Shown piece by piece: positions 1-64,000 of a DNA stretch of 64,000 nucleotides; position 1 is the stretch's first letter, and every line of letters begins with the position of its first letter. The notes beneath the pieces were generated by a model that was not told the origin of the DNA, ran no database searches, and saw only the letters and a program-made list of their open reading frames with translations. Source of the stretch: Bacteroidales bacterium (lineage in GTDB: Bacteria; Bacteroidota; Bacteroidia; Bacteroidales; UBA10428); assembly GCA_016931575.1 (NCBI GenBank), contig JAFGEO010000055.1:1-64000 (forward strand), read 5' to 3'. The position numbers and the translations under genes were made by a program.

Positions 1-390
1 CGGACCTTCGGGTTTAGCATTTCCCTTAATCGGAGCATTCTAAACAACTAAACGCATAAACAACTAAACAATCCTTTGCTTGGAGCATTCTAAACAACCA
101 AATTTATCTGCCGGAGCCTTATCGGAGCTTGACAACTAAACAAAACACAAGCATCACACATCCCCATCAACCTATAAACCCATCAACCCATCCTCCTAAC
201 CCATGGCGCTTTAGCTCAGTCAGCACTTCTAAACACCTAAACCTATTTTAAAATTTTTTTTCGGACAGGATATCTATCTCTCCAAGCTGTAGAAATCATC
301 ACTAACTATCTGATTACCTGACTTCCAGGCCACGTAACCTGATACATTTTCATTGAGACCAGGATAAGATCCCTGTGGTACCTGCAGTAA
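1..390. repeat. Intergenic region with short degenerate repeats
   Basis: No gene is supported here. The first 250 bases hold loosely repeated units. The word ggagcattctaaacaac occurs at about 32-48 and 82-98, exactly 50 bases apart. Related fragments (cggagcttgacaactaaaca near 123-142, and catcaaccyataaaccc-like runs near 165-195) follow. The units are A/C-rich and imperfect, with no constant-length spacer pattern. They could be decayed intergenic repeats at the end of the sensor gene that terminates at 391. Confidence 0.5.
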
Positions 391-2046
391 TTATAAGGTC
401 TTGCGCAATGATTCAAGTTCACGGAGCAATTCTTCTTCCCTGCGGGCAGATTGTTCCTGGGTGGCGCGCAATTCTTCCATATTCTGTCTCATTTCTTCTT
501 CCTGTGAGGACATCTCCTCAGCTTGCTGTTGTGACTGTTCAAGCAGCAGCGCAGTCTGAATATTGGCCTTTACGGAAGAAATCGTAGCAGCAATGCTCTC
601 TCCGATACGTTCCATAAATTCAATCTCAAATTCCTGGAATATATTGAAGGAGGCTACTTCCATTATGCCGAAGATGTTATCATTGTATGCCAGCGGGATG
701 AGCAGGAGACTTGTTGGATTGTTCTCTCCCAAACCCGAAGTGATCTTTATGTAATCGTTTGGAATGTCGGTAAGGAAAATTTTTTCCTGCTCCTGGTAGC
801 ATCTGCCGACGAGTCCTTCACCGACCTCGATCTTCTTTTTAAGGAATTTTTGGCGGTCATAGGCATAACAGGCAGACATTTCCAGGAAGATATTGCTCTT
901 ATCATTATCGTTCACAATAAAAATGCCACCCTGGTTAGAGTTGGTGTAGCGGACCATGTTGCTGATGATTTCATAGGCCAGTGCCTCAATGTTATCGTTA
1001 TTCTTGCGCATGATATCACTAAACAGTGCCACCCCCTGGGATGCCCAGTTCCGCTGCTGGTTTTCCTCTTTACGTTTTTCTTCCTCAGCCTGGGCTTTGC
1101 GGAGTTCATCCCGCATTTCAAGCAGGGAATATCCAAGTGCATCGCCTTCACTCATGGGGGTGAATTTCGTCTCAAAATTACCCTTGCCAATGGCAACGGT
1201 AAAGTCTGATACGTTTTTAAGCCCTTCAACGAGCGAGTTGAGAGCAAACGCCATTTGGCCAACTTCATCGCTTCCTTCCTTCAACGTACCTTTTGGAAGA
1301 ATCCCCTTGCTCATTTGCAGCAGAATCTCCTTGGTCCGGTTGATAGGACGTGCGAGTGAGCGGATCAGGACGACTCCGATGATCACAGACGCGAGGACAA
1401 GAAAAATGGACATGAAGTAAATAAACTTCTTAAAACTCCTGAACTGTTCAACGATTTCCACCCTTCCGCTATTGACAATGTCATTGAGACTGGCCTGCAG
1501 CTCCAGGGTCATGGTGAGTGCCTTATCGGTCAGCAGCATCACTTCTCCCCCTTCTTCTGCCAGGGTATTAACTTCAAAGAAGATAAATGGATCCTCATAA
1601 CTCTCAAAGGTGGAAAGCTGGTCCATGATATACTGGTGCCTTTTGAAAAGTGTATCGGTAACCAGCATATTGATTTCATAGAGAAATTGCTTGCTTTTTG
1701 CCAGTTCCTTTTTATGCTCTTCTGAATCCCATTTCTTACTGAGTTCATCCAATTCTTTTACTGTTTGAGGGAATTCCTTATTGATAAGCCCCTTAAGCTT
1801 TATTTTATCCGGTGCATCAGGTTTCTGGTCAACATAAACCCAGGATTTGATAAGCATTCGTGAGTCCGTTATCAGGGCTTCCAGTTTATTGATCTTTTCC
1901 AGGGAAGGGGAATATACGTTGGAGATGGTTTCGTTGACATTTTGATTTTTCTGGATAGCATTCAGCGTTAACACACCATAGGCTAAAACCGCAATGACAA
2001 CAAGCCCGAAGCCAAAAGCTATTTTAGTTGCAATCTTAAATCTCAT
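391..2046 (-). CDS. Membrane sensor protein with HAMP and GAF domains
   Basis: A sensory membrane protein of 551 residues. A membrane segment lies at about 7-27, followed by an extracytoplasmic helical region rich in Glu/Lys, a second membrane segment at about 207-230, a HAMP linker, a second HAMP-like stretch to about 330, and a GAF domain at about 340-485. The C-terminus is a long Gln/Glu coiled coil (EEEMRQNMEELRATQEQ). There is no histidine kinase, cyclase or methyl-accepting hub, so the output must be a partner bound through the coil. This coil type is common in Bacteroidota next to PAS or GAF modules. The start is an ATG directly before the first hydrophobic segment. It stands alone, with a divergent-free flank and no cognate regulator beside it. 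The GAF ligand is not predictable. Confidence 0.85.
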   Translation of the reverse strand: MRFKIATKIAFGFGLVVIAVLAYGVLTLNAIQKNQNVNETISNVYSPSLEKINKLEALITDSRMLIKSWVYVDQKPDAPDKIKLKGLINKEFPQTVKELDELSKKWDSEEHKKELAKSKQFLYEINMLVTDTLFKRHQYIMDQLSTFESYEDPFIFFEVNTLAEEGGEVMLLTDKALTMTLELQASLNDIVNSGRVEIVEQFRSFKKFIYFMSIFLVLASVIIGVVLIRSLARPINRTKEILLQMSKGILPKGTLKEGSDEVGQMAFALNSLVEGLKNVSDFTVAIGKGNFETKFTPMSEGDALGYSLLEMRDELRKAQAEEEKRKEENQQRNWASQGVALFSDIMRKNNDNIEALAYEIISNMVRYTNSNQGGIFIVNDNDKSNIFLEMSACYAYDRQKFLKKKIEVGEGLVGRCYQEQEKIFLTDIPNDYIKITSGLGENNPTSLLLIPLAYNDNIFGIMEVASFNIFQEFEIEFMERIGESIAATISSVKANIQTALLLEQSQQQAEEMSSQEEEMRQNMEELRATQEQSARREEELLRELESLRKTL

Positions 2047-2142
2047 TTCGCAGGAAAGATTAGTATTCGATTTCTATTCCTAAGATAATAAAAAATACTA
2101 AAACCGGAATCAATAAAGTAGAGGGATTATCTGCGCAATGGA

Positions 2143-3312
2143 TCAGATTGTGAATATTTTTGACATTCCAGCAAGGCCTTTTTCAAGCACGGAGCGCGGA
2201 CAACCGATGTTTATCCGCTGGAATCCTTCCCCGTCGGGTCCAAACAGAATGCCGTTACTAAGCCCGACCCGGGCTTCTTCAACCAGGAGTTTCCGGACTT
2301 CTTTGTCACTAAATCCCGATGCCCTGAAATCCAGCCACAGCAGGAAGGTGGCTTCTGGTTCTATAAGACTGACACCGGGCATGCAGTTGTTGATAAATTC
2401 TTTTGCAAAGCGAACATTCCCGGCCAGGTATGCAATCAGCTCATCCAGCCAAAGCGCTCCATAGGTATAGGCTGCCTCCATGGCTACGTTTCCGAAAATA
2501 TTCCCTTGCGACAGGTGCAACCTGCCTATCGCTCCTTCCATTCGTTTGAAGAGCTCCTCACTGGAAGCGATGAAGAACGAAGTGGATAGCCCGGCGATAT
2601 TAAAGGTCTTGCTGGCGGACATAAATGTCAGCGTGTTGGCGGAAATTTCCGGGGAAAGACTGGCAGTCGGGATATGCTGATGTGGCGGATACACAATATC
2701 GGCATGGATCTCATCGGAAATGACCAGGATATTCTTCTCAAGGCAAATCTGCATCAGCGATTCCAGCTCATCCTTCCGCCAGACATTGCCGGTAGGATTA
2801 TGCGGACTGCAAAGGATCAGCATCGTGGTACGTTCGTCGATCTGGCTGATAAAATTCTCCAGGTCCATCTGATACCGTCCATCTGACAAGGTCAACGGAT
2901 TCAGCACCATCTCACGCCCGTGGTCTTTTACGGCGGAATAGAAGGGGAAATATACTGGTGTCTGAATCAGGACTTTATCGCCGGGCCTGGTAAATTCCAA
3001 TACAGCAAGGTTGAGTGCAGGTACGACTCCCGGTGAGAATCCTATCCATTCTTTTCCCACGTTCCACTGAAAACGTCTCTGTAACCAGCTAATAATACTC
3101 TGGTATTGAGATTCGGGATGAAAGCTATAGCCCAGTACCGGATGTTGAATGCGCTCCTGAAGCGCCTCCAGAATAAAATCAGGAGTTCTGAAATCCATAT
3201 CGGCCACCCACATGGGCAGAATATCGCCCTGCTGAAAGAATTTATCTGTGAGGTCGTGCTTGAAGGAAGCCGTTCCTTTACGCGCTATAATTTCATTAAA
3301 ATCGTACTGCAT
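2143..3312 (-). CDS. PatB/MalY-type PLP-dependent C-S lyase (class I/II aminotransferase fold)
   Basis: A 389-residue fold-type I PLP enzyme of the MalY/PatB subgroup, which cleaves cystathionine or other cysteine S-conjugates to pyruvate, ammonia and a thiol. Seen in the sequence: the N-terminal MWVADMDF signature (34-41), the HNPTGNVW loop (171-178), SDEIHAD with the pyridine-N aspartate (199-205), and the Schiff-base lysine in SASKTFNIAGL (K235). Length matches the family. It is monocistronic; the ATG start lies 167 bases from the divergent lipoprotein gene. The exact substrate (cystathionine versus other beta-C-S compounds) cannot be told from sequence, and some members have regulatory rather than metabolic roles. 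Confidence 0.9.
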   Translation of the reverse strand: MQYDFNEIIARKGTASFKHDLTDKFFQQGDILPMWVADMDFRTPDFILEALQERIQHPVLGYSFHPESQYQSIISWLQRRFQWNVGKEWIGFSPGVVPALNLAVLEFTRPGDKVLIQTPVYFPFYSAVKDHGREMVLNPLTLSDGRYQMDLENFISQIDERTTMLILCSPHNPTGNVWRKDELESLMQICLEKNILVISDEIHADIVYPPHQHIPTASLSPEISANTLTFMSASKTFNIAGLSTSFFIASSEELFKRMEGAIGRLHLSQGNIFGNVAMEAAYTYGALWLDELIAYLAGNVRFAKEFINNCMPGVSLIEPEATFLLWLDFRASGFSDKEVRKLLVEEARVGLSNGILFGPDGEGFQRINIGCPRSVLEKGLAGMSKIFTI

Positions 3313-3479
3313 AGGAAAAAAAAATGGAAAGGCAATATTAGTGAAAACAAGTGAGTTATATCATTATGAACATAAGAAAAAAAATAAAATGTGATTGTAA
3401 CCTTAACCAGCGTAAGGGTGTATAAGCTTTTGTGTGTGATAGATGTAAACGATTCATTTTTGAACAAAAACGATAAGAC

Positions 3480-4304
3480 ATGAAAAGACTGATTTCTCTA
3501 TTAATGGTTCTGACACTGGTATTAAGCTTTGTGTCCTGTGAAAAACCTGGTAAAAAAACTCCTCCCGAACTTCCTCCATATGAATCAATGGCCATTGATT
3601 TCAGTGATTTTAATGGTGCCAAAGCAGCCGTTGAGGGTAATTACGTTGAAGAAGGTATCTGGAGCAATTATCAATGGGCTGCCCTGAATGTGGGCGTATT
3701 TAACCTGATTCTTACTGTTAACCTGGTAGTCCCTGTGGCATCCTTTTCTACCGCTCTTCACCAACAACCGGTGTACCTTGAAGATGCCACTTGGCAGTGG
3801 AGCTTCACGGTCGAAGGTTTTGCGAGTGCCTATACAGCACGTCTGACCGGTCAGGTATTCAACGATTACACCGAGTGGAAGATGTATATCGCAAAGGCAG
3901 GTGTCGGTGGTTTCGATGAGTTTATGTGGTATAGCGGAACTTCACAGAATGATGGCAACAGCGGTCAGTGGATCCTCCACCACAGTGCAACTTTCCAGGA
4001 ACCCCTGCTGCAGATCGACTGGGAGAAGAATGGCGAAGAAATGGGGAGAATAAAGTATACCCTTGTCAGGGAGCTTAATGATTTCCGTGCCGCTGATCCG
4101 GCTTATGGCAGCTATATTGAAGCAGGAAGGACCGATGCAGAACTGGATGCCTACTATAATATATACCTGGCAGAATTTGATCGCAATGTTGATATCGAGT
4201 GGAGTACCACGAATTACAACGGGCACATTGCTGATCTTACTTACTTCTATGATGAAGCATGGCACTGCTGGGATTCGCTGGGACTTAATAAGATTTGCGA
4301 ATAA
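3480..4304 (+). CDS. Secreted lipoprotein of unknown function
   Basis: A 274-residue predicted lipoprotein. Its signal peptide ends in LSFVSC, giving a lipidated cysteine at about residue 20, followed by a charged, proline-rich linker. The mature part is rich in Trp, Tyr and Gly and reads as a beta-sheet protein, but I recognise no named family. It is a single gene followed immediately by a strong terminator, so it forms its own transcription unit. Confidence 0.8.
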   Translation: MKRLISLLMVLTLVLSFVSCEKPGKKTPPELPPYESMAIDFSDFNGAKAAVEGNYVEEGIWSNYQWAALNVGVFNLILTVNLVVPVASFSTALHQQPVYLEDATWQWSFTVEGFASAYTARLTGQVFNDYTEWKMYIAKAGVGGFDEFMWYSGTSQNDGNSGQWILHHSATFQEPLLQIDWEKNGEEMGRIKYTLVRELNDFRAADPAYGSYIEAGRTDAELDAYYNIYLAEFDRNVDIEWSTTNYNGHIADLTYFYDEAWHCWDSLGLNKICE

Positions 4305-4330
4305 TCGTTAAAGATGCATACACTATAAAA

Positions 4331-4352
4331 GGGGCTAACAGCCCCTTTTTTT
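4331..4352 (+). terminator. Rho-independent terminator after the 3480-4304 lipoprotein gene
   Basis: GGGGCT-aac-AGCCCC hairpin followed by seven T residues, 26 bases after the stop codon. A short perfect stem and uridine tract make this a convincing intrinsic terminator on the plus strand. Confidence 0.9.
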
Positions 4353-4406
4353 ATCAGAATGAGATTTTAAGAATTCGAATCCAGGCTCGTGACCGAACCT
4401 GCCGGT

Positions 4407-6140
4407 TTACTCCAGGATCAGCTTTTGTTGCCATATCTGACCGGATGCCTGAACCCGTATCAGGTACAAACCTGTGGAAAGGCCTGAAAGATTGAAATCC
4501 ATCGTCCGCTGAAGAGATTTTTCGCGCAGGACCTCCATTCCCCTGGCATCAAAAATGATCAGTTCGCCCTTAAGTATAGCCTCCGGAATATCCAGTTGGA
4601 AGGTTCCGGCAGTCGGATTGGGAAATGCTTTCAGTAACCCGGCTGAGGCTGTTTCCAGGGCGTCAGTGCCTAATGTAGCCATTACAGTCAGTGGTTCGCT
4701 GGCCAGGTTTCCAAAGCCTTCCTCATCCAGGGCTGCATCCTCAGGAATGTGGATGATGACCTCCCCGGAGGATGCAGGGATAATCATGACAGAATAGATC
4801 TGGTTATCATTGGTAGCAAGACTTCCCGCCGTAATAAAGCCATTGGTAATTCTGAGATCAGATTCTTGAAAACCTTCTACAGGTTCCCCAAAGCTTATAA
4901 AGATTTCGAAGCTGCCGTCCACAGGTTCGGTTTCATTGGTGTACAGCACTACATGCGGGGAGTCATAATCAGCTTCGATTATGAGCGTTTCAGCTGCAAA
5001 GTTTTTATTCAGGTCAGCATCTTCAATAACACCTGCCGGGATGTCAATAAGCACGTAGCCCGTTCCTTCAGGAACGATTCGTGCCTGGTAAACCGATGGA
5101 CTCACTTTTATCAGTGATCCTGCCTCGATATTGGCATTGGTGAGGACAATGTCCTCGTAACCCAGTTGCGAGACATTTTCGCTGAACTCGATCGTTATGT
5201 CAAAAGCACTGCTGACAGGTTCTTCAACCAGGGCAGATAGCGTGACTTTGGGTATGCTGATGTATTCCAGGTAAATTCTGTTGGCTCCGGGCATGTTCAG
5301 GTTGCCATCAGCATCGGTGACCACACTTCCCGGTATTTTTACCGTGATGAGCGTGTCTGTCACAGGGTGGATCATGGCTGTATAGGCTATTTTATCCTGG
5401 CTTGCCAGGCTGCCCTCCACGACTGATCCGCCAACCACTTCAATATCGGATTCTTTAAAACCGCTTACCGGTTCAGAAAATGTGATCTCAACAGGAAAAT
5501 CATCAAATACAGGACTGGTAGCGGTCGCAGACAGGGATGGTTCGGGGGGTATCTGATCAAGAGGAAGCTTTCCGCAGCTGATGGATGTCAGCTCATTCTC
5601 CTGGTATGCCCAGTCTACGACTACGAATTCGGTGGCATAGGCGTCTATATTTACCCGTATCCAGCCCAGATGCTCCGTTGGTGTCGGATCCGGAATGATA
5701 AAGCGTACTCCGATAAATACATTTCCCTTACCCAGGAAATCTCCGGAGGTAGCCCAACCCAGATTATAATACGATAGCACATTATTTGAAAAAAGCAGAG
5801 AATTACTAACCTCGTAAAGCTGGGATAGTATTCTGGGGGCGGAAGAGGATCCAACCCAGGAGTTCGAAGCCGGATTTTGGATAAAAGCACTGTAGGTTGA
5901 ATAGCTATTCAGGAGGTATGAATCCCAGGCCAGTCCGACATTGAAATCGGTTACTCCATCGCCATTCAGGTCAATAGGATTGAGTATCCCCGGTTCATCA
6001 AAGCCAAGGTTCCGGATTCCGGAGTAGGTGACTTGTCCGGAAGTAATACCCGTTGTAAGTGCCAGGGCTCCTGCAGTAAGGCTGTAGCCTGCTAATCGTA
6101 CTGCCAAAGGCTTAAGACTCTTCTGATTATCAGTATTCAT
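4407..6140 (-). CDS. T9SS-exported protein with three Ig-like (Big-type) repeats and type A sorting domain
   Basis: A 577-residue surface or secreted protein. After an export signal (hydrophobic stretch ending ...ITSGQ, about residue 36) comes a domain of about 150 residues with a DLNGDGVTDF calcium-loop-like motif. Three tandem Ig-like units of about 95 residues follow, each with the pattern V.I.FSEPV.GF.ESD and a P.G.V..D closing strand. They resemble bacterial Ig-like Big_12-type domains. The C-terminal 75 residues (AFPNPTAGTF ... GLSTGLYLIRV ... KLILE) are a classical type A sorting domain read by the type IX secretion system. It has no operon partner. The function is probably adhesion or display; no catalytic motif is visible. 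Confidence 0.9.
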   Translation of the reverse strand: MNTDNQKSLKPLAVRLAGYSLTAGALALTTGITSGQVTYSGIRNLGFDEPGILNPIDLNGDGVTDFNVGLAWDSYLLNSYSTYSAFIQNPASNSWVGSSSAPRILSQLYEVSNSLLFSNNVLSYYNLGWATSGDFLGKGNVFIGVRFIIPDPTPTEHLGWIRVNIDAYATEFVVVDWAYQENELTSISCGKLPLDQIPPEPSLSATATSPVFDDFPVEITFSEPVSGFKESDIEVVGGSVVEGSLASQDKIAYTAMIHPVTDTLITVKIPGSVVTDADGNLNMPGANRIYLEYISIPKVTLSALVEEPVSSAFDITIEFSENVSQLGYEDIVLTNANIEAGSLIKVSPSVYQARIVPEGTGYVLIDIPAGVIEDADLNKNFAAETLIIEADYDSPHVVLYTNETEPVDGSFEIFISFGEPVEGFQESDLRITNGFITAGSLATNDNQIYSVMIIPASSGEVIIHIPEDAALDEEGFGNLASEPLTVMATLGTDALETASAGLLKAFPNPTAGTFQLDIPEAILKGELIIFDARGMEVLREKSLQRTMDFNLSGLSTGLYLIRVQASGQIWQQKLILE

Positions 6141-6296
6141 ATAGCTTGGTTTTCATTTCTGAAATGGATTCTTCCTTAAACTTATGAAAAAATACACAGT
6201 TAACGAATATACCAACTAAGAAATTGGAGGTGAAAACGCAGATTCCCGGAAGCTTTTACAATCTTTGTAACTGACTTATGGTCTAAATCATTGAGC

Positions 6297-6974
6297 ATGG
6301 AACAGGAGACTCTTATCAGCTTGTACGGATACAAACCAGAGGCCTTTTCCCGTCATGTTTCTCATATCCGGTCGATCCTTAGGGAATCGAACCTCCGGGA
6401 TCAGTTTAATTTCTATGATCTGGAGCAGGTCCATGGAACCCTGATCGGATTGGAAGTCATTGAGATTGGAGGAAAACAATACAACCTGAATTTTAAGGAA
6501 AGGGAAGAAAAACTGCTGCCAATGGATTTAACAAAAATGAGCGAGGTTATCCGGGAGTTTTTTCCTATGCAAATCCGGATCGGGGGTTTCGGATCGGAGG
6601 ACGAACCTTTCCTAAGTCAGGGAAAAAGTCCATGGGAGCGGTCCTTTTTCCTGGATGCCTTACAGGGCAGGGTGGTGCTGATGGGCTGGCCCCATCTGGA
6701 AGGCAGTTTTAGCACAAATAGCTTGATGAAGTTCAGGGACAGAATGGGAGAGCGATGCCATGCAAGGCATAAGTATTCAGGGGATAATGATTTTTACATG
6801 GTTCTGGGTGAATGGGACGGAGCTGATGGAACTAAGCAGGAGGTGGAGAACCGTGTGCGCAGTTTCCTTTCTGAAAATCCTCTCGAGATCCGGATTGACG
6901 AGCTGTTTATTGCATCGTATACAAATCCAAGATTGATCCGATCAACTACCCGAATCAAAAAATGCTGGCCGTAA
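6297..6974 (+). CDS. Uncharacterised protein, weak resemblance to 2H/LigT-type phosphoesterases
   Basis: A soluble protein of about 225 residues. The ORF can open at TTG 6291, but the ATG two codons later at 6297 is preferred. EQVHGTLIGLE near residue 45 resembles the first HxT(L) motif of 2H phosphoesterases, which act on 2'-5' or cyclic phosphate bonds. The second histidine motif is not evident near the C-terminus (FIASYTNPRL), so the assignment is weak and the protein may have lost, or never had, that chemistry. There is no signal peptide or membrane segment, and it is monocistronic. Confidence 0.8.
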   Translation: MEQETLISLYGYKPEAFSRHVSHIRSILRESNLRDQFNFYDLEQVHGTLIGLEVIEIGGKQYNLNFKEREEKLLPMDLTKMSEVIREFFPMQIRIGGFGSEDEPFLSQGKSPWERSFFLDALQGRVVLMGWPHLEGSFSTNSLMKFRDRMGERCHARHKYSGDNDFYMVLGEWDGADGTKQEVENRVRSFLSENPLEIRIDELFIASYTNPRLIRSTTRIKKCWP

Positions 6975-7095
6975 AGTGTTCCAGGATTACACATCGGGTA
7001 AGGACCACCCCATGATCATACTTTTCAGAAGCGCAAAGTAGTAATAAAAAGGCGGGAAATACTTTAGCCTATCCGGGATGCAGGATGATGGCCTT

Positions 7096-7470
7096 TCATT
7101 TTCCCCACGATTCCGGGTTCGTCATCCAGTTTTCAAGTTGAAGGTCTTCCTCTTCAGATTTGGACCATTTTTCACCTTTTGGCTCAAGCATCCATGCTTC
7201 AAGAACCGGGCGCTCTTCAGGTTTTACCTTCACAATCTCCTGAAGGTATGTGTTAGATGGCATGTAAATCGCGTGCAAGTTGTGGAATGATATAGGATAG
7301 GAAACGGGTATGGCAGGAACATGTTGGTTCCCGGGGTTTGTTTGGATTGCCAGGAATTTTTTGTTCGTAAGGTAGAGTTTCTCATTATGATTCAGTTGAG
7401 CACCGGCGGGTTGAAGGTTTGTTGTCAACTGGATTAGAACCAGGGTGGCAATAAGGTTGATTGTTTTCAT
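7096..7470 (-). CDS. Small secreted protein with LExWM repeats
   Basis: A 124-residue protein with a cleavable signal peptide (TNLQPAGAQ cleavage region near residue 25). The C-terminal half carries two copies of a short motif, PVLEAWMLEP and LQLENWMTNP, separated by an acidic linker. Tandem acidic LExWM units of this kind occur in small exported proteins of Bacteroidota with no assigned function. It is monocistronic. ORF size, signal peptide and motif repeat argue that it is real rather than a shadow. Confidence 0.7.
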   Translation of the reverse strand: MKTINLIATLVLIQLTTNLQPAGAQLNHNEKLYLTNKKFLAIQTNPGNQHVPAIPVSYPISFHNLHAIYMPSNTYLQEIVKVKPEERPVLEAWMLEPKGEKWSKSEEEDLQLENWMTNPESWGK

Positions 7471-7508
7471 CTTTTGGGTTATTGGTGAGTCTGTTGCTAA
7501 TGTATAAT

Positions 7509-7528
7509 AAAAGACATCATGGTCTTTT
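7509..7528. promoter_or_regulatory. Inverted repeat upstream of the small secreted protein gene
   Basis: AAAAGAC-atcatg-GTCTTTT, a 7-base perfect inverted repeat about 40 bases upstream of the ATG at 7470. It is placed where an operator would lie. Its A/T ends mean it could also act as a weak terminator. The rest of the 348-base gap (7471-7818) shows nothing else I can name. Confidence 0.35.
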
Positions 7529-7818
7529 AATAGGGCTATTAAATAATTTCTAAATAAGAGCAGGTAGCCCGGAATAGGCTTATTTTGGATTAAAAAAAAA
7601 GATTCACAAGCAGGACGTTTAGTGTAGTATGCAGATATACAGGAATATAGACCTTATAATTCATAATTCTGTTAACAGGCAGTTGCCTACCTGTAGTTAA
7701 AATGAATATGCGGTGAATATGCGAATCGGATCAAATTTCAGCGCTGAAAGCGTGCCGGATAAAACAAAATGTGATGATCAGGGTTGGAATCACTTTCATT
7801 CCTGCTTGAAAATAGGGA

Positions 7819-10458
7819 CTATAATCCCAGACGATAAGACAATTTAAGAAGGATCACACTTCGTGAGTCAGTTTCAAAACTTACCGGTTTGATATTGTTC
7901 CTGAAATTAAAATCTCCGTCATTATTGAAATCATTCCCATTGAGTGACCACACCAGGTAAAGTATGGACCCGGGCCGGTATTCCCAGCGGCCAACCAGGT
8001 TAAGATTGAAATCGAAGAACCTGAAGTCGGGCTGGTCAAAACTATAATCGCTTGTGCCATCCCTGTTTTCATCGACAGAATAGACCTGGTTATCGCCGTC
8101 GTAACTAAGTTGAGATTCAGTATCGTAAGTTGCGTAGCGGTCGTTGACATTCTCAGCAACCCCGTTGGTAATGTATTTGAAATCGGTGTAGTTTCCCCCT
8201 GTCAGGAAGGGCATCATGTAGAGCTGAATTGTCAGGTCGGGGGTGATGTTCAGATCGCTGCGGATAGTCATCTGTATGGTAGTCTGGTTCAGGTCACCCC
8301 TGATATAGCGAGGTTCTTCGAGGTCGTCCAGGGAACTTACATATTCGAGCTCATTAAAATTTCTGATGAATCCCGGATTCAGGGAAATATTCCAGGCATC
8401 GGACATCTGGAAGCGAATAAAAGCGAAATGTCCGTTTGATTTTGAAAGTTGCTGATCCTGCCGGTTGATAAAGAACTGGTAGGCAAGCATTACTTTCTTA
8501 CGTTCATCGGTTTCAAAATAGGAGAATAAATTGGTAGTACCTTCGTAAAGTACTTTAGGGCCACCGCGAAGGGCATCGGTAGTGTACCCGGGTGCATCAC
8601 GGTCAATCCCAAGTCCAATGCTCCAATAGTTATTAAAGCTTGCATGTCCGTTAAAATTACCTCCGAAGTACTTGTGTTCCAACCCAAATGTTGTGGCGTA
8701 CCATTGGTTGAAATTAAGGTTGATGCTCCGGAAAATCCACCAGGGCTCTGTTTGGTTGAAACCTACCCATAAAATCTCCTGAATTTCATCATTCCGGTTA
8801 TGATATCCCAGCTCTTTGAGGTGGAAGCCCGGGGAACGGGCTGTTATCCAGACCAGGTACCTGATTTTACTGTTTCCTGCTTTCCCAACTTGTACGGTTG
8901 CTCCAAATCCATCCAGCTGTGTGAGGGTGGAATCCGCTACCATATGGTTCTGGTCGGGCCGCTGAAAGTAATGTGGGGAGGAGACCTGTGTATTATAAAT
9001 TGCCTCTTCGGTACCGATCACCCGGCTGGCAGCAGCCATCACATTGATATAGTAGGTTTTGTCTTTCCATTGATGTGTGAAGTCGATGCCGGAGGTATAG
9101 GCCTGACTGTGCATAAAATCCTGCAGGGCGGGTTCATCGGGTCTCCGGTTCGTTGCCGTAAAAATTGCTCCCAGTTGGGTATTCGACTCATTCAGATCTT
9201 TTTGAACACGGGAGACAAAATAATTGGTCATGGGTTCTATGATGACTTCCTCCCTCTCTGAATCAGATTCTCTTGAAATTATCGCATGTTCCTGCTGTGT
9301 CACACTTTCCAGTACTCCAACCGACCAGCCTTTCTCAGTTTTTCCGGTAAGCTTGAAAGCCCCCAGGATGCTGGTGTTGCCAGGCCGTTTCATATATTCA
9401 CCGTCAGCCAGCTCGGGCCAATAGCTTGGCGTTGAACCAATACGGCGTGAGTAGAATAAATTGTCGTTGCCCAGGGGGCCCCCACCGTTCAGCAGGCGGA
9501 AGCTCAGGATATTTTTTCCTTCAATGAAGAATGGGCGTTTTTCATCAAATTTGGTTTCGTAGGTTGTCAGGTTCATCTCTGAAGGGTCCGATTCAACCTG
9601 TCCAAAGTCCGGATTAAGCGTAAAATCAAGGGTCAGGTTATTGGTCAGGCCTACTTTACCATCCAACCCGGTATTTAAGATCAGGTCACGGCCATCTGAA
9701 AAGGGGTTACCTTCTTCGGGTTCATAGGTTTCCAGTCCTGTAGCAAGGTAGGGGGTGACCTCCTTCTGTTTTTGGGGTTTAATAGCTGAAATACCATGCA
9801 ATTCACCGAAAAGATTTACCATTTCGGGTGCATTTGGGGAGATAAACTCCCATACGGAATATTCTTCGTTCCGGTAGATCCTTCTCCCGATTTCCAGACC
9901 CCATACATACTCGTCTTTTAGCGTAAACCGCAACTGAGAAAGCGGTATACTGGCTTCCACCGTCCAGCCTTCGGAGTTTATTTCCGTTTTCACATCCCAG
10001 ATAGGGTCCCAGCTGGAATCCCAGTTCCCGCCATTCGTAACGACTTCATCTATCTTTACTCCAGCAGCGCTAACGCCAAAAGAAAAGGCCGTTTTCAGAT
10101 CATGGTAACTATCAATGATGATCTTCACCCAGTCGCCTATATCGCCATCACGTCGTGACATTCGCCTCACAATGCTGTCAGGGGCAGTATCGTAACACAT
10201 GACAGCAAAATAGATGTTGTTATCGTCATAGATTACTTTAAACCGGGTTTTCTGACTTGCAGGTGCCTCGGCATGGGGCTGCATCTGCACGAAATTATTG
10301 GCCCAATCTACCTGGTCCCAGGCAGCATCATCGAAAACGCCATCAATTCGAGGTGCGGGGCCCTCAATTTTTTGGGTGGTGTAAATTTTCTTTTGTGCGC
10401 TAACTGCAAAAACAGCAACAATCAGCAAAATACATGACAGAAGAATTCTGCGCGTCAT
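7819..10458 (-). CDS. DUF5916 outer-membrane protein with N-terminal CBM9-like domain
   Basis: An exported protein of about 879 residues. The ORF track opens at a TTG (10491); the ATG at 10458 leads straight into a proper signal peptide (MTRRILLSCILL...SAQ), so I prefer it. A carbohydrate-binding family 9-like sandwich fills about 30-230 (PRIDGVFDDAAWDQV is its usual opening). The rest is a DUF5916 region with alternating aromatic beta-strands ending in an aromatic/Leu C-terminus (LKLSYRLGL), typical of an outer-membrane beta-barrel. In Bacteroidota such proteins are widespread and of unknown role, often suspected in sugar or peptide binding at the surface. It is monocistronic. Confidence 0.9.
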   Translation of the reverse strand: MTRRILLSCILLIVAVFAVSAQKKIYTTQKIEGPAPRIDGVFDDAAWDQVDWANNFVQMQPHAEAPASQKTRFKVIYDDNNIYFAVMCYDTAPDSIVRRMSRRDGDIGDWVKIIIDSYHDLKTAFSFGVSAAGVKIDEVVTNGGNWDSSWDPIWDVKTEINSEGWTVEASIPLSQLRFTLKDEYVWGLEIGRRIYRNEEYSVWEFISPNAPEMVNLFGELHGISAIKPQKQKEVTPYLATGLETYEPEEGNPFSDGRDLILNTGLDGKVGLTNNLTLDFTLNPDFGQVESDPSEMNLTTYETKFDEKRPFFIEGKNILSFRLLNGGGPLGNDNLFYSRRIGSTPSYWPELADGEYMKRPGNTSILGAFKLTGKTEKGWSVGVLESVTQQEHAIISRESDSEREEVIIEPMTNYFVSRVQKDLNESNTQLGAIFTATNRRPDEPALQDFMHSQAYTSGIDFTHQWKDKTYYINVMAAASRVIGTEEAIYNTQVSSPHYFQRPDQNHMVADSTLTQLDGFGATVQVGKAGNSKIRYLVWITARSPGFHLKELGYHNRNDEIQEILWVGFNQTEPWWIFRSINLNFNQWYATTFGLEHKYFGGNFNGHASFNNYWSIGLGIDRDAPGYTTDALRGGPKVLYEGTTNLFSYFETDERKKVMLAYQFFINRQDQQLSKSNGHFAFIRFQMSDAWNISLNPGFIRNFNELEYVSSLDDLEEPRYIRGDLNQTTIQMTIRSDLNITPDLTIQLYMMPFLTGGNYTDFKYITNGVAENVNDRYATYDTESQLSYDGDNQVYSVDENRDGTSDYSFDQPDFRFFDFNLNLVGRWEYRPGSILYLVWSLNGNDFNNDGDFNFRNNIKPVSFETDSRSVILLKLSYRLGL

Positions 10459-10587
10459 GGTTATGGTTTTGGTTTTTACAAAATAACGCAAAGCCGCTAA
10501 ATGTTCATGGGTACTCCCTGTAAATTAATGTCAAAAGAATGTAAAAAATTGTAAAATGAGGGGTCGGGAGAGGCAGCTGATCCCGGT

Positions 10588-11010
10588 TTATTTTATGAGA
10601 GAGCATTTGTTCAGGGCAACATCTGTAAGGTATCCGTTACATATTCCTTTTACAGTAATTGCACTACCTTTTCTGAAGGAACCGGCGTTTGCTACGGAGC
10701 TGTCAAAGGTGCATAACACACCAAACAGGTCTTCCGGGCTTTTTAGTACAATCGTGGTAGATGTTTCTTTGATGGTGATCTCATCGATTTCGCCATGCAC
10801 CTCGATAATTTTTCCTCCATAGCGCTTCATTGCCTGCGATTCATTTGTCTCAAAGGCACTGACCAAAGCTGCGGCAGAGATCACGAAATCTGCTTTCTCA
10901 TTTTCCACCGAAAGCGGGGCATCCTGAAATACCATGCGATAGGCCAGAAATCCCCCTATTCCGGCAATAAGCAGGAAGGAAATTAAAATGATCAGTAGTT
11001 TTCTTGACAT
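10588..11010 (-). CDS. Membrane-anchored OB-fold protein (tRNA_anti-like)
   Basis: A protein of about 140 residues. The ATG at 11010 is chosen over the upstream TTG at 11043, which would overlap yceI. One N-terminal membrane anchor (LLIILISFLLIAGIGGFLAY) is followed by an OB-fold of the tRNA_anti-like group: GKIIEVHGEIDEI, a central strand TTIVLKS, then GSAITVKGICNGYL. These envelope OB-folds are not expected to bind tRNA. It is the last gene of the operon cytochrome lipoprotein - DUF5777 - YceI - OB-fold, starting about 10 bases after the yceI stop. Role unknown; a periplasmic binding or scaffold role is inference. Confidence 0.85.
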   Translation of the reverse strand: MSRKLLIILISFLLIAGIGGFLAYRMVFQDAPLSVENEKADFVISAAALVSAFETNESQAMKRYGGKIIEVHGEIDEITIKETSTTIVLKSPEDLFGVLCTFDSSVANAGSFRKGSAITVKGICNGYLTDVALNKCSLIK

Positions 11011-11020
11011 AACGGGAGAT

Positions 11021-11563
11021 TTATCGGGTGTATGTAGCGTCAACTGTTACTTCTATTTCATTAGCTATCTTCTTCCGGGTAACTTCAGGAATCGAGATAT
11101 TATAATCTGTAGGATTAACCTTAAACGTTGATTTCGTAATTAGCTCGTCCTTGGTAACAGTAATACTCCCTTTCACCCGGATGGCCTTTGTGACCCCGTG
11201 AATGGTAAGATTCCCGGATACATCTGCCACATAGGTTCCAGGAACCTCAAAATCAATTTCTTCAGGATTCATGATAGAGCCTTCAAAGGACGATTTTGGG
11301 TACTGATCGGACTCCATAAAATTCTCATTAAAATGCTCCTGCATGAGGGCTTTTTCAAATTCAAAGGAACGGATCAGCAGTTTAAACTGCATGGAACCGC
11401 TTTCAGTATCCAGAATGCCCACAGCCTGTCGGTTGATGGCCTCAATATCTTCGATAGGGGTATGGGAGTAAAATTTCACCTGACCTGTTTTGGTGATATA
11501 TTGTTTAGCACTTGCAAAAGAAGTGCTCAGGATCAGGATTGCGGCAAAAATTATAGTTTTCAT
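11021..11563 (-). CDS. YceI-family periplasmic lipocalin-like protein
   Basis: A 180-residue secreted protein. The ATG at 11563 is chosen over TTG 11587 because it begins a clean signal peptide (MKTIIFAAILILSTSFASA). The mature chain follows the YceI pattern: KTGQVKFYSHTP, then SMQFKLLIRSFEF, ESDQYPKSSFEG and DVSGNLTIHGVTK. YceI proteins form an eight-stranded barrel that holds isoprenoid or quinone-like lipids in characterised members. Standing in one operon with a haem lipoprotein and a DUF5777 barrel, it may carry a lipid or quinone ligand for envelope redox work, which is inference. Confidence 0.93.
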   Translation of the reverse strand: MKTIIFAAILILSTSFASAKQYITKTGQVKFYSHTPIEDIEAINRQAVGILDTESGSMQFKLLIRSFEFEKALMQEHFNENFMESDQYPKSSFEGSIMNPEEIDFEVPGTYVADVSGNLTIHGVTKAIRVKGSITVTKDELITKSTFKVNPTDYNISIPEVTRKKIANEIEVTVDATYTR

Positions 11564-11607
11564 AACAAAGGTTTTTATAGTTAACAATCAAAATGAGAAA
11601 TTGATCA

Positions 11608-12486
11608 TTACAGGCTAAAAACCCGTGAAATATTAAAGCCAAGTCGGATATCACCATCCAGCCAGTTTCCGGTGGTCTCTCCGATAAAACCCTTTTCAGT
11701 CATGGCGGTGGAATTTGTGATATGAAGCTGGAATACATGGCCGCCGGTTTCAATATCGACGCCAACCGATAGGGGTGCAAAGGTGGGAGTTGCCTGTTGA
11801 TTTTGCGCCCTGGGGAATACATAGTAGTACTCGGCATTTACTGAGATCCTGCGGGTGATTTTATACCGGCCCCCAATTCCAAGCGCCCAGATATCGTTTG
11901 CATCCTGCTCGGTATCAACCAGGTTATTATGGATATAGGTCGGGTTGATTTCTAAGGAGAAATTCTGGTTGAATTTTCGGGCAATAAGTACCTGGTGCAC
12001 ATAGCTCACCCTGTACAAAAACGGGAGCGATGCTTCCTGTTCCCATCGCAGGGTGTTTACTGTTGTTGCAGCCAGGTATGAAACAGAAACCGGCATTAGC
12101 TTTTCACCCTTTGATTGCCGCAGCAATGACAATTTAAGGAAGCCATCATAAGCTTTTTCGTAGGTACTTCGCCCGACGCCTATCATAATCCAGTCGGTAA
12201 TGCCATATTCCAGTGAGATTCGCATGCTGGCCTGATCAAGGCCCCAGAACTCATAGGCTCCGTTATTGAAGGCTCCGAAGCGGTGCGAGATCCTGAAGTC
12301 CATTTGCCGGGCAGGCATCCGTTCGATGGAATGGCCGCTAACGATGCGTGTCGATTTGAAGGTTGCCAGGGTATACTGTGTACCACTTTCTGTAGCTTCC
12401 TCAAGAAGTTCGTCAATATCCTGGGCTGCCGCCGATGGGGCCAGGCATAAGGATAGTAAAATCAGGTACAATATTTTCCGGTGCAT
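11608..12486 (-). CDS. DUF5777-family outer-membrane beta-barrel protein
   Basis: A 292-residue protein with a signal peptide (LAPSAAAQ) and then beta-strand-rich sequence ending in an aromatic/hydrophobic strand (LGFNISRVFSL). The opening TLATFKSTRIVSGHSIE and the RISHRFG block match the DUF5777 family of Bacteroidota. It is flanked in one operon by a haem-c lipoprotein upstream (11-base gap) and yceI downstream. Barrel plus haem lipoprotein suggests an envelope complex, but no electron path can be shown from sequence. Confidence 0.88.
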   Translation of the reverse strand: MHRKILYLILLSLCLAPSAAAQDIDELLEEATESGTQYTLATFKSTRIVSGHSIERMPARQMDFRISHRFGAFNNGAYEFWGLDQASMRISLEYGITDWIMIGVGRSTYEKAYDGFLKLSLLRQSKGEKLMPVSVSYLAATTVNTLRWEQEASLPFLYRVSYVHQVLIARKFNQNFSLEINPTYIHNNLVDTEQDANDIWALGIGGRYKITRRISVNAEYYYVFPRAQNQQATPTFAPLSVGVDIETGGHVFQLHITNSTAMTEKGFIGETTGNWLDGDIRLGFNISRVFSL

Positions 12487-12497
12487 AGCGGTACCTT

Positions 12498-12869
12498 TTA
12501 ATTTTCAGGGGTGCCCTGGCTGATCCAGGAAGAAACTACCTTCAGGGTACAGCTATCCAGCTTGCTGCTCCTGCGGGGCATGGGAGAGAAGCCCTCCTGA
12601 TGATTGATGGAACCTTCAAGGCTTCCATCGTCCACACGATTGATCACATCAGAATAATTTTCAAGGAAGATATTGCCCCCAAACATTCCGGCATGTGTAT
12701 TGTCGTGGCAGCCGTAACAATGACTGCTAAGGACAGGTTCTATGTCTTCGGAGTAATTCAGGGATAAGGTATCACATTGTGAAGCGTTTGCTGACAGGAG
12801 CGATTCTTCGCTTTCATAATAACATGCTGCACAAAGCAAAGCAGGTATGATAAGGAGGAAAAGGCGCAT
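12498..12869 (-). CDS. Single-haem c-type cytochrome-like lipoprotein
   Basis: A 123-residue protein. The lipobox LLCAAC at about residue 16 gives a lipid anchor. One haem-c attachment motif, CYGCH, lies near residue 51, inside the usual opening YSEDIEPVLSSHCYGCH of small Bacteroidota cytochrome domains. A possible distal Met lies in FSPMPRR. It is the first gene of a four-gene operon (with DUF5777, YceI and an OB-fold protein). Related domains are often called planctomycete-type cytochrome c. Covalent haem and redox function are inferred from the motif. Confidence 0.88.
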   Translation of the reverse strand: MRLFLLIIPALLCAACYYESEESLLSANASQCDTLSLNYSEDIEPVLSSHCYGCHDNTHAGMFGGNIFLENYSDVINRVDDGSLEGSINHQEGFSPMPRRSSKLDSCTLKVVSSWISQGTPEN

Positions 12870-13190
12870 AGCTTGATTCTGAGTTCTGGTGGAATACTGA
12901 TTGCATTACCCTTTCAAATTCCTGAAAGGTGGACAGGTCAAGAATTATCTATCCCGAATTTAATCTTTCATTCGAATAAATACTAAGTTATCGACAAAAA
13001 AGAAAGAAGTCCTGCGATTTTGTATGTGCAAAAAGATTCGTTGAGGGAGAAGAAATTGGAAGGACAAAAAGATGGGGATGTCAAAAGTCTTTAAATTTCA
13101 GAATGAACACTTCCCGGACTTTTGACAGCCTCCTGATTTATCTGCCGGAATCTGAATTGGATGATTCCTACTGTGTGGGCTGGTTATTTT
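12870..13190. promoter_or_regulatory. Intergenic region with an 11-base inverted repeat
   Basis: No gene is supported in these 321 bases. TGTCAAAAGTC at 13079-13089 and its exact reverse complement GACTTTTGACA at 13117-13127 are separated by 27 bases. On the minus strand, the direction of both flanking genes, a short T run follows about ten bases later. It could be a loose terminator for the siaC-like gene or a two-half-site operator for the cytochrome operon. Confidence 0.45.
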
Positions 13191-13568
13191 CTATAGGTAT
13201 ATGTCAGCACATTCATTGAAGGTGAACCGGATCCGATCAAGGGATTCCATATATATTTCGGCAGTCTCAATGCTATCTTCATCTCCTTCTTCATAGTGCC
13301 AGTTTACTACTGCCGACTTGATTTCTTCGCAGTCGTCCACAAGCTGCAACAGCTGAAGGAGCTTTTTACTGGAAGCTGTATTGATATATTCAAGGTATAT
13401 GTCCAAAACAATATGCTCGGCATTCAGTCCACTAATATACCCGATGAGCGGATCAAAAAATGCAGCTGCATTTTCCGGGAATGCCCGGCCTTCCATTTTC
13501 AAATGTCCGTTCGGATTGAAAGTGATTTTCGGAGTCTGTTTTGTTGCCTTAATGGTTAGTTTTTCCAT
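13191..13568 (-). CDS. SiaC-family (DUF1987) regulatory phosphoprotein
   Basis: A protein of about 125 residues when started at ATG 13568 (MEKLTIKATKQTPKI), the usual family start; the longer track ORF adds an unlikely 31-residue extension. SiaC proteins have a STAS-like fold, are phosphorylated on one Thr by SiaB-type kinases and dephosphorylated by SiaA-type PP2C phosphatases, and control diguanylate cyclases in Pseudomonas. The phosphosite region is visible as YLEYINTASSKKLL (Thr about 64). No siaB, siaA or cyclase gene is nearby, so it is an orphan here and its partners must be encoded elsewhere. Confidence 0.88.
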   Translation of the reverse strand: MEKLTIKATKQTPKITFNPNGHLKMEGRAFPENAAAFFDPLIGYISGLNAEHIVLDIYLEYINTASSKKLLQLLQLVDDCEEIKSAVVNWHYEEGDEDSIETAEIYMESLDRIRFTFNECADIYL

Positions 13569-13855
13569 CCTGGTAATTGTTGGTTGTAGTTTTTTTACGC
13601 CGGACCCCAGAGTAGGTTGGTATCGCTTGATGAAAGGCAAGGAATTGGTGATATTCGTCACTTTTTTAAAGGTAAACCGTTTTTTTATTCAGGAGTATAA
13701 TTGTTGGAATATCCTTATTGATATTGATCTACAGCTTTAATTTATGGCATCCGGACCAACAAAGCAGGGATTTTCAGGAAGGAGTGTAAATCACAGAAAA
13801 TTCAACCAGGGGCTTCGTATGGATGAGTTTCTGAAAGTGAGGATCGCGTACTCCT

Positions 13856-14545
13856 TTATTCAGCACAAGAGTCGCCGCTGTCTTGTGCTACTTTCTGGTT
13901 CTGAAAGAGTTTTCTCAGGTCTTCTACCGATTTCGTCCCTCTGTAATAGGTATTATTGATGAATAAAGCAGGAGTTCCTTTCAGACCTCTGTCTGAGGCA
14001 TTTTCAACATCTTTTCTTACGGTATTTATAGCGGCTTCATTGCTCAGGCATTCAGTAACATCTATACCAGCCTGCGCTGCCCAGCTGTCCAGTAATTCAC
14101 GACTGAAGGGTTCATAGCTGGAGAAAACCAGGTCGGTAAAATCCCAGAAATGTCCATTCCTGCGGGCACACTCTGCGGTTACTGCAAGGATTTTTGAGTG
14201 GCTGTGTATGCTAAGCGGAAGGTCCCTGAGGATCACCTTGACCTTTCCTGTTGTGATAAACTCACTTTCCAGGGCCTTGATATTCTGGTAAAGGTCCATG
14301 CAGTACGGACACTCAAAATCCACATAAGCCACCAGGGTGATAGGGGCAAAGTTACTTCCCCAGACCGGATCGTCGGCGGTAAGCTTGATGGTATCATCAC
14401 CGGTCATGGTGACAGGCTTTTCCTTGATAATGTATTCTTCAACTGGCCGGTCTAAATATCCGTTATGGTAAAGCAGAAACCATAAAATGGCCAGTAAGGC
14501 CAGCGTTTGCAGTGAGCTCAGGATGATGAGAATTTTATCTTTCAT
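13856..14545 (-). CDS. DsbA-family membrane-anchored thioredoxin-fold protein
   Basis: A 229-residue protein. One N-terminal membrane anchor (about 5-26) is followed by a DsbA-type domain. The active site FECPYC (C79, C82) and the cis-Pro loop KGTPALFINN are clear, and the region between them is the helical insertion expected of DsbA/Com1-type oxidoreductases. The chain ends with an extra Cys (DSGDSCAE). Probably a periplasmic thiol oxidase or isomerase, relevant to haem-c and Cys-rich envelope proteins such as the cytochrome lipoprotein nearby. Oxidase versus reductase direction cannot be read from sequence. Confidence 0.92.
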   Translation of the reverse strand: MKDKILIILSSLQTLALLAILWFLLYHNGYLDRPVEEYIIKEKPVTMTGDDTIKLTADDPVWGSNFAPITLVAYVDFECPYCMDLYQNIKALESEFITTGKVKVILRDLPLSIHSHSKILAVTAECARRNGHFWDFTDLVFSSYEPFSRELLDSWAAQAGIDVTECLSNEAAINTVRKDVENASDRGLKGTPALFINNTYYRGTKSVEDLRKLFQNQKVAQDSGDSCAE

Positions 14546-14670
14546 GATCTATGTGTTCATTTTAAGCTTCCGAATTTAATGATTCTTCTGATTTTGACGG
14601 GGGAAATGTTCTCCGGATTCTGTTTTTTAGCATTTATATGCCCTTAAGGCTGCCGCTAACCAGATTTCCT

Positions 14671-14678
14671 TACCTTTG
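14671..14678 (+). promoter_or_regulatory. Bacteroidota -7 promoter box (TAnnTTTG) before rsmA
   Basis: TACCTTTG matches the Bacteroidota housekeeping -7 consensus TAnnTTTG exactly and ends 16 bases before the rsmA ATG, implying a leader of about ten bases. No good -33 TTTG is found at the usual spacing. Confidence 0.5.
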
Positions 14679-14694
14679 GCAAAAATCTCGCTAA

Positions 14695-15468
14695 ATGCAG
14701 AAGGTAGGTGCAAAAAAAGGTTTGGGGCAACATTTTCTGAATGATGCAAATATTGCCCGGAAGATCGTGTCCTCCCTTGATTGCGAGGGAGTTAGATCCT
14801 TGATAGAGATTGGACCCGGAACGGGGATACTTACCGGTTTGCTTTTACAGGATCAGTTTCCTGAATTTACTGCTGTTGAGCTCGATAAGGAATCCATCGA
14901 CTATCTCAGGATTCATTACCCGGAGCATGCCGGGCGTTTTGTATTTGGAGACTTCCTTAAATATCCCCTGGAAAAACATGAAGGCCCCATTGCCCTGATC
15001 GGTAACCTCCCCTATTTCATATCAAGCCAGATTTTCTTTCGTGCCCTGGAATACAGGGATAGTGTAAGTCAGATGGTGTTTATGATACAGAAAGAGGTTG
15101 CTGAGCGCATTGCAGCACCCCCCGGAAATAAAACCTACGGCATCCTCAGTGTCTTGCTACAGGCGTATTATGATATCCATTACCTGTTCACTGTTCATGA
15201 ACATTGTTTCTCTCCGGCACCGAGAGTGAAATCAGCCGTAATCAGACTGAAACGCAATGATCGGGACCGTCTGGATTGTGAGCATTCCGATTTTCATAAA
15301 GTGGTAAAGGCCACTTTTAACCAACGGAGGAAGACCATACGGAACTCCCTTAAGAGTATTTTCTTAAATTTACCCATCGGGAGTGAATTGCTTACAAAAC
15401 GGCCTGAGCAACTTACTGTTGAACAGTTTGCTGAACTCACACGATCATTACGGAAGTTGAACCCTTAA
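14695..15468 (+). CDS. rsmA: 16S rRNA (adenine1518-N6/adenine1519-N6)-dimethyltransferase
   Basis: RsmA/KsgA dimethylates the two adjacent adenines in helix 45 of 16S rRNA using SAM, a late check in 30S assembly. In 257 residues: the family opening KKGLGQHFLNDANIARKI, SAM motif I LIEIGPGTGILTGLL (about 37-51), and the adenine-binding motif IV GNLPYFISSQI (about 102-112). The C-terminal domain carries FSPAPRVKSAVIRL and FNQRRKTIRNSL. Length and order are normal. It is followed 11 bases later by mgtE and may be co-transcribed with it. Confidence 0.98.
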   Translation: MQKVGAKKGLGQHFLNDANIARKIVSSLDCEGVRSLIEIGPGTGILTGLLLQDQFPEFTAVELDKESIDYLRIHYPEHAGRFVFGDFLKYPLEKHEGPIALIGNLPYFISSQIFFRALEYRDSVSQMVFMIQKEVAERIAAPPGNKTYGILSVLLQAYYDIHYLFTVHEHCFSPAPRVKSAVIRLKRNDRDRLDCEHSDFHKVVKATFNQRRKTIRNSLKSIFLNLPIGSELLTKRPEQLTVEQFAELTRSLRKLNP

Positions 15469-15479
15469 GACCTATTTCC

Positions 15480-16847
15480 ATGCCAGCCAGATTTGAACTT
15501 ACCCGGGAATTCATTGATGAGCTTAAAAAAGCAGTCGGGACCAACGATGAAACTTTGGTATATAACCTTGTTAAGGACCTCCATGCGGCTGATATAGCAG
15601 AGCTTTATGGCGGTTTGAGCATGGATGAGGCCAAGTATGTATACCTCCTTCTCGATAACGAAAAAGCCGGCGATGTCCTCATAGAGCTTGAGGAGGATGA
15701 CAGGGACCGCTTTCTTCACGCTTTACCCGGAGAAGTTATCGCCCGCCAGTTCATCGAGAAAATGGATTCCGATGATGCGGCTGACGTGATCGGGGACCTT
15801 CCCCAGGATAAGAAAGAGGAAGTACTTCAGAATATTGATGACCTCGAACAGGCGGGTGAGATTGTTGATCTGCTGGGATATCATGAGGATTCTGCCGGAG
15901 GTCTGATGGCGAAGGAACTCATCCAGGTGAATGAGAACTGGGATATTGAGACCTGTATCCGGGAGATCCGCAAGCAGGCCTCCGAAGTAGAGGAGGTTTA
16001 TTACGTCTACGTGGTGGACAATAACGAGATCCTGAAAGGCACAATATCCCTGAAGCGGATCATGCTGGCCCGGTCAAATGCCAAGGTTAAAAACATCTAT
16101 AAGCCGGATATTATCTATGTAAAGACCGATGCTTCCTCCGAAGATGTTGCCAACCTGATGGAAAAATATGATATCATCGCGCTGCCGGTTGTAGATGCTA
16201 TCGGCAGACTTGTGGGAAGGATCACCATCGATGATGTGGTGGATGTGATCAAGGAAGAAGCAGAAAAAGATTATCAGATGATCTCCGGTATTACCGAAGA
16301 CATTGAGCCATCGGATGATATCCTGGTAATTACCAGGGCGCGTATACCCTGGTTGTTTATCGGATTAGTCGGGGGAATACTCGGGGCACAGGTGATAGGC
16401 ATCTTCGAGAACGAAATCATTAAAGATGCCCGGCTGGCCATGTTCCTGCCGCTGATTCTTGCGATGGCGGGTAATGCCGGGGTACAGTCCTCTTCCATCG
16501 TGGTTCAGGGACTCGCCAGCAAATCCATTGACCTGGATTCAACCTGGAAGAAACTGTTGAAGGAATGTATGATCGGGCTGCTGATCGCTTCCGTATTTGC
16601 CGGCCTGATGCTTACCTATAACCTGATTTTCAGTCCCTCCCTGCACCTTACCATCACGGTGAGTGCAGCCCTGTTCTCTGTGATCATGTTCGCCTCGGTT
16701 TTCGGCACGTTTATCCCTCTTTTACTGAACCGTTTCAAGATTGACCCGGCAGTAGCTACGGGCCCTTTTATCACAACAATGAACGATATCCTCGGGATGT
16801 TTATTTACCTCGGATTAAGCCGTTTTTTGTATACCATACTTTCATAG
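15480..16847 (+). CDS. mgtE: Magnesium transporter MgtE
   Basis: A 455-residue homodimeric Mg2+ channel of the inner membrane. The cytosolic MgtE N domain (about 1-130, with DDAADVIGDLP) and a CBS pair (about 140-260, PVVDAIGRLVGRITIDD) form the Mg-sensing gate. Five membrane helices (about 285-455) follow, with the pore signature GNAGVQSSSIVV and a C-terminal PFITTMNDILGMFIY carrying the conserved pore Asp. All parts are present. Downstream lies a structured palindromic stretch separating it from purH. Confidence 0.97.
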   Translation: MPARFELTREFIDELKKAVGTNDETLVYNLVKDLHAADIAELYGGLSMDEAKYVYLLLDNEKAGDVLIELEEDDRDRFLHALPGEVIARQFIEKMDSDDAADVIGDLPQDKKEEVLQNIDDLEQAGEIVDLLGYHEDSAGGLMAKELIQVNENWDIETCIREIRKQASEVEEVYYVYVVDNNEILKGTISLKRIMLARSNAKVKNIYKPDIIYVKTDASSEDVANLMEKYDIIALPVVDAIGRLVGRITIDDVVDVIKEEAEKDYQMISGITEDIEPSDDILVITRARIPWLFIGLVGGILGAQVIGIFENEIIKDARLAMFLPLILAMAGNAGVQSSSIVVQGLASKSIDLDSTWKKLLKECMIGLLIASVFAGLMLTYNLIFSPSLHLTITVSAALFSVIMFASVFGTFIPLLLNRFKIDPAVATGPFITTMNDILGMFIYLGLSRFLYTILS

Positions 16848-16850
16848 ATT

Positions 16851-16899
16851 CCCTGGCCAGGAGGGCAGAAATCCGGATTTCTTTACCCTGGCCAGGAGG
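16851..16899. repeat. Nested palindromic hairpin between mgtE and purH
   Basis: Two copies of ccctggccaggagg (16851-16864 and 16886-16899) each contain the palindrome CCTGGCCAGG, so they can pair with each other. Between them sits the perfect 16-base palindrome AGAAATCCGGATTTCT (16867-16882). The result is a long possible stem-loop just after the mgtE stop. A short T run (catttttc) follows, so it may act as a terminator or be a mobile palindromic unit. Confidence 0.6.
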
Positions 16900-17018
16900 T
16901 CATTTTTCAGGAAGTTTTTAACGATTGACATTAGATTTTAACAAAATGGAATTTGTCAGAAAGCAGTACCTAAAAAGTTAATATCTTAGTGAGTGATTCA
17001 CAGGAATATAATAACTAA

Positions 17019-18557
17019 ATGACAATAAATCAGATGAGTACGACAAAAAAGCTTAAAACCGCCCTGATTTCGGTCTATCATAAAGACCATATGGACGAAA
17101 TTTGTAATAAACTCCATGAATTAGGTATTCAAATCATTTCAACCGGAGGTACAAAATCCTTTATTGAAGAATTGGATGTGCCGGTTACTGCGGTTGAGGA
17201 ACTGACTTCCTATCCATCAATTCTGGGAGGCAGAGTTAAAACCCTTCACCCGAAAATTTTCGGGGGTATCCTGTCACGTCGTGATGAGGCGCTGGATATT
17301 GAACAGATGAAGCAATACAGTATTCCTGAGATTGACCTGGTTGTCGTGGATCTGTATCCTTTTGAGGAAACCCTGGCATCGGGGGCCGGCGAACAGGATG
17401 TGATTGAGAAGATTGATATAGGAGGTATTTCGCTGATCCGTGCTGCGGCCAAGAATTTCAAAGATGTTATCATTATACCTTCCCAGGCTGAGTACCGGGA
17501 TTTAATCGAAATACTGGGAAATGGTGCCGAAACTACGCTGGAACAGAGAAAAGAGCTCGCCATGAAAGCTTTCCAGGTATCCTCCCACTATGACACAGCC
17601 ATCTTTAATTTCTTTAATGCAGGATCTGAGTATAAAGCTTTCAAGCAGTCGGTTACACCGGCGAAAGTGTTGCGTTACGGTGAGAATCCGCACCAGGAAG
17701 GTGTTTTTTACGGAAATTTCGATCAGATTTTCGAGCAGGTGCACGGCAAGGAAATCAGCTATAACAACCTCCTCGATATTGAAGCAGCTGTTTACCTTAT
17801 CGATGAGTTTAAAGAAACTACTTTTGCCATCCTGAAGCATAACAATGCCTGCGGACTGGCCTCCCGTGAAGTGCTGGTGGATGCCTATAAGGATGCCCTG
17901 GCAGGGGATCCCGTTTCTGCCTTTGGTGGGATCCTGATCACGAACAAAACTATCGACAAGGATACGGCTGCTGAGATTAATGATCTGTTTTGTGAGGTAG
18001 TGATTGCACCTGCCTATGTGGATGAAGCCATGGAGATCCTGAAATCGAAAAAGAACCGGATCATACTCGTCCGTAAGGATTGTGAACTACCAAAGAAGCA
18101 GTTCCGTACCCTGTTGAACGGAGTTCTTGAGCAGGACAGGGACTTATCCATGGAAGGAAAGGACAGGATGAAAACTGCCACCAAAGTGACTCCCACCGCT
18201 CAGGAATTCACTGACCTGGAGTTCGCCAACAAACTGGTGAAACACACCAAATCTAACACCATTATTCTTGCAAGGAATAAGCAGCTTTTGGCAAGTGGCG
18301 TAGGGCAAACTTCTCGTGTTGATGCGCTGCGTCAGGCAATTGATAAGGCCAGGAGCTTCGGATTTGAGCTGGATGGTGGAGTGATGGCTTCCGATGCATT
18401 TTTCCCATTTCCGGACTGCGTTGAGATCGCTCATGATGCAGGTATCACTTCAGTTGTTCAGCCCGGCGGTTCAATTCGGGATAAAGAGTCAATAGACTAC
18501 TGCGACGCACACAATATGTCCATGGTGCTGACCGGTGTACGTCACTTTAAACACTAA
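17019..18557 (+). CDS. purH: Bifunctional AICAR formyltransferase / IMP cyclohydrolase
   Basis: PurH makes the last two steps of purine synthesis: formylation of AICAR with 10-formyl-THF, then ring closure to IMP. The N-terminal MGS-like cyclohydrolase domain shows ISTGGTKSFIEE, the Ser/Thr-rich VKTLHPKIFGGIL and DLVVVDLYPFE. The AICARFT part follows with LRYGENPHQ, AILKHNNACGLA (catalytic Lys-His near 272-273), DPVSAFGGI and the end GGSIRDKESIDYC ... TGVRHFKH. At 512 residues it is the compact type found in Bacteroidota. An alternative ATG at 17034 is equally possible. Confidence 0.98.
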   Translation: MTINQMSTTKKLKTALISVYHKDHMDEICNKLHELGIQIISTGGTKSFIEELDVPVTAVEELTSYPSILGGRVKTLHPKIFGGILSRRDEALDIEQMKQYSIPEIDLVVVDLYPFEETLASGAGEQDVIEKIDIGGISLIRAAAKNFKDVIIIPSQAEYRDLIEILGNGAETTLEQRKELAMKAFQVSSHYDTAIFNFFNAGSEYKAFKQSVTPAKVLRYGENPHQEGVFYGNFDQIFEQVHGKEISYNNLLDIEAAVYLIDEFKETTFAILKHNNACGLASREVLVDAYKDALAGDPVSAFGGILITNKTIDKDTAAEINDLFCEVVIAPAYVDEAMEILKSKKNRIILVRKDCELPKKQFRTLLNGVLEQDRDLSMEGKDRMKTATKVTPTAQEFTDLEFANKLVKHTKSNTIILARNKQLLASGVGQTSRVDALRQAIDKARSFGFELDGGVMASDAFFPFPDCVEIAHDAGITSVVQPGGSIRDKESIDYCDAHNMSMVLTGVRHFKH

Positions 18558-18562
18558 GAAGA

Positions 18563-18598
18563 TTCAGGATTGAGGAAAGGCAGGTCCCCGATCCTGAA
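18563..18598. other. Inverted repeat downstream of purH
   Basis: TTCAGGAT ... ATCCTGAA, an 8-base perfect stem with a 20-base loop that contains a smaller GGA/TCC pairing, directly after purH. No clean T tract follows, so it may be a rho-assisted end or an mRNA 3' structure. Confidence 0.4.
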
Positions 18599-18690
18599 AA
18601 ATGTTGATTTCTTGATAGATTCTGAATCGTTCTTAATATTTTTTCTTTTTAGTTTTATACCTTCATGCCTTTAAAAATTAACTAAAACGA

Positions 18691-19713
18691 ATGGGATTAT
18701 TTTCTTTTCTCACACAGGAGATTGCGATAGATCTGGGGACTGCCAACACCATTATTATACATAATGACAAGGTGGTTGTAGATGAGCCTTCCATTGTTGC
18801 CCTTGACCATGCAACAGGTAAACTTATTGCCATAGGGGAGAAGGCCAGACAGATGCATGGCAAAACGCATGAAAACATTAAGACGGTCAGGCCATTGCGT
18901 GATGGGGTAATCGCTGATTTTAATGCAGCAGAATTGATGATCAGGGGAATGATTAAGATGATTAATCCCAGACAGAAATTCTTCACCCCGACACTCAGGA
19001 TGGTGGTATGTATCCCTTCAGGTAGTACTGAAGTAGAAATCAGAGCGGTAAGGGACTCTTCAGAGCATGCAGGTGGCCGTGATGTTTATATGATTTATGA
19101 ACCCATGGCTGCAGCGATCGGTATCGGAATCGATGTAGAAGCCCCTGAAGGAAGTATGGTTGTGGATATCGGTGGAGGTACTACCGAGATTGCAGTGATC
19201 GCACTGGGAGGTATCGTATGCAACCAGTCGATACGAATTGCCGGCGATGGCTTTACTGCTGATATCCAGTCGTATATGCGACACCAGCATAATATCAAAA
19301 TTGGCGAGCGGACTGCTGAAGAAATCAAGATTCAGGTTGGCTCAGCGCTTCCCGACCTTGATAACCCGCCACCTGATTATAATGTTCGCGGACCGAACCT
19401 GATGACTGCCATGCCTATCGATATTCCGATTTCGTACCAGGAAATTTCACACTGTCTGGATAAATCACTTTCCAAAGTTGAATCAGCGATCATCGCAGTA
19501 CTGGAGCAGACTCCTCCCGAACTTTATGCCGACATCGTCAACCGGGGTATTTATCTTGCTGGTGGCGGCGGCTTACTCAGGGGTCTCGATAAACGCTTAA
19601 CTGATAAAATCAATATACCTTTCCATATCGCTGAAGATCCTTTGCATGCAGTTGCCAGGGGAACAGGTATAGCCCTTAAGAATGTGGATAAATTTTCATT
19701 CTTATTGAGGTAA
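18691..19713 (+). CDS. mreB: Rod shape-determining actin homologue MreB
   Basis: A 340-residue actin-fold ATPase that polymerises under the inner membrane and steers lateral wall synthesis. Visible: the N-terminal amphipathic MGLFSFLTQEIAIDLGTANT with phosphate-1 loop DLGTANT, the connect-1/phosphate-2 region MVVDIGGGTTEIAVI, and the adenosine motif GIYLAGGGGLLRGLD. It heads the operon mreB-mreC-mreD-mrdA-rodA, all on the same strand with tiny gaps or overlaps. Confidence 0.98.
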   Translation: MGLFSFLTQEIAIDLGTANTIIIHNDKVVVDEPSIVALDHATGKLIAIGEKARQMHGKTHENIKTVRPLRDGVIADFNAAELMIRGMIKMINPRQKFFTPTLRMVVCIPSGSTEVEIRAVRDSSEHAGGRDVYMIYEPMAAAIGIGIDVEAPEGSMVVDIGGGTTEIAVIALGGIVCNQSIRIAGDGFTADIQSYMRHQHNIKIGERTAEEIKIQVGSALPDLDNPPPDYNVRGPNLMTAMPIDIPISYQEISHCLDKSLSKVESAIIAVLEQTPPELYADIVNRGIYLAGGGGLLRGLDKRLTDKINIPFHIAEDPLHAVARGTGIALKNVDKFSFLLR

Positions 19714-19728
19714 AAAAGCTCGATTCCT

Positions 19729-20550
19729 ATGCGGAGCCTGTTACGTTTCTTAATCAGGTATCATACGGTATTGTTATTTCTCATCCTGGAGATAATAGCT
19801 TTTATCCTTATAGCTAATTTTGGGAGTTACCAAAAATCCAGGATCTATAAGTTCAGAATATTCATGTTTAGTGGTATTGAACGCAAGTTCGATGACATGA
19901 GAATATATTTTAATCTGGCAGAGGAAAATAAACAACTCACACAAGAAAACGCCAGGCTCCGGAATTTGCTCCCCAAAGCCTTTTATAATCCTCTTGCCGA
20001 ATGGTCTGCAGACTCACTTGGTGAGCGTAAATACCTGTATATGCCTGCAAGGGTAATCAATAATTCGACGAACAGACAATATAACTACCTGATCATTGAC
20101 AGGGGGACACTTCAGGGTGTGGAGCCGGAAATGGCTGTAATATGCCAGTTTGGGATCGTAGGGACTGTAAAGGAGTGTTCGGCTAATTACTCTACTGTGA
20201 TCTCTGTGCTTAACAGGGAATTTTCACCGAATGTTATGATCAAGCGGAATGGCTTCTACGGGCCGCTGGAATGGCCGGGAAGGAACTACCGACGGGCCAT
20301 CATGAATGAAATACCAACGCATGCCGATGTTGAAATAGGGGATACCATCGTTACAAGTACCATCTCGGAGCTCTTTCCGCCGGGTATCCTGGTTGGCACC
20401 GTTAAGGATTACCTGATCGAAGAAGGGCTTTTTTACCGGATCGATGTAGAACTCTCAACAGACTATAAGAAAGTATCAAATGTTGTGCTGGTTAAGAACC
20501 TCATGCATGAAGAGGAACTGATGATCCGCAATTCAATAGAAAATGATTAA
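19729..20550 (+). CDS. mreC: Rod shape-determining protein MreC
   Basis: A 273-residue bitopic protein: one N-terminal membrane helix (about 12-32), a coiled coil (NLAEENKQLTQENARLRNLL) and the double beta-barrel periplasmic domain with ARVINNS, IDRGTLQGVEPEMAV, GIVGTVKE and GDTIVTSTISELFPPGILVG. It activates and scaffolds PBP2-RodA. The last 8 bases overlap mreD, indicating coupled translation. Confidence 0.96.
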   Translation: MRSLLRFLIRYHTVLLFLILEIIAFILIANFGSYQKSRIYKFRIFMFSGIERKFDDMRIYFNLAEENKQLTQENARLRNLLPKAFYNPLAEWSADSLGERKYLYMPARVINNSTNRQYNYLIIDRGTLQGVEPEMAVICQFGIVGTVKECSANYSTVISVLNREFSPNVMIKRNGFYGPLEWPGRNYRRAIMNEIPTHADVEIGDTIVTSTISELFPPGILVGTVKDYLIEEGLFYRIDVELSTDYKKVSNVVLVKNLMHEEELMIRNSIEND

Positions 20551-21049
20551 GATTCTGAGAAGAAATATTATCCGGTTTCTGGCCTTGGTCCTGGCTCAGG
20601 TGCTTATTTTTAATAACATCGAGATCGGAGGATATATGATTCCCTATATCTATGTCCTTTTTATTCTCCTCCTGCCATTTGAAACTCCGGGTTGGATGAC
20701 CCTCCTGCTTGCATTCTTCCTGGGATTCCTGATTGATGTATTTTCTCAGTCACTGGGTTTGCATACAGCAGCTACGGTTTTAATGGCTTTCCTTCGGCCC
20801 GGTGTGCTATCATTTTTTGCACCTCGCGAAGGTTATGAGTCAGGATCGTTCCCCAGGGTTTTTTACTATGGTCTGCCCTGGTTTCTAAAATATGCCACCA
20901 TACTGATCTTTGTCCACCACCTTACCCTGTTTTATATCGAAGTTTTTAATTTCCATGATTTCTTCATTACCTTTTTACGGGTTATTCTGAGCACGATATT
21001 TTCGTCATTACTGATCGTATTGAGTCAGTTTTTTATTTTCAGAAAGTAG
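20543..21049 (+). CDS. mreD: Rod shape-determining protein MreD
   Basis: A 168-residue polytopic membrane protein with about five helices and the usual MreD features (IPYIYVLFILLLPFETP, FLGFLIDVFSQSLGLH). Poorly conserved in sequence but certain from its place between mreC (8-base overlap) and the PBP2 gene (1-base gap). Confidence 0.93.
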   Translation: MIKILRRNIIRFLALVLAQVLIFNNIEIGGYMIPYIYVLFILLLPFETPGWMTLLLAFFLGFLIDVFSQSLGLHTAATVLMAFLRPGVLSFFAPREGYESGSFPRVFYYGLPWFLKYATILIFVHHLTLFYIEVFNFHDFFITFLRVILSTIFSSLLIVLSQFFIFRK

Positions 21050-21050
21050 T

Positions 21051-22883
21051 ATGGAACAGTATACGAACCGGAAGTTTATCATCCTGGGGATCATTTTGTT
21101 GATCAGCCTGATTATTTCAGTTCGTCTGTTTATTATCCAGGTGGTCATGGACTATACGGGTGAGTCGGAAAGTAATATTCTCAGGAAAGAAGTGGTGTAT
21201 CCTCACAGGGGGCTTATTTTTGACCGGAACGGGGAACTCCTGGTCGGAAACAAGTTCTCCTACGATCTTAAAATTGCACCCTATGAACTGGAAGTTTTTG
21301 ATACCACGCTCTTGTGTGAATTGCTGAATGTCGACCGGGAAACCCTGATCAGAAGGATACAGAATGTCCTGAAACACCCTGATGAACGATACAACCCAAT
21401 CATTAAGCAATTATCAGACTCAACTTACGGAAAGCTTCAGGAACGCATGTACGATTTTCATGGTTTCTATTTCAGCCGCCGGACACTGCGTGAATACAAG
21501 CGGGAAATTGCCTCCCACCTTCTGGGATATGTCGGGGAAGTTGATGCCGGTGTGATCAGGCGCGACCGGTACTATGAAAGCGGTGACTACTATGGGGTCA
21601 GTGGCGTAGAGTATTCTTATGAGAAACACCTTCGGGGTAAAAAGGGTTGCCGGTACCTGCAAATCGATGCCAAAGGCAGGGAGCAGGGTTCTTATAAGGA
21701 GGGTAGGAGGGATACTGCTGCCCAGAAGGGCCGGGACCTGTACCTGACAATCGATGCCGACCTGCAGGCATACGGAGAGAAACTTATGGATGGCTACAGG
21801 GGAAGTATTGTAGCCATCGAACCTTCTACCGGGGAAGTGCTGGCATACATCTCTGCACCTTCCTATGATCCCAGCCTGCTGGTGGGGCGGCAACGGGAAA
21901 CAAATTATTTCAACCTGGCAAAGGATACCTTAAAACCACTCTATAACTATGCTATTCAGGCGCAATACCCCCCGGGTTCAACCTTTAAACCTGTGAATGG
22001 TCTGGTGGCCCTGCAGGAAAAAGTCCTTACTACACGGACTACCATTTACTGCGATCTGGGGTACTATTATACCCGGTATAAAAAGGTGCGCTGCCATGAT
22101 CATATTTCTCCGCTCAACATCACCCATTCAGTACAGCATTCCTGCAATGCCTTCTTCTGCCATACCTATAAATTATTGCTGGAGGACAAGAAATATTCCT
22201 CGACAGCAAAAGCATACACCAACTGGAGAAGGCTGTTAATGGAATTCGGGCTTGGAGATAAACTGGGCATTGACCTGCCGTACGAAAAAGGAGGATTGAT
22301 ACCCGATACAACGTATTATGATAACATTTATGGATCCGGGCACTGGAGGGCTGCAACCGTCATTTCACTGGCCATTGGTCAGGGGGAGATCCTGCTGACT
22401 CCCCTGCAAATGGCTAATATGGCTGCAACCATTGCCAACAGGGGATATTATTATACACCTCACGTTGTGAAACGCATTGCCGGAGTGAATCAGATAGATA
22501 AGCCCTTTACCGTACCTCACCAAACGGATATTGATTCCGCTAATTTTATACCGATCATTGATGGGATGGAACTTGCCGTAAACGAATTTCATGGTACAGC
22601 CTATTGGGTACGGCACCCTGATTTTATTATTTGTGGAAAGACCGGTACCGCACAAAACCCCCATGGAAAAGAGCATTCGGTTTTTATGGCCTTTGCCCCG
22701 AAAGATGATCCCAGGATTGCCATTTCCGTCTATGTTGAGCATGGTGAATACGGAGCCCGGTATGCTGCTCCTATTGCCAGTCTGATGATAGAAAAATACC
22801 TGACCGATAGCATTTCTGATAATTGGACCCGTAAGAATATGGAAGAGCGCATGCTCAACGGTAACTTATTGTATAGCGAATGA
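21051..22883 (+). CDS. mrdA: Penicillin-binding protein 2 (peptidoglycan transpeptidase of the elongasome)
   Basis: A 610-residue class B PBP, anchored by one N-terminal helix, that cross-links lateral wall peptidoglycan with RodA. The pedestal domain starts with YPHRGLIFDRNGELLV. The transpeptidase domain has all three motifs: SxxK in PPGSTFKP (Ser about 310), SxN as SCN (about 364-366), and KTGTAQ (about 530). Length is typical. The stop overlaps the rodA start by 4 bases (ATGA). Confidence 0.97.
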   Translation: MEQYTNRKFIILGIILLISLIISVRLFIIQVVMDYTGESESNILRKEVVYPHRGLIFDRNGELLVGNKFSYDLKIAPYELEVFDTTLLCELLNVDRETLIRRIQNVLKHPDERYNPIIKQLSDSTYGKLQERMYDFHGFYFSRRTLREYKREIASHLLGYVGEVDAGVIRRDRYYESGDYYGVSGVEYSYEKHLRGKKGCRYLQIDAKGREQGSYKEGRRDTAAQKGRDLYLTIDADLQAYGEKLMDGYRGSIVAIEPSTGEVLAYISAPSYDPSLLVGRQRETNYFNLAKDTLKPLYNYAIQAQYPPGSTFKPVNGLVALQEKVLTTRTTIYCDLGYYYTRYKKVRCHDHISPLNITHSVQHSCNAFFCHTYKLLLEDKKYSSTAKAYTNWRRLLMEFGLGDKLGIDLPYEKGGLIPDTTYYDNIYGSGHWRAATVISLAIGQGEILLTPLQMANMAATIANRGYYYTPHVVKRIAGVNQIDKPFTVPHQTDIDSANFIPIIDGMELAVNEFHGTAYWVRHPDFIICGKTGTAQNPHGKEHSVFMAFAPKDDPRIAISVYVEHGEYGARYAAPIASLMIEKYLTDSISDNWTRKNMEERMLNGNLLYSE

Positions 22884-24313
22884 AAAGACAGGATAATCTG
22901 ATAGCGAATATTGACTGGACAGTGGTGGCAATATATTTGGTCCTGACGGTATTTGGCTGGTTAAATGTCTATGCCGTTACCGCATCCAGGGAAGTGTTTT
23001 TTGGTGTTGGTTCTGCCAGCCCGGCTTTCATGCAGCTGGTGTGGATAGGGATTTCTCTGGTCGTTGTATTTGTTATTTTCCTGCTCGACAGCCGTTTCTT
23101 CTCTTTTATGGCCTATCCTCTCTATGGTTTCTTTATGTTTTTACTGATGCTTGTTTTGCTGATCGGAACTGCCAAGCACGGTGCTAAGTCATGGATTGTG
23201 ATGGGGCCCGTTAGTCTGCAGCCTTCTGAATTTGCCAAACTTGCTTCGATGCTGGCTGTCGCCCGGTTTATGTCGGCATATAACTACAAAATGTCAAGGT
23301 TCAGGGACCTGGTGATTACTTTTGCGTTAATTGGTTTTCCCGCCCTGCTGGTGCTGGCTCAGCCCGATTTCGGATCATTTCTGGTCTTTATGGCCTTTCT
23401 TCTGGTGCTCTACCGGGAAGGACTGTCCGGGTGGGTGTTGATTGTGGTTGGTGGTTTTGCACTTCTATTCCTGACAACCCTCATCGTTCAGCATCACAAT
23501 ATGCACTATATTCTCCTGATAAGCCTGGGGACCATAGCCCTGATTGTGTATACCATCCTGGCCCGGAAACCAATTGTCCTGCTGATCATCTCTGCGATCT
23601 CAGGGATCCTTGTGGTTTTGATACAATTCTTTGTGGAATACGATATCCTTAAGCTTGAAAAGGATCAAATTGTCTGGATAACCCTCCTGGTAGTGAGTTT
23701 GATCGCTTTGATTTACGGAATAAAAGAGAAAAAGCGTGAAATCTTTATGATCGTTGGGTTTTTAGCTTTTGCAGTTATTTTTACCTATTCCGTTGTAATG
23801 GTGTTTAAGAAATTACCAGACCATCATCAGGACAGGATTAACATTATGCTGGGACTGATACCCGAGGACAATGACAAAGGGTACAATGTGGAGCAATCCA
23901 TGATCGCAATCGGATCCGGTCAGTTTATCGGAAAGGGTTTTTTGCAGGGAACCCAAACGGAAGGAAGGTTTGTACCCGAGCAACCTACTGATTTTATTTT
24001 TACAAGTGTCGGGGAGCAATTCGGATTCCTGGGGTCCTTCGGACTGGTCGCCCTTTATACTCTTCTGCTTGTCCGCCTGGTCATTATAGCCGAACGTCAA
24101 CGATCCCGGTTCAGCCGGATAGTTGGCTATGGCGTAGTTTCGGTATTGCTTTTTCATTTGGCAGTAAACATTAGCATGACCATAGGGATATTTCCTACGA
24201 TAGGGATTCCTTTACCTTTCCTCAGCTACGGAGGGTCTTCGTTTCTGGCTTTCACCATGATGTTGTTTATCCTCATCAGACTGGATGCCAGCCGGAAAAC
24301 CTACCTTGTCTAA
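22880..24313 (+). CDS. rodA: Peptidoglycan glycosyltransferase RodA
   Basis: A SEDS-family polymerase of lipid II that partners PBP2. SEDS signatures are present: the helix entry GAKSWIVMGPVSLQPSEFAKLA, LAQPDFGSFLV (catalytic Asp region), and the C-terminal SVGEQFGFLGS and GIPLPFLSYGGSS. At 477 residues it is about 100 residues longer than the E. coli protein. The extra length is a central block of hydrophobic helices (roughly residues 185-310) before the KKLPDHHQDRI loop, a form seen in Bacteroidota. It is the last gene of the rod-shape operon and converges with acpH. Confidence 0.97.
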   Translation: MKRQDNLIANIDWTVVAIYLVLTVFGWLNVYAVTASREVFFGVGSASPAFMQLVWIGISLVVVFVIFLLDSRFFSFMAYPLYGFFMFLLMLVLLIGTAKHGAKSWIVMGPVSLQPSEFAKLASMLAVARFMSAYNYKMSRFRDLVITFALIGFPALLVLAQPDFGSFLVFMAFLLVLYREGLSGWVLIVVGGFALLFLTTLIVQHHNMHYILLISLGTIALIVYTILARKPIVLLIISAISGILVVLIQFFVEYDILKLEKDQIVWITLLVVSLIALIYGIKEKKREIFMIVGFLAFAVIFTYSVVMVFKKLPDHHQDRINIMLGLIPEDNDKGYNVEQSMIAIGSGQFIGKGFLQGTQTEGRFVPEQPTDFIFTSVGEQFGFLGSFGLVALYTLLLVRLVIIAERQRSRFSRIVGYGVVSVLLFHLAVNISMTIGIFPTIGIPLPFLSYGGSSFLAFTMMLFILIRLDASRKTYLV

Positions 24314-24327
24314 CAGATTCGTAGTGC

Positions 24328-24948
24328 TTATTTTTCTTCAAGAATCGAACTGTCCCGCAGGGGGATGTCGATCTCATACCTTTTATTAACATAGCGGATG
24401 ATATCCGGGAAAAAGGTCAGGAATTCACTTTGCAGTTGCACATAATACTTACGCAGGACTTCCCTGGCGAATTCGCTGTGATCAGGGAGCGTGGTACGCA
24501 TGGACATCCGCACAAATACATTGATAATACCGTCAGTTGTGCTGTATATGTCAATCCAGTCATTCTGAATAAAGGAAGGAACAAAGAACTGGACCCGTTC
24601 CGGAAGGATGGCATAATTACTTTTAAGTATCCTGAATACCCTGTCTTTCATATCCTCAATTTTTTCGGGTGAGAACTTTTGCCAGTTCAGCACCAGGAAA
24701 TGATCATAAAGGATATCAATGATAATGCTGGCATATTTATGGTATTTTGGAGCAAAATATTTCATGCTCTGGTGTACAACCTTATGCCGGTCAGTAAAAA
24801 AGTCAATCCTTCGGTGGAGTATTATTCCTTTCTTGATCGTCGGAGGGTATTTGTTATAATCGCTCCCTTTGATATAGTCACCAATGAAATTTCCGAGGAG
24901 AATTTGGTCTGAGGTCCCTGAAAGAAATATGTGTGCCAGATAATTCAT
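24328..24948 (-). CDS. acpH: Acyl carrier protein phosphodiesterase-like protein
   Basis: A 206-residue member of the AcpH (DUF479) family, HD-like metal hydrolases that remove the 4'-phosphopantetheine arm from holo-ACP. The opening MNYLAHIFLSG, the GNFIGDYIKG motif with metal-type Asp, GIILHRRIDFFTD and IIDILYDHFL are all present. It sits just beyond the pgi terminator and is transcribed in the same direction. Gene name is given by family; activity on ACP is not established for this clade. Confidence 0.88.
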   Translation of the reverse strand: MNYLAHIFLSGTSDQILLGNFIGDYIKGSDYNKYPPTIKKGIILHRRIDFFTDRHKVVHQSMKYFAPKYHKYASIIIDILYDHFLVLNWQKFSPEKIEDMKDRVFRILKSNYAILPERVQFFVPSFIQNDWIDIYSTTDGIINVFVRMSMRTTLPDHSEFAREVLRKYYVQLQSEFLTFFPDIIRYVNKRYEIDIPLRDSSILEEK

Positions 24949-24984
24949 AAAAAAAACAGCCTGTAATAAAGATACAGGCTGTTT
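24949..24984 (-). terminator. Rho-independent terminator of the gpsA-pgi operon
   Basis: On the minus strand AAACAGCCTGTA-tctttat-TACAGGCTGTTT, a 12-base perfect stem followed by a run of eight T. It lies between the pgi stop and the acpH start, ending immediately before the acpH ATG. Confidence 0.92.
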
Positions 24985-24990
24985 TTGAAT

Positions 24991-26337
24991 TTATTGCATG
25001 CGTGCCTTTATTTTTTTGGTTTGTTCTTCAAATCCCGGTTTCTCCAGTAACGCGAACATATTCTTTTTATAGGCTTCCACTCCGGGTTGGTCGAAGGGAT
25101 TTACCTCCAGGAGATACCCGCTGATGCCGCAGGCCTTTTCGAAGAAATACATCAGCTGTCCCAGGTAGTACGGGCTGTTTTCAGGTATTACAATGCGAAT
25201 ATTGGGAACACCTCCGTCAACATGCGCCAGCATGGTACCGGTTTCGGCCATTTTATTTACATAGTCGAGATGCTTTCCGGAAAGGTAATTCAGGCTGTCA
25301 AGGTTATCCGCATCCTTAGGAATGAGCAGGTCATGGTTTACTTTACCAATGGAGATAACCGTTTCCATCAGGATTCTTTCTCCCTCCTGGATATATTGTC
25401 CCATGGAATGAAGATCGGCAGTCAGGTCGACACTGGCCGGGAAGATCCCCTTTCCTTCCTTGCCTTCACTTTCTCCATAAAGCTGCTTCCACCACTCAGC
25501 CAGGAAATGAAGTTTATTTTCGAAGTTAGCAAGGATCTCTATTTTTTTTCCGCTTTGATAAAGGGCAAACCGGGCTGCGGCATACAGAGCAGCAGGATTC
25601 GATTCGAAATCCGAGGACACAGCGCACTTGTCTTCCATATCACAGGCACCCCTGACGAGATTCCGGATGTCAACACCACCCATGGCAAGGGGCACAAGAC
25701 CTACCGGTGTCAGGACAGAAAAACGGCCTCCGACATCATCCGGTATCACGTATGTTTTGTATCCTTTCTGCGTTGCAAGGGTCCGCAGGGCTCCTTTGGA
25801 TTCATCGGTTACCGCAACGATAAGGTCCCTGGCTTTGTCAGCGCCAACCTTCTTTTCAAGGTGTTCCTTCAGAATCCGGAAAGCAATCGCCGGTTCAGTG
25901 GTGGTTCCTGATTTGGAGATCACGACAAGTGCATAGCGTTTGTTATCCAGAAGTTCCATCAACTCGCTAAGGTAGTCCTCCCCAATATTCTGACCGGCGA
26001 AGATCAGGTGAGGGGCCTTGTTATTTCCTTTCAGATAGGCAAAGGTGTCGCTGCAGGCTTCGATAACAGCCTTGGCTCCCAAGTAAGAACCGCCAATACC
26101 GATTACCACGACGACATCAACTTCTTCTTTAATCTTGTTCGCTGTTGATTCGATATCCTGAAGCACTTCTTCGGTTATTGAGGAGGGGAGTGTAACCCAA
26201 CCCAGGAAATCGTTTCCCTTCCCTGTCTTTTCATGCAAAGCCTTGTTGGCTGCCTCAGCTTTTCTTTTCAAAGCATAAACCTTGTCACGGTCTGCAAAAC
26301 CGAAAATCTTGCTTAAATCTAATTTTATAAAGTCCAT
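24991..26337 (-). CDS. pgi: Glucose-6-phosphate isomerase
   Basis: PGI interconverts glucose 6-phosphate and fructose 6-phosphate in glycolysis and gluconeogenesis. The 448-residue form is the short bacterial type. Seen: [15 protein letters not shown], the sugar-phosphate Ser/Thr loop [10 protein letters not shown], the signature [16 protein letters not shown], and the C-terminal [19 protein letters not shown] with the catalytic Lys. It is the second gene of an operon after gpsA (20-base gap). Confidence 0.98.
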
Positions 26338-26357
26338 AGTATTATTCTAAAAGTGAT

Positions 26358-27353
26358 TTATTTAAGTTTCTCTTCTAATAGCTTGATCTCAATAACAGGA
26401 GAAATTTTTCTGTGCAGAATGTGATAAACAGCATCCATTATGGGCATGTTGACCTTGTGTTTCTCGTTGATCTCCTTGATGCAAGCCACGGCATAGGATC
26501 CCTCTGCCACCATGTTCATTTCAAGGGTAGCTGATTTTACGGAATAGCCCTTCCCGATCATGGTGCCGAATGTACGGTTGCGGCTGAATTGTGAGTAGGA
26601 GGTTACCAGCAGGTCCCCCAGGTAGGGTGAACTGTTTAGCTTCCGTTTACTTTTATAAGTTTTATCCAGAAAGCGCTTTATCTCCTGGTGTGCGTTTGAT
26701 ACCAGTACAGCCTGAAAATTATCCCCATATCCCAGGCCATGGCAAATTCCCGAGGCAATGGCAAAAATATTCTTTAATACGGCAGCATATTCCGTTCCGT
26801 ATATATCAGTTGATGTGTTGGATTTCAGATGATGACAACGCAGAAGATCGGCAATAAACCGGGAGTCTCTCTTGTTCTTTGATGATACGGTCAGATAGGA
26901 GAGGCGCTCCAGGGCTACTTCCTCAGCATGACAGGGGCCGGAAATGATACCGATGGAACTGAAGGGTATTTCGTAAACCTGATTGAAATATTCAGCCACA
27001 GTGAGGTTATGCTTTGGAATAATACCCTTCACAGCGGATACCAGGAATTTATTTTCAAATGAAACGGGAAACTGACTGAGCGATTCTTCGATGAAGGGAG
27101 CAGGTATCGCGCAGATCAGTAAGTCATTATTTTGAATGATCTCACCGAGGTCGGAAGAAAATGTAATCCGCCCGGTGTCCAAAATAACTGAAGTCAGGTA
27201 TTTGGGATTGTGGCCGTACTTTCTCATGAACCGGATACTTTCTTCGCTTCGCAGGTACCAGCTGATATGCTGGGCATTATTCATGATTAACTTGGCCAGG
27301 GCTGTTGCCCAGCTCCCCCCCCCTAATATAGCAATGCGGGTATCGGCTTTCAT
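26358..27353 (-). CDS. gpsA: NAD(P)H-dependent glycerol-3-phosphate dehydrogenase
   Basis: GpsA reduces dihydroxyacetone phosphate to sn-glycerol 3-phosphate for phospholipid synthesis. In 331 residues: the Rossmann start IAILGGGSWATALAKLI, FLVSAVKGI, the GPCHAEEVALER loop, and TEYAAVLKNIFAIASGICHGLGYGDN with the catalytic Lys. The C-terminal MVAEGSYAVACI block is normal. First gene of the gpsA-pgi operon, with a promoter box just upstream. Confidence 0.97.
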   Translation of the reverse strand: MKADTRIAILGGGSWATALAKLIMNNAQHISWYLRSEESIRFMRKYGHNPKYLTSVILDTGRITFSSDLGEIIQNNDLLICAIPAPFIEESLSQFPVSFENKFLVSAVKGIIPKHNLTVAEYFNQVYEIPFSSIGIISGPCHAEEVALERLSYLTVSSKNKRDSRFIADLLRCHHLKSNTSTDIYGTEYAAVLKNIFAIASGICHGLGYGDNFQAVLVSNAHQEIKRFLDKTYKSKRKLNSSPYLGDLLVTSYSQFSRNRTFGTMIGKGYSVKSATLEMNMVAEGSYAVACIKEINEKHKVNMPIMDAVYHILHRKISPVIEIKLLEEKLK

Positions 27354-27372
27354 AAAGAATTATTTGGACTGA

Positions 27373-27380
27373 CAAAGTTA
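27373..27380 (-). promoter_or_regulatory. -7 promoter box before gpsA
   Basis: On the minus strand TAACTTTG, an exact TAnnTTTG match, about 20 bases before the gpsA ATG. No strong -33 partner at 19 bases. Confidence 0.5.
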
Positions 27381-27518
27381 ACATTCTTCCTAATAGATCG
27401 TATGAAAAGAAAAGTTTAGCTTTCTTTAGAATTGCTTGCAGGGGCATAGCCCTCAGATTCATTAGCTTAAGAAAGCTATCTTTTCGGCTCAATCCTGTAA
27501 ACCAGAAAATGCATTGAT

Positions 27519-27526
27519 TATCTTTG
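27519..27526 (+). promoter_or_regulatory. -7 promoter box before the CotH-like operon
   Basis: TATCTTTG, an exact TAnnTTTG match, 28 bases before the GTG start at 27555. Together with the gpsA box it makes a divergent promoter region in the 201-base gap. Confidence 0.5.
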
Positions 27527-27554
27527 TGCGTCGTAATGTAAAAATAGGAATTCA

Positions 27555-28814
27555 GTGAGGAAGAAAACGACTTCTTTCATTTTTCTTGGACTCTTGGCAT
27601 TATCCCTCGTTTCATGTTACGAGGAATATGAAGTTTATCCGGAAATCAGTGAGGGTGCTTTCAATTTCAAATTGGATAATGCACAGGAACAAGAGATCAA
27701 TGACTCGAGAGGAGTCAACTTTATGGTCACTGATCCTCTGCCCATGCTGGAGCGGAACGGTATTCAATACCCGCTGGACAGGTTCGAGATCAGGGGGGAA
27801 AGCACATTGAATTTCAGAAGGAAAAGCTTTTCCATTAACATGGATACCAGCTTTTATTTATTTATCGATGCGGAAGGATCTGCACGTGACGTGGAGGAAT
27901 TCAAACTTATTTCCCTGGTGTATGACTTTACCTACATCGAAGGGGCCATCGCTCACTCGATCTTTCGCCAACTGGGGATGTGGCCTACTCACAGTGAGTA
28001 TACCGAAGTACGGCTAAATGGCCATACACAGGGATTATACCTTTTAATAGAAGATCCCGTGGAGTATTATCTCTACGAGCAGGGAGCCAGCTTAATTCTT
28101 CGCAGAGGCTATAATCATAGTAAATCAATGTCTGCGATAAACGAGCTGAAGGAAACCAAACCTGCCAGTGTATATCTTGCCCGCTTTGATTCTATCTACT
28201 CCTATATCCGACAGTACGATGGGATGCAATGTTACGATTCCCTGCAGTCGGTTCTGGATATGCCGTCATATTTTACCAAAATGTCAGTAGACCTGCTGTT
28301 GAAAAACGGAGACTATACGGATGAGGTTTTTTTCTATACCGCGGAATTGGGAGGGAAAGAAATTTACCGGGTTTCCCCTTGGGATTATGACGATCTGTTT
28401 CAGATTCCGCATGAAATTGGCAGGGACTGGGCAGTGGGGACTGTTTTCGGGACCAGGACGTACGAATCGCAGCAGGATATTATCGATGATGTGGGCGAAT
28501 CCCTGGTATTTTCTATTGAAGATGACCTTGACTATAAGATCGCAAAGGATAGTGTTCTCTATCAAAAGTATCTTGAAACCCTGGCCAATGTCATGCAGAA
28601 GATTGACGCAGAGGTGATAGAACAAATTATGCTCGAAACCAGGGATACCCTACAGCCGTTTTACCACCATCCGGAGATCATTGAGCAATCTAAATATGAT
28701 GCGAACAAGACCACGCAGGTGCTATTTGATCAGAATCTGATCGATAAAAGACAGTTTTTGCTGGATCGACGTGAATGGATAATACAGGAATTACACATAC
28801 AAAAGAGCCGATGA
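27555..28814 (+). CDS. CotH-kinase-like lipoprotein
   Basis: A 419-residue lipoprotein (lipobox SLVSC near residue 21) opening at GTG 27555, the only start that gives a full signal peptide. CotH signatures: FEIRGESTLNFRRKSFSI (the RGxS...KKS block binding phosphate), RLNGHTQGLYLLIEDP and VSPWDYDDLF (metal-type Asp pair). CotH proteins are atypical secreted kinases; the Bacillus CotH phosphorylates spore coat proteins. In Bacteroidota the substrate is unknown. Start of a three-gene secreted set: the stop overlaps the next ATG by 4 bases. Confidence 0.88.
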   Translation: MRKKTTSFIFLGLLALSLVSCYEEYEVYPEISEGAFNFKLDNAQEQEINDSRGVNFMVTDPLPMLERNGIQYPLDRFEIRGESTLNFRRKSFSINMDTSFYLFIDAEGSARDVEEFKLISLVYDFTYIEGAIAHSIFRQLGMWPTHSEYTEVRLNGHTQGLYLLIEDPVEYYLYEQGASLILRRGYNHSKSMSAINELKETKPASVYLARFDSIYSYIRQYDGMQCYDSLQSVLDMPSYFTKMSVDLLLKNGDYTDEVFFYTAELGGKEIYRVSPWDYDDLFQIPHEIGRDWAVGTVFGTRTYESQQDIIDDVGESLVFSIEDDLDYKIAKDSVLYQKYLETLANVMQKIDAEVIEQIMLETRDTLQPFYHHPEIIEQSKYDANKTTQVLFDQNLIDKRQFLLDRREWIIQELHIQKSR

Positions 28815-30526
28815 TGAAGACTTATTACATACTTTTCGCCAGCCTTTTTCTCCTGGCTTCCGACTGCGGGAATAAACCGGTAGTTGAAGAATGCCTCGAC
28901 GATGCCTGCTTCATGCTTAGTGACCTTGAAACACGGGTGGATTACTATCTGCCTTTTATTCTCTATAATGACAAGGATGAATATCCAACAATCCTGTTAA
29001 ATGGGCAGGTCATTTCCCTCGACTACGGAAAATCCTATGAGTTTACCGAATCTGGTTTTTATGAACTCGAGTTGAAGGGTAATACTTCGGATGATGTATA
29101 TCTCTTCACACTGGGAACGGAAGAACGGGAACATGCTGAATGGGGTATCCCTCAGTGGGTTCCAAAGACCTTTACAGCTGAGTCATCTTTTTCAGGAGAA
29201 GTCACTTCAATCTACCCCAGACGATACCTTCCCGGAATTGACATCCCGTTCATTTTTTATGCCACCCAGGGTGGACAGAGGATGGAGGGTTACCTGGAAG
29301 CTTCGGGGGCAGGCCATTCCTTCAATGTAAAACATGGTGTCGGATCTGTTCTTCTGAGTACGGATCAGGCGGGGAACCCCCAATTCAACATCGGCGGACA
29401 ACAAGTTGATTTGTCCCTGCAGGAGGCTGCCGGATATACGCACGAACTGAGTGGTACCTATGAGGAACCGCTAGTCATCCCGGAAAATTCTGTAGTACAC
29501 ATCTCAGGAAACGTATACCTTTCAGGAAGTTCTGCCTCCCTGCAAATTGGTGCCGGAAGCCTGGTATTGGTCGATGAGGCCATCAATATTTATAACGATT
29601 ATTGCGCCATTCAAATTAATGGGACTGCTTCAAATCCTGTTCTGATTACCTGCTCTGAGTCTGGTAAATACTGGGGTGGATTCATCTCTGGTCAGCAGGG
29701 TGCACCGGCAGATCTTACGGCCTCATACGCTATATTTTGTCGGAGCGGATATCATGACACAGGGGAATATGAGAGTTGGGGACATGCCAGGAGGCAGGGC
29801 CTCTTCTATACCGTCAACAGCAGTCTCAGCCTGGATCATTGCTATATGACCGACCATATCGGGCAGGTTTTTTATCCAATATATGCCGAGGTGGAGCTAA
29901 GTTCTGTTCTTGTTCAGAGGGCAAAAACGAGCGGTCAGCTAAATTATTCCACAGTCACAATTACCGGCAGTACGTTTACGGATTTTCCGGACGATAGCTA
30001 TACCTACCTCGACGATGATAACGATGCCTTATACATCAATCATTGTGATGCAAGAATCGATTCATGCATTTTCATGTTTGCCAAAGATGACGGGATGGAT
30101 TCAGGAGGAAATGACGGAGGAACCGTTGAGGTCTCCAATACAAGGTTTGAAGCCTGTTTCCATGAAGGCGCAGCACTTTCAAGCGTTGATCCGGCTGTCA
30201 AATCCCACACGTTCCGGAATTGTACTTTCTTTAATTGCGGACAGGGGCTGGAGCTGGGATTCAGCAGTCCGCATCATACCGTTACGATAGATAACTGTCG
30301 ATTCCTGGACAACGGTATCGGCATCCGCTATGGTGATAATTATACCTGGTCTTCGATAAACGGAACGCTATATGTCAATAATTCGCAGAGCCTGAATAAT
30401 AGTAAGGATGTCTGGAATATGGTAAGATCCCACTGGTCTCCCAAACTGGACCATATGATTTTCAGCAACGTCCAGGTCTCACAACAAACCGATCAGTATC
30501 CGGGCCTTGAGGTGATTGACAACTAA
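28811..30526 (+). CDS. Secreted right-handed parallel beta-helix protein
   Basis: About 572 residues from ATG 28811 (ATGA overlap with the CotH-like gene); the longer ORF adds 12 out-of-place residues. The signal peptide ends near LLASDCGN, where Asp at -1 is atypical of a lipobox, so lipidation is uncertain. After a beta-sandwich-like N-terminal region (to about 220) come repeated beta-helix rungs with Asn/Asp/Cys ladders (ITGSTFTDFPDD, INHCDARIDSCIF, IDNCRFLDNGIGIRY), like PbH1 repeats. No catalytic residues of polysaccharide lyases are obvious. It lies between two CotH-like genes and may be their substrate or partner, which is inference. Confidence 0.85.
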   Translation: MMKTYYILFASLFLLASDCGNKPVVEECLDDACFMLSDLETRVDYYLPFILYNDKDEYPTILLNGQVISLDYGKSYEFTESGFYELELKGNTSDDVYLFTLGTEEREHAEWGIPQWVPKTFTAESSFSGEVTSIYPRRYLPGIDIPFIFYATQGGQRMEGYLEASGAGHSFNVKHGVGSVLLSTDQAGNPQFNIGGQQVDLSLQEAAGYTHELSGTYEEPLVIPENSVVHISGNVYLSGSSASLQIGAGSLVLVDEAINIYNDYCAIQINGTASNPVLITCSESGKYWGGFISGQQGAPADLTASYAIFCRSGYHDTGEYESWGHARRQGLFYTVNSSLSLDHCYMTDHIGQVFYPIYAEVELSSVLVQRAKTSGQLNYSTVTITGSTFTDFPDDSYTYLDDDNDALYINHCDARIDSCIFMFAKDDGMDSGGNDGGTVEVSNTRFEACFHEGAALSSVDPAVKSHTFRNCTFFNCGQGLELGFSSPHHTVTIDNCRFLDNGIGIRYGDNYTWSSINGTLYVNNSQSLNNSKDVWNMVRSHWSPKLDHMIFSNVQVSQQTDQYPGLEVIDN

Positions 30527-30533
30527 GGACACT

Positions 30534-32066
30534 ATGAACACAAACCTACGTACAGGATTAGTTTTCCTGGTAGTCCCCTTTTTTTTGATTTCCTGTTACA
30601 AGGATGTCTACTATCCTGTGGATCAGAATAGTGAATATGCCTACCTGGCCTTTAATGAAACCCAGCTGGGGATCGATACCGTGAACCATTTGCTGCTGTG
30701 CCCGGTTTCTGCAGGAGATTTGGAAGAGTGGGAAGTAGAGATATATGCTGAACCCCTGAAAATTCTGAAAATCGAAGGGAGGAGCCCTGAGAAGGATGTC
30801 TATCGATTCGGGAATATTGACCTGACCCGGACCTATTCCGTGCTACTGCAATTTCCTGAACAGCCGGAGGAGGAGTATCTCTTGCAGTTTAGTTCTTTAC
30901 CTGTGTTTCAGATCTATTCCCGGACAGCTATCCTGAATGAACTTAAAGTGGATTCCTGGATCAGTATCTCAATGGTTCAGGGGGATGAGCCCGCCCATTA
31001 TGGACATATTGGTATTGAATACCGGGGTGCATCCGGGATATGGAGACCTAAAAAATCATTCGGAATCGAATTTCAGGAGGATGTATACGACAGCGATGAA
31101 CAGGATGTAGGTTTCTTTAATCTGCTCGAAGATGATGATTGGATCCTGGATGCAATGTATATCGATCAGGCCCGCATGCGAAAGGCCCTATCTCTTGACC
31201 TGTGGAACGATATGCAGGCAGACCGCTTGCCCGAACAGGATTTTCTGAGCACCAGTTCCCGAGGGGGATATGTAGAGGTATTCCTGAATATGCAGTATGC
31301 CGGTTTATACTACCTGCATGAAAGGATTGACCAGAAGCGCCTGGGTTTGGTACCCACAGGTGAATCCCTGGAAGGTGTGCTCTATAAATCGGAGGACAGA
31401 CAGGCCTCTACACAATATTTGGGCCTCGCCGAACTGCAGCCCGGAGTATTCTGGGGGGGGTGGGAGCTAAAATATCCCGAAGATCAGGGTATCGAAGCCT
31501 GGTACCCGCTATATGATTACCTGAGTTTTGTAATTGGGTCTTCCGATAAGGATTTTGTTGAAGGGATCTTTGAGTGGGTGGATAAGAAGAGTCTGGTAGA
31601 TTACTTTCTGTTTATGAATATCATCAATGCGATGGATAATCAGGACAAGAATATTTTCCTGGCACGTTTCGATCGGAATTCCAGGTTTTTCTTCATACCG
31701 TGGGACCTTGATGCCAGCTGGGGCAGAACCTTCCGTGCTGAAGTGGTGGAAGATCACATCTTGCAGAGGAATAAATTGTATGAAAGGCTTTTTGAACTTG
31801 ATCCTGAACAGTTTAAGACCAGCCTGCACAGCCGATGGAACGATCTGAAGAAAACTGTTTTTAATCCGGACTCTGTTCAGTCCAGGATCAGCGTTTACCA
31901 CAACAGCCTGGTAAGTTCAGGAGCCCTTATACGCGACAACAATGCCTGGCCCGATGCCAGTGTTACGATTGATCAGGAAGTCAGGTTTATGCAGGATTGG
32001 TACATATCAAGGTACGAGTACCTCGATGCCTGCCTTGACTCGCTTTATTTAAGTGGGAAAAAGTGA
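30534..32066 (+). CDS. CotH-kinase-family lipoprotein
   Basis: 510 residues from ATG 30534, chosen over the TTG at 30516 because it follows the previous stop by 7 bases and opens a lipoprotein signal (FFLISC). The CotH core is clear: GIEYRGASGIWRPKKSFGIEF, YVEVFLNMQYAGLYYLHERID (nucleotide-site Glu), DNQDKNIFLARFD and FFIPWDLDASWG. An N-terminal sandwich region of about 130 residues precedes the kinase fold. It overlaps the convergent lipoprotein gene by 22 bases. Third gene of the CotH / beta-helix / CotH set. Confidence 0.9.
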   Translation: MNTNLRTGLVFLVVPFFLISCYKDVYYPVDQNSEYAYLAFNETQLGIDTVNHLLLCPVSAGDLEEWEVEIYAEPLKILKIEGRSPEKDVYRFGNIDLTRTYSVLLQFPEQPEEEYLLQFSSLPVFQIYSRTAILNELKVDSWISISMVQGDEPAHYGHIGIEYRGASGIWRPKKSFGIEFQEDVYDSDEQDVGFFNLLEDDDWILDAMYIDQARMRKALSLDLWNDMQADRLPEQDFLSTSSRGGYVEVFLNMQYAGLYYLHERIDQKRLGLVPTGESLEGVLYKSEDRQASTQYLGLAELQPGVFWGGWELKYPEDQGIEAWYPLYDYLSFVIGSSDKDFVEGIFEWVDKKSLVDYFLFMNIINAMDNQDKNIFLARFDRNSRFFFIPWDLDASWGRTFRAEVVEDHILQRNKLYERLFELDPEQFKTSLHSRWNDLKKTVFNPDSVQSRISVYHNSLVSSGALIRDNNAWPDASVTIDQEVRFMQDWYISRYEYLDACLDSLYLSGKK

Positions 32067-33004
32067 GGCTTAAGGATGTCTGCCGGAAGGTACACACTGT
32101 CATCAGCATATGCCTCATCAGCATCTTTGAACATGGGTTTGTTAAATGCGATAAGCTCTGGCATATAATAGATCATGCTGAAATTGCCTTTGCCTTCTTC
32201 ATAAAACACCAGCATTTCATCTCCCCAGTGATTCTTCTCTGAAGTCAGTCTTCCTTCCTCATCGTAGTGGTATTGTGTGGAATTGTGAAGGTGCCAGTCA
32301 TCATTCTGCCTGCTAAACAAATCTATTTTTGTGGTTTGATCTCCAGTCCAGGAAAATATACTTCGTGAATTGAGCTCAAGTTTGCCGTACTTTCTGTTGT
32401 AATCAAGGTATTCACTTAGCCTCCCATCTTTCCAGAAGAAAGTATCCCGATCCGTCTGGAATCTTTGACCGTCGAGTATTTCAAAATAATTATGCTCCTG
32501 GATTTCATCATTCCTATAAGTAAAGTAGGCCTGGATCTTCTCATTCCAGGTTCCGTTGGTGTAGTGATAGATGGTGTAATGTGTCAGCTTATCATCTTCA
32601 TACTCGTAGTTCCACCTTGAATTCAGGAACCATTCACCTTTTGATCCTACATAGTAAATGTCTTCTACCAGACGGTCGTCCTCAAAGTTATAAATGTTCC
32701 GGCGCTTAAATTTACGTTCTCCCCGATTGAGGTAGTAAAATTCATGGACATACCCTTCATCCGTATTGCTGAACTCGGAAATATAATCCTGTTTCCATGC
32801 AGTATCAGCCATAAAATAGTGATTTATCTGCGTCATTTCGTTTGTCCCATAAATGAATTCCAACTTCCTGTAGGGAACATCGTCATCCTGGAAAATGATC
32901 TCCCGTACCCTTGAACTGTTATCTTCAGGATCCCGACTCTCTTTTTCGCAGCCCTGAATAAGAAACAAGGACAGGAAGATAAAACTTAGAACTACCTTTT
33001 TCAC
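32045..33004 (-). CDS. Lipoprotein with repeated aromatic YD-like units
   Basis: A 319-residue lipoprotein (lipobox LIQGC near residue 19). The mature chain is a run of roughly 25-residue aromatic units such as RNIYNFEDDRLVEDIYY, RWNYEYEDDKLTHYTIYH and TQYHYDEEGRLTSEKN. They look like the YD/RHS-type or MORN-like beta-hairpin repeats common in small Bacteroidota lipoproteins. No catalytic motif. It converges with the CotH gene, the last 22 bases of each overlapping. Confidence 0.82.
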   Translation of the reverse strand: MKKVVLSFIFLSLFLIQGCEKESRDPEDNSSRVREIIFQDDDVPYRKLEFIYGTNEMTQINHYFMADTAWKQDYISEFSNTDEGYVHEFYYLNRGERKFKRRNIYNFEDDRLVEDIYYVGSKGEWFLNSRWNYEYEDDKLTHYTIYHYTNGTWNEKIQAYFTYRNDEIQEHNYFEILDGQRFQTDRDTFFWKDGRLSEYLDYNRKYGKLELNSRSIFSWTGDQTTKIDLFSRQNDDWHLHNSTQYHYDEEGRLTSEKNHWGDEMLVFYEEGKGNFSMIYYMPELIAFNKPMFKDADEAYADDSVYLPADILKPHFFPLK

Positions 33005-33287
33005 AGTTTTCCATTTTAACCCGCCTCATTGATGATATCCAGAATTAAGAAGGAAACGATCAGCGCGACTGGTAAGTATGAATTAATTCTTAAAAGTTAG
33101 GGAAAAGCCAAACGAATAAGACCTCTGTATCTGAAATTTTCAGTCTAAATAATCCTGCATTCAAATATCATGTAAGGTACATGAAATCAGTGCAATATCC
33201 CGTCTGATACGAAGGGGTGACAAATTGATTCTGCATCTAAAGATCAGATCCGGGTCATGCCGGGAAGGAAAAATGCCGGCAGCATGC

Positions 33288-34247
33288 CTAAGGATGCGTT
33301 TCCTGTGTACCCGTGGATGTCCTGCAATAGGTATATCGATCCTTAATCAGCGCATTGATCAGGATCGTATCCAGGTCAATATTAAGATGGAAGGGGTCAC
33401 TGAAATTCTTTACCTCTGAGGTCAGGGGCGAAGGGTAGTCAAAATCAACTACTTTGCCGATTTTGATGAGGTCATTTTTAAAGGTAGACTCAGCATCCCT
33501 GAGATGGTATTTTGCAATCTGATCCTGCAGATCGGTGTGTGTTGGAGGTATAAAGAAAGTGAGGCTAATTTCGTTCTTGCTGCAATAATTTGCAATTTCC
33601 TGAAGTTTTTCACGGAATGTTTCCGGATAGCCATACTTTCTGTAGAAGATCGATGCGGGTCCTTCGATTTGCTGTTTCCAGAATGCAGCAGTGTCCATAT
33701 CAGGGGTGTTAAATGATGAACCGCTGCTGGTGAGCATATCATAAAAACAGAAGGCCATGGCTTTAATATTGGCACCATTCAATATATAATCCACTTGGCT
33801 TGATGAATTGAAGGTCGCTTCAATCAGGTTTTTATTGTTGAATTTATTGTACAGGTTGAAATTACAGCCGATAATTACGTTTTTCAGTTTTACGTCTTTT
33901 TCATTTGCAAGCTCTTTTATCTTATCGAATGTAATGATGATTTCTTCAAGTGTTGCACTGGGATACCCGAAGTTGAAATAATCCTCACCGGTCAACTCCT
34001 TTATCCGGTCTGAGTTGATAATATCAACCCGTGAATCTCCCAGCATCACATTTGCCTTTGGATTTTTGCTATACTGGACAACTTTCCAGAGACGCCCGTT
34101 TAATTCCCTTGAAATTTCCAGTTTGGTTTCAAGGGGGATCAGAATGTTGTTATCCCAGTAATTATAAGGGTCAGCAACGATGACCAGCAGGATGTATAAA
34201 GGAAAGGGAATCAGGAAATACAGAAATTTTTTTAAAAATTGTTTCAT
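33288..34247 (-). CDS. AlgJ/AlgX-like SGNH-type protein, partner of the MBOAT acyltransferase
   Basis: A 319-residue protein with one N-terminal membrane anchor and an SGNH-like extracytoplasmic domain. Block I appears as VMLGDSRVD (Ser about 72) and the Asp-His pair as FSDPFHLN near residue 290, the arrangement of AlgJ/AlgX/DltD-type acetyl transferases. It lies 4 bases after the MBOAT gene on the same strand, so the two likely act together: the MBOAT protein passes an acetyl group across the membrane and this protein transfers it to a polymer. The acceptor is unknown. Confidence 0.85.
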   Translation of the reverse strand: MKQFLKKFLYFLIPFPLYILLVIVADPYNYWDNNILIPLETKLEISRELNGRLWKVVQYSKNPKANVMLGDSRVDIINSDRIKELTGEDYFNFGYPSATLEEIIITFDKIKELANEKDVKLKNVIIGCNFNLYNKFNNKNLIEATFNSSSQVDYILNGANIKAMAFCFYDMLTSSGSSFNTPDMDTAAFWKQQIEGPASIFYRKYGYPETFREKLQEIANYCSKNEISLTFFIPPTHTDLQDQIAKYHLRDAESTFKNDLIKIGKVVDFDYPSPLTSEVKNFSDPFHLNIDLDTILINALIKDRYTYCRTSTGTQETHP

Positions 34248-34251
34248 AATC

Positions 34252-35715
34252 CTAGAATTGGAAGTAGATAAAATCCTGTTGTGTACCGGTAAAATAGAAA
34301 ATCAAAAAGATGATGAAGTAGTAGTAAGCCCACCTTACCAACCTTGGGAGCCTGGTATTTTCGAACTCGAGCGCATGTTGCTTGTCCCGTTGCAGCCATT
34401 CTGCAACTACCAGCAGGATAACAAGTGCGACATGTGAGGTGGTCACCCAGAGGCTGTTGGATAGCGAGCGTAATTCAGCCACATCAATAACATAGATCGA
34501 GGTGAATATTTTTTTGGTAATGATAAATGCTTCTGCAACGGTTTGAGAGCGGAAAAATACCCAGGCAATGACAGTCAGGAAAAAGGTTAAAGCTATTTGA
34601 AGGAATTCCCTGATGGACGGGAGGTATTTGCCTTTTGCTGCGATATCCAGGTTCCTGCGGTTTTGCTTCATCAATAGCAGTGGCAGGAAGTAGATGGCAT
34701 TAAGCGCACCCCAGATCACAAAGGTCCAGTTTGCCCCATGCCAGAATCCGCTGACGAGGAAAATGATGAATGTATTGCGAATCATTTTTGCTTTTGAAAC
34801 CCGGCTGCCGCCCAGGGGGATGTATACATAATCCCTGAACCAGGTAGAAAGGGAAATATGCCAGCGCCTCCAGAATTCCGCAATGTCGCGGGAGAAATAG
34901 GGGAAGGCAAAGTTTCGCATCAGGGTGAACCCGAATAATCTTGCTGTACCGATTGCGATATCGGAATAGCCGGAGAAGTCGCAATAGATCTGGAAGGCAA
35001 AGAATACCGCGCCAATAAACAGGGTAAACCCATTATAGTCCTGGTAGTTATTGAAAGCCTCCGTTACATAAGTTGCAACATTATCAGCAATAACCACCTT
35101 TTTGAACAGCCCCCAAAGGATTTGCCTCATGCCGTCTGTCGCTTTTACCGGGTCGAATTTTCGATTCTGATAAAACTGGGGAAGCAGGTTTGAAGCGCGT
35201 TCAATAGGACCTGCAACAAGTTGCGGGAAGAAGCTTACGAAAGAGAAAAAAGCTACTACATCTTTGGTAGGTTCCAGTTTTCTTCGATATACATCGATTG
35301 AATAGCTCAGGGTCTGGAAGGTATAAAAGCTGATCCCGACAGGAAGGGTTATATGCAGTACCGTTGTATTAATGGGATTTCCCAGCAGGGTAAAGGCATC
35401 TGCAAAGCTTTGGACAAAGAAATTAAAATACTTGAAAACCCCCAGAAATCCCAGATTCAACAACAAACTGGTCAGCAGAAGAAGTTTGCGCTTGTCGGTC
35501 CTCTCTTCTTTGGAAAGTTGGATTCCGACCCAATAGTCCACGGTTGAGCTGATTACGATCAGGGATAAAAAGATGGGATTCCACCAGCCGTAAAAAACAT
35601 AACTTGCTACCAGTAATAAGAAGTTCTGATATTTTAGCTTACGGTTAATTACAAACCAGTATAGTATGAAAACTATGGGTAGAAAAATCGCGAAATCAAT
35701 CGAGTTGAATAACAT
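34252..35715 (-). CDS. MBOAT-family O-acyltransferase (AlgI/DltB-like)
   Basis: A 487-residue polytopic membrane acyltransferase with about 11-12 helices. Family marks: the opening MLFNSIDFAIFLPIVFILYW, LPVGISFYTFQTLSYSIDVYR, the FPYFSRDIAEFWRRWHISLS block and the catalytic His in VSGFWHGANWTF. Such proteins supply acetyl groups for O-acetylation of alginate, peptidoglycan or other surface polymers. Only the SGNH gene accompanies it; no glycosyltransferases are adjacent, so the target cannot be named. Confidence 0.95.
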   Translation of the reverse strand: MLFNSIDFAIFLPIVFILYWFVINRKLKYQNFLLLVASYVFYGWWNPIFLSLIVISSTVDYWVGIQLSKEERTDKRKLLLLTSLLLNLGFLGVFKYFNFFVQSFADAFTLLGNPINTTVLHITLPVGISFYTFQTLSYSIDVYRRKLEPTKDVVAFFSFVSFFPQLVAGPIERASNLLPQFYQNRKFDPVKATDGMRQILWGLFKKVVIADNVATYVTEAFNNYQDYNGFTLFIGAVFFAFQIYCDFSGYSDIAIGTARLFGFTLMRNFAFPYFSRDIAEFWRRWHISLSTWFRDYVYIPLGGSRVSKAKMIRNTFIIFLVSGFWHGANWTFVIWGALNAIYFLPLLLMKQNRRNLDIAAKGKYLPSIREFLQIALTFFLTVIAWVFFRSQTVAEAFIITKKIFTSIYVIDVAELRSLSNSLWVTTSHVALVILLVVAEWLQRDKQHALEFENTRLPRLVRWAYYYFIIFLIFYFTGTQQDFIYFQF

Positions 35716-35781
35716 GATAGTTGAATTACTGAGTGGTTTTCAGAAGCATTTAACGTAGAATACAGTATTTGGTTATACTCC

Positions 35782-35789
35782 CAAAAGTA
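35782..35789 (-). promoter_or_regulatory. -7 promoter box upstream of the MBOAT gene
   Basis: On the minus strand TACTTTTG, an exact TAnnTTTG match, 67 bases before the MBOAT ATG; implies a leader of about 60 bases. No -33 element at 19 bases. Confidence 0.4.
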
Positions 35790-35924
35790 TCGTTTGACAA
35801 AATTATGGCATCAGCAGACATATCAATGTTTCTGACATACAATTTTTATCAACGATTTATATGACAGGGGTAAAGTTTAAAAAATGACGATTAAGTCATC
35901 GCAAAGGGCTGCGGAAAGCCTGGA

Positions 35925-38084
35925 TCAGCTTCCCGGCAGGAATTTGCGGTCGATTTTCATATACTCCTCAAGGGTCCTTTCAGCTTGCTCATACTCGGCG
36001 GGAATGGGCATGCCTGAATAAGTCCGGAAGTAAAGAAGGCAAGCATTTCGCCATTCGATGGCATCGCGAACCTGCATTTTAAGCAGGGATTGAACATGGC
36101 GAAAGCGCTCATCGTCTATACGGCCCTTAAGTTTTTCCCAGTCAGCCTGCATTTCTTTTACCTGATCAGTTCCAAGGTAATATTTGTAGCATAATTCATC
36201 CCAGAGTGTTCGTCCCGACTTCATTTTATAATCCCATGGAACATGATGGAACCAGAGCAAAAATTCTTCCGGGCAGGTCTTCAGGTTTGCGAATTTCTCA
36301 GCAACAGGCGGAAAATACTGACTAAGGGCATTACTCCCGCTTTTGGTACGGTCGAAACCGATACCCACAGTATCGGCCCGGTTATAGTAGGCCGAGGTCC
36401 AGTCTGCCCTCGGCTTATCTTTGATCCAGGGCCCCGGGCCGTAATGGTGGTGCCAGGCCATCTGATGATGAAGGCCCAACGGGGTACGATAGTTCACACC
36501 GGCTTCGCGCGACATCATCATGATTTTTTTCAGGATGCTGATAACTTCAGGATCTTCGGAGAAGGTCATCCGGATCCAGTCTTCAGCAATTTCCTCCGCG
36601 CTGAAGGAAGCATTCCAGGCCAGCCTGCCATAGGCATACCAGTTCGATTGTGCTATGGGATGCCCGCACCAGTTGCGGTCATCACCAATATTTGAAACCC
36701 CGGCCATCGCTGTTATGCTATGATCAAACAGGGAACCATCGATAACCCTGGCAACGGTGGATCCTTCCCCTTTTGCATAGGTGTCAGCGTCGAGGCATTC
36801 TTTATACAGAGGTGCAAGGTAGGTCAGGTGGATACCCTGGCCCAGGTATTCCTGTGTGATCTGGAACTCCATCATCAGGGAGGTATGTTCCATAGCTCCG
36901 AAAAGGGGGTGGAAGGGTTCCCGTGGCTGAAAATCAATGGCGCCATTCTTTACCTGGATCAGTACGTTCGCTTTAAATTGCTTATCCAGGGGGATAAATT
37001 CATTATAGGCCTGCTTTGCACGGTCTTCAGGCTCCTCATTTGAATAGACGAAGGCCCTCCACATCACCACTCCTCCGTGCGGGGCCAGGGCATTGGCCAG
37101 CAGGTTGGCCCCATCGCCGTGTGTCCGGCCATAGTTTTGTGGGCCCGGCTGTCCTTCAGAGTTGGCCTTGACCAGAAATCCCCCAAAATCAGGGATGTAG
37201 GTGTAGATCTCATCCACCTTAAGGGTCCACCACCTGATAACTTCTTCATCCAGTGGGTCTGCGGTTTCCAGTCCCCCGAGCTCTACCGGCGCACTGAAGC
37301 GGGCGGTAAGGTAAACCTTTATTCCATAGGGTCTGAATACATCAGCCAGTGCAGCTACCTTCTCCAGGTATTCGGCTGTCAGAACCTGGGCATCCGCGTT
37401 GACATTGGTCAGGGCAGTACCATTGATGCCAATTGAGGCGTTTGCCCTGGCGTAATCAACATACCTGGGATTGATATAATCCGGCAGGGTATGCCAGTCC
37501 CAAAGTGAATTTCCGGCATAGCCCCGTTCAACATGACCGTCCAGGTTATCCCAATGATTGAGCAGGCGGAGTTTTATTTCCGGCTGGTCCCTGACAGATA
37601 ATTCAGCAATACTTTGCCCGGTTTGTAGTAGCCGGAGGAATGAGTATGTGCCGTATAACAGCCCGATATCGGTATTGGCTGTTATGATGGTGGCTTTCCT
37701 GTTTCGATAGGGAGTTGTATAGATCACATAACCTTCATCCCCCAGGTCTTGCAGTTTGTTTTCAGCTTTCAGGGAGCGGATCATGGCTGAAGACGCCGGA
37801 GTGCCAATAATCAGAACATTACCGCTGGTTGGCTTATCAGCAAAGTGAACTTCTTTTCCCAGCATTCCCTCCAGCGCTAGTTCCAGTTCTGCTTTGATGG
37901 CAGCACAGGTCTCTGAGCTACCCTCAACTACAAGTTGCTCCAGGGCTTCATTGTATTCGTTTATCAGGGCTTCATTGCTGATTTTCTCATAGCGGAGCCA
38001 CAGCCTGTAGCCATCTTCAGCATGCAGGGTCATGATACTTGCCAGTATAAGCAAGATTAGGGATTGAATCTTCAGTTTACTCAT
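35925..38084 (-). CDS. aguA: Alpha-glucuronidase, glycoside hydrolase family 67
   Basis: A 719-residue exported GH67 enzyme that removes 4-O-methyl-glucuronic acid from the ends of xylo-oligosaccharides. A signal peptide (ILASIMTLHA) is followed by an N-terminal domain to about 150, then the (beta/alpha)8 core starting RLLNHWDNLDGHVERGYAG. Catalytic features: the acid Glu in KANSEGQPGPQ and the Asp/Glu pair in GAIDFQPREPFHPLFG. The C-terminal helical domain has YRTPLGLHHQMAWHHHYGPGPW. Length fits the family. Its signal peptide places it in the periplasm. No xylanase or SusCD genes are adjacent; it is divergent from aprB. Confidence 0.96.
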   Translation of the reverse strand: MSKLKIQSLILLILASIMTLHAEDGYRLWLRYEKISNEALINEYNEALEQLVVEGSSETCAAIKAELELALEGMLGKEVHFADKPTSGNVLIIGTPASSAMIRSLKAENKLQDLGDEGYVIYTTPYRNRKATIITANTDIGLLYGTYSFLRLLQTGQSIAELSVRDQPEIKLRLLNHWDNLDGHVERGYAGNSLWDWHTLPDYINPRYVDYARANASIGINGTALTNVNADAQVLTAEYLEKVAALADVFRPYGIKVYLTARFSAPVELGGLETADPLDEEVIRWWTLKVDEIYTYIPDFGGFLVKANSEGQPGPQNYGRTHGDGANLLANALAPHGGVVMWRAFVYSNEEPEDRAKQAYNEFIPLDKQFKANVLIQVKNGAIDFQPREPFHPLFGAMEHTSLMMEFQITQEYLGQGIHLTYLAPLYKECLDADTYAKGEGSTVARVIDGSLFDHSITAMAGVSNIGDDRNWCGHPIAQSNWYAYGRLAWNASFSAEEIAEDWIRMTFSEDPEVISILKKIMMMSREAGVNYRTPLGLHHQMAWHHHYGPGPWIKDKPRADWTSAYYNRADTVGIGFDRTKSGSNALSQYFPPVAEKFANLKTCPEEFLLWFHHVPWDYKMKSGRTLWDELCYKYYLGTDQVKEMQADWEKLKGRIDDERFRHVQSLLKMQVRDAIEWRNACLLYFRTYSGMPIPAEYEQAERTLEEYMKIDRKFLPGS

Positions 38085-38306
38085 TTTCGCAGGAATTAAC
38101 GGTTCTTCGAACTAAAGATATTGATTTTTATGTATTCCTGAAAACTTAGGGTCAAACATCCCCGGTTTCTTAAATTCAGTATAAATAATATTTATTTTTG
38201 AACAATTGGCACTCCTATCATGCATGCTGCCAGTATTTTACTTACAATTTATCAGGCAGAAATCATAGTCATTAGCACTCAGGGCGGTGCAGTTTAAATA
38301 TTTTAG

Positions 38307-38314
38307 TATGTTTG
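38307..38314 (+). promoter_or_regulatory. -7 promoter box before the apr-qmo operon
   Basis: TATGTTTG, an exact TAnnTTTG match, 31 bases before the aprB ATG, implying a leader of about 25 bases. A second exact match, TATTTTTG, lies at 38193-38200. Neither has a clear -33 TTTG at normal spacing. A Bacteroidota-type promoter here would indicate that the operon is adapted to its host. Confidence 0.45.
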
Positions 38315-38345
38315 TGTTTATCCTAATACTAACAATTAAGCCATT

Positions 38346-38783
38346 ATGCCAAGTTTTGTTATCACTGAAAAATGCGACGGTTGTAAAGCTCAGGACCGGA
38401 CCGCCTGTCAGTACATCTGCCCGAACGATCTGATGGTACTTGATAAAGAGAAGAACAAGGCCTTTAACCGTGCGGTGGAAATGTGCTGGGAATGTTACAG
38501 CTGTGTAAAGATATGCCCAACGCAGGCCATAGAGATAAGGGGCTATGCCGATTTCATGCCACTTGGAGCTGTAGTTCAACCCATGCGCAGCACAGATGCC
38601 ATTATGTGGGCGGTTAAATTTCGCAACAAATCTGTCAAACGGTTCAAGTTTCCGATACGCACAACACCGGAAGGCAGTATTGTACCTGATGCTGGGTTTA
38701 ATACCGGAACCACAGATCTCAGGAGTCCTCTTCTGAGAACCGAACCGGACTCTCTTGGTACGGATCTTTTTACCGGGCTGTAG
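38346..38783 (+). CDS. aprB: Adenylylsulfate (APS) reductase beta subunit, ferredoxin-like
   Basis: A 145-residue iron-sulfur subunit of dissimilatory APS reductase, cytoplasmic; it passes electrons between the quinone-linked Qmo complex and the FAD of AprA. Two [4Fe-4S] clusters are encoded by the cysteines in EKCDGCKAQDRTACQYICP and MCWECYSCVKICP; the Trp in the second (CWEC) is the conserved electron-relay residue. The middle segment GYADFMPLGAVVQPMR and the strand RFKFPIRTTPEGSI match AprB rather than a generic ferredoxin. The C-terminal tail, which wraps AprA in known structures, is present but short. First gene of aprBA-qmoABC. Confidence 0.96.
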   Translation: MPSFVITEKCDGCKAQDRTACQYICPNDLMVLDKEKNKAFNRAVEMCWECYSCVKICPTQAIEIRGYADFMPLGAVVQPMRSTDAIMWAVKFRNKSVKRFKFPIRTTPEGSIVPDAGFNTGTTDLRSPLLRTEPDSLGTDLFTGL

Positions 38784-38848
38784 GCATCTTTATTTTCGGA
38801 GCTTCTCCATTTTTTTTGAATCCTCATTTTAATCCATACTTAAATACC

Positions 38849-40741
38849 ATGATTTCTGAACAGTTTGAAACCGTCATAATAGAAACCGACCTCCTGATCG
38901 TGGGTGGGGGCATGGCCGCCTGTGGTGCTGCTTTCGAAGCCGCGCACTGGGCAAAACAGCATAAGCTGAAAGTATGCCTTGTAGATAAAGCCGCCATGGA
39001 ACGAAGCGGGGCAGTGGCCATGGGACTTTCTGCCATCAATTTGTACCTTGGGTTAAAGGAGGGAAAGAATACCATCAGCGATTATATCAATTATGTGAAA
39101 ACAGACCTGATGGGTATTGCCAGGGATGATCTGGTAGCCAATATCGCCCGCCATGTCGACTCCACTGTGCACCTCTTTGAAAAATGGGGGCTCCCGATCT
39201 GGAAGGATGAAGAAGGTAAGTATGTTAATGAAGGGCGCTGGCAGATCATGATCCATGGCGAATCCTATAAATCCATAGTCTCTGAGGCTGCGAAAAATGC
39301 ACTGAAAGAACTCGGTGAGGACGGGCAGTATTTTGAAAGGGTATTCATCACAGAACCGATTATGAACGGTGACCGGTGTGTTGGTGCAGCAGGTTTCAGT
39401 GTGAGGGAGAATAAGTTTTACATTTTTAAGGCAAAATCGGTCCTGGATGTGATGGGAGGGGCAGTGCATGTCTTCCGTCCGCGATCTGTAGGTGAGGGTC
39501 TTGGCCGTTCATGGTATCCCCCTTTCAATTCGGGTGCGGGCAGTTACTTTACCCTAAAGGCCGGTGCCGAAATGACCTGTCAGGAAGTGCGCTTTGTGCC
39601 GGTACGTTTTAAAGATTCTTATGGTCCGGTAGGGGCATGGTTCCTGCTATTCAAAGCAAAAGCTACCAATGCCAAAGGTGAAGATTACATGGAAACCCGT
39701 GCGGCCGAACTGGAAAAATGGGCACCCTACGGTACCGCAAAACCTACACCTGCCAACCTGCGGAATTACCTGATGATGCTTGAAGTTGAAGCCGGGAACG
39801 GACCCATCTATATGCGCACAGACGAAGCTATCAGGGAGCTTGTAGCAAATATTCCGGATGAAAAGCAGGCAAAACGAAAGCTAAAGGAACTGGAATCGGA
39901 AGCCTGGGAAGACTTTCTGGATATGACCGTCAGCCAGGCCCTCAACTGGGCAGCGCACAACATCATGCCTGAGGAAACCCCATCCGAAATTGCTGCATGT
40001 GAACCTTATTTCATAAGTTCCCATTCGGGGGCATCAGGGGCCTGGATAAGCGGACCTGCCGATCTTTCCCCTGAGGGTTACCATTGGGGATACACGAATA
40101 TGACTACCATAAAAGGCTTGTTCGCCGCCGGAGATGCTTCCGGTGCCTCTTCCCATAAGTTTTCTTCCGGATCGTTTACGGAAGGAAGGATCGCGGCCAA
40201 ATCAGCCCTGGCTTTTTGCGCAGATAATCCAGGGACAGTGTCTTTTACCGAAGATCAGATCGAAGCGCTGAAGACCAGGATCCTGCAGCCCCTGCAGACC
40301 TTTGAAGAGCATAAGAATTATGCCAATGATGAGGATGTGAACCCTAACTTCATCAAACCCAAGATGTTCATGTTCCGCCTTCAGAAGATCATGGATGAAT
40401 ATGCCGGAGGTGCATCGGTTGGTTTTAAAACCTCTGAAAAGCTGATGGAGAAGGGGCTTGAATTCTTACAATACATGCACGAGGATTCGGATAAGCTGGC
40501 TGCAAAAGACCTGAACGAGCTGATGCGCTGCTGGGAGAATATCCACCGGCTATGGCAGGCTGATGCCCATATCAGGACCATGCTCTTCCGCGAAGAAACC
40601 CGCTGGCCGGGGTATTATTTCCGTACTGACTTCCCGGAGATGAAGGGCGACTGGAAATGTTTTGCCAATTGCCGCTGGAATCCGGAAACTACTGAGTGGG
40701 AAATGACGAAGCGGGAGATTAAAGAATTAACAAATAAGTGA
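38849..40741 (+). CDS. aprA: Adenylylsulfate (APS) reductase alpha subunit, FAD flavoprotein
   Basis: The catalytic subunit interconverting APS with sulfite plus AMP. The ATG at 38849 (630 residues) is preferred to the TTG at 38816. A fumarate-reductase-type FAD domain opens TDLLIVGGGMAACGAAFEA. Residues corresponding to the Archaeoglobus substrate site are seen: Trp in GRSWYPPF (222), Arg in VPVRFKDSYGPVGAWF (253) and His in SSHSGASGAW (392). The Trp-Arg spacing of 31 equals the known enzyme (234/265). The loop after the His reads SHSGASGAWISGP and seems to lack the Cys I recall in classical SHSGCCG-type enzymes. It lies 65 bases after aprB and pairs with it as a heterodimer. Confidence 0.96.
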   Translation: MISEQFETVIIETDLLIVGGGMAACGAAFEAAHWAKQHKLKVCLVDKAAMERSGAVAMGLSAINLYLGLKEGKNTISDYINYVKTDLMGIARDDLVANIARHVDSTVHLFEKWGLPIWKDEEGKYVNEGRWQIMIHGESYKSIVSEAAKNALKELGEDGQYFERVFITEPIMNGDRCVGAAGFSVRENKFYIFKAKSVLDVMGGAVHVFRPRSVGEGLGRSWYPPFNSGAGSYFTLKAGAEMTCQEVRFVPVRFKDSYGPVGAWFLLFKAKATNAKGEDYMETRAAELEKWAPYGTAKPTPANLRNYLMMLEVEAGNGPIYMRTDEAIRELVANIPDEKQAKRKLKELESEAWEDFLDMTVSQALNWAAHNIMPEETPSEIAACEPYFISSHSGASGAWISGPADLSPEGYHWGYTNMTTIKGLFAAGDASGASSHKFSSGSFTEGRIAAKSALAFCADNPGTVSFTEDQIEALKTRILQPLQTFEEHKNYANDEDVNPNFIKPKMFMFRLQKIMDEYAGGASVGFKTSEKLMEKGLEFLQYMHEDSDKLAAKDLNELMRCWENIHRLWQADAHIRTMLFREETRWPGYYFRTDFPEMKGDWKCFANCRWNPETTEWEMTKREIKELTNK

Positions 40742-40808
40742 TCAGGGACTAGTTGAAAGTGATACAGTAAAAGAGCGAATTGCTAACCAGCTTAAGGCAA
40801 GAAAATCT

Positions 40809-42047
40809 ATGTCAAAACCAACTAAAAAACCAGTTCTGGTCATCGGAGGAGGAATGAGTGGGATCACTGCAGCAGTCGAAATTGCAGAGACGGGACGTGA
40901 CGTAGTCCTTGTTGAGAAAGACAGCTACCTGGGCGGGAATGTGGTTCGGATGAATAATTATTTTCCGAAGTTGTGCCCGCCGGCCTGTGGTCTTGAGATC
41001 AATTTCCGTCGTATCCGGCAGAGCTCCAGGATAAAAGTATTTACCCAAACTGAAGTCAAATCATTGGAAGGTAGTCGGGGCGATTATCGCGTCCGTTTGC
41101 ATCAGGCACCTCAGTATGTCAGTGACCTGTGCACTGCCTGTGGTAAATGCGCTGAAGTATGCCCTGAAGAAGGCCCGGGTGAATTCAATCTTGGTCTGGA
41201 TAAAGAAAAGGCCATTGGTTTACCCCATGCCATGGCTTTTCCTCATAAGTTCTCCATACATCAAAAATCCTGCAGATTTGAAGATTGTGGCGAGTGTGCA
41301 AAGGTCTGCACCTACCAGGCTATCGATCTAAAAGCTGAAGCAAAGGATATCCCTATCGAAGTGGAATCGGTGGTTGTTGCCACAGGATGGAAGAATTACG
41401 ATGCCTCGCTCCTGGAAGGCCTGCATTATGCGGAAAACCCTGATGTTGTCACCAATGTGGAATTTGAACGGCTGATGGCTCCATCCGGACCCGGAGAGGG
41501 TAGACTTCTGCGTCCATCCGATAAGCAGGAGCCAAAGGAGATAGTATTTGTTCAATGTGCGGGTTCACGGGATGAGAACCACCTGCCTTATTGTTCGGCA
41601 GTATGTTGTTCAGCTTCCCTGAAACATGCCCTGACAGTCCAGGAAAAGTATCCCGATACTCATATCAGGATCTTCTACATCGATCTTCGGGTGATGGGAA
41701 GAAACGAGGATTTTCTGGAGCGGGTGTCGCGGAATCCGAAAATTGAACTTATCAAAGGAAAACTTGCACAAATCAGGGCTGACAGGGAAACCGGTAAGCT
41801 GGAGGTGGAAGCTGAAGACATTATGGCCTGCAGGAAAGTAAGGTATGAAGCTGACCTCGTTGTTCTGGCCACCGGAATAGTCCCGCAACTTCCCGATATA
41901 GACCTTTCGACAGGGTTTTCCGGGTTTATCAACGCAAAGCAGTCTTCAGGTATCTATCCCGCTGCCTGCTGTAAAAGACCCATGGATGTTTCCGCATCTG
42001 TGAAAGATGCTACCGCAGCAGCACTTAAAGCAATTCAGTTAACTTAA
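40809..42047 (+). CDS. qmoA: Quinone-interacting membrane-bound oxidoreductase subunit QmoA
   Basis: A 412-residue HdrA-like flavoprotein, close to the length of Desulfovibrio QmoA. FAD motif VIGGGMSGITAA (12-21) and a second nucleotide site VVVATGW (188-194). Fe-S motifs: CTACGKCAEVCPEEGPGEF (C108, C111, C114, C118) and CRFEDCGECAKVC (C155-C167). The block FVQCAGSRDENHLPYCSAVCC is the HdrA/Qmo family mark. Peripheral cytoplasmic subunit relaying electrons between QmoC and, presumably, AprBA. Follows aprA by 67 bases in the same operon. Confidence 0.96.
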   Translation: MSKPTKKPVLVIGGGMSGITAAVEIAETGRDVVLVEKDSYLGGNVVRMNNYFPKLCPPACGLEINFRRIRQSSRIKVFTQTEVKSLEGSRGDYRVRLHQAPQYVSDLCTACGKCAEVCPEEGPGEFNLGLDKEKAIGLPHAMAFPHKFSIHQKSCRFEDCGECAKVCTYQAIDLKAEAKDIPIEVESVVVATGWKNYDASLLEGLHYAENPDVVTNVEFERLMAPSGPGEGRLLRPSDKQEPKEIVFVQCAGSRDENHLPYCSAVCCSASLKHALTVQEKYPDTHIRIFYIDLRVMGRNEDFLERVSRNPKIELIKGKLAQIRADRETGKLEVEAEDIMACRKVRYEADLVVLATGIVPQLPDIDLSTGFSGFINAKQSSGIYPAACCKRPMDVSASVKDATAAALKAIQLT

Positions 42048-42058
42048 TGCAGTAAAAG

Positions 42059-44173
42059 TTGGAAAGAAAAACGGGCATATTTATTTGTAAAGGATGTGAT
42101 ATCTGTACCCGGATAGATACAGATCAGCTGGCTGCTTCATCGGCAGATGAAACTGTCAGGGTAGTGAGAGGGCATTCTGCACTTTGTTCAGCCAGTGGCT
42201 ATCAGTTAATCATGGAAGCCATCGGGAAAGAAGATCTGAATGCTGTAATACTTGCTGCATGCTCACCACGGGAAAAGTCGGATGTATTTACTTTCCCGGA
42301 CTCCCTGCTTACCGAAAGGGTGAACCTGAGGGAACAGGTTGCCTGGAGTCTTGAAGGGGATGAACAGGACAGACAACTGGCTGCACAGGATTACATCCGG
42401 ATGGCTGTTGCCCGCCTGAAGAGCATCCGGAATCCGCAGCCCTTTATCCCTAAGGATCTTTCGGATGAGATCCTTGTCGTGGGTGCCGGGATCACTGGGA
42501 TCACCGCAGCCCTGGAAGGCGCCAAAGCAGGATATAAAGTGCATCTTATTGAGAAGGAAGCACAGGCTGGGGGCTGGTCTGCCCGCCTGCACAGGCAAAT
42601 GCCTTCAGCCCCTCCATACGAAACACTTCGGGAACCTGTGTACCTTGAAGCATTGAAGGAGCTGGAGTCAACTCAAAATATTGTACTCAGAACTTCCACT
42701 ACCATCGAAAAGATTGAAGGTCAGCCGGGGGATTTCACAGTAAAGCTGAGCACAAGGGGTGAAGAATCCCTGAAAGTAGGTGCCGTGGTTTCTGCCATGG
42801 GATGGAAACCCTACGATCCAACCCGATTGTCGTCACTCGGTTATGGATTGTCGGACAGGATAGTGACAAATGTGGAGTTTGAGGAGAAAATAAAGGCTGA
42901 TCCGAAAGGAAAGTTGCCAGGGAGAATTTTATTCGTCCAGTGTGCCGGATCCAGGAACAGGGAGCATTTACCGTATTGTTCCAATTTTTGCTGTGGCACA
43001 TCGCTGAAACAGGCGAAATATATCAGGGAAAGCAACCCGGACTCTTCCGTGTTCATTATATACAAAGATATCCGTACACCGGGAACTTATGAAGGATTGT
43101 ATAAAAGTGTTCAGGCAGATGACCAGGTGTTCTTTACAAAAGGGGAAGTGCAGGCTATTGATATAGTGGAGGATGGCCTCAGTGTTGTTATGCATAACAC
43201 GCTTCTGGGAGAAGAGGTAAGCCTGAAAGTTGACCTGGTGGTCCTGGCAACCGGAATGGTACCCGCCGGGACCGATGATCTTAACCTGTCATACCGGCAG
43301 GGTAGGGCATTGCCGGAATTAAAATATAAGTTCCCTGATTCTCATTTCATCTGTTTTCCTTACGAAACAAGGCGGACCGGGATCTATGCTGCCGGATGCG
43401 TCAGGGCTCCCATGGACATAACTTCTTCGGAGGAGGATGCTGCAGGGGCCATGCTTAAAGCCATTCAGTGCATCGAGGCAACACGGCGGGGAGAGGCAGT
43501 GCATCCCCGTTCGGGGGATATCTCTTACCCTGAGCTCTACATGGAGCGTTGTACTGATTGTAAAAGGTGTACGGAAGAATGCCCCTTCGGGAGCTATGAT
43601 GAAACTGAAAAAGGCACACCACAGCCAAATCCAACCCGATGCCGGCGTTGCGGCATTTGCATGGGTTCGTGCCCGGAGCGCGTGATAAGCTTTGCAGATT
43701 ATTCCGTTAATTCAATTTCGGCAATGATTAAAGCTGTAGAAATTCCGGATGAGTTCGAGGAAAAACCCCGGATCCTGGTATTCGTCTGTGAAAATGATGC
43801 TTACCCTGCATTTGACATGGCTGCTCAAAAAGGTCTCAAATGGAACCCTTGCATTCGGGTGATCCCGGTAAGGTGTATAGGATCCATTAATAAAGTATGG
43901 ATCTCCGATGCCCTTTCCTGTGGTTACGACGGGATCCTTCAAATAGGCTGCAAGCCTGGTGACGATTACCAGTGCCACTTCATTCATGGCAGCGAGCTGA
44001 CAGAAACACGAGGGGAGAATATACAGGAAACCCTGCAAACCATGATGCTGGAGCCGGAACGCATCCGAACCGAATTTGTTGAAATTACGGAGTATAACCG
44101 AATCCCTGAGATCATCTCGGAATATTTGGAGGAGATTGAGCTCATCGGACCGAATCCATTTAAGGGGATGTAA
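42059..44173 (+). CDS. qmoB: Quinone-interacting membrane-bound oxidoreductase subunit QmoB
   Basis: A 704-residue HdrA-like flavoprotein with a C-terminal MvhD-like domain. The start is TTG at 42059; it is accepted because it yields the usual short N-terminus with CKGCDIC (10-16), and no upstream ATG fits in the 11-base gap after qmoA. FAD motif VVGAGITGITAALEGA, then FVQCAGSRNREHLPYCSNFCC. Two [4Fe-4S] motifs near 500-545: CTDCKRCTEECPFG and CRRCGICMGSCPE. The MvhD-like tail starts ILVFVCENDAYPA and keeps cysteines (VRCIGSI, IGCKPGDDYQCHF). With QmoA it forms the cytoplasmic module. Confidence 0.95.
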   Translation: MERKTGIFICKGCDICTRIDTDQLAASSADETVRVVRGHSALCSASGYQLIMEAIGKEDLNAVILAACSPREKSDVFTFPDSLLTERVNLREQVAWSLEGDEQDRQLAAQDYIRMAVARLKSIRNPQPFIPKDLSDEILVVGAGITGITAALEGAKAGYKVHLIEKEAQAGGWSARLHRQMPSAPPYETLREPVYLEALKELESTQNIVLRTSTTIEKIEGQPGDFTVKLSTRGEESLKVGAVVSAMGWKPYDPTRLSSLGYGLSDRIVTNVEFEEKIKADPKGKLPGRILFVQCAGSRNREHLPYCSNFCCGTSLKQAKYIRESNPDSSVFIIYKDIRTPGTYEGLYKSVQADDQVFFTKGEVQAIDIVEDGLSVVMHNTLLGEEVSLKVDLVVLATGMVPAGTDDLNLSYRQGRALPELKYKFPDSHFICFPYETRRTGIYAAGCVRAPMDITSSEEDAAGAMLKAIQCIEATRRGEAVHPRSGDISYPELYMERCTDCKRCTEECPFGSYDETEKGTPQPNPTRCRRCGICMGSCPERVISFADYSVNSISAMIKAVEIPDEFEEKPRILVFVCENDAYPAFDMAAQKGLKWNPCIRVIPVRCIGSINKVWISDALSCGYDGILQIGCKPGDDYQCHFIHGSELTETRGENIQETLQTMMLEPERIRTEFVEITEYNRIPEIISEYLEEIELIGPNPFKGM

Positions 44174-44193
44174 TTACTTGATAAGTAAAATGT

Positions 44194-45285
44194 ATGTTAG
44201 AAATTAATCCGGATATACAATTTAAAAAAGAGCTGATAAAGACCAGTCAGGCACCCTTAAGCAAGTGTATGCAGTGTGGAACCTGCTCGGTGGTCTGCTC
44301 ACTGGCGCCCGATGATAAGCCTTTTCCCAGGAAGGAAATGATTTGGGCAGCATGGGGCATCAGGGACCAGTTGATGGGTAATGCGGATATTTGGTTGTGT
44401 CATCAGTGCGGGGATTGTTCCACGTATTGCCCCAGAGGGGTTAAGCCAGCTGATGTATTGAGCGCTCTGCGGCAAATGAGCTATCGCTATTATGCCCGTC
44501 CGTCATGTATTGCCAGGATGATGAGCGAAGTAAAATGGCTGCCGCTTGCACTGATATTTCCCGTGGTGATCATTGCAGTCATCCTTGCCCTTGCAGGGAC
44601 TCTGAAAATTCCGGATGGTTCTGTGAATTATTCCAAATTCTTTCCCCATGCGTGGCTAAACAGTTCATTTACCCTGATTACCCTGATCAGTTATGGTCTG
44701 GCTGTTTACAGCCTCAAAAATTTCATTAAGGATTTAAGAAGACAATTTCCGGATTTGAAGTTTAAAGGGGGAATCCTCCTTCAAATGCTTCGTAGCAGCA
44801 GAACGATAGCCATTCATACAAAATTTGGTTCCTGTTCGGTAAACCGCTTTAGAAAGTGGGCACATTTACTCGTATTTTATGGCTTTAACCTCTTGCTGCT
44901 GGTTACAGTATATGCTATTTATGCTGCACTGACACACAGGTACCCCCTTGGATTTTTCAATCCCTTCAAAATATTGGGTAACTTAGCAGCATTCATGCTG
45001 GTTATCGGACTGGGGATGATGATAGTGAAACGTTTGGTCGGCAGGAAGACCGTAAACAGTAACTATTCCGACTGGCTCCTTTTAATCTCCCTGCTGTTGC
45101 TAACCCTTTCCGGAGTGGTAATTGAATGGGCAAGATTCGGCAACTGGGGTTCAGCCTATCATCTGTACTTTTTTCACCTGGTTTGTGTATGGTTTGTCAT
45201 CATTTATCTGCCTTACACAAAATTCGGGCATACCTTTTATCGACTTGTAGCCATCAGCGTGGCGGATGCTGCGGGGAGGAAATAG
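44194..45285 (+). CDS. qmoC: Quinone-interacting membrane-bound oxidoreductase subunit QmoC
   Basis: A 363-residue fusion of an HdrC-like ferredoxin domain and an HdrE-like membrane domain. Two clusters: CMQCGTCSVVC (C25-C35) and CHQCGDCSTYCPRG (C69-C79). Then about six membrane helices (from WLPLALIFPVVIIAV at about 115), with His residues in WAHLLVF and the YHLYFFH pair likely binding haem b. This subunit exchanges electrons with menaquinone. The domain order ferredoxin-cytochrome b is the QmoC arrangement and separates the set from soluble HdrABC. 20 bases after qmoB. Confidence 0.95.
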   Translation: MLEINPDIQFKKELIKTSQAPLSKCMQCGTCSVVCSLAPDDKPFPRKEMIWAAWGIRDQLMGNADIWLCHQCGDCSTYCPRGVKPADVLSALRQMSYRYYARPSCIARMMSEVKWLPLALIFPVVIIAVILALAGTLKIPDGSVNYSKFFPHAWLNSSFTLITLISYGLAVYSLKNFIKDLRRQFPDLKFKGGILLQMLRSSRTIAIHTKFGSCSVNRFRKWAHLLVFYGFNLLLLVTVYAIYAALTHRYPLGFFNPFKILGNLAAFMLVIGLGMMIVKRLVGRKTVNSNYSDWLLLISLLLLTLSGVVIEWARFGNWGSAYHLYFFHLVCVWFVIIYLPYTKFGHTFYRLVAISVADAAGRK

Positions 45286-45339
45286 AGTCCGGAAAAAGTT
45301 ACCAATACCTTTTGGCCAGCCGGGCTCTAATTGAACGAG

Positions 45340-45858
45340 ATGATTATTGATATTACAGAAATAGAAAAACTCGCCAGGAAGAGAAGGTCTGAAAACCTTA
45401 GATTTATTGCCTTTTTGAAAGAAAAAAATAAAAGGTATATCGATCATCTGGTTATGGAGCTGAATAAGTATTTCAGTGCCGAGATATCTTGTACAGCTTG
45501 CGGACACTGCTGTACAAAACTGCGCCCGATTCTTGCTGAAAGTGATATCGACCAGCTTGTTAAGGTTACGAAGATGACCCGTTCGAAGTTTAAGAAGGAA
45601 TATATTGAGATGGATGAAGAAGGGGATATGCTTTTTAAGAATCTTCCCTGTTCATTTCTGAAAAACAACAAATGCACCATATACCATTACAGGCCGGAAG
45701 ATTGCCAGGAATATCCCAACCTTCATAAGATCGATTTTGTAGAACGCATTTTTGGTATCATGGAAAATTATTCCATTTGCCCAATTGTATTCAATGTGAT
45801 CGAAGCCCTGAAAGACCGCCTTGATTTTAAGTCGGGATCAAAGCCTGCTGATACCTAA
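45340..45858 (+). CDS. YkgJ-family cysteine-cluster protein
   Basis: About 172 residues; ATG 45340 preferred over TTG 45331. A CxxCxxCC-type metal-binding site, SCTACGHCCTKLRP, is followed by NLPCSFLKNNKCTIYHYRPEDCQEYP, the typical YkgJ arrangement thought to hold Zn or Fe-S. It starts 54 bases after qmoC on the same strand and may be part of that operon. YkgJ proteins have no settled function; a maturation or chaperone role for Fe-S partners is only a guess. It converges on the HisG-like gene with a 4-base gap. Confidence 0.88.
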   Translation: MIIDITEIEKLARKRRSENLRFIAFLKEKNKRYIDHLVMELNKYFSAEISCTACGHCCTKLRPILAESDIDQLVKVTKMTRSKFKKEYIEMDEEGDMLFKNLPCSFLKNNKCTIYHYRPEDCQEYPNLHKIDFVERIFGIMENYSICPIVFNVIEALKDRLDFKSGSKPADT

Positions 45859-45862
45859 AAAC

Positions 45863-46909
45863 TTAAAGATTTAATACATCGATATTCTGGATCGAAGAAT
45901 CGATCGGGATGGTATCGATATTGGCGGCTCCCCGCTTAGCGAGCTGGTAGCGCACCATAGCCAGTGACAGATTTTTGTCGCTGCGGTTAACCTGGATACT
46001 GAACTCGGTGAATGATTTTCCCGGATTTTTTGTAGGTTCATCCGCGAACAGGACATTTTCGCCCAGGTATTTTTCGATGTCATTCACCCTGTCATTTGAA
46101 ATATTGAAGACAATAAGCACCTTATCTTCGGCATTCACAACCCCATACAGGTTTAGCAGGAACATTTTCAACAGCTCAAGTTTTTCGGGGTCCTTTTTAA
46201 GTTCAGGATTAATGTAGATCCCGGTTTCCGATTCGATCACAGTTTCGGTGATGTGCAGGCCATAGTTACGGATGGCACTTCCACTCTGGGTGATCTCCAG
46301 CCCAATGTCTGCTCCGCCGTTCTTGATTTTTGCCTCGGTTTTCCCCCAGGTCTCATAGATCAGGATACCCTTGCGGATGCGGCTGGGAGTTTTGTATTTT
46401 TGGACCGAGAATTCGGAGTATGAATCAAAAAGGCCTATTTTTTTCAGGGTTTCCCGGATCCAGTTCAAGGCCAGATAAGGCATTTCGGTAACCACCGTTA
46501 TAAGCTCCTTTTCGCTGCATAAATGGTTTAGGAAATCCTCTGTTGTAGGATATTCCGGCACATTGGTAATACCAACCAGGCGAACATTGCCCCGATTCAG
46601 CGACAGTACCTTCTCAAGTCTGATCGCTGTGTTGTACTCAAGCTGTAATTCCAGGATGCGCTCTCTGATCCAGTCATCGCCGGCAATAGCAACATCCAGT
46701 TCACCGATTCCCAGCTGGGAGCCAAATTCCTGAGGACGGCCATCCCAGCCAAACAGGAAGTTGACCGTGGAGAAGGAAGTCGGGCCGCCGGATTCGTACC
46801 CCCTGGTTTCAAACCCGGCAGTTTCAAGCAAAGAAATAAGATTGCCACCCCGGTTGGGATTCGCCAAAGAACCCGCCGGCATGCCGATGATGAGTTGCTC
46901 CTTATTCAT
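45863..46909 (-). CDS. HisG-like ATP phosphoribosyltransferase, long divergent form
   Basis: A 348-residue protein of the HisG fold, longer than the usual 210-300. Recognisable blocks: IIGMPAGSLANP at the start, IGELDVAIAGDDWIRE (the phosphate-loop region), LEKVLSLNRGNVRLVGI, GGADIGLEITQSGSAIRNYGL and a C-terminal ACT-like regulatory stretch ending LSLAMVRYQLAKRGA. If canonical it condenses ATP with PRPP, the first step of histidine synthesis. It forms an operon with a HisI-like gene 32 bases upstream, but no other his genes are present. With the altered HisI partner, a paralogous function cannot be excluded. Confidence 0.75.
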   Translation of the reverse strand: MNKEQLIIGMPAGSLANPNRGGNLISLLETAGFETRGYESGGPTSFSTVNFLFGWDGRPQEFGSQLGIGELDVAIAGDDWIRERILELQLEYNTAIRLEKVLSLNRGNVRLVGITNVPEYPTTEDFLNHLCSEKELITVVTEMPYLALNWIRETLKKIGLFDSYSEFSVQKYKTPSRIRKGILIYETWGKTEAKIKNGGADIGLEITQSGSAIRNYGLHITETVIESETGIYINPELKKDPEKLELLKMFLLNLYGVVNAEDKVLIVFNISNDRVNDIEKYLGENVLFADEPTKNPGKSFTEFSIQVNRSDKNLSLAMVRYQLAKRGAANIDTIPIDSSIQNIDVLNL

Positions 46910-46941
46910 TAATATATGGTTTTTAGGAACCGCTTAGGGTT

Positions 46942-47325
46942 CTATTCTGTGAATGTAAGTTTGTCGCCCTCGATCTTTCTGTAATAACAGGATGTATGGG
47001 GATTGCCATCCTCCTTTTTTGCATGGCAGGCACCTTTTCCCTGCGGGGTAACCATGTATAGCAATGAATTTTGTTCACAATTAATCCTGATCTCCTCAAT
47101 TTTCAACATATCCCCAGAGGTCATTCCTTTTTTCCAGAGCTCTTTTCTGCTTCGGCTCCAATAGGTTGCATATCCGCTCTTAAGGGTTTCTTCAAAAGCA
47201 GCTTTATTGGCGAAAGCCAGGATAAGGACTTCTTTAGTTGTGTAATCCTGGGTTACCACAGGAATAAGGGTTTCTCCATCTTCTCCGAAACTTAGCAGAA
47301 GATCCTTCGTGTATTCTTTACTCAT
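46942..47325 (-). CDS. HisI-like phosphoribosyl-AMP cyclohydrolase with altered metal site
   Basis: 127 residues from ATG 47325; the upstream ORF extension overlaps the promoter box and is rejected. HisI hallmarks: TLKSGYATYWSRSRKELWKKG and the Zn-type Cys residues in GACHAK and TSCYYR. The metal loop that is DCDxD in standard HisI reads NCEQN here (EEIRINCEQNSLLYMV), so two Asp ligands are Asn and one is Glu. HisI opens the adenine ring of phosphoribosyl-AMP; this variant may bind metal differently or act on another substrate. Operon with the HisG-like gene. Confidence 0.85.
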   Translation of the reverse strand: MSKEYTKDLLLSFGEDGETLIPVVTQDYTTKEVLILAFANKAAFEETLKSGYATYWSRSRKELWKKGMTSGDMLKIEEIRINCEQNSLLYMVTPQGKGACHAKKEDGNPHTSCYYRKIEGDKLTFTE

Positions 47326-47347
47326 TTTGTTTTTGATTATAGGCCTG

Positions 47348-47355
47348 CAAATATA
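47348..47355 (-). promoter_or_regulatory. -7 promoter box before the HisI-like gene
   Basis: On the minus strand TATATTTG, an exact TAnnTTTG match, 22 bases before ATG 47325. A TTTC sequence sits 19 bases further upstream as a 3-of-4 match to the -33 TTTG. This supports 47325 as the true start. Confidence 0.6.
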
Positions 47356-47433
47356 GGATATCTCACCATAAAATGAAATGTATGGAGCTGTCTTCATTAC
47401 CGGAAAGGGAAAAGCTTTGCCGGGAGTCCTGGA

Positions 47434-48054
47434 TCAGGGGGTGATCAGGATTGGTATGGATTTGGTCATGTAAGGATAGATCTCATTCACATCTTTGTTT
47501 TTTAATGAGATGCATCCAAGGGTCCAGTTGTACTTTCTGTCGATCAGCTCATCCATCCCTTCGGGCACCCCGTGGATTCCTATTTCACCTCCTATAGAGG
47601 CACTCCCGGGTATGTTACCATTCGCTTTTGCTGCCTTGTGTTTGCGCCACGAATCGGTAGTTGGATAATCGATCCAGATAAATTTTGACCAGCTTTTATG
47701 CGGGTACTTAGTGATCATGTGGAATTCCCCTTCCGGGGTACACTGGTCCCCCTCTTTGCGCTTGTCATCAATCGGATTCCCCCCGAATACACAAGGGTAT
47801 TCCTTGATAATCAGGCTATCAGTAGCAATTGTCAGGGTGTAATCAGACTTGTCGATTTTCAGGAGCAGGTCCTCCTTAGCAATGTCCAGGGAGTCAAGCA
47901 GGGAGGGAAGGGATTTGCTGTAGTTTATTAAATGGCCTGTCCGGGAGCTTGCAGCAGGATCACTGACATTGGAAGAGTTCCCTGGTTTGCCTGAATCAGC
48001 CGGAGTACAAAGAATCATAAAAAACAGGCTTGCCAAGAATCCCAGTTTCTTCAT
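47434..48054 (-). CDS. L,D-transpeptidase (YkuD-type) family protein
   Basis: A 206-residue exported enzyme. The N-terminal signal (FLASLFFMILCTPADS) may be a lipobox (ILC) or a plain signal peptide. The YkuD catalytic domain is at about 60-205 with the His in GEIGIHGVPEG (H161) and the nucleophile in NWTLGCISLKN (C181), the HXX...SxGCxS/T pattern. Such enzymes make 3-3 cross-links or attach proteins in peptidoglycan. It is a single gene; the 48107-48571 gene upstream ends in its own terminator. Confidence 0.93.
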   Translation of the reverse strand: MKKLGFLASLFFMILCTPADSGKPGNSSNVSDPAASSRTGHLINYSKSLPSLLDSLDIAKEDLLLKIDKSDYTLTIATDSLIIKEYPCVFGGNPIDDKRKEGDQCTPEGEFHMITKYPHKSWSKFIWIDYPTTDSWRKHKAAKANGNIPGSASIGGEIGIHGVPEGMDELIDRKYNWTLGCISLKNKDVNEIYPYMTKSIPILITP

Positions 48055-48071
48055 TGCAGGTATGGATTAAG

Positions 48072-48098
48072 AAAAAAAAGCCCCTGGAAAGGGGCTTT
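48072..48098 (-). terminator. Rho-independent terminator after the 48107-48571 lipoprotein gene
   Basis: On the minus strand AAAGCCCCT-ttcc-AGGGGCTTT with a following run of eight T, 9 bases after the stop codon. Strong intrinsic terminator. Confidence 0.93.
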
Positions 48099-48106
48099 CT
48101 AACGAA

Positions 48107-48571
48107 TTATTTGTTCCAGTCTCCCAAAATACCGTGGACATAATATCCACTTTTAATTTCAACCAGCTTTTCAGCAAAAAGCTGGATGGGAGCCATCGCA
48201 GAATCTTCAGGAGATCCGAAACGAACCCGGTGTGTAGCGGCTCCATACCTGACTTCGATGTAAGTATCGGAACCATCAGAAGCAATGTTGTTGGTATTGC
48301 TTTCAACCTTTTTAAAGGTTTTCCAGTCAAAGAGTTGCAGGATTTCATTCCAGTCCTCTGCATTAACAGCCTCCTCCAGATTATATTCTGAGCTCATGCA
48401 GTAGGTGAACATATTGTAAAAAATGTTCTCATTATTCATTACGAGAGAATCAGAAGGAAAACAAAAGGGATTTATGGTTACAACCTTTATCTCCAGGTTC
48501 TCAAGTTTCTGTTTTTCACATCCAAAAAGTCCAGCCAACAGAAGGGCTGCAAGAATTAATTTAGTTTTCAT
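48107..48571 (-). CDS. Small lipoprotein of unknown function
   Basis: A 154-residue lipoprotein (lipobox LFGC near residue 18). The mature part has two Cys (NPFCFPSD, FTYCMSS) and a beta-rich C-terminus (TYIEVRYGAATHRVRFG). No known family recognised. It lies 25 bases after the 5'-nucleotidase gene on the same strand and is likely its operon partner, ended by a strong terminator. Confidence 0.8.
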   Translation of the reverse strand: MKTKLILAALLLAGLFGCEKQKLENLEIKVVTINPFCFPSDSLVMNNENIFYNMFTYCMSSEYNLEEAVNAEDWNEILQLFDWKTFKKVESNTNNIASDGSDTYIEVRYGAATHRVRFGSPEDSAMAPIQLFAEKLVEIKSGYYVHGILGDWNK

Positions 48572-48596
48572 AATCCATTAATGAAGTTTATAGTAT

Positions 48597-50432
48597 TTAT
48601 AAGTTTTTTACCAGATTTCCGGGTAGCAAATAATCATCGCTATCGGTCCTGCGATACGTATCAGGAAGGTCCGGGATTCCGTTTTCATTAACATCGGTAA
48701 ATGAGCACCCGTATTCCAGGACTGATTTCCATATTTTAGCCTCCTGGATGCCGGGTGTGTAAGGATCGATATCGATCAGTGCTGCCTGAATATTCTTTAC
48801 AATCTCACCATTTGCATGTTTCGGATTTAGTCTGATGAGGCCATAGCTCATTTTCCGAACCTCGGTAAAAAATTCCACCAATATCTTGTCGGTGGTAAAT
48901 GCGTAGAGCTCACGGTTATCCTTTGAGCAGTCGAGGGGGTGATACGCATTGTTTTCGTCAGCAAGGTACACCGCACTGATCTTGTTCAATAATCCTCCGT
49001 CGGGATTAATATCAATCCGGATTCCGCTGAAGAAGCAATAGTAACTTGGATCCCTGGTGCCGGCAATGAATACAAATTCAAGCATTCGTTTTAATTCTTC
49101 AGCAGTAAAATAGAATCGGGATAAGGGGTATCCGGGAAGCTGGTCGTAGCCCGTCCCAAGCGAGGTTACCTCAAAAATTCCTTCCAGGCTTTGCATGCCG
49201 GGTTGTATTTCTTCGCGGATAAATCCTTGAGCAATAAGGGTAATGTGAGTGCCAATGCTATCATATTTGTTCACATAATAGTGCATAGCATCCGCAATAA
49301 AACCACCGATATTGGCTTCTTCCGGTTTTTGATCATCACGTGACAGCATAAATTCAGTCTCGAAATAGCTTGAGTCATACGCTATCTTTGCTTCATTCTG
49401 AACAAATTCCTTCACGAGATCATACTGTTCCTCAATCTTTGATGCAATGGCCAGATCCGGTGCACACTCACGGCTAACAGGAATCAGCTCGTATTCGAGA
49501 AAGTCTTTATTATCCAGGTCAAGACTAAGCTTTCCAACGAATTGCCCTTTATCCTGCACCTGGATGATCGGGGTACCATCAACCAGTATGGGTTCTTCCA
49601 GAAGTGAATGTGTGTGGCCACTGATTATGGCATCGATACCCCTAACTTTCTTAGCGAGGCGTATATCCTCCTTGTTTCTGTAATTACCTTTATCATCGTG
49701 GTAAACCCCTCCGTGAGAAAGGCAGATGACCAGGTCGGCATCCTCTTCTTTCTTTAGTTTCTTAACAATTTTTCTGGCTGTTTTTATACTTCCCGAGCGA
49801 CTCAGAATATGGGCATTGGGGGCTGTTCTGAAAGCTTCCCTGCCGACCAGACTAAAGACACCAATGCGTATACCGTCTTTTTCAATGATGTGATAAGGCT
49901 TAATTATTTCCTGTTTCAACAGACCGGAGTAGCCCTCATGCAGGCAGATCTTATTTCCGATATTGGAGTTAAGCAATACGGGAGATCCCAAAGCATTGGC
50001 CCTTTCGGCATAGTTGACCAGGCTGTCTATGCCAAAATCAAATTCATGATTTCCCAGGGCAACAACATCATACCCCATTTCTTTCATCAGGTGCAGTTGA
50101 AAGCCGGTCCGGGATTCAAGTACCTGGAAGAGGCTTCCCATCAGAAAATCGCCGGCATCCATAGTAAAAACCGGGTTATTGCTACCGGTGGACTGTTCAT
50201 GGATTATCCCTGCAATCCGCGAAAAACCACCTACGGTACCGTATGGGCCTGTAGGGATATCTTCTTCCATCAGACTGGAATGGAGGTCATTGGTATGAAG
50301 AATGGTGACTTTCCGTTGTGCGTAGGCTGAAGGTCCTGAAAGTACTATGAGAAGAACCCACAGGGACGCCATCCATAACGGGAACTTAAACTTCCCCATC
50401 CAACTATTTCTTCCTGAAATACCAGCCACCAT
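48597..50432 (-). CDS. UshA-type 5'-nucleotidase / metallophosphatase
   Basis: A 611-residue exported enzyme that dephosphorylates nucleotides or related phosphate esters. The binuclear-metal domain shows ILHTNDLHSS, FTMDAGDFLMGS, VVALGNHEFDFG, ICLSHGG and ISGHTHS; a 5'-nucleotidase C-terminal domain follows (about 370-560). The start may be the track ATG or the ATG at 50399, which sits right before the hydrophobic signal (WMASLWVLLIVLSGPSAYAQ). In operon with a small lipoprotein. The substrate (5'-nucleotide, 2',3'-cyclic nucleotide or UDP-sugar) is not determined. Confidence 0.93.
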   Translation of the reverse strand: MVAGISGRNSWMGKFKFPLWMASLWVLLIVLSGPSAYAQRKVTILHTNDLHSSLMEEDIPTGPYGTVGGFSRIAGIIHEQSTGSNNPVFTMDAGDFLMGSLFQVLESRTGFQLHLMKEMGYDVVALGNHEFDFGIDSLVNYAERANALGSPVLLNSNIGNKICLHEGYSGLLKQEIIKPYHIIEKDGIRIGVFSLVGREAFRTAPNAHILSRSGSIKTARKIVKKLKKEEDADLVICLSHGGVYHDDKGNYRNKEDIRLAKKVRGIDAIISGHTHSLLEEPILVDGTPIIQVQDKGQFVGKLSLDLDNKDFLEYELIPVSRECAPDLAIASKIEEQYDLVKEFVQNEAKIAYDSSYFETEFMLSRDDQKPEEANIGGFIADAMHYYVNKYDSIGTHITLIAQGFIREEIQPGMQSLEGIFEVTSLGTGYDQLPGYPLSRFYFTAEELKRMLEFVFIAGTRDPSYYCFFSGIRIDINPDGGLLNKISAVYLADENNAYHPLDCSKDNRELYAFTTDKILVEFFTEVRKMSYGLIRLNPKHANGEIVKNIQAALIDIDPYTPGIQEAKIWKSVLEYGCSFTDVNENGIPDLPDTYRRTDSDDYLLPGNLVKNL

Positions 50433-50725
50433 GTTATTTGTTATATTTCTGGTTATGGTTATGTTCTACGGCGTACACTATCAAAGGGTTGCATAAAAAC
50501 TAAAATATTGATGCGGACACCGGAAATCATAATTCAGAACTGGGAAAATAAAGCAAATGCTGTGCCCTCAAATTTTAATTTGCAGGTTAAAAATTGCGAA
50601 AGAGGAGGGTTTCCTGGCAACAAAAATCAAGGAGCGTCAAATAGATCCTGAAATCAGGTTGGTAGCATAAACTGGCTGTTCTTTCATTTTTTCAGAATCA
50701 CCAGGTTTGAATGCGCTTACTGCGG

Positions 50726-51295
50726 TCAGAAAGAAGGCTGGGGAGGAATTTTAGAGCAGGGAACGGCTCCCCGGCGGTCACAATTCAGATCATACAGCAT
50801 CCCAAGGCTTATATGTGGCTCAATAAATACCAGATTAAGCCTTAGCTCGAGATAGGGGTGCAGGCATTTGCCCAGTTTTGTTTTTACGCCACCTCCGATA
50901 TCCATTCCGAAATTCGAGAATCCCTTATCCTCGCGGTAGAGGTTATTTTCATAGTTTATGAAACCATTGTACGAAAGGTTAACAAGGCCATAGAATTTCC
51001 AGCTCTCATAATTATACACCCCCAGATGAACATCAGAACCCAGGTAGAGCTCATGAACCCGGTTAAACCATGGGTAATAACTCAACTTTGGGACAATGCT
51101 TAATCCTTCAAGGAGATCAATCTGCTTAATCGGAAACTCAGCGCGTATATCGAGTCCCAGTCCTAAACGGATAAGGTTAAAATCGATTCCGCCACCAATC
51201 TTGTTGTTTTCATATTGGCGCCTCTGGGCATGTGTGTTCAGACTCAAAATGAGGAATGCGGCGAATAAAGATACCTTCAGGTAATTGGCTTTCAT
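50726..51295 (-). CDS. Small outer-membrane beta-barrel protein
   Basis: A 189-residue exported protein: signal peptide ending NTHAQ, then amphipathic beta-strands with Gly/Asn turns (IGGGIDFNLIRLGLGLDIRAEF, NFGMDIGGGVKT). Looks like an eight-stranded OmpA/OmpW-size barrel. Two Cys near the C-terminus (NCDRRGAVPCS) may form a disulfide. No named family; function unknown. Single gene. Confidence 0.78.
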   Translation of the reverse strand: MKANYLKVSLFAAFLILSLNTHAQRRQYENNKIGGGIDFNLIRLGLGLDIRAEFPIKQIDLLEGLSIVPKLSYYPWFNRVHELYLGSDVHLGVYNYESWKFYGLVNLSYNGFINYENNLYREDKGFSNFGMDIGGGVKTKLGKCLHPYLELRLNLVFIEPHISLGMLYDLNCDRRGAVPCSKIPPQPSF

Positions 51296-51417
51296 GAGCT
51301 GTAAATTTGATCTGTAAAGGTATACTCCCTTAAAGAATTTTCCAGTTTATCTTTGAACAGGTAGTAAACTTTTACTATAACGTTGGAAAAACTGAAATCG
51401 TGTGGCGTACAGGAGGA

Positions 51418-51918
51418 TCAATAATGTCGTTTTCCCTTAAACAGATACCGGTAGCTTTCTGAATCGATTACCCAGTGGTATGCGACGCGCAGACTATCAT
51501 CATCAAACAGTACAGTGTATTCCCTATAGTAGGTGTCACCTATCAGCGCGAAAGTCGCTTCAAAGCTGTTGTCATCTGAGAACTCTAAGGTGTCAGTAAC
51601 CAGGAAATCCGTACCTTCCATGTTAATGGTATCGCGAATCAGTACAACACAGGCTTCGCATTCACCCTTATTGATAAGGATTTCCCGGGGGGAAGAACCC
51701 TCCTCACTAATAGTACGCACTGAATCCATCGGATGGACGGAGTAATATTCGTAAGATTCGGTCCCCGAATAAGTCCCTGTCAGATTATCCCTGAAATCCG
51801 ATGTATTATCTTTTCGGCAGCCAGACAGAAAAAAAAGTAGCAGCAGGGTATATACTGAAAACCGGATAAATAGTTTCTGTCCTCTCAGATATTGATATGC
51901 TTTTTGGGTGTTAGTCAT
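51418..51918 (-). CDS. Lipoprotein of unknown function
   Basis: A 166-residue lipoprotein with an unusually long n-region before the lipobox (FFLSGC, Cys about 34). The mature domain starts NLTGTYSGTESYEYYS and is all-beta in character, resembling small lipocalin-like lipoproteins of Bacteroidota. The start overlaps the rsgA stop (ATGACTAA), so it is translationally coupled to rsgA. Confidence 0.8.
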   Translation of the reverse strand: MTNTQKAYQYLRGQKLFIRFSVYTLLLLFFLSGCRKDNTSDFRDNLTGTYSGTESYEYYSVHPMDSVRTISEEGSSPREILINKGECEACVVLIRDTINMEGTDFLVTDTLEFSDDNSFEATFALIGDTYYREYTVLFDDDSLRVAYHWVIDSESYRYLFKGKRHY

Positions 51919-52990
51919 CGTGCTTGTTACTAATGTGTTTTTTATTCTTCTTAAAATCCTTGATAAATTTTCCCAAGTCTTTATCTTTTTTCCTTTTTTC
52001 AGCCTGGGAGAGTGAAAAATGTTCGCTTTCCCTTTCCATTCTCAGGAAATTCCGATAGGTGTTATCGTCAATTTTCCCTTGCTGTACTGCTGCAATTACT
52101 GCACAACCTTCCTCGTGGGCGTGGGAGCAATCGCTGTACCTGCATTCGCTGGCAAGCAGAGTGATTTCCCGGAAAGTTAGTTCCATCCCGGATACAGAAT
52201 CAGCTATTCCGACTTCCCGGATCCCCGGATTGTCGATGAAGATCCCCCCGTCAGGAAGTATGTGTAGCTGCCGGTGGCTGGTAGTATGTTTACCCTTGTT
52301 AGTCGAGGAACTGATTTCCCGGGTCTCCATGATTTTTTCGTTGGCCAGGGTATTAAGCAGGGTTGATTTGCCAACTCCTGAAGAACCGAGAAGGCAGTAG
52401 GTGCAACCTTTCCTGATATGCTGCCTGAGTGCTTCGAATCCTCCCCTGGTCAGGTTGCTTACCGCTACGACCGGGATATTACCAATCCTTTCAATAAGCT
52501 GTTGCTTCAGGCTTTGAAGTTCATCCTCAGCAATCAGGTCTGTTTTGCTCAGTAGAATCAAGGGCGTGATTTTTGACTCGTAGCAGATTGTCAGATACCG
52601 CTCCAGGCGATTCAGGTTAAAATCCCTGTCAACTGCCTGAACGATCCATGCCCTGTCAATATTGCATGCAATCAGCTGCTTTTCTCCATGCTTCCCGACA
52701 GCCTCTCTTTCCAGGACTGTGGTTCTTGGAAAAACGGAATGGATGATTACCTTATCGCTGTCGTAGGCAGAAACTGCAACCCAATCTCCCACTGCGGGGA
52801 AATCAAGACGGCTTTTAGCCGCAAACCTGAGGTTGCCAATTACCTCAGCATCTTTTTCTCCCTCCTCATCCATGACATGATACCGGTCACGGTGCTCTGC
52901 GCTGACCCTGGCTACACCGAAATCAGTCAATCCTTGTTCCTGCCTGCACTTCTCAAAAACAGTGCTATATCCTATATCTTCAAGTTTCAT
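51911..52990 (-). CDS. rsgA: Ribosome small subunit-dependent GTPase A
   Basis: RsgA/YjeQ is a 30S-assembly GTPase that releases RbfA. An N-terminal OB-fold (about 20-90) precedes a circularly permuted GTPase: G4 LLSKTDLI (about 147-153) comes before G1 LLGSSGVGKSTLL (201-212) and G3 DNPGIREVG. A C-terminal zinc finger CRYSDCSHAHEEGC follows. 359 residues, slightly long because of a basic C-terminal tail (KDFKKNKKHISNK). Confidence 0.97.
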   Translation of the reverse strand: MKLEDIGYSTVFEKCRQEQGLTDFGVARVSAEHRDRYHVMDEEGEKDAEVIGNLRFAAKSRLDFPAVGDWVAVSAYDSDKVIIHSVFPRTTVLEREAVGKHGEKQLIACNIDRAWIVQAVDRDFNLNRLERYLTICYESKITPLILLSKTDLIAEDELQSLKQQLIERIGNIPVVAVSNLTRGGFEALRQHIRKGCTYCLLGSSGVGKSTLLNTLANEKIMETREISSSTNKGKHTTSHRQLHILPDGGIFIDNPGIREVGIADSVSGMELTFREITLLASECRYSDCSHAHEEGCAVIAAVQQGKIDDNTYRNFLRMERESEHFSLSQAEKRKKDKDLGKFIKDFKKNKKHISNKHDD

Positions 52991-53030
52991 TAAACTAAAC
53001 GTTGATTCTGCGGACCAAAGTTAAGCCTGC

Positions 53031-54077
53031 CTATTCAAAATCTGAATCTTTTAATGCTTTATAACGGTTTCCCCAGAACTTATATTTTGTAAGAGAGGTG
53101 CACTCAACCAGTATTCTCACGAATTTATAGGGTAGTAGTGAGTGAACCAGCCTGTATCCAAGGGTAAGGATAAGAAAAAATACTCCGGTTTTCAGCAGAA
53201 AACCTGCCACTGGTCCCAGGATAAATTCCAGATCAAAGACCGGATCAAGGATAAGGTTCCAGACGATGATCGAGGAGAAGGCCAGGATTGCCGCGACATA
53301 CCCATGGCCCGTGTGAATGGCCTTTTTGGGGCATTGACTCATGCAGTGCATACAGCTTTCGCAATTATAGGTCCAGAAAGGCCTGTTATTAACGGATTTA
53401 ATGGCTTTTACAGGGCACTGTTCAATGCATACCCCGCAATTGTCGCATGCTCCGGAGGGATAAAAGGTCTTGGCAAACAGAAACCTTCCGAAGAGATAGT
53501 AGAGAATGGCAACCGGAGCAAACGGAATATCCCAGATATTTTCATACCAGTTTTTGAAACTGCGTTTACCGTTGAGTAATTCTTCTGCCAGCAGGCAAAC
53601 CCGCTTTTTGTTTTTTTTATGGATCCAGCTGACCGTAGGTTTGTTCAGTGCCGGATGAAGCGAGAGCCAATTCGAAGGAAGGTCTATGGGGGCCATACCC
53701 TGAATATGGTACCCCTTCAGTTTGAGGATCATTCCGGAAAGCAGGAAGGCGATACCGGTCAGCCCGGGAGTCACAAAATTTCCAATCTTCATTCCGGCCC
53801 TGGTATTCATCAACACAATCCGGTTACTTCCCTTTGGGAACCGCATAATGAAATGCAGCATGGCAGGGGGATAGTTGAATCCGTGAATGGGTGAGACAAA
53901 GATAATCAGGGCATCATTTGCAGGTTTGCCTATATGTAAACGGTCCATTTTACCGATGTTTATACTTTGTGATGGGATTTCCCTGCATTCAGCCACCCGG
54001 GCAAACCACTCAGCTACCTTGGCTGAGTTACCGGTACCCGTGAAATAATAGATTGTTATGCGTTCAGGATTAGGCAT
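53031..54077 (-). CDS. EFR1-type flavodoxin-ferredoxin membrane protein
   Basis: A 348-residue protein: a flavodoxin-like domain at the start (ITIYYFTGTGNSAKVAEW, FVSPIHGFNYPP), a bacterial-type ferredoxin with two [4Fe-4S] motifs near 215-255 (CDNCGVCIEQCPVKAI and CESCMHCMSQCPKKAI), and two C-terminal membrane helices. This fused redox architecture is typical of strict anaerobes and serves low-potential electron transfer; the partner is unknown. Not adjacent to the apr-qmo operon. Single gene. Confidence 0.9.
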   Translation of the reverse strand: MPNPERITIYYFTGTGNSAKVAEWFARVAECREIPSQSINIGKMDRLHIGKPANDALIIFVSPIHGFNYPPAMLHFIMRFPKGSNRIVLMNTRAGMKIGNFVTPGLTGIAFLLSGMILKLKGYHIQGMAPIDLPSNWLSLHPALNKPTVSWIHKKNKKRVCLLAEELLNGKRSFKNWYENIWDIPFAPVAILYYLFGRFLFAKTFYPSGACDNCGVCIEQCPVKAIKSVNNRPFWTYNCESCMHCMSQCPKKAIHTGHGYVAAILAFSSIIVWNLILDPVFDLEFILGPVAGFLLKTGVFFLILTLGYRLVHSLLPYKFVRILVECTSLTKYKFWGNRYKALKDSDFE

Positions 54078-54271
54078 TGGAATTGGTTTAATAGCACCAA
54101 AATTAAACTATAAACTGAAACTACAAAGTCCGTCCAAACCTTAAGTGGGAAAGAGGGCTGGCTGCTATCGGTTTGCCATTCACAACGGAGTTCAATTACT
54201 ATCTGGTATGCTGGGATTGAGCAATGGGATAGGCCAGGTAGTTACGAATCGAAAACAAACCAGCCTTTTAA

Positions 54272-55054
54272 TCACAGGACCTCCAGCCCAGTTCCCTTCT
54301 CCAGAAAATCACATAATTCGCTCACAAACCTGGCTGCCGGCGATCCGTCGATAATGGCGTGATCGAATGAAAAAGAGAGGCACAGATGCTCCTGGTTTTC
54401 CAGCTTTCCATCGGTCAGGACAGGGCGATTTACCATGCCGCCAACCGTGAGCATAACTGTAGAAGAGCCATGGGGGATAAACCATCCGGAGTTTTTCCCG
54501 TTCATGCCAACGGCTGAAATGCATGCAACACCATACCGGATCTGCATGCCGATGTGTCCTGAAGCCAGGCTGAAAAAGCTGCTCATGAGAAAGTCAGGAA
54601 TATGGCGAACCCAATGCATTTTACCCAGACTGCCCAGTTCTTTACCCTGATGTGCCTGTGCTTCACGGATTTCCTCATGGATCTCCCGGAAGCTCTTTTT
54701 CTGGGCATTCTGAATTCCAAGGGGTTCGGGAACCAGCTCCCCCTTCAGCTTTCGTTCTACAAGGACCGATACGGTCACATCATCCAGCATGATCATCCTT
54801 TTACCTTTGCGAAAGGCGTTCATTTCAGGATGCTTTGCCAGTACCCGAGCAAGGCCATATACCAAAAATGCAGTAAACGACAGGCTCTCCCCATGTTTTG
54901 CCTTATGTTCCCGGAGAATACTGCGTGGATAGCTGACATTAATTTCCGTGAGACTATGGATCATATGTTTTTTACCGGTGGTGCGAATAGAGACGCCCAC
55001 CATTTTTCGATTAAAGCTTAAAGGTATTTTTTGATAGCCTCGTTTCTTCTTCAT
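54272..55054 (-). CDS. Stand-alone 2-oxoacid dehydrogenase E2-type acyltransferase domain
   Basis: 260 residues comprising only the chloramphenicol-acetyltransferase-like catalytic core of E2 proteins. The active-site HxxxDG is present (SFDHAIIDGSPAARF) and the fold runs the full length (SFTAFLVYGLARVLAKHPEMNA, IIMLDDVTVSVLVE-like strand). No lipoyl or E1/E3-binding domains, and no dehydrogenase genes nearby, so it cannot be an ordinary complex component on its own. It may acylate another acceptor. An FNR-like palindrome lies in front of it and a Crp/Fnr gene is 95 bases upstream. Confidence 0.85.
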   Translation of the reverse strand: MKKKRGYQKIPLSFNRKMVGVSIRTTGKKHMIHSLTEINVSYPRSILREHKAKHGESLSFTAFLVYGLARVLAKHPEMNAFRKGKRMIMLDDVTVSVLVERKLKGELVPEPLGIQNAQKKSFREIHEEIREAQAHQGKELGSLGKMHWVRHIPDFLMSSFFSLASGHIGMQIRYGVACISAVGMNGKNSGWFIPHGSSTVMLTVGGMVNRPVLTDGKLENQEHLCLSFSFDHAIIDGSPAARFVSELCDFLEKGTGLEVL

Positions 55055-55109
55055 GCCTTAGAGGTGATTTTTTGATTTTCAAAGGTAAACCCTTTCCGGG
55101 AACAGCATG

Positions 55110-55125
55110 TTTGACAATTGTCAAA
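55110..55125. promoter_or_regulatory. FNR-like palindromic operator TTTGACAATTGTCAAA
   Basis: A perfect 16-base palindrome. It contains TTGAC-aatt-GTCAA, the half-site and 4-base spacing of FNR/CRP-family boxes (TTGAT-N4-ATCAA). It is 55 bases upstream of the E2-like ATG and just downstream of the Crp/Fnr-family gene, so it is a likely site for that regulator. Confidence 0.65.
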
Positions 55126-55149
55126 AAAAGGGATTTACGCTGGGTTTCC

Positions 55150-55719
55150 TTAAACAGGTGATTTGCGGATCCTGCTCAGCGTCGCAATATCCATGCCCAG
55201 GTACGATGCAATATGCCCGATGGGGACCACCCTGGAAAGTTTCGGGTAGCGTTTACAAAAATCCGAATATCGCTCTGCAGCCGACATGGTCTGAAATTGA
55301 AGACTCCTTTCCGAAAGCTTTTTGTTTTTCAACTCGCTCACATCTTTACAAACCTTTTGCCAGGCGGGGAGCTTTTCCTGAAGCGCCACGTAATCCTTTT
55401 GCAGTAATATAATCAGTTCGCTGGGGATGTAAGTCTGGACAGATTCTTCAGCAGGTTTCAGATCATTGAAGCTATCAGGAAGTATTATGACGGTCCCCGG
55501 AACAAAAAACTGGCAGGTGATCTCCCGGCCATCCTCATGGTCCCTAAAGCTGCGAAGTATACCTGTTCTGACATAAGCCAGCCGGTCGCATACCTCTCCG
55601 TGCCGGCAGAAAAATTCGCGCGATTCAAGTGTTTCAGCTGTAAAGTGGGAGATACTTATTTTCCAGTCGGTTTCAGTAAAGCCATAATGACCGGTAAGGA
55701 TGTCTTTAAAACTACTCAT
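55150..55719 (-). CDS. Crp/Fnr-family transcriptional regulator
   Basis: A 189-residue regulator of the short Bacteroidota type. The cyclic-nucleotide-binding-like barrel lies at about 20-115 (LAYVRTGILRSF, ITCQFFVPGTVII) and a helix-turn-helix at about 150-185 (IGHIASYLGMDIATLSRIRK). No Cys array for an FNR-type Fe-S cluster is seen, so the signal is unknown. The gene precedes the E2-like gene on the same strand, with the palindrome between them. Confidence 0.9.
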   Translation of the reverse strand: MSSFKDILTGHYGFTETDWKISISHFTAETLESREFFCRHGEVCDRLAYVRTGILRSFRDHEDGREITCQFFVPGTVIILPDSFNDLKPAEESVQTYIPSELIILLQKDYVALQEKLPAWQKVCKDVSELKNKKLSERSLQFQTMSAAERYSDFCKRYPKLSRVVPIGHIASYLGMDIATLSRIRKSPV

Positions 55720-55827
55720 AGACAGGCATTTTGCGGTTAGGGGTTTAACTTTCTCTGTACTTTAATAGCTGTAAGAGTCAGGAATAGATTTGTTGGCAAT
55801 ATGGTATTTCTTTTCATTCCGGATAAT

Positions 55828-56634
55828 CTATCGGTTGATATTCCCGGCGCCACCCCAATCGCGGAGTATGAGGGATGCAGCCAGGGCACCTTCATACATG
55901 GCCCGGGGAATGTCCCTGTGCCGGAAATAATTCAGGGAAAAAGCCGCCTGGTAACAATCTCCGCATCCGGTAGTATCTATGACTTTATCCACCGGGAGGG
56001 CGGCTTGATGATAGCTCTCACCCTGCAAGAATGCGCAGCTTCCTGCTGCCCCCAGGGTAACTACTACCAGTTTCCCGGTTTCATTAGCCAGCGCCTGATA
56101 TCGGTCAAGAAGCTCCGGTCTGGCTGCAATAAAGGCAATATCCGTGTAAAGTAGGGTATCGTCCATTGAAAGTCCGTTTTCAATATCCAGGTAATCCACC
56201 GTAAGGAACTGTGTAGCTTTTTTCCTTCGGATCATTTCGGGAAAATTGGGATTATTGCCCGGCATGGCGATTAGGTCCTGACCGGAAACGAACCGCCAGT
56301 CCTCTTCCGAAAGCAGAAAAGTCTCATAGACGCCCCCATTCCACGTTCCTTCGATGCCAAATCGTTCGCCGGTTTCATCCACGAACAGTTGGTTGCTGGC
56401 GGTTGAACCCGGCTTGCTGTATATTCGACGGCTATCTATGCCGGCTTTCTCCAGGAATTCAAGGATCATCTCAGCGTACAGGTCCTTACCTACACAGGCA
56501 ATCATTGAAATGTCTGAATCCGGGTCTAGTTGTTTCCACATGGCTGCCAGGTTCAGGGAATTTCCGCCGATGCAGGTTTTTTGTATCTGAGGGTAGTAAT
56601 CCACACAGCAGGTTGTCAGAGCCAGGAGTTTCAT
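55828..56634 (-). CDS. PfkB-family sugar kinase
   Basis: A 268-residue ribokinase-fold kinase. The substrate-site GGNSLNLAAMWKQL lies near the N-terminus. The C-terminal DTTGCGDCYQAAF carries the anion hole and catalytic Asp, and VVTLGAAGSCAFLQG supplies the nucleotide site. Length and layout are like fructoselysine 6-kinase or related amino-sugar kinases, but specificity cannot be assigned. Single gene. Confidence 0.9.
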   Translation of the reverse strand: MKLLALTTCCVDYYPQIQKTCIGGNSLNLAAMWKQLDPDSDISMIACVGKDLYAEMILEFLEKAGIDSRRIYSKPGSTASNQLFVDETGERFGIEGTWNGGVYETFLLSEEDWRFVSGQDLIAMPGNNPNFPEMIRRKKATQFLTVDYLDIENGLSMDDTLLYTDIAFIAARPELLDRYQALANETGKLVVVTLGAAGSCAFLQGESYHQAALPVDKVIDTTGCGDCYQAAFSLNYFRHRDIPRAMYEGALAASLILRDWGGAGNINR

Positions 56635-56758
56635 GATAGTCGTTTACGCAATATTAAGGAACGTAGCACAAATCCTGAGCATAAATAATTGCATAATTTT
56701 GGGTAAAAGGAGCGAATGAGGATATTGCTTGTTACAAATCACCCTCTGATGATCCGGG

Positions 56759-57256
56759 TTAATAGATGAGTTTTTCTTTTCTCATGATCTGGCAGGCCCT
56801 TTCCGTTTCAGCATGACCGCTGTCCGCTGCATCAGGCAGTATGATAAGCTTTCGTCTTTTTTTTCCTTTTGGTGTTTTGAAGATAAATTTCACAGTAGCA
56901 CGGCTGATACCCTTTATACCAGGCTTTAACCTGACCCGTATGATCATGTTACGGTCAATTTTAATGATTTTTGATCTGATCAGGTTGATCATCATATTGA
57001 TGATCCTGTATAGTGCAATGACAGCCAGAATGATGGCAGGTGTAATCCTGTTAATGGTTGCCAGGTACAAACCGCCGAATAAGAGCAGGAAAATCAACAG
57101 GAAATCCAGGATAGGACGCCACCAGCTTATTTTTAGGAGATTAGATTTGGGTTCATCTTCGATTTTACCATTGCTTGTGAATAGGATCTGGTCCGGCAAG
57201 ATGTGACAATATCCGCTTTTAACTCTGAATTTATTATCGTTATGTGTGGAATCCAT
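56759..57256 (-). CDS. Hypothetical membrane protein
   Basis: 165 residues with two membrane helices (about 48-85) between a short cytosolic head and a basic C-terminal domain with strands (MIIRVRLKPGIKGISRATVKFIF, GKKRRKLIIL). Layout recalls small bPH-like membrane proteins, but no family is recognised. Single gene. Confidence 0.7.
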   Translation of the reverse strand: MDSTHNDNKFRVKSGYCHILPDQILFTSNGKIEDEPKSNLLKISWWRPILDFLLIFLLLFGGLYLATINRITPAIILAVIALYRIINMMINLIRSKIIKIDRNMIIRVRLKPGIKGISRATVKFIFKTPKGKKRRKLIILPDAADSGHAETERACQIMRKEKLIY

Positions 57257-57747
57257 GAGGTGATCCTGTGCGTTAGGGATTCAGGTTTATAGGGTATTAG
57301 TTACTAAGTGAGTGCTGCCTTTTTAAGTCGTATTTCTTTTTTATTCCGGGAAATTCCTGCACAAAGATAAAGGAACATTTTGTAAAAAAAATGCTTGAAA
57401 ATTACTCCGGAGCAACACAGATTCAGGTTTTCCAAGGAAGTGTATTAATTTCACTTGTCATGTCTCAGACCTGAAGAGTCTGGTTGAAATTCTCTTCCCC
57501 AAATCTATGAATTATTCTTGTGAAAAGCTTGAAAGCCGATCCTTTATAAAGTCCTGCTCTCACTATTTCATAATAATATACCAGCGATAATGTTGCGGGC
57601 TTTTATTAAGTAAGTTAATTTAATAAACAGGCTTTCACAGGTTATTCGGAGGTTAAGGTAGTCAACTCAGCTATTTCGAAACGAGATTACATAGCAGTAA
57701 TTTCTATCTTTGGATCCTGATAGTATTGATAACAAAACCATAAACTG
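57257..57747. other. Intergenic region upstream of the GH9 gene, with nested inverted repeats
   Basis: No gene is supported in these 491 bases. Nested arms occur at 57447-57491: AATTTCA ... TGAAATT outside and CAGAC-ctgaaga-GTCTG inside. A promoter box is annotated at 57705-57712. The A/T-rich tract near 57380 has no recognised motif. Confidence 0.4.
57705..57712 (+). promoter_or_regulatory. -7 promoter box before the GH9 gene
   Basis: TATCTTTG, an exact TAnnTTTG match, 35 bases before the ATG at 57748, implying a leader of about 29 bases. Confidence 0.5.
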
Positions 57748-59805
57748 ATGAATCAATTCCGGAGATTTTTTGTCTCAATCCTCCTTGGGCTAAGCATACA
57801 AACCTGCATTTTTGCCCAGCTTACGCTGCAGGACATTCATACTGCTTCAGACCAGATTCTGGTCCTGCTTTTTACCAGTCCTGAGTATAACCTGGATGAT
57901 CTCAATACAGATGATATTTCAGCCTGGACGGTTAACGGAAAGCCGGCAAAAGCTCTGTTTCGGTCTTCGGCACATGCCGAGGGCGCGGAGCATTTTGTAT
58001 ACCTCGAAACTGATCGGTTTGAGACCGGCAAAAGCTATGCTATTCAAACGCCCTATGGAAACGGGGACATTGTCTTTGATGCGAAGGAGATCCTGTGTGA
58101 ATCAATTAAAACTAATCAAGCCGGATACAGTGCATTATCAAATGTCCGGTATGCGAATTTTGCTATTTGGACCGGCACCGGAGGGGGCAGAAAAATTGAC
58201 GGTGTTGTTCCCGGCTATGAAGTCATTGATCAACATTCCGGGGAAGTAGTTCTCCGGGGAACCATGGAGGAGTTGGGGCAGGATGACTCTTCCGGTGATT
58301 TTGTCTATCGCATAGATCTTTCCGAAGTCAGCGAAGGGGGACCATACAAAATTGTAGTTGAAGGCTACGGTTCATCCTGGCCCTTTGGGATTGGTGACGA
58401 GTTTTCCAGGAAGCTGGCATATACCATTTTCAGGGCGCAGTATCTGCAGCGCTGTGGTTGTCCCATTGAAAAACCGGCTATTCGAAAGAAAGCCTGTCAT
58501 TCCCTGGTCTATGATGTCGACGGACCAATAGGCGAAGCCAATATTGAAGTGCTTGGGAATGAACCGCACTTCAGTTGCTACGGGGGGTATCATGATGCCG
58601 GTGATGCTGATCGCCGGGCCTACCATATTGTCAATCCTATCGTGAACCTGATGATTTATGAGGCCTTCCCGGAATATTTTTTCGACGGGCAGTATGATAT
58701 TCCCGGAGAGTTTGATGAGGAGTATACCATCCTGAGCTATACCAATGACATTCCCGATATTCTGGATGAGGCTGCATGGGGTACCCTGGTATGGGAGTAC
58801 CTGCAAAATCCGGATGGCAGCATTCACTTTGGAACTGAGACAAAAGGTTATCCCGATCCATTTGATGCGCCCATGGATCAGGATGACAAGATGTATGGAA
58901 CAGTAAAAACTGACCCACGCGCTACCTGTACCGGTGCGGGATTATTTATGCATCTCGCCCGTTTGATAGCGCCTTACGATTCCGCACATTCAGTAAAACT
59001 TGTTGAGCGGGCAGAAAGAGCCATGTCAGCAGGACAAGAGGATATGCAGGATCCGGAGAAATTGTACTATTCTATTCAAAAATATCTTCTTACAGGGGAT
59101 GAGACCTCGCACAACATGATTCGTGAGCTATACACCATTGTCGATTCGATGGAATATCATATTTTCCGCACACAGGGCTATTCACTTAACGATATCCATT
59201 TCGATAACCCTGCTTACTTGTTTAGTTATGTCATTGAAAAAGAAAGACCCACGGATCAACATATCGTTGAATATTTTAAAAATGCTCTCAGGGCAACTGC
59301 CGATCGTAACCTGGAAATTCTGAACCAGACTGCATATCCTGTCGGAGCGATAAAAGGTGATGGTTGGGGGCGCTATGTGCGTCAGCCCATGTATGCAGGA
59401 GCTCCTATGCTCTGCTGGAGCCTTACTGGTGAACAGAAGTATGTTGATGGAGCATCGCAGTTGATGGATTACAAACTGGGACTGAATCCTTTAGGAATGA
59501 GTTATGTTACCGGACTGGGATTTCATTCACCCCATAATCCTCACGACAGGGAAAGTGCTTATACCAAAAAAACCGGCCTTGGACTTAAACCCGGAATCAC
59601 CATTTTTGGTCCCGGTATTGCCGGAGGGTGGTACAAGCCAAAGATATTGCCCCCGGTTGATCAACGTGCCACTGAGCGTATCTTTGACGACGATCTCAGG
59701 TTGATCTATTACACAGAGTTTACCATCTTTGAAACCATGAGTCATGACGCATTATATACTGTTTTGGCAGGAGGTGGAAAGTGGAACGGGCAGGATCCCT
59801 ATTAG
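57748..59805 (+). CDS. Glycoside hydrolase family 9 enzyme with N-terminal Ig-like domain
   Basis: A 685-residue exported beta-glucanase-type enzyme. Signal peptide to about 24, a beta-sandwich to about 110, a CelD-N/Ig-like domain beginning ESIKTNQAGYSALSNVRYA, then the (alpha/alpha)6 core. The catalytic Asp region is GGYHDAGDADRR, and the His motif is VTGLGFHSPHNPHDRES. The C-terminal acid Glu motif, usually N-E-V, reads YYTEFTIFETMSHDALY. Probably acts on beta-1,4-linked glucans or related gluco-oligosaccharides; exact activity (endo, exo or glucosidase) is uncertain. Single gene. Confidence 0.93.
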   Translation: MNQFRRFFVSILLGLSIQTCIFAQLTLQDIHTASDQILVLLFTSPEYNLDDLNTDDISAWTVNGKPAKALFRSSAHAEGAEHFVYLETDRFETGKSYAIQTPYGNGDIVFDAKEILCESIKTNQAGYSALSNVRYANFAIWTGTGGGRKIDGVVPGYEVIDQHSGEVVLRGTMEELGQDDSSGDFVYRIDLSEVSEGGPYKIVVEGYGSSWPFGIGDEFSRKLAYTIFRAQYLQRCGCPIEKPAIRKKACHSLVYDVDGPIGEANIEVLGNEPHFSCYGGYHDAGDADRRAYHIVNPIVNLMIYEAFPEYFFDGQYDIPGEFDEEYTILSYTNDIPDILDEAAWGTLVWEYLQNPDGSIHFGTETKGYPDPFDAPMDQDDKMYGTVKTDPRATCTGAGLFMHLARLIAPYDSAHSVKLVERAERAMSAGQEDMQDPEKLYYSIQKYLLTGDETSHNMIRELYTIVDSMEYHIFRTQGYSLNDIHFDNPAYLFSYVIEKERPTDQHIVEYFKNALRATADRNLEILNQTAYPVGAIKGDGWGRYVRQPMYAGAPMLCWSLTGEQKYVDGASQLMDYKLGLNPLGMSYVTGLGFHSPHNPHDRESAYTKKTGLGLKPGITIFGPGIAGGWYKPKILPPVDQRATERIFDDDLRLIYYTEFTIFETMSHDALYTVLAGGGKWNGQDPY

Positions 59806-59999
59806 CCGGATCTGTTCAAATTTCCGGAAGGATTGATCCCGTCTGGAAATAAAAGTCTATATTTAGCGTACTATCTCAAGTTGCTACAATTCATAAATAA
59901 TACCCTGAGGCGTTTGATATTTGCCGCTGATTATGAGAATATAACATGAAACATACTTAAAATAACTCTGATTAAGCAATACATTAAAAAGTTCACATT

Positions 60000-60893
60000 A
60001 TGAAGAAAAATTGGTTATTACTTGGTCTGATGCTGGTTGCGACGTTAATCGCATGTGATTCCGGCTCAGATTCAAAAAGTTCTAAAAAGGATGAGGATAA
60101 ATCCATGCCCTCCCTGGAGATTGGTGAAGTATCCGATGAGCCCGTGCTCCTGCGGTATAAATTTACTCCCGGTGAAAGGGTAAATTATGACTATACAATG
60201 CTGATGGAGATGGATCTTGGAGGTTATGGCGAAATGGAAATGGATATGGCATTTAACGGGTACTATGATGTGGATACGGTTTACCCCGATGGATATGCGC
60301 TTGTTATGATGTATATCAAAAAGGTGAAATTCGATATCTCAGGCATGCCGGGAATGGAGGTAAACTATGATTCTGATAAAAAATCGGATCGTTCCAATCA
60401 GGAATATTACCAGATGAACGAACTGCTTGATGAAGCAGTACCTACCCTGGTTTCATCTCTTGGAGAAGTTGGTGATCTTGATGCTAACCCTCATTCAAGA
60501 ACGTTTGCCGCTGCCAGCTCCCTGCTTAATAATGAGCAATTTCAGAACCTGATCGACGGATCCTTTCAGCAGTTAAGCCTGGATTCAATCCGTACCGGGG
60601 AGAAATACGAAGGGGGCCAGTTAAAAATTGGGAACTCAATGAACATGGATATGGATTTCAAAGGATCTTACCTTGTAAAAGCCGTTTCAAAGGATAAAAA
60701 GATTGCTGTCCTTAAGCCGATCGTCGAACTCACCGGGGAGTCGATCAAGGATGTAGATATGGATGGTGAGATTATATTCAACGTGGAAAGGGGAAATGTT
60801 GATGAATCATACATAAAGGCTGACTTTGATATGGAAATGGAAGGGCAGAGCTTTACTTCAAAGGTAAAACTAACCTACAAGTCCGATTCATAG
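60000..60893 (+). CDS. DUF6263-like lipoprotein
   Basis: A 297-residue lipoprotein (lipobox TLIAC, Cys about 19) with a Ser/Lys/Asp-rich linker. The mature part has repeated Met/Asp strands (MLMEMDLGGYGEMEMDMAFNG, INSMNMDMDFKG-like) typical of DUF6263-type proteins in Bacteroidota. No catalytic residues. Single gene ending in a strong terminator. Confidence 0.8.
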   Translation: MKKNWLLLGLMLVATLIACDSGSDSKSSKKDEDKSMPSLEIGEVSDEPVLLRYKFTPGERVNYDYTMLMEMDLGGYGEMEMDMAFNGYYDVDTVYPDGYALVMMYIKKVKFDISGMPGMEVNYDSDKKSDRSNQEYYQMNELLDEAVPTLVSSLGEVGDLDANPHSRTFAAASSLLNNEQFQNLIDGSFQQLSLDSIRTGEKYEGGQLKIGNSMNMDMDFKGSYLVKAVSKDKKIAVLKPIVELTGESIKDVDMDGEIIFNVERGNVDESYIKADFDMEMEGQSFTSKVKLTYKSDS

Positions 60894-60915
60894 GAACTCT
60901 TTTGGAAAAGATCTC

Positions 60916-60957
60916 GAACTGTGGTTGAGTTTCCCTAATTCAGCCACAGTTCTTTTT
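60916..60957 (+). terminator. Rho-independent terminator after the DUF6263-like gene
   Basis: GAACTGTGGTTGA ... TCAGCCACAGTTC, a 13-base stem with one G-T pair and an 11-base loop, followed by TTTTT, 22 bases after the stop. Confidence 0.88.
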
Positions 60958-61031
60958 CAATTACATAAATTGTAAAAACCTATGGGCCGTCTGACTGCGG
61001 CAACTATTTCCTGTACAAAGGATCAGGAGTT

Positions 61032-62642
61032 TCATTCCGGTTCAAAGTTTTCTTTCGATAAATACTGGTAAACTCCATTGGTCCACCCGAAACCATCCTG
61101 ATTAGGGTATTCTCCTCCACTACCCTTGGCCTCTGTGTCTTCAACATTGTATTTTTCAAGAAGTTTATAACTGCGATAATATTCTTTTTCTACAAGCCTG
61201 AGCCAACGGCTTTTTATGGTATCGGCCAGCTGGTAGTATCCATAGTTCCTAAGCCCCCGGATGGTCATCCATTGCAGGGGTGCCCATCCATTTGGGGCGT
61301 CCCACTGTTCCCCGGTGTGGTTAAGGCTTGCGACGACACCACCGGGCTTCAGAAATTCTTCTTCAATATGCTGTGCAACAGCCAATGCCTGTTCGGGTGT
61401 GGCAATATTAAAAAACAGGGGGTAAACCCCGGCCAGGGACATTACCGGGGTATGCCCGCCGGTGATAAAATCATAATCCATGTAGAATTCTTTGTCAGCA
61501 TTCCAGCAATACTGTTGGATAGCCTGCTTGCGTCTGGCAGCCTTCTCGGTATATTCCAACGATCTGAGACTATCCTTTTTCAGGGTATAGGTCCTGGCAA
61601 GGCTTAGCTCCAGATGGTATAATAAGGCATTCAGATCAACCGGGATGATATCCAGGGTATGGATTGCCGAAAGGCTATACCTGCCGCTTGAATCCGGTGA
61701 GATCCAGCGGCTGGAAAAATCCCAACCTGACTCGGCAGCAGCCCGAAGCTGGGGAAATATGAACGGTCTATTTGCAGAATTATCGTTTTGACCAACTTCC
61801 CTGGCAGTAGCCAGGTCTTCGCGAAAGCTTTCCGGACGGGGTGTCCCGGTTCCGCTCCAGTAACGGTTCAGGATGTTCTTTTCATCGAGCCGGATGACAT
61901 GCCTGTATTGCCTGCAGTCAGAGGAAAGTTCTCCGACTCCCTGCATCCAGAATGTGTATTCCTTCTCCAGTGCATCCAGGTAGTGAGCATATACATTTTC
62001 ACCTTCCCTGGTAGCCAGGATTTCAAGCATCAGCGAAAAAAATGGAGGTTGGGAGCGCTCAAGGTAATAACTCCGGTTCCCATTGGGAATATGTCCGAAA
62101 GTGTCCAGTAAGCAGGTGAAATTTTCGATCATATTGCGGATGATGGTGTATTTCCCGTCAACCATTAGTCCAAGCATGGTGAAGTACGAATCCCAGTAAT
62201 AGATCTCTCTGAATCGGCCGCCCGGCACGATGTATGGGTAGGGAAGGGGGATCAGACTGCCACTCCCGAATGTATCGGCCGGTCGTTCCAGGTAATTCCA
62301 GAGCTGTGCAATGTGGATATTAATCTCAGATGAATCGCTGCTGTAGGTGTCGTCGTGTTCCGGAAGGATAAAATGGTCGGTCACGAATTTTTTCAGTATA
62401 CCAGGCCCTTCCTTGTTTTCGAGCTTGCCATATGCCTGGAGGATAGAATCTACCGGGTACTTTGGGATACAATCTACAAAGGTTTTACTGTCAGGAAATA
62501 TCTGGTCGCCAAGTTGGACGTCAATAAAGAGCTGCCCAAGGTCTTTATCCGGTTGATAGGCTGACTGGGCATTCAGTTCAGCCACCAGGGGCAAAAAGAG
62601 GAATAGGATCAGTAGGTTAAGTTTGACCGGGCGCTTTTGCAT
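61032..62642 (-). CDS. treA: Alpha,alpha-trehalase, glycoside hydrolase family 37
   Basis: A periplasmic enzyme hydrolysing trehalose to two glucoses. Start set at ATG 62642 (MQKRPVKLNLL..., 536 residues), because it opens a clean signal peptide (LVAELNAQ) and the upstream codons overlap the promoter box. Trehalase signatures: PGGRFREIYYWDSYF and QWDAPNGWAPLQW. The catalytic acid Asp is in ESGWDFSSRW and the base Glu in GGEYPNQDGFGWTNGV. Length fits. Single gene, probably feeding glycolysis via pgi. Confidence 0.96.
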   Translation of the reverse strand: MQKRPVKLNLLILFLFLPLVAELNAQSAYQPDKDLGQLFIDVQLGDQIFPDSKTFVDCIPKYPVDSILQAYGKLENKEGPGILKKFVTDHFILPEHDDTYSSDSSEINIHIAQLWNYLERPADTFGSGSLIPLPYPYIVPGGRFREIYYWDSYFTMLGLMVDGKYTIIRNMIENFTCLLDTFGHIPNGNRSYYLERSQPPFFSLMLEILATREGENVYAHYLDALEKEYTFWMQGVGELSSDCRQYRHVIRLDEKNILNRYWSGTGTPRPESFREDLATAREVGQNDNSANRPFIFPQLRAAAESGWDFSSRWISPDSSGRYSLSAIHTLDIIPVDLNALLYHLELSLARTYTLKKDSLRSLEYTEKAARRKQAIQQYCWNADKEFYMDYDFITGGHTPVMSLAGVYPLFFNIATPEQALAVAQHIEEEFLKPGGVVASLNHTGEQWDAPNGWAPLQWMTIRGLRNYGYYQLADTIKSRWLRLVEKEYYRSYKLLEKYNVEDTEAKGSGGEYPNQDGFGWTNGVYQYLSKENFEPE

Positions 62643-62667
62643 GATAAATTTCGTACTTTGTGCCATA

Positions 62668-62675
62668 CAAAGGTA
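62668..62675 (-). promoter_or_regulatory. -7 promoter box before the trehalase gene
   Basis: On the minus strand TACCTTTG, an exact TAnnTTTG match, 25 bases before ATG 62642. It overlaps the longer ORF extension and so supports the chosen start. Confidence 0.5.
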
Positions 62676-62771
62676 GGGCAGATTGCCGGTATTTCCATGC
62701 AAAGCACCGGCAGCTGTTAGCTTGTTACCCCAGAGTATGAAGGCAATCTGCTTTGGTTAACAAGCTCGATA

Positions 62772-63500
62772 TTATTTAGGCCGTGTGCTCCATTTAAAAG
62801 CAAACACACCCCCAACAATAAAAATAACTGCATAGGCCAGCACCCAGATCAGGTGTTCCGATACATCCAGCAGGCGTCCGCCGTATACCATGAACCTCAA
62901 AGCATCGGCAGCATGGGCAAAAGGCATAGCATATCCAACTGTTTTAAACACTCCACCCATCATTTCCAGTGGAGTCCAGATATTTCCAAAAAGGCTGGCG
63001 GCTGTAATAATGATGGAGCCCACACCCGATACCTGGCTGACAGTGAAGAAAGAACCCAGGATTAATCCTAAACCAATGCAGGTGATGCCGACCAGGAACA
63101 GGATCAGCAGGATTCCAGGGATATTGGCATAGTTGGCACCAATGGCATAGCCTGTAAGCAGGCATGAAGCAATCATTAGCAACGAAAGGGCAAGGAATGG
63201 CAGCAGATAGGCCAGAATGAAATCCAGGGGTTTCAGGGGGGTGGTTAAGAGCCTTAGTAAAAACGCACTCTGTTTATCTTTCGCCAAAAGGGTGGCTGAA
63301 AACATTAACAGAAAGGTGAAACTAAAAATGTTCACTACCGGTGCCAGTTCAGTAGGTGAAAATACGTGGAACCTGGTTCGTTCATAGATGGAAGCGAAGA
63401 GTAAAACCATGACCAGGGGTAAGGCTATGCCTAAGAGTACAGTCACCGGATCACGGAACAGCTCCTTGAAATTTCTTTTGGATAAGCTGAGGAATCTCAT
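62772..63500 (-). CDS. ABC-2 type transporter permease
   Basis: A 242-residue polytopic protein with six membrane helices and an N-terminal amphipathic start (FLSLSKRNFKELFRDPVTVLL), the pattern of ABC-2 export permeases. The conserved LFGNIWTPLEMM loop and PFAHAADALR segment are present. It overlaps the ATPase gene by 4 bases and forms an exporter with it; cargo unknown. Confidence 0.92.
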   Translation of the reverse strand: MRFLSLSKRNFKELFRDPVTVLLGIALPLVMVLLFASIYERTRFHVFSPTELAPVVNIFSFTFLLMFSATLLAKDKQSAFLLRLLTTPLKPLDFILAYLLPFLALSLLMIASCLLTGYAIGANYANIPGILLILFLVGITCIGLGLILGSFFTVSQVSGVGSIIITAASLFGNIWTPLEMMGGVFKTVGYAMPFAHAADALRFMVYGGRLLDVSEHLIWVLAYAVIFIVGGVFAFKWSTRPK

Positions 63501-64000
63501 GACTCACCTCCCCGCTCAGTAAGTTCAATAAAGACCTCATCAAGGGTTGGTTCCCGAAGCTGGAGTCCTTCGATCTTCAGTTTTTTGGAGCGCAGATAAT
63601 CCATAATATCATAAATATCGAGCTCGTCTGCCTCAATGAAAAGGTTTGTATTGTCATTTCTGACCATCAGATTCTTTGCCTTCAAACCTTCAAGTACTTC
63701 AGGAATAATGATATCAGTGGTAATATGCAGGGACTGGCCTTTTCTGAATCGTTTTTTTAGCTCGAAAGATGTACCCTCGTCAATAATTTTTCCTGCCTTC
63801 ATAATGGCAATATGATCAGCCAGGGCATCGGCTTCCTCAAGATAATGTGTTGTAAGCAGAATGGTCTTCTCTCCCTTTAGCTTTTCGATATAGTTCCATA
63901 CTGATTTCCGGGCATGGGGGTCGAGGCCGATGGTTGGTTCGTCCAGAAAGACAATTTCGGGATCCGACATCAGCGCCATGGCGATACTCAACCGGCGTTG
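63497..64000 (-). CDS. ABC transporter ATP-binding protein (partial, cut by window end)
   Basis: The C-terminal half of an ABC-2-type ATPase; its 5' part lies beyond position 64000. Codons before the track ATG read QRRLSIAMALMSDPE, continuing the LSGGQxQR-type signature. Walker B is VFLDEPTIGLDP, followed by the switch His in LLTTHYLEEADALADH. A regulatory C-terminal domain of about 90 residues (ITTDIIIPEVLEGL ... EPTLDEVFIELT) is typical of drug or lipid exporters. Encodes the motor for the overlapping permease. Confidence 0.92.
   Translation of the reverse strand, partial: QRRLSIAMALMSDPEIVFLDEPTIGLDPHARKSVWNYIEKLKGEKTILLTTHYLEEADALADHIAIMKAGKIIDEGTSFELKKRFRKGQSLHITTDIIIPEVLEGLKAKNLMVRNDNTNLFIEADELDIYDIMDYLRSKKLKIEGLQLREPTLDEVFIELTERGGES

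Follow-up and report, generated by a model that had tools for sequence, protein, structure and literature searches.

CotH kinases have been studied mainly in Bacillus spores, although many non-sporulating bacteria carry them as well. The locus described here raises the question of what two CotH family proteins do on either side of a beta-helix lipoprotein in a Bacteroidales bacterium. The genes lie in the window (the whole stretch of 64,000 nucleotides that was analysed), which is part of contig 85 in a draft genome of 4.8 Mb, and the nearest named relatives of the genes are found in Bacteroidales metagenome-assembled genomes.

Organization of the locus

The first gene, encoding CotH-A (gene 1, 27555..28814, + strand), begins with GTG and specifies a secreted lipoprotein of 419 residues with the lipobox LSLVSC, which belongs to the NGDxxDE subtype of the CotH kinase family. 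The second gene (gene 2, 28811..30526, + strand) begins with ATG and encodes a beta-helix lipoprotein of 571 residues that carries an invariant acidic ladder. The stop codon of gene 1 and the start codon of gene 2 overlap in the sequence ATGA (28811..28814, + strand), and the start of gene 2 is placed at 28811 because of this overlap; position 28775 is the start of the longest gene 2 reading frame only. The lipobox of gene 2, LASDC, is non-canonical, and most orthologues have SC or GC lipoboxes. After a gap of 7 bases (30527-30533) follows the gene for CotH-B (gene 3, 30534..32066, + strand), which begins with ATG and encodes a secreted CotH-family lipoprotein of 510 residues with the lipobox FLISC. 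The trio of the preliminary description, with its ATGA overlap and 7-base gap, is thus confirmed, in that all three reading frames are real, co-directional and correctly placed. The CotH pair had also been called divergent, which is apt for the sequences (19% identity between genes 1 and 3) but not for transcription, as all the genes lie on one strand.

Downstream, a convergent gene (32045-33004, - strand) encodes a lipoprotein of 319 residues that is weakly RHS-repeat-like, and it shares 22 bases at its 3' end with gene 3. Near the CotH operon, genes for an MBOAT acyltransferase and a DUF1574 protein are present at 33288-35715 (- strand); this is the kind of pair seen in polysaccharide O-acetylation.

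The beta-helix protein and its candidacy as a substrate

The AlphaFold (AF2) model of gene 2 is a right-handed beta-helix with a mean pLDDT of 92.5 and a pTM of 0.90. No Pfam family reaches its cut-off for this protein (NosD, 15.1 versus 23.6 bits; DUF5123, 16.8 versus 35.1 bits), and Beta_helix is not listed among its Pfam matches. An alignment of 27 sequences with the corresponding residue table, covering homologues from Bacteroidota, Planctomycetota, Verrucomicrobiota and other groups, reveals that D401, D403, D405, D426, D427, D430, E452, S457, Q478, E481, R506, D509 and Y511 (gene 2 numbering) are near-invariant. These residues recur about every 25 residues, which corresponds to one rung, and are located at strands 407-410, 429-432, 452-456, 478-482 and 503-507 of the model; from this spacing, they should stack on one face of the helix as an acidic ladder. 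The ladder is retained in both CotH-linked and CotH-free homologues.

The best match of the gene 2 model in the PDB is a PL6 alginate lyase (E 5.5e-4, probability 0.99), a weak match with a TM-score of about 0.2, followed by GH28 polygalacturonases with similarly low TM-scores (about 0.2), values too low for assignment to an enzyme family. Additionally, CotH-free homologues in Phycisphaerae and Verrucomicrobia adjoin DUF5060/collagen-binding, GHL10 and Laminin_G genes, whose products are carbohydrate-active or lectin-like. The conserved surface of the beta-helix looks like a catalytic groove or one that binds a metal or a sugar.

In the preliminary description, the beta-helix protein was the obvious candidate substrate of the CotH kinases. 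In Bacillus spores, CotH phosphorylates serines within the Ser/Lys/Arg repeats of CotB and CotG, and cotB, cotG and cotH are likewise neighbours (PMC7821199). A corresponding role of the beta-helix as the substrate of one or both kinases would agree with the tight, conserved linkage of the genes, with the fusions described below, which place CotH and the beta-helix in contact in cis, and with the 57 Ser and 36 Thr of the protein. However, gene 2 contains no SKR-rich region, with at most 9 S/K/R residues in any window of 30 residues, and no Ser or Thr is conserved specifically with CotH linkage. S380, S431, S485 and S486 are conserved in the Bacteroidales set and mostly lost in the CotH-fused homologues, and S457, the only universal Ser, is a ladder residue that persists even in homologues with no neighbouring CotH. 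Moreover, the conserved surface has the appearance of a catalytic or ligand-binding site. Because phosphosites need not be conserved, these findings do no more than weaken the substrate reading; a substrate role is far from obvious, and we regard it as doubtful. Because of the ladder, the weak PL6 and GH28 fold matches and the carbohydrate-active neighbours, a sugar-directed role is likelier than that of a passive substrate, and the beta-helix most likely binds a sugar or modifies a polysaccharide as a partner of the CotH kinases.

CotH-A and CotH-B as putative kinases

The CotH identity of genes 1 and 3, claimed in the preliminary description, is supported by matches to the Pfam CotH family (PF08757) with E-values of 2.3e-25 (90.2 bits) for gene 1 and 3e-49 (168.7 bits against a cut-off of 23.8, spanning profile positions 1-322) for gene 3. 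The best PDB match of the gene 1 AlphaFold model (AF2; pLDDT 78.6, with the catalytic loop itself below 50) is B. cereus CotH, 5jd9 (Foldseek E 1.7e-11, probability 1.0, TM 0.61/0.70), and gene 3 matches the same protein in a phmmer search (1.8e-5).

The D228Q and D251A variants of B. subtilis CotH are catalytically inactive (PMC7821199). Their spacing of 23 residues indicates that D228 and D251 correspond to the Asp of DGFVHN and the Asp of PWD in the solved B. cereus CotH. Gene 3 has the loop D368-N369-x-x-K372-N373 (D368-N-Q-D-K-N373) and PWD391, with the two Asp spaced by 23 residues as in B. subtilis, such that the catalytic Asp pair, the loop Asn and the Lys motif (KKS) are all present. 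The D-N-x-x-K-N loop is common to nine other gene-3-type proteins, among which that of locus L086 has Gln where the others keep Glu. In gene 1, D253 and D277 correspond to D228 and D251 of the B. subtilis protein and are invariant in all 14 full-length orthologues, and an RG...RKS motif is retained. The catalytic-loop Asn is absent from gene 1, where Glu257 occupies its position within an NGDxxDE motif that is invariant in the same orthologues (14/14). The motif recurs at L179 and L180, where two other genomes in the class encode CotH proteins with no beta-helix neighbour, and it therefore marks a CotH subtype.

The ATP-site residues expected of both proteins are thus complete in gene 3, and in gene 1 they comprise both Asp but have Glu for the loop Asn, which leaves the kinase proposal unrefuted. 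On these residues, kinase activity is likely for CotH-B and uncertain for CotH-A. The Glu at the Asn position suggests that CotH-A is perhaps an atypical or weak kinase; CotH-B appears the likelier active kinase of the two, and for CotH-A an atypical kinase and a regulatory partner are both conceivable.

Alternatively, at least one of the CotH proteins could be inactive as a kinase and act as a structural or binding module within a surface adhesin or a matrix assembly. The missing loop Asn of all 14 CotH-A orthologues would fit such a role, as would the adhesin-like appearance of multidomain CotH proteins that carry LTD and type IX secretion tails, and no ATP pool is known at the outer membrane. 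However, both Asp and the Lys motif are present in all CotH-A proteins and the canonical loop is kept in nearly all CotH-B proteins, a degree of catalytic-residue conservation that is unexpected for a pure scaffold, and we consider this explanation unlikely.

Conservation of the gene grouping

A beta-helix profile search of GTDB genomes yielded 36 loci. The searches at class and phylum level returned mostly short, generic beta-helix matches, and strong full-length matches alone were used. Within the family, the search gave few matches, which indicates that the CotH/beta-helix system is patchy, and most Bacteroidota lack the beta-helix. The Bacteroidota set consists of 17 loci with DNA upstream of an intact beta-helix gene (L072-L087 and the window), some of which show only the 3' end of the CotH gene at this position.

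The co-occurrence anticipated in the preliminary description is borne out for CotH-A and the beta-helix: a gene-1-type CotH precedes the beta-helix on the same strand in 17/17 readable loci, with a 4-base stop/start overlap in about 10 of them; at L081, the two are separated by an inserted gene-3-type CotH. The remainder of the grouping varies. L072-L076 contain the CotH-A/beta-helix pair only, and at L077 the pair is followed by a further reading frame. A DUF2490-type outer-membrane barrel follows the beta-helix in the 11 loci from L078 to L088, most of which have a second CotH; no such barrel is present at the window locus. A gene-3-type CotH follows or lies nearby in the window, L078, L079, L081-L084, L086 and L088. 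At L080 and L085, the opposite strand encodes a different CotH that carries a type IX secretion tail. Since the genome of the window has 14 CotH genes in 4.8 Mb, yet the pairing is seen in every readable locus, the arrangement is not due to chance, with the reservation that the 17 loci share ancestry and are not 17 independent events. The divergences of CotH-A and the beta-helix correlate with r = 0.94 (14 loci), which is consistent with shared inheritance.

The association extends beyond this set. At L188, in another family, the beta-helix gene is followed by a CotH gene with a 4-base overlap, and at L106 a CotH gene precedes a beta-helix gene. L185 and L186 each encode a single polypeptide of about 1,500 residues that combines CotH with the same beta-helix, LTD and a type IX tail, and at L103 (Acidimicrobiia) and L105 CotH shares one reading frame with a beta-helix. 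The partnership is not obligate, as indicated by the L179 and L180 CotH proteins and by beta-helix genes of Planctomycetota and Verrucomicrobiota that have no detected neighbouring CotH.

That the genes share no function and are neighbours merely because a single lineage inherited them together would suit the origin of many loci from related uncultured Bacteroidales and the rarity of the beta-helix, but it is highly improbable and largely refuted by the separate fusions in other lineages and the distinct L188 arrangement, and it is at odds with the conserved translational coupling and the about nine different contexts formed by the flanking genes of the 17 loci.

Several related loci were observed besides these. 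A paralogous locus in the same genome (contig 112, L063:7625-10611) has a beta-helix gene cut to 256 residues, followed by a DUF2490 barrel and a CotH-B gene; the internal deletion spares the signal peptide and the rungs of the acidic ladder, and there is no CotH-A at the locus. A degenerate beta-helix gene at L065:7480-8166, the same place as L089:1861-2547, contains an internal stop and has no CotH in its vicinity, which indicates that the system can be lost. At L064:5895-8771 (- strand), a protein of 958 residues with a C-terminal beta-helix and an N-terminus that is CotH-like by eye lies downstream of a CotH-A/beta-helix pair; its CotH domain was not confirmed by Pfam or by hhalign (6.6% probability), and it was not counted as a fusion. 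The CotH-A-like proteins of L181-L184 were dropped as orthologues, having the canonical Asn loop and other neighbours. These loci and L187, from another Bacteroidota group, show a conserved trio of a secreted protein of about 335 residues, a CotH lipoprotein of about 375 residues and a secreted protein of about 280 residues.

A model for the operon

The three genes are genuine and conserved, and they probably function as a unit. In light of the CotH identity, the catalytic residues, the coupled and conserved grouping and the CotH/beta-helix fusions, joint action outside the cytoplasm is the reading that we prefer: the locus would represent a conserved cell-envelope operon of Bacteroidota in which a carbohydrate-directed beta-helix works with CotH kinases on a surface assembly (probability approximately 0.5). 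The operon would comprise CotH-A, the beta-helix, often a DUF2490 barrel, and CotH-B, the products of which would act together outside the inner membrane. The beta-helix would place or serve the CotH kinases, and these would phosphorylate some part of that surface assembly, either a protein or possibly a glycan. From the genes, we infer an outer-membrane or surface location of the products, a sugar target and a phosphorylated component. To our knowledge, the availability of ATP outside the inner membrane of a Gram-negative bacterium is unexplained, which counts against this model.

A more specific and more tentative proposal is that the two CotH proteins (one of the NGDxxDE subtype), the acidic-ladder beta-helix and the DUF2490 barrel constitute an undescribed Gram-negative module for extracytoplasmic phosphorylation that modifies either a matrix protein or a polysaccharide at the surface, perhaps through glycan phosphorylation. 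Among open-licence papers on CotH with a beta-helix, with DUF2490 or in Bacteroidetes, no report of the operon was found. Being small and conserved, with a defined partner and with fusions elsewhere, the operon offers a concrete, testable unit in which to study how Bacteroidota may phosphorylate targets outside the cytoplasm. It also draws attention to a beta-helix family whose acidic ladder is invariant and for which no Pfam model gives good coverage.

Comparison with known systems

A comparison with the Bacillus cotBGH system reveals the same kinase family and fold, a conserved Asp pair and a kinase gene that adjoins its partners. The major differences are that a locus here usually has two CotH proteins, which are lipoproteins in a Gram-negative envelope, that one of them carries Glu for Asn in the loop, and that the partner is a beta-helix rather than an SKR-repeat protein.

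Gram-positive pel clusters, for the Pel polysaccharide, are accompanied by CotH together with a VTC polyphosphate polymerase and DUF4956 (PMC7112168), and in Streptococcus intermedius, Pel levels and aggregation are altered when SIR_1594, the gene with the CotH domain, or SIR_1592 is mutated (PMC12345266); these findings support matrix-related roles of CotH outside spores. The present system resembles them in its non-sporulating and probable extracellular-matrix setting, and the beta-helix homologues of L102 and L186 adjoin VTC and DUF4956 genes. In contrast to the pel clusters, no VTC or DUF4956 is seen at the window locus, the only VTC gene of the genome being on a contig with no CotH match, and the partners are the beta-helix and, at related loci, the DUF2490 barrel.

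With PL6 alginate lyases and GH28 polygalacturonases, the gene 2 protein shares the right-handed beta-helix and conserved polar residues on successive rungs; it differs in that the fold match is weak and there is no family-level sequence match. The Fam20 kinases of the secretory pathway are, like the putative CotH kinases, extracytoplasmic atypical kinases, and they are distantly related to CotH (PMC7821199), although they are eukaryotic, unlike the CotH proteins described here.
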